In this document: positions 1 to 10,713 of the stretch, piece by piece
Numbering within the stretch: the first letter of the stretch is position 1
Layout: each line of letters starts with the position of its first letter
NCBI GenBank assembly: GCA_030630935.1
Contig: DAOVMD010000062.1
Location: 1-10,713, forward strand
Length of the DNA: 10,713 nt
Reading direction: 5' to 3'
DNA from: Candidatus Mcinerneyibacteriota bacterium
GTDB taxonomy: Bacteria > AUK180 > JAQVHJ01
The notes under the pieces: model-generated
Told to the model about the DNA's origin: nothing
Database searches by the model: none
What the model saw: the letters and a program-made list of their open reading frames with translations, nothing else
Program-made: the position numbers and the translations under genes

Positions 1-280
1 CCCCGCCTCCGATATGGACTGGGAAAGTAAGGTTACCATGGGGTTGGATTAGATTTCTATATGTAAAGGTATAATCTCCAACCAGGTGAAAATTTCCATT
101 ATCGCCCCATCCAATAATTAATTGCAAGGAGTTAATATTATTTAATTTATATTTAAAGCTCAATCCAGTAGGGTCACCAATTATGAAACCTGCTCCAAAT
201 CTACCCGTTTGAGCATTTGCAGTAAGTTGTAGTCCACAAAATACTACAAATACTAAAGAAAAAAGAATTATCTTTTTCAT
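1..280 (-). CDS. Outer-membrane beta-barrel protein, N-terminal part (runs off left edge)
   Basis: Translating the minus strand from the ATG at 280-278 gives 93 codons with no stop before the window edge, so the gene is partial at its 3' end. The protein begins with a Sec signal peptide: MKK, a hydrophobic core of about 15 residues, and an AxA-type site (Ala21-Asn22-Ala23) before Gln24. The mature part alternates polar and hydrophobic residues and carries GAGFIIGDPTGLSFKYKL, then GWGDNGNFHLVGDYTF. This GxPTGLSxK plus FHLxxDY pattern is typical of small outer-membrane barrels of the BAPKO_0422/DUF3996-like type. The assignment rests on motif memory, not a search. A GGGAG ribosome site sits 9 nt before the start. 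The gene begins 35 bp after the STAS gene on the same strand, so it may be the last gene of the signalling operon or have its own unseen promoter. Its function is unknown. Confidence 0.72.
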   Translation of the reverse strand, partial: MKKIILFSLVFVVFCGLQLTANAQTGRFGAGFIIGDPTGLSFKYKLNNINSLQLIIGWGDNGNFHLVGDYTFTYRNLIQPHGNLTFPVHIGGG

Positions 281-315
281 TGTTTATATCTCCCACAAGT
301 TCGAATTAGAAAAAA

Positions 316-651
316 TTATTTAAAGCTGTTAATTGCGTCTTCGATACTCTCAAAAATCTCAAAAGCTTTATCAAGATGAGTTAGGTTGAATAGGGAAAGG
401 ATATCTTTACTAAGATTTGCAAGTTTGATTTTCCCACCGCCTTCAGTTACTTTCTTATTCTGAATAACCAGGATACCCAGTCCTGCACTATCAATATATT
501 TCATGTCAGCAAAATCAAGAACGAAATTTAATTTATCGTTATTTAATTCTTCTTTGATAGCTTCTTTTAGAACATGCCGGTTTTCGACAATGATTTCCCC
601 TGTAATTTTAAAAACAACAATTCCGTTAAAATTCTTCTTTGTAATCTCCAT
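316..651 (-). CDS. STAS-domain protein, anti-sigma factor antagonist type
   Basis: This 111-residue protein is a complete single STAS domain with no extra segment, the usual size for SpoIIAA/RsbV-type antagonists. The signature DMKYIDSAGLGILV spans residues 49-62. Ser55, in the Asp-Ser-Ala-Gly-Leu-Gly loop, matches the serine phosphorylated in SpoIIAA/RsbV. The family is cytoplasmic: the unphosphorylated form binds an RsbW-type kinase/anti-sigma partner and frees that partner's target. Here the obvious partners are the kinase-like and phosphatase domains encoded two genes upstream on the same strand; that pairing is inferred from context. The ATG at 651-649 has a strong AAGGGAG site 6 nt upstream, inside the 15-bp gap after the chemoreceptor-like gene. 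No sigma factor is visible, so the output could be a non-sigma target. The family call is firm; the pathway is not known. Confidence 0.93.
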   Translation of the reverse strand: MEITKKNFNGIVVFKITGEIIVENRHVLKEAIKEELNNDKLNFVLDFADMKYIDSAGLGILVIQNKKVTEGGGKIKLANLSKDILSLFNLTHLDKAFEIFESIEDAINSFK

Positions 652-666
652 GGTCTTCTCCCTTTT

Positions 667-2601
667 TTAAAGTCCTCTTTTAGTTTGATTTTTTGAGACA
701 CCGTTAGTTTTTGATTTTTTCGTTTCTTTTTTCACCGGTTCTGTAATTTTAAATTTATATAATGCACTTTTCAATTTTTGAAATTCGTTAAAGAGTTCTT
801 GAGCAATATCAGCCATTTCATTTGAGGAAGCAGCTTGTTCTTCAGTTGCGGCCGAAGTTTCTTCGGTATTTGCGGCATTTTCCTGAGCAATCTGAAGGAG
901 TTCATCATCAATCGCCAGTATGCTGCTTGAATCACTGCTTAACGTATCAGATAATGATCTTACTGCATCGATATTCCCGATAATAAATCCCAATTCACTA
1001 TTAATAATATGAAATGTATCGAGTACTTTCACAGAAATATTTCCAAGCCCTTCAGTTTTTGCTTTACCAATCTGCATAGTATTAACAACTTCTTCAATCT
1101 GTTCCTGGATATTTTTAATTGTATTTGCGATTTGATTATTCGCTTCACGTGTTTCAATGGCCAATTTACCAATCTCTTCTGCAACAACTGCAAAACCTCT
1201 TCCGCCTTCTCCAGCTCTTGAGGCTTCAATTGAAGCGTTGAGAGCAAGTAAATTAATCTGGCCGGAAAACCCTTTGATTTTCACAACGAATTTGCCAATT
1301 TCTTCTGATGATTTAATTAGTTCACTCATCAGAACATTTGAAGTATCCACGACTTCTACAAGTTCATCGATTGCATGAGCTACAATATTAATCTCATCAT
1401 TTCGATTGTTTAATTCCATGACCGTACTTTCACCTCTCGTGACTAGTTCAACAGTTTGAGCCTTAAGATCCTTAGCAAATTCAGAGATTTTCCGGATAAC
1501 GTCCGCAGCTTCTCTTGTTTTAAAAGCCTGATTTTCAATATTTGATGCGACTGAATTTGTGGTTGCAGCAATTGAATCAATTGAGGTACTCATTTCTTCA
1601 GATGATGCGGATAGGTTTCCTGCGATCTCAAGCATATTATTAAAAATACCAAAGATATGCTGTAATAAAATAACGGTAGAGAGAGCCATTTGGTTAAAAT
1701 GCTCAGCAAGGAAATCTACTTCTGAAGATGAATAGACATGTGCTCTCATATATAATTTACCTTCTGTTAATTCATACGAAAGTTTTTTCAGCTCATTAAT
1801 CGGATGAGTTATTGTTTGAGCGGTTAAAAAAGATAGGATTCCACCTAAGATTAGGCCTAATACTCCAACTCCAATTGCAAATAGGAGGATAGTGGTAAAG
1901 TGCTGTTCCAAGGAACCTGAGTTTGACGAGGCATGCCGTAAGATATCATAGGTTTTCTTTAAAATTAAAGTGCTTTCAAACAGAATGAAAATAAATAAAA
2001 TTATTGAATTTAGAATTATGATTTTTTTCCCTATATCAATTTTAATTATTTTCTTCTCATCTAAGACAGGTAATTTAAATCCCTGATTATTTTTTGCGAT
2101 ATACTTTGCAAATTCTTGAATCTTAATAAGTGGTTCTCTGAACATGGTTTCCATTCTCAAGTATGCCAGCAGAAAGAACAGGAGAGACCCCATTATTCCG
2201 CCAATTAAGAAAAATAAGAAGTCAATTATACTTACCTTTTGAAAGATAAACATATATAGTGAGATAGGAAGAGTTAATATGAATAGAGATACAAAGAGAA
2301 GAACCTGGCTATACTTAAACGGGAAATTAATTCCTTCAATATAGGCATTTTTCAAATGATGTTCTTCAATCTCATCGGGTTTTTTCATCTGAATAATTCC
2401 ATTGAAAGAAGGAGTAAAGCGCTGGTAGAAGATGAGTAATAAAATCAGACTAATAAAAAACATAATTACTACAGCAATGGAATAATGTAGTATTTGAAAT
2501 CCGGTAAATTCAATATTTACAAAGTAATAACCGGTTGCAAATATTATGCATAATAATCCAATTAACCCAACTTGAAGAAGAACTTTTTCCCTTAACTGCA
2601 T
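667..2601 (-). CDS. Six-transmembrane HAMP protein with methyl-accepting chemotaxis signalling domain
   Basis: 644 residues. The N-terminal half has about six hydrophobic segments (roughly 9-28, 38-58, 99-120, 126-148, 194-213, 236-260) with only short loops, so there is no classic periplasmic ligand domain; sensing may be within the membrane. A HAMP domain follows (about 261-315, with [19 protein letters not shown]). The rest is a long helical MCP signalling domain. Its hairpin tip at about 443-480 holds [20 protein letters not shown] and [15 protein letters not shown] methylation-type helix with [17 protein letters not shown] lies near 580-596. The tail is Lys-rich and lacks an NWETF-like CheR/CheB tether. 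No che genes are nearby. The start lies 2 bp after the stop of the phosphatase/ATPase gene, with AAGGAA 9 nt upstream, which implies translational coupling. It may feed the partner-switching proteins instead of, or as well as, a CheA complex; that is inference. Confidence 0.9.
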
Positions 2602-2603
2602 AT

Positions 2604-4991
2604 TTATATTTTCCTTGAGATTTTTTTAGTTATAGTAATTGAGTTTCCTGAGCTATTGAATCTTATATTATCGGCAATACCCATAATTAGATAAAGACCC
2701 CGCCCTGATTCAATATAAATTGTCTCAGGTGAGATGTTTTTATTGATAAATTCACTATAATCAAAACCTTCACCTTCATCAGTGATTTTAGCAGTAAAAG
2801 ATCCCGTAGTAATGGCAATATCTATGTTTACGAAGGACTCTAAATTGCTCTTATTACCATGTATTATAGCATTAATTATTGCTTCTGTCAAGAGTAATTT
2901 TAGGTTATAAATATCTTTTTCAAGGATCTTTTCTGATGAGAAAATTTCTTCAAATTCCGTGATTAAAGCTTTAATATTTTTCAGGTCACTTGATATTTCC
3001 CATGTCCTTTCAAAGAGAATCTCCGGTAATCGCTTCAGAACAACCAATGAAATATCATCCTTCATTTTCATATCGCCAACGAATGCAAGGTGAGAGTCAA
3101 TTACACTTGCACATAAATCATCAGCTGAAAGGAATTTGTTTTGATTAATTATATCAGTTAGACGATTTTTACCGAAGTTCTCATCAAATTTATTTCTATT
3201 ATCAGGAATTCCATCAGTGTACATAAATATGAAATCGCCCTTATCAAACGTCAGGGATTTCTCATCAAGATTAATATTATCGAAGATTCCAATGAGTGAG
3301 CCGGAAACTTTTAACTCAGAAATCTCATCAGATGAGAAGTCATAATAATACGGTTGAGTATGTCCACCATTTGAGTAGATAAATTCACCGGTTTTTGAAT
3401 TAAGAATCCCATAGAATATGGTAAGGTAATCTTCTTCAAGGATATATTTATTAATCTCCTGGTTAATTAGTTCCAGGGCTTTCTTTGGTGAGTTAATGTT
3501 ACGGAAGTAATTGAATACAAAACTTTTTACCATACTCATTACCATTGCAGCACCCACGCCATGTCCGGATATATCCGATATAATAATACCCATTTTATTA
3601 TTCCCAAGATCAATAAAGTCGTAATAATCCCCGCCGATCTGACGGGAAGGAATATATTGTGCCCCGAATTCGAAGTGATTGACTTTCGGATATTTCTCCG
3701 GGATAATCTTTATCTGGATATCATGTGCTAATTTCAGGTCTGTCTGGAATTTCAAATTGAATAGTTTTTGATTCTCAAAAAGGAGATTGTTTTCAATTGA
3801 TTGCGCGAATATATTTGATAATATATTCAATGTAGGAAGGAGAGTTTGAATTTTCTTGGGTAGATTAAAGAATGCTAACTTAATAAAACCGATTAATTTA
3901 TCAGGAACAAAAAGCGGGGAGTAAACCATTGACCGAATCTTTTTACCTTTAATAGTTTTATTAAGTGTGATTTTTGCATGCTGCACATCATTTATAAATA
4001 TTGAATCTCTAACCTGAACAATTTCTTTAATATAATCGTTACTGATAATGATATTATCTTTTCGTGTGAAATCAACTTTTAACGAACCGAATTCTTTAAT
4101 AGCACGATAGGTAATGTTATCATCATTTAACAGATAAATTTCAATATCACTATACGTAATGAAATTCTTGATTTTTTCAATAAATAAATTAAATAGTTCT
4201 TCAATATCCAGGATTGAATGGAGCTGATGTGTAATATCCAAAATTAATGAAAGTTCCTGGATTCGTGTATTCAAGTCTTTCTGAGTTGCTTTCTGTTTTT
4301 GAATAATTTTATTCATTACAATGTTTGTCTCTTCAATCTCTGTTTGTTGATACCGCATTTCATTCAGGATATCTTCAAGCTGTGTATCTTTTATCTTCAT
4401 TCTTCCAAGGATCTTTTTATTAGAATGAGAAAGGAAAATTGAAACTAAAGCGATTACAAATATAGAAGCAATGAAGATTGTACCATTATATAGTCTAATA
4501 AATGTAAGGGAATGTTCAAAATATCCAATCGCTATCATAGATAATACAATTGAAATTCCTAATAAAGAGAAGAAAATACCATCTTTTAATGAGTACCGTA
4601 AAGCGACGGAGAATACAAAAATATAAATGAAGATAAAAAATGGACTGTCTAACTTTCCTGTGAAAAATATAATTGCCCAGGTAACTATAATATCCAGAAA
4701 GAGTGTCAGATAATGAATGACAATATTTACTTTACCCATTCTTTTAACGAAGAACCAGATAAGAATATTATTAATGAAGTAAAATGCTCCAATCAATATA
4801 ATTGCATGTGAGATTCCTTCGGCACTATATATTTTTGTGATTATCCCAAGAAGATAAATAATAAAGAAACCCACGATCAAGAGTAATCGAGTTTTACACT
4901 CGCCAAGTTTAATGGAATATAACTCAGGTTTACTTAGGTTTATACTCGTAGAACTTTTTTGGGCTTCCTTTTCTTCTGATTTTCTTTTCAT
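2604..4991 (-). CDS. Membrane GAF - SpoIIE/PP2C phosphatase - RsbW-type ATPase fusion protein
   Basis: 795 residues, first gene of the leftward operon. After a charged N-terminus come about six membrane segments (about 34-54, 60-82, 90-111, 117-134, 138-157, 168-188), a coiled coil (about 198-248), a GAF-like domain (about 250-405), a SpoIIE-type PP2C domain (about 415-655) and a C-terminal HATPase_c domain (about 665-792). Phosphatase metal-site motifs look intact: GGDYYDF at 453-459 (Asp455), SDISGHG at 472-478 (Asp473), YTDG at 591-594 (Asp593) and KDD at 644-646. The ATPase domain keeps the N box (Glu703, Asn707, His711-Gly712-Asn713), the DEGEG box at 738-742 and the SGRGL box at 762-766, so ATP binding is plausible. 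RsbU/SpoIIE phosphatases dephosphorylate STAS serines and RsbW/SpoIIAB kinases phosphorylate them; here both activities may sit in one chain. The STAS protein two genes downstream is the likely substrate. The ribosome site is weak (GGAA, about 12 nt upstream). Confidence 0.93.
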
Positions 4992-5021
4992 AAACTAAAT
5001 ATTTTCCATATTATACCGTAA

Positions 5022-5050
5022 ATTATAACATAAAAAAGAAAAAAAAGCAA
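5022..5050 (-). promoter_or_regulatory. Minus-strand sigma70-type promoter for the signalling operon
   Basis: On the minus strand, TTGCTT (5050-5045) and a perfect TATAAT (5027-5022) are separated by 17 nt. TG one base before the -10 makes it an extended -10 (TGTTATAAT). The predicted start of transcription is near 5015, giving a leader of about 24 nt before the ATG at 4991. A second TATAAT lies 12 bp downstream (5015-5010) without a convincing -35. Confidence 0.72.
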
Positions 5051-5072
5051 CTTTTAATTAAGATAAAAGTTG
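5048..5072. promoter_or_regulatory. Perfect inverted repeat between divergent promoters, candidate operator
   Basis: CAACTTTTA (5048-5056), a 7-nt spacer ATTAAGA, and TAAAAGTTG (5064-5072) form a perfect 9+9 bp dyad centred on 5060. Its outer three bases on each side are the first three bases of the two opposing -35 boxes. A dimeric regulator bound here would cover both -35 elements and control both operons. The regulator is not in the window. The alternative is chance dyad symmetry in AT-rich DNA, helped by the TTG that both -35 boxes share. Confidence 0.55.
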
Positions 5073-5098
5073 ACATATCATAATTTTTTTGTTATAAT
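5070..5098 (+). promoter_or_regulatory. Consensus sigma70-type promoter with extended -10, plus strand
   Basis: TTGACA (5070-5075), a 17-nt spacer and TATAAT (5093-5098) match the sigma70 consensus exactly. TG at 5090-5091 makes an extended -10. The predicted start of transcription is near 5105, giving a leader of about 19 nt to the ATG at 5124. It should drive the BatD-like gene and the two ligase-like genes behind it. Confidence 0.85.
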
Positions 5099-5110
5099 TC
5101 CAATTAAGCA

Positions 5111-5117
5111 AAGGAAG
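5111..5117 (+). promoter_or_regulatory. Ribosome binding site that fixes the start of the BatD-like gene
   Basis: AAGGAAG lies 6 nt before the ATG at 5124. With the promoter just upstream it supports 5124 over the in-frame TTG at 5070, because that TTG is part of the -35 box and would not be in the transcript. Confidence 0.8.
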
Positions 5118-5123
5118 AATTCT

Positions 5124-6173
5124 ATGAAGCAACTAAACTTTATCTCTCTTTTAGTGATTATATTATCTATACTAATCCTTTCGGGCAAGGGTCTAAAGCC
5201 ACATGCAGGCACTGATAAGGATCTGTTGAATAAATCTGTCCCGGTTAAAAGTTCTAAAGTTTCGGATTCAAAATCTGAATCTACAAAGCCCGGGGTTTCA
5301 AGCCAGAAAGATAAGATTTATGAAAATATCAAGATTAGTGCATCTGTTGAACCTGATATTGTTCCTGTAAACGGAAGATTTACTCTTAAAATTACTTTGA
5401 TAACCACCTGGGAGAGCTCAGGGTTTACTGCAACGAAAATTCTTCCGCCTAAACTTTCCTGGGCTCGAAATATTTCCAGCTACTCCAGAACTAACTATTC
5501 CACCAGTAAAGGGAAGATAGTTTTTATTAATCAGCAGACTTTTAAATATAAGGCGGGAAATATAGAAGGGGAGTTTACTATTCCACCGATTCCTGCAACA
5601 GTTAAGGATCCCAACACAGACAAATCATATACTGTTACAACAAATCCATTACCAATTAAAATTGTGAAAAGTTCGAAATCAATTCAAAAACCACCTGATC
5701 CTTATACCCGGAAGCCTTCTCGACTGCCGAATATCTGTCTTTATATTATAATAATTTTAATTCTATTGATAGTTGTGATAGTTCTCTTAATAATTTTAAA
5801 AGTATCGAAACGGCGTGGAGTTTCTACCGTTACTACAAAACAACCCCTCAATGATAAGGGTTATTACCTTCTTCAATTAGATGAATTATTTAAGAAGATT
5901 CCGGAAGATGACGATGAGAGATTTACTGATGAAGTTGATGAACTGATCAAGAAATGGATTTCGTTTACTTTCAATGTCGAAACGGAAGATTATTCCACTA
6001 AAGAGATTATCCTGAAACTTGAAAGCAGTGAAGCGGAATCTGAATTAATTGAAAGTTTAAGTAAATTTTTTGATATTGTTGATAAAGTGAAATATGCAAA
6101 TCAGGATTTGGACACCACCGAACGCGAAGATTTTTATCAACTTGCCAGGAATATTATTAATATGGGTTCCTAA
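5124..6173 (+). CDS. BatD-like membrane protein (Ig-like domain, one TM helix, cytoplasmic helical tail)
   Basis: 349 residues from ATG 5124. A signal peptide or anchor (about 5-20) is followed by a Ser/Lys-rich linker (about 25-65). A beta-rich Ig-like domain (about 66-182) then shows the BatD pattern: VEPDIVPVNGRFTLKI near 75-90, and TFKYKAGNIEGEFTIPP near 139-155, followed by strands ending in NPLPIKIV. One transmembrane helix (about 203-226) and basic residues lead to a helical tail (about 245-349) resembling the C-terminus of BatD/DUF4381-type proteins. Typical BatD proteins are longer, with several such domains, and lie beside batA/batB and a MoxR ATPase; none of those genes is here. 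It instead opens an operon with two ligase-like genes, 3 bp before the next ATG. A periplasmic envelope role is inferred from topology and context. Family call moderate, function unknown. Confidence 0.68.
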   Translation: MKQLNFISLLVIILSILILSGKGLKPHAGTDKDLLNKSVPVKSSKVSDSKSESTKPGVSSQKDKIYENIKISASVEPDIVPVNGRFTLKITLITTWESSGFTATKILPPKLSWARNISSYSRTNYSTSKGKIVFINQQTFKYKAGNIEGEFTIPPIPATVKDPNTDKSYTVTTNPLPIKIVKSSKSIQKPPDPYTRKPSRLPNICLYIIIILILLIVVIVLLIILKVSKRRGVSTVTTKQPLNDKGYYLLQLDELFKKIPEDDDERFTDEVDELIKKWISFTFNVETEDYSTKEIILKLESSEAESELIESLSKFFDIVDKVKYANQDLDTTEREDFYQLARNIINMGS

Positions 6174-6176
6174 TTA

Positions 6177-8255
6177 ATGAACCGAAATGATAAATTCCTA
6201 AATATAATATTCAACCTGATTATCTTTATTGTGCCTGTAATATTTTATACGGGAGCCAATAACACAATTTTAATAAAGTATCCTGTTTTTATTATACTGC
6301 TTTCTGCTTTCTTTTTTGTTTATATGATGAGGAAAAAAACAATTGTCTTTGAGAAGGTTTCCGGTTCCTATAAATATTTAATGCCTATGATAATTTACAT
6401 ACTTTTGATTATGATATCAAGTGTGTTTAGAGTACAAAGAACCTGGCATCTCTCTTTTGTTTGGTTTATGAAGGAATTTTCACTTGCGATACTTATGTTA
6501 TTGATATTTGAAAATTTCTCAAGATTAAAACTTAAATATATTGTAAATACATTTATAATTATGGTCTTTGTGATCTGCTCCTATGGTCTGCTTCAGAAAT
6601 TTGGTCTTGATTTCTTTGATTGGCAGCAGTTTGGAACAAGAAGAATAATCTCCAGCTTTGCAAATCCAAACCTGTTTTCTGCATTCCTGGTTGGAACTCT
6701 ACCAATTGTACTATGGAAGATAGTTAATATAAAAGATGTAAAGGGGACTTTAACCTTTAAAAAAATAAGGTTTTTTGATATCATAACAATCATTGGTTTC
6801 TTCCTGAGTATATCAGCAATTTTTCTCACTCAAACAAGAGCTGGTTTAATTGCTTTAGCCGTTGGCGGAGTTATATTGTTAATCTCGAATTATTTTCTGA
6901 AGGGAAAACTATTTAAATTTAAAAAAGTAAAACCATTAATAATTCTAATTCTCGTTTTTTTTGTGATAATACTTATAGTAAAAAAAGATATAATTCTAAC
7001 TCCGGTTTCACGGTTAGTAAATGTAAGTCTATCACAGACAAAGAGTACAGATTTTAGAACACTTGCGTATCCTTCTGTTCTAAAAGGAGTGAAGGATAAT
7101 GTTTTTACGGGTGTAAGTCCGGGAAACTTTTTTAATTATTTTCCATTATATAAATCAAATGATTTCCTTAGGAACTTTCCATCTGATCAGATAGTTGTTA
7201 TGCATGCACATTCGGAGTTCTTTGAAGTTGCATTTGAGTTGGGAATCGTAGGATTGATACTGTTTCTTTGGATGATATTTTTTATAATTAAGTCCGGGTA
7301 TAGAGATCAAAATCCATTTAAAATATTTCTTACGATTAGTTTTATTATGCTCCTTATAACAAATCTGTTCAGTGTTAATATGCGGTATTTCCCTTCCAGG
7401 TTCTTATTCTATACACTTGCGGGTTTAATTATCGGTAATATAAAAGTGAATATTAATAATAAAAAACCTGATCGTAAAGGATGGCTTCGTATAATCCCCG
7501 TAATCTTAATTTTAATATGGGGAATATTTATTTCTTTCATGGAATTTAAATCGGATATTTTATTACGGGCAGGTAATCGGGAACAATATTTTAAGCGTCA
7601 GAATAATGCACTTGAAAAATATACTGCTGCCTCGGTCACTTTTTCCAGCAATCATTTCGCCGGATATAATATGATTAATCTTGCGTATATTTTAAAGGAT
7701 TATAATAAAAACTTTCTTCTGAGATTAAGGTTATTTAATGAGGAGTTTCCATATTTTAAGGATACACATCTGATCACAGCAAGGATATATACAGACCTTG
7801 AAGACTTTGAGAAAGCAGAAGCTGAGTTTATAATTGAGGAATCAATTTCTACATATACTGAAACACTTTATTCTGATTGGGGATATATGAAGTTCCAGGA
7901 GATTATGAAAACTGATGGGGTTAAAGGTATTAAGCGTAGGAAATCTGAAATTTTAAAAATTTATAAAAAAGGTCTTGATATTAACCCCGGAAATGTGGTA
8001 TTATTAGATAACACCGGTAATTTATATACTTTACTCGGTAATTACCAGGAAGCATTAATGCATTTTGAAAAGGCTTTTACGATTAAGAACGATGATTACA
8101 GATTAATTGCTAAGATCATTGATATAAAAATTAAATTAGCTGAGTATAAAGATGCGAATGATTTGTTTCTGAAGTACAATGATAAAATTAGTAAAGAATC
8201 AAGATACAACATTTATACGAAGTTAAAACAACATGGATTTGATAAGAATGAATGA
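6177..8255 (+). CDS. O-antigen ligase/Wzy-type polytopic membrane protein with C-terminal TPR domain (first copy)
   Basis: 692 residues. About 12 hydrophobic segments fill residues 8-455, followed by a soluble helical region (about 460-690). Family marks of the O-antigen ligase (Wzy_C, PF04932) group are FANPNLFSAFL (161-171), TQTRAGLIAL (218-227), GVSPGNFFNYFPLY (312-325) in the large extracytoplasmic loop, and HAHSEFFEVAFELGIVGL (343-360). Members join or polymerise lipid-linked glycans, or transfer sugars to protein, outside the inner membrane; the substrate here cannot be read. The tail carries TPR-like units, clearest at about 604-637 (NVVLLDNTGNLYTLLGNYQE onward). The ATG lies 3 bp after the upstream stop with only a weak GGG 10 nt before it, so translation is probably coupled. 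It shares a distinctive FSVNMRY motif (398-404) with the next gene, which marks the two as paralogues. Confidence 0.87.
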   Translation: MNRNDKFLNIIFNLIIFIVPVIFYTGANNTILIKYPVFIILLSAFFFVYMMRKKTIVFEKVSGSYKYLMPMIIYILLIMISSVFRVQRTWHLSFVWFMKEFSLAILMLLIFENFSRLKLKYIVNTFIIMVFVICSYGLLQKFGLDFFDWQQFGTRRIISSFANPNLFSAFLVGTLPIVLWKIVNIKDVKGTLTFKKIRFFDIITIIGFFLSISAIFLTQTRAGLIALAVGGVILLISNYFLKGKLFKFKKVKPLIILILVFFVIILIVKKDIILTPVSRLVNVSLSQTKSTDFRTLAYPSVLKGVKDNVFTGVSPGNFFNYFPLYKSNDFLRNFPSDQIVVMHAHSEFFEVAFELGIVGLILFLWMIFFIIKSGYRDQNPFKIFLTISFIMLLITNLFSVNMRYFPSRFLFYTLAGLIIGNIKVNINNKKPDRKGWLRIIPVILILIWGIFISFMEFKSDILLRAGNREQYFKRQNNALEKYTAASVTFSSNHFAGYNMINLAYILKDYNKNFLLRLRLFNEEFPYFKDTHLITARIYTDLEDFEKAEAEFIIEESISTYTETLYSDWGYMKFQEIMKTDGVKGIKRRKSEILKIYKKGLDINPGNVVLLDNTGNLYTLLGNYQEALMHFEKAFTIKNDDYRLIAKIIDIKIKLAEYKDANDLFLKYNDKISKESRYNIYTKLKQHGFDKNE

Positions 8256-10545
8256 AAAATATTTCAAATATTTCTATATTGGAGTACTCTTCATAATATT
8301 TACTGCGGTTACAGTTTTGCTCTCACCAAAGTTCTATAATATTGTAGTTATAAAAGATACCGTATTATTTATTGGGATGGCTATAATATTTATTTTAACT
8401 GCTGCCGGTTTACATTTAGGAAAAATAAAATTAACCCTCTCCAAATTTGATGCGCCACTTGGTGTTTTCCTGATAATAAATATAATTTCATTTATATTTT
8501 CATCTTCAAAGTTCTATTCGTTTTATTACCTATCAGTTTGGATTTCTTATTTTATTGTATTTTTCTATATTAGAATAGTTTTTGACAGTAAGGAATTTAT
8601 AAAGCATTTTCTTGTGATCATTATTTCCATAACATTCTTTATTTCATTTTATGGTATTTTACTTCAGAATGGAACTGATATATTAAAGTTTTATGGGGAC
8701 TTGGATTCAATATCACGAACACCATCAACAATGGGGAATCCAAATTTCTTCGCTGGGTTTTTAATAATAGCTCTCTTTATAATAGTTTCTTCCATTTTTT
8801 ATTTTAAAAAGAATTATATGAAACTATTCTCAGGGATTACAGCAGTTTTAGTTTTATATTCAATTTTGTTAACAAGAACGCGAGCTGCATTTATCGGGTT
8901 AGCAGTTGGAATCATGATATTCACAATCTTATTAATATTAAAGTTCTTGTGGGATAAAGAGTTAATGAAACGCTTCCCATCCTTCTTTAAATACATCGGT
9001 ACATCAGTGGTTGTCTTACTGATTTTGGTAATTTTAATTTCTCCCAGGGGTTATTGGAAGCGATTAATTGCTGCAACAAATTTAAAAGCTATTTCAACAA
9101 CTATGTTCAGGATTTATACCTGGAAATCAACCTTGAAAATAATTAAGGATAACCCCATTTTAGGTTCCGGGGTAGGGACATTCAGAGTGGAATATCCATC
9201 CAGAAAGAGTAAAAGAATCTTTATGTTTGAAGAACATCATAATGCCGAGACTATTCATGCACATAACGAATTTTTAGAGGTTGCTTCAGACTCCGGAATA
9301 TTGGGTGTAATCGGATTCTTCTGGATACTTTTAACATTGGTTTTTATTTTCTTCAGAATAATTATTAAATTAAAGTCATTAGAAAATTATATATTATTGC
9401 TGGGAATATTCTCATCAATTTTTGCGTCACTGGCAAATAACTTTTTCTCGGTCAATATGAGATATACATCATCAGGTTTTGCATTTTGGATTATACTCGG
9501 TTTCTTCTTTGCTGTTCTATTACCTATTATTACGAAGAATAAGGATATAAAAGGGTTTGGTAACTTTAAACAAAAACTTTCAATTTCATTATTGATTATT
9601 TCTTTAATCTGGGGTGCAATTATTATTCCATTTGCAATCAGGAATTATAAATCAGATAAAGTTCTGAAGTTAGCAGTTGAATATTCGAAGGGCGGAGTAA
9701 GCATGAATATGCAAGGTAAAGTGTTATCGGCTATGTTCTTTTATAAAAAAGCCCGGGATTATTATTTTGAGTCATTAAAATATCAGAAAAATAATGTGAT
9801 CGCTAATTATTTTATGGGTAACCTGTGCCAGGACCTTGGGTCTTTAGTCAGGAATAAAAAAAGAATTGAAAATGATAAAGTAAAAATTAAATTAGAAATT
9901 AAAAGACTTAAATCAATTGCAGATAAAGAACCTTCAAATTCATATAATCGACGTGAGTTAGAGAATAAAATCAAAGAGCTTCGTCAAGCACTTCGGAGAG
10001 CAGATATGGATCTTGAGAATATTGGAAGCTCAAAAAAACTTTATGAAAGTGCAGTTATGTATTATAATATAGTAATTAAGAATTCCCCCAATTATGTCCA
10101 GGTTCATTACCATAAAGGTCGGGCTTTTAAGGAATTGGGATTATATAAAGAAGCAAAACAAGAATTCGAACTTTACAGAAAACAAAATCCGGTCGATTTT
10201 GAAAGCTATTTCATACTTGCCACTCTATATAAAAAATTAGGTGATATATTTAAGGTGAGTGCTTTACGGGAGGAATTATTAACTGAAATCGATGCGGATC
10301 TAGAATTATTTCCATCATACCTGCCACTATATTTTTCTTTGTTTAAAATTTATGTCAATGAAAAGAACAATGAAAAAGCTGAAGAATCTCTATTGAGAAT
10401 TTTTGAACTGCCCGATATTTATCATAGCAAAAGTTTTCAGCAAGCGATTCGATTCCTTTATTCTTTTTACTTCAGAACAAATCAACAAGAAAAGATAGTG
10501 AAATTCAGGAAGAAATTCCTGATAAATTCTTCAAAAATCAACTAA
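8248..10545 (+). CDS. O-antigen ligase/Wzy-type polytopic membrane protein with C-terminal TPR domain (second copy)
   Basis: 765 residues from ATG 8248, overlapping the previous gene by 8 bp. An in-frame ATG at 8233 would add five residues. I prefer 8248 because it gives an MN-start like the paralogue's and has GGA 10 nt upstream, but this is not decisive. About 12 hydrophobic segments (8-463) carry the ligase marks MGNPNFFAGFL (162-172), TRTRAAFIGL (209-218), GSGVGTFRVEYPS (306-318) and HAHNEFLEVASDSGILGV (337-354), plus FSVNMRY (400-406). The soluble tail holds TPR-like repeats at about 487-525 and 595-670, with weaker helical pairs to 755. Between them (about 530-592) is a Lys/Glu/Arg-rich stretch predicted to form a coiled-coil hairpin, absent from the first copy. 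The likely role is glycan ligation or polymerisation at the periplasmic face; the substrate is unknown. It is the last gene of the visible rightward operon. Confidence 0.87.
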   Translation: MNEKYFKYFYIGVLFIIFTAVTVLLSPKFYNIVVIKDTVLFIGMAIIFILTAAGLHLGKIKLTLSKFDAPLGVFLIINIISFIFSSSKFYSFYYLSVWISYFIVFFYIRIVFDSKEFIKHFLVIIISITFFISFYGILLQNGTDILKFYGDLDSISRTPSTMGNPNFFAGFLIIALFIIVSSIFYFKKNYMKLFSGITAVLVLYSILLTRTRAAFIGLAVGIMIFTILLILKFLWDKELMKRFPSFFKYIGTSVVVLLILVILISPRGYWKRLIAATNLKAISTTMFRIYTWKSTLKIIKDNPILGSGVGTFRVEYPSRKSKRIFMFEEHHNAETIHAHNEFLEVASDSGILGVIGFFWILLTLVFIFFRIIIKLKSLENYILLLGIFSSIFASLANNFFSVNMRYTSSGFAFWIILGFFFAVLLPIITKNKDIKGFGNFKQKLSISLLIISLIWGAIIIPFAIRNYKSDKVLKLAVEYSKGGVSMNMQGKVLSAMFFYKKARDYYFESLKYQKNNVIANYFMGNLCQDLGSLVRNKKRIENDKVKIKLEIKRLKSIADKEPSNSYNRRELENKIKELRQALRRADMDLENIGSSKKLYESAVMYYNIVIKNSPNYVQVHYHKGRAFKELGLYKEAKQEFELYRKQNPVDFESYFILATLYKKLGDIFKVSALREELLTEIDADLELFPSYLPLYFSLFKIYVNEKNNEKAEESLLRIFELPDIYHSKSFQQAIRFLYSFYFRTNQQEKIVKFRKKFLINSSKIN

Positions 10546-10580
10546 TACATATATTAGAGGTTGTCCGGTAAAGTCATTTT

Positions 10581-10651
10581 GTCATTGCGAGAAATGAGTG
10601 AAGTGAATGACGAAGCAATCTCGTGTCATTCGAAGACAAACGAATTGTTTC
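10581..10651. repeat. Decayed dispersed-repeat copy of the GTCATTGCGAG...GAAGCAATCTC type
   Basis: Just after the last gene, GTCATTGCGAG (10581-10591) is followed by AATGAC (10606-10611), then GAAGCAATCTCG (10612-10623) and an imperfect inverted copy, CGAATTGTTTC (10641-10651). GTCATT also recurs at 10573 and 10625. From memory, intact elements with these words form long inverted repeats scattered in many environmental bacterial genomes. Here the right arm has diverged, so this looks like an old copy. No reading frame is present. It is clearly less AT-rich than the flanking genes. Confidence 0.6.
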
Positions 10652-10663
10652 CCAAACGGTGTA

Positions 10664-10685
10664 GGGGCGACCGGCCGGGCTCCCT
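10664..10685. repeat. Imperfect GC-rich palindrome around CCGGCCGG, probable second repeat unit
   Basis: GGGGCGA, then CCGGCCGG (10671-10678), then GCTCCCT form a palindrome with two mismatches and one G-T pair. It resembles a degraded GTAGGGGCGACCGGCC-type repeat in which the right arm would have been the exact complement. It stands out as GC-rich in an AT-rich window and abuts the preceding repeat, so it may be part of the same composite element. It lacks a following T-run, so it is not called a terminator. Confidence 0.5.
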
Positions 10686-10713
10686 GATTGTTATTAATAA
10701 TCCTCCCGGATGA

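Follow-up and report, generated by a model that had tools for sequence, protein, structure and literature searches.

The stretch of DNA analysed here (the window, 10 713 nt) carries two divergent operons, one devoted to signalling and the other to envelope glycans. Six genes were recognized:

316–651, minus strand: STAS anti-sigma-factor antagonist
667–2601, minus strand: protein with HAMP and MCP signalling domains
2604–4991, minus strand: fusion of a SpoIIE phosphatase with an RsbW-like HATPase, first gene of the signalling operon
5124–6173, plus strand: BatD-like membrane protein (weak match, just below the Pfam cut-off), with ATG at 5124 and AAGGAAG upstream
6177–8255, plus strand: O-antigen ligase/polymerase-like (Wzy_C) protein with TPRs
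8233–10545, plus strand: second Wzy_C protein with TPRs

The minus-strand genes (316–4991) constitute a partner-switching set, apparently as a single operon, and their order is kept in G001, a relative described below. As far as the contigs reach, no recognized DNA-binding domain was present among the six products of both operons; the contig ends on both sides of the locus, which limits the view of neighbouring genes. At the right-hand contig end, positions 10560–10713 form a repeat-like tail (ATTGCGAG...GACGAAGCAATCTC) that among the fetched loci occurred only here; this tail is possibly the reason why the assembly stopped.

The intergenic region contains two promoters placed back to back:

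5022–5027, minus strand: −10 box TATAAT of the signalling operon, in the extended form TGTTATAATT (5030–5021), with 10/10 bases the same in G001
5045–5050, minus strand: weak −35 box TTGCTT, 17 nt from the −10 box; TTGATT in G001
5070–5075, plus strand: −35 box TTGACA, 17 nt from the −10 box; found in G001 too
5093–5098, plus strand: −10 box TATAAT of the BatD/Wzy operon, in the extended form TGTTATAATT (5090–5099); kept in G001

The plus promoter is of sigma-70 type; in the promoter scan it matched the consensus at 12 of 12 positions, with a TG-extended −10 box. Downstream of it come AAGGAAG and then the ATG at 5124; the TTG at 5070, given as the start of the BatD-like gene in the list of open reading frames, falls within the promoter itself. 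The minus promoter precedes the fusion gene that starts at 4991. Its −35 box agrees with the consensus at three of six positions, under the threshold of the promoter scan; the box in G001 agrees at four of six. The gap between the −35 boxes is 19 bp (17 bp in G001), the separate −10 boxes span 77 bp end to end, and transcription is predicted to start near 5015 on the minus strand and near 5105 on the plus strand, ∼90 bp apart.

To place these promoters against the background of their own genome (G000), the pattern TTGACA-N16-18-TATAAT was counted genome-wide: there were 192 matches, compared with 3 for the control. The promoter statistics below refer to the 93–94 perfect promoters retrieved out of these 192. 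A TG-extended −10 box is common in this set (40/93). Only one other close back-to-back pair matched the same pattern, at C138:7255–7331 (L090 and L121); it has the same 77-bp span and the same 19-bp gap between −35 boxes and, by eye, lacks a comparable perfect dyad.

The stretch from one −35 box of the present pair to the other holds the following elements, none of which is assigned to a strand:

5048–5056: left dyad arm CAACTTTTA; its left half CAACTTTTAATTAA is the same in G001
5057–5063: 7-nt centre ATTAAGA; in G001 the block is shorter by 2 bp and reads CAACTTTT-AATTAAA-AAAAGTTG
5064–5072: right dyad arm TAAAAGTTG; AAAAGTTG is the same in G001
5051–5069: AT-rich block of 19 bp, the upstream region common to both promoters

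Arms and centre form a perfect 9+9 bp dyad, CAACTTTTA-ATTAAGA-TAAAAGTTG, at 5048–5072, which is centred on 5060 and contains the TTG of both −35 boxes. The coordinates, 17-nt spacers, −10 boxes, dyad and centre given in the preliminary description of this DNA were all exact to the base. That description also made a point of the centre shared by the dyad, the −35 pair and the −10 pair. The position is correct; it does not count as extra evidence, however, since any layout with a TTG in each arm and 17 nt in each spacer must have a common centre, and 17 nt is the usual spacing in this genome (82/93 perfect promoters). Nor does the mirror symmetry reach through the spacers to a degree beyond chance (11 of 17 pairs, P 0.17).

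We considered whether the arms could be a by-product of the general promoter consensus and ruled this out, in agreement with the preliminary description, which held that the arms exceed the consensus. Each arm adds six paired bases beyond its TTG, AAAAGTTGACA has only five copies in the genome versus the 192 promoter-like matches, and the base preceding TTGACA is usually C (61/93), not G. When the promoter elements were held fixed and the rest was shuffled, at least six further paired bases beyond both TTGs appeared in 0.25% of trials (P ∼0.0025). A less conditional test, asking for some perfect dyad of at least 9 bp anywhere in the shuffled intergenic region, gave 7.5% (149/2000). Dyads of at least 9 bp touching the −35 box were seen in 3 of the 93 perfect promoters, the present one included; therefore, the dyad alone is unusual, yet not unique in kind. 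A role as terminator or leader RNA structure was rejected, the dyad being upstream of both predicted starts and the terminator scan having no match there.

Several other promoters of G000 were seen to carry palindromes of their own. The perfect promoter L055 (C21:216) has a stronger dyad over its −35 box, TTTTGTCAAGAAGTACTTGACAAAA (10+10, centre 5). In both L048 (C9:42) and L056 (C22:1528) the palindrome GGTTAAC-N3-GTTAACC is situated just upstream of TTGACA, and the two make a possible small regulon. At L067 (C43:6585), a palindrome TGACTGACTGGTCAGTCA shortly past the −10 box resembles a TetR-type autoregulatory operator.

Conservation could be followed into one relative, G001, which belongs to the same family as G000 and to a different genus (contig JAQVHJ010000120 of JAQVHJ, isolate STE_202). 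There the SpoIIE fusion (68–69% identical) and the BatD-like protein (39%) are encoded in the same divergent arrangement, and the intergenic alignment showed that the two −10 boxes in their extended form, the 17-nt length of each spacer, TTGACA and CAACTTTTAATTAA...AAAAGTTGACA are all kept. The preliminary description had proposed to look for loss of the dyad in relatives that keep both promoters; as G001 keeps both promoters together with the dyad core, its claim was not refuted. Outside the TTGs, the ten arm bases CTTTT and AAAAG all recur in G001 (10 of 10), versus 62% of positions in spacers and leaders (P ∼0.008). For the 19-bp block including the centre, 16 of 19 positions are the same (P 0.03–0.05), and the non-symmetric AATTAA of the centre is likewise kept. 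Since the whole block with its centre is conserved, conservation is a weak test here and does not single out the arms.

The half-sites in G001 lie 2 bp closer to each other, each half staying fixed relative to its own promoter. A centre shorter by 2 bp rotates the half-sites by ∼70 degrees, which is awkward for a rigid dimer. At the outer edge, T replaces G in G001 and extends the dyad to TCAACTTTT/AAAAGTTGA; thus, a 9+9 dyad with a 7-nt centre is found in both genomes, although its register in G001 differs from that of CAACTTTTA/TAAAAGTTG in G000.

The class comprises seven genomes, and besides G000 the gene pair was present only in G001, so the number of genomes behind the conservation is two. 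No other relative with the gene pair came up among 84 980 species genomes; the scan gave the same JAQVHJ record and otherwise distant SpoIIE proteins. In the classmates with a readable upstream region, the BatD-like and Wzy genes follow other neighbours, and these classmates therefore cannot test the site.

Copies of the site were sought elsewhere. G000 and G001 each have a single match to the exact pattern CAACTTTT-N3..15-AAAAGTTG, at the present locus in either case; in the five classmates there was none, and reversed-pattern controls gave none either. Among near matches to the dyad in G000 (up to 3 mismatches) whose flanks were inspected, none lay at a promoter and most looked coding; a 23-bp form of the dyad with up to 2 mismatches was rarer than its control. 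One of the five genomic copies of AAAAGTTGACA, at C303:4671, belongs by eye to a promoter (17 nt from TAAAAT) and has no second half-site; three others are, by inspection, in coding sequence. An operator serving a multi-site regulon was accordingly rejected, no second operator having been found in the genome, and a wider regulon, for which the preliminary description had proposed a genome search, was not borne out.

The sequence itself makes clear that there are two promoters and a dyad, and that another genus has kept both along with the gene pair. Our tentative explanation, to which we give somewhat less than even chances, is that these are conserved back-to-back vegetative promoters, mutually exclusive for polymerase, which share an operator-like site over both −35 regions. 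Judging from the geometry, polymerase on one promoter would exclude polymerase from the other, and the operons would therefore compete. With less certainty than this competition, the dyad may be regarded as a candidate operator at which a dimeric DNA-binding protein would cover both −35 boxes. Such a regulator, its gene presumably not beside the site, could switch both operons, the partner-switching one for signalling and the one for glycans, at the same time; repression would be the simplest way.

The dyad is probably a control site common to both operons, of a general type that is well known. With no near match at other promoters and no adjacent DNA-binding protein, the regulon idea fails and the idea of one dimeric regulator at the dyad is only plausible. 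A more specific version appears doubtful to us, namely that a dedicated, remotely encoded regulator with one operator per genome couples the SpoIIE/RsbW-type and envelope-glycan operons and tolerates the 2-bp change in spacing. If the dyad is an operator, a partner-switching signalling module would be tied to the synthesis of envelope glycans in a lineage represented here by assembled sequence alone, and the locus would be a small system, open to testing, in which one control site governs promoters that exclude each other.

A close rival to the operator, and a quite possible one, is a shared UP element with no dedicated regulator: the 19-bp block, which covers roughly −37 to −58 relative to either promoter, would be bound by the alpha CTDs of polymerase for whichever promoter is engaged. 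The mirror image would then reflect a shared requirement of the two promoters for AT-rich sequence of the same kind immediately upstream of TTG. Binding of the alpha CTD to UP elements at −37 to −58 is established (PMC2613000). Conservation is in favour of this explanation: AATTAA in the centre equals the arms in conservation, and the halves hold their places relative to their own promoters when the length of the centre shifts, so a UP element would appear to account for the 2-bp shift and the conserved centre no less well than a rigid dimer would. The weak minus −35 box would also profit most from UP contacts.

The UP consensus is general knowledge in the form of a 14-position string, and scored with it the block reaches 10/14 for the plus promoter and 9/14 for the minus promoter, values in the upper part of the distribution and not exceptional. 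Sorted by score, the plus promoter comes 10th among 94 and shares its value of 10 with others; scores this high are reached by a dozen further promoters of G000, however, and most promoters of this genome have no such dyad. Furthermore, a UP element needs neither perfect 9+9 symmetry nor any G or C, and leaves the conserved C5051 and G5069 unexplained. A literature search for back-to-back promoters with a common UP element found none.

One could also suppose that the back-to-back placing of two ordinary promoters is accidental, and their extra pairing a coincidence in AT-rich DNA that has diverged little in G001. The 7.5% of intergenic shuffles with a perfect dyad of this length, the marginal significance of block conservation relative to its surroundings (P 0.03–0.05) and the chance-level symmetry of the spacers all agree with such a coincidence. 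We take it seriously as a rival and nevertheless think it unlikely, given arms at the exact place (P ∼0.0025), the preservation of all ten arm bases across genera whose SpoIIE and BatD-like proteins have diverged to the extent given above, and the single copy of the exact dyad in both genomes. Least probable by far are independent half-sites, where a monomeric or tandem activator or repressor would read TAAAAGTTGA at each promoter with spacing free: the 2-bp change with each half fixed to its own promoter and the lone AAAAGTTGACA at C303:4671 would suit it, but the three further copies appear coding and a single-copy pair is unlike a monomer regulon.

The candidate operator can be compared with several known systems. 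At the biotin operator of E. coli, the dimeric repressor BirA, encoded elsewhere, acts at one palindrome between the promoters of bioA and bioBFCD. The layout is a textbook likeness to the present one; the operator sequence is unrelated, and the palindrome is larger than here. Divergent promoters overlapping one compact operator region, as at our locus, are also found at tetA/tetR of Tn10 (PMC4788846) and at the CarH operators of myxobacteria (PMC9304148), and in both systems one bound protein can act on both promoters. Still, tetR is encoded at its own locus and has two tandem operators (PMC4788846), whereas here there is one inverted repeat and no regulator gene was seen in either operon; the CarH sites are direct repeats (PMC9304148), in contrast to the single perfect inverted repeat here.

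The bidirectional promoters described by Warman and Grainger (PMC12825309) are alike in their pseudo-symmetric DNA, divergent transcription and expected exclusive binding of polymerase; in E. coli, competition was measured when one direction was strongly activated (PMC12825309). Those promoters use one shared symmetric −10 element, and their starts are mostly 18, 10 or 23 bp apart (PMC12825309). With a −10 box for each direction, the two together spanning 77 bp, and starts ∼90 bp apart, the geometry of the present locus does not fit a bidirectional promoter with a shared −10 element, which we rejected. What the locus has in common with UP elements (PMC2613000) is AT-rich DNA suitably spaced from each −35 box; the UP consensus has no perfect dyad and no conserved G or C, whereas the site described here has both. 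The architecture itself is already well known, and the locus is probably a new example of it.
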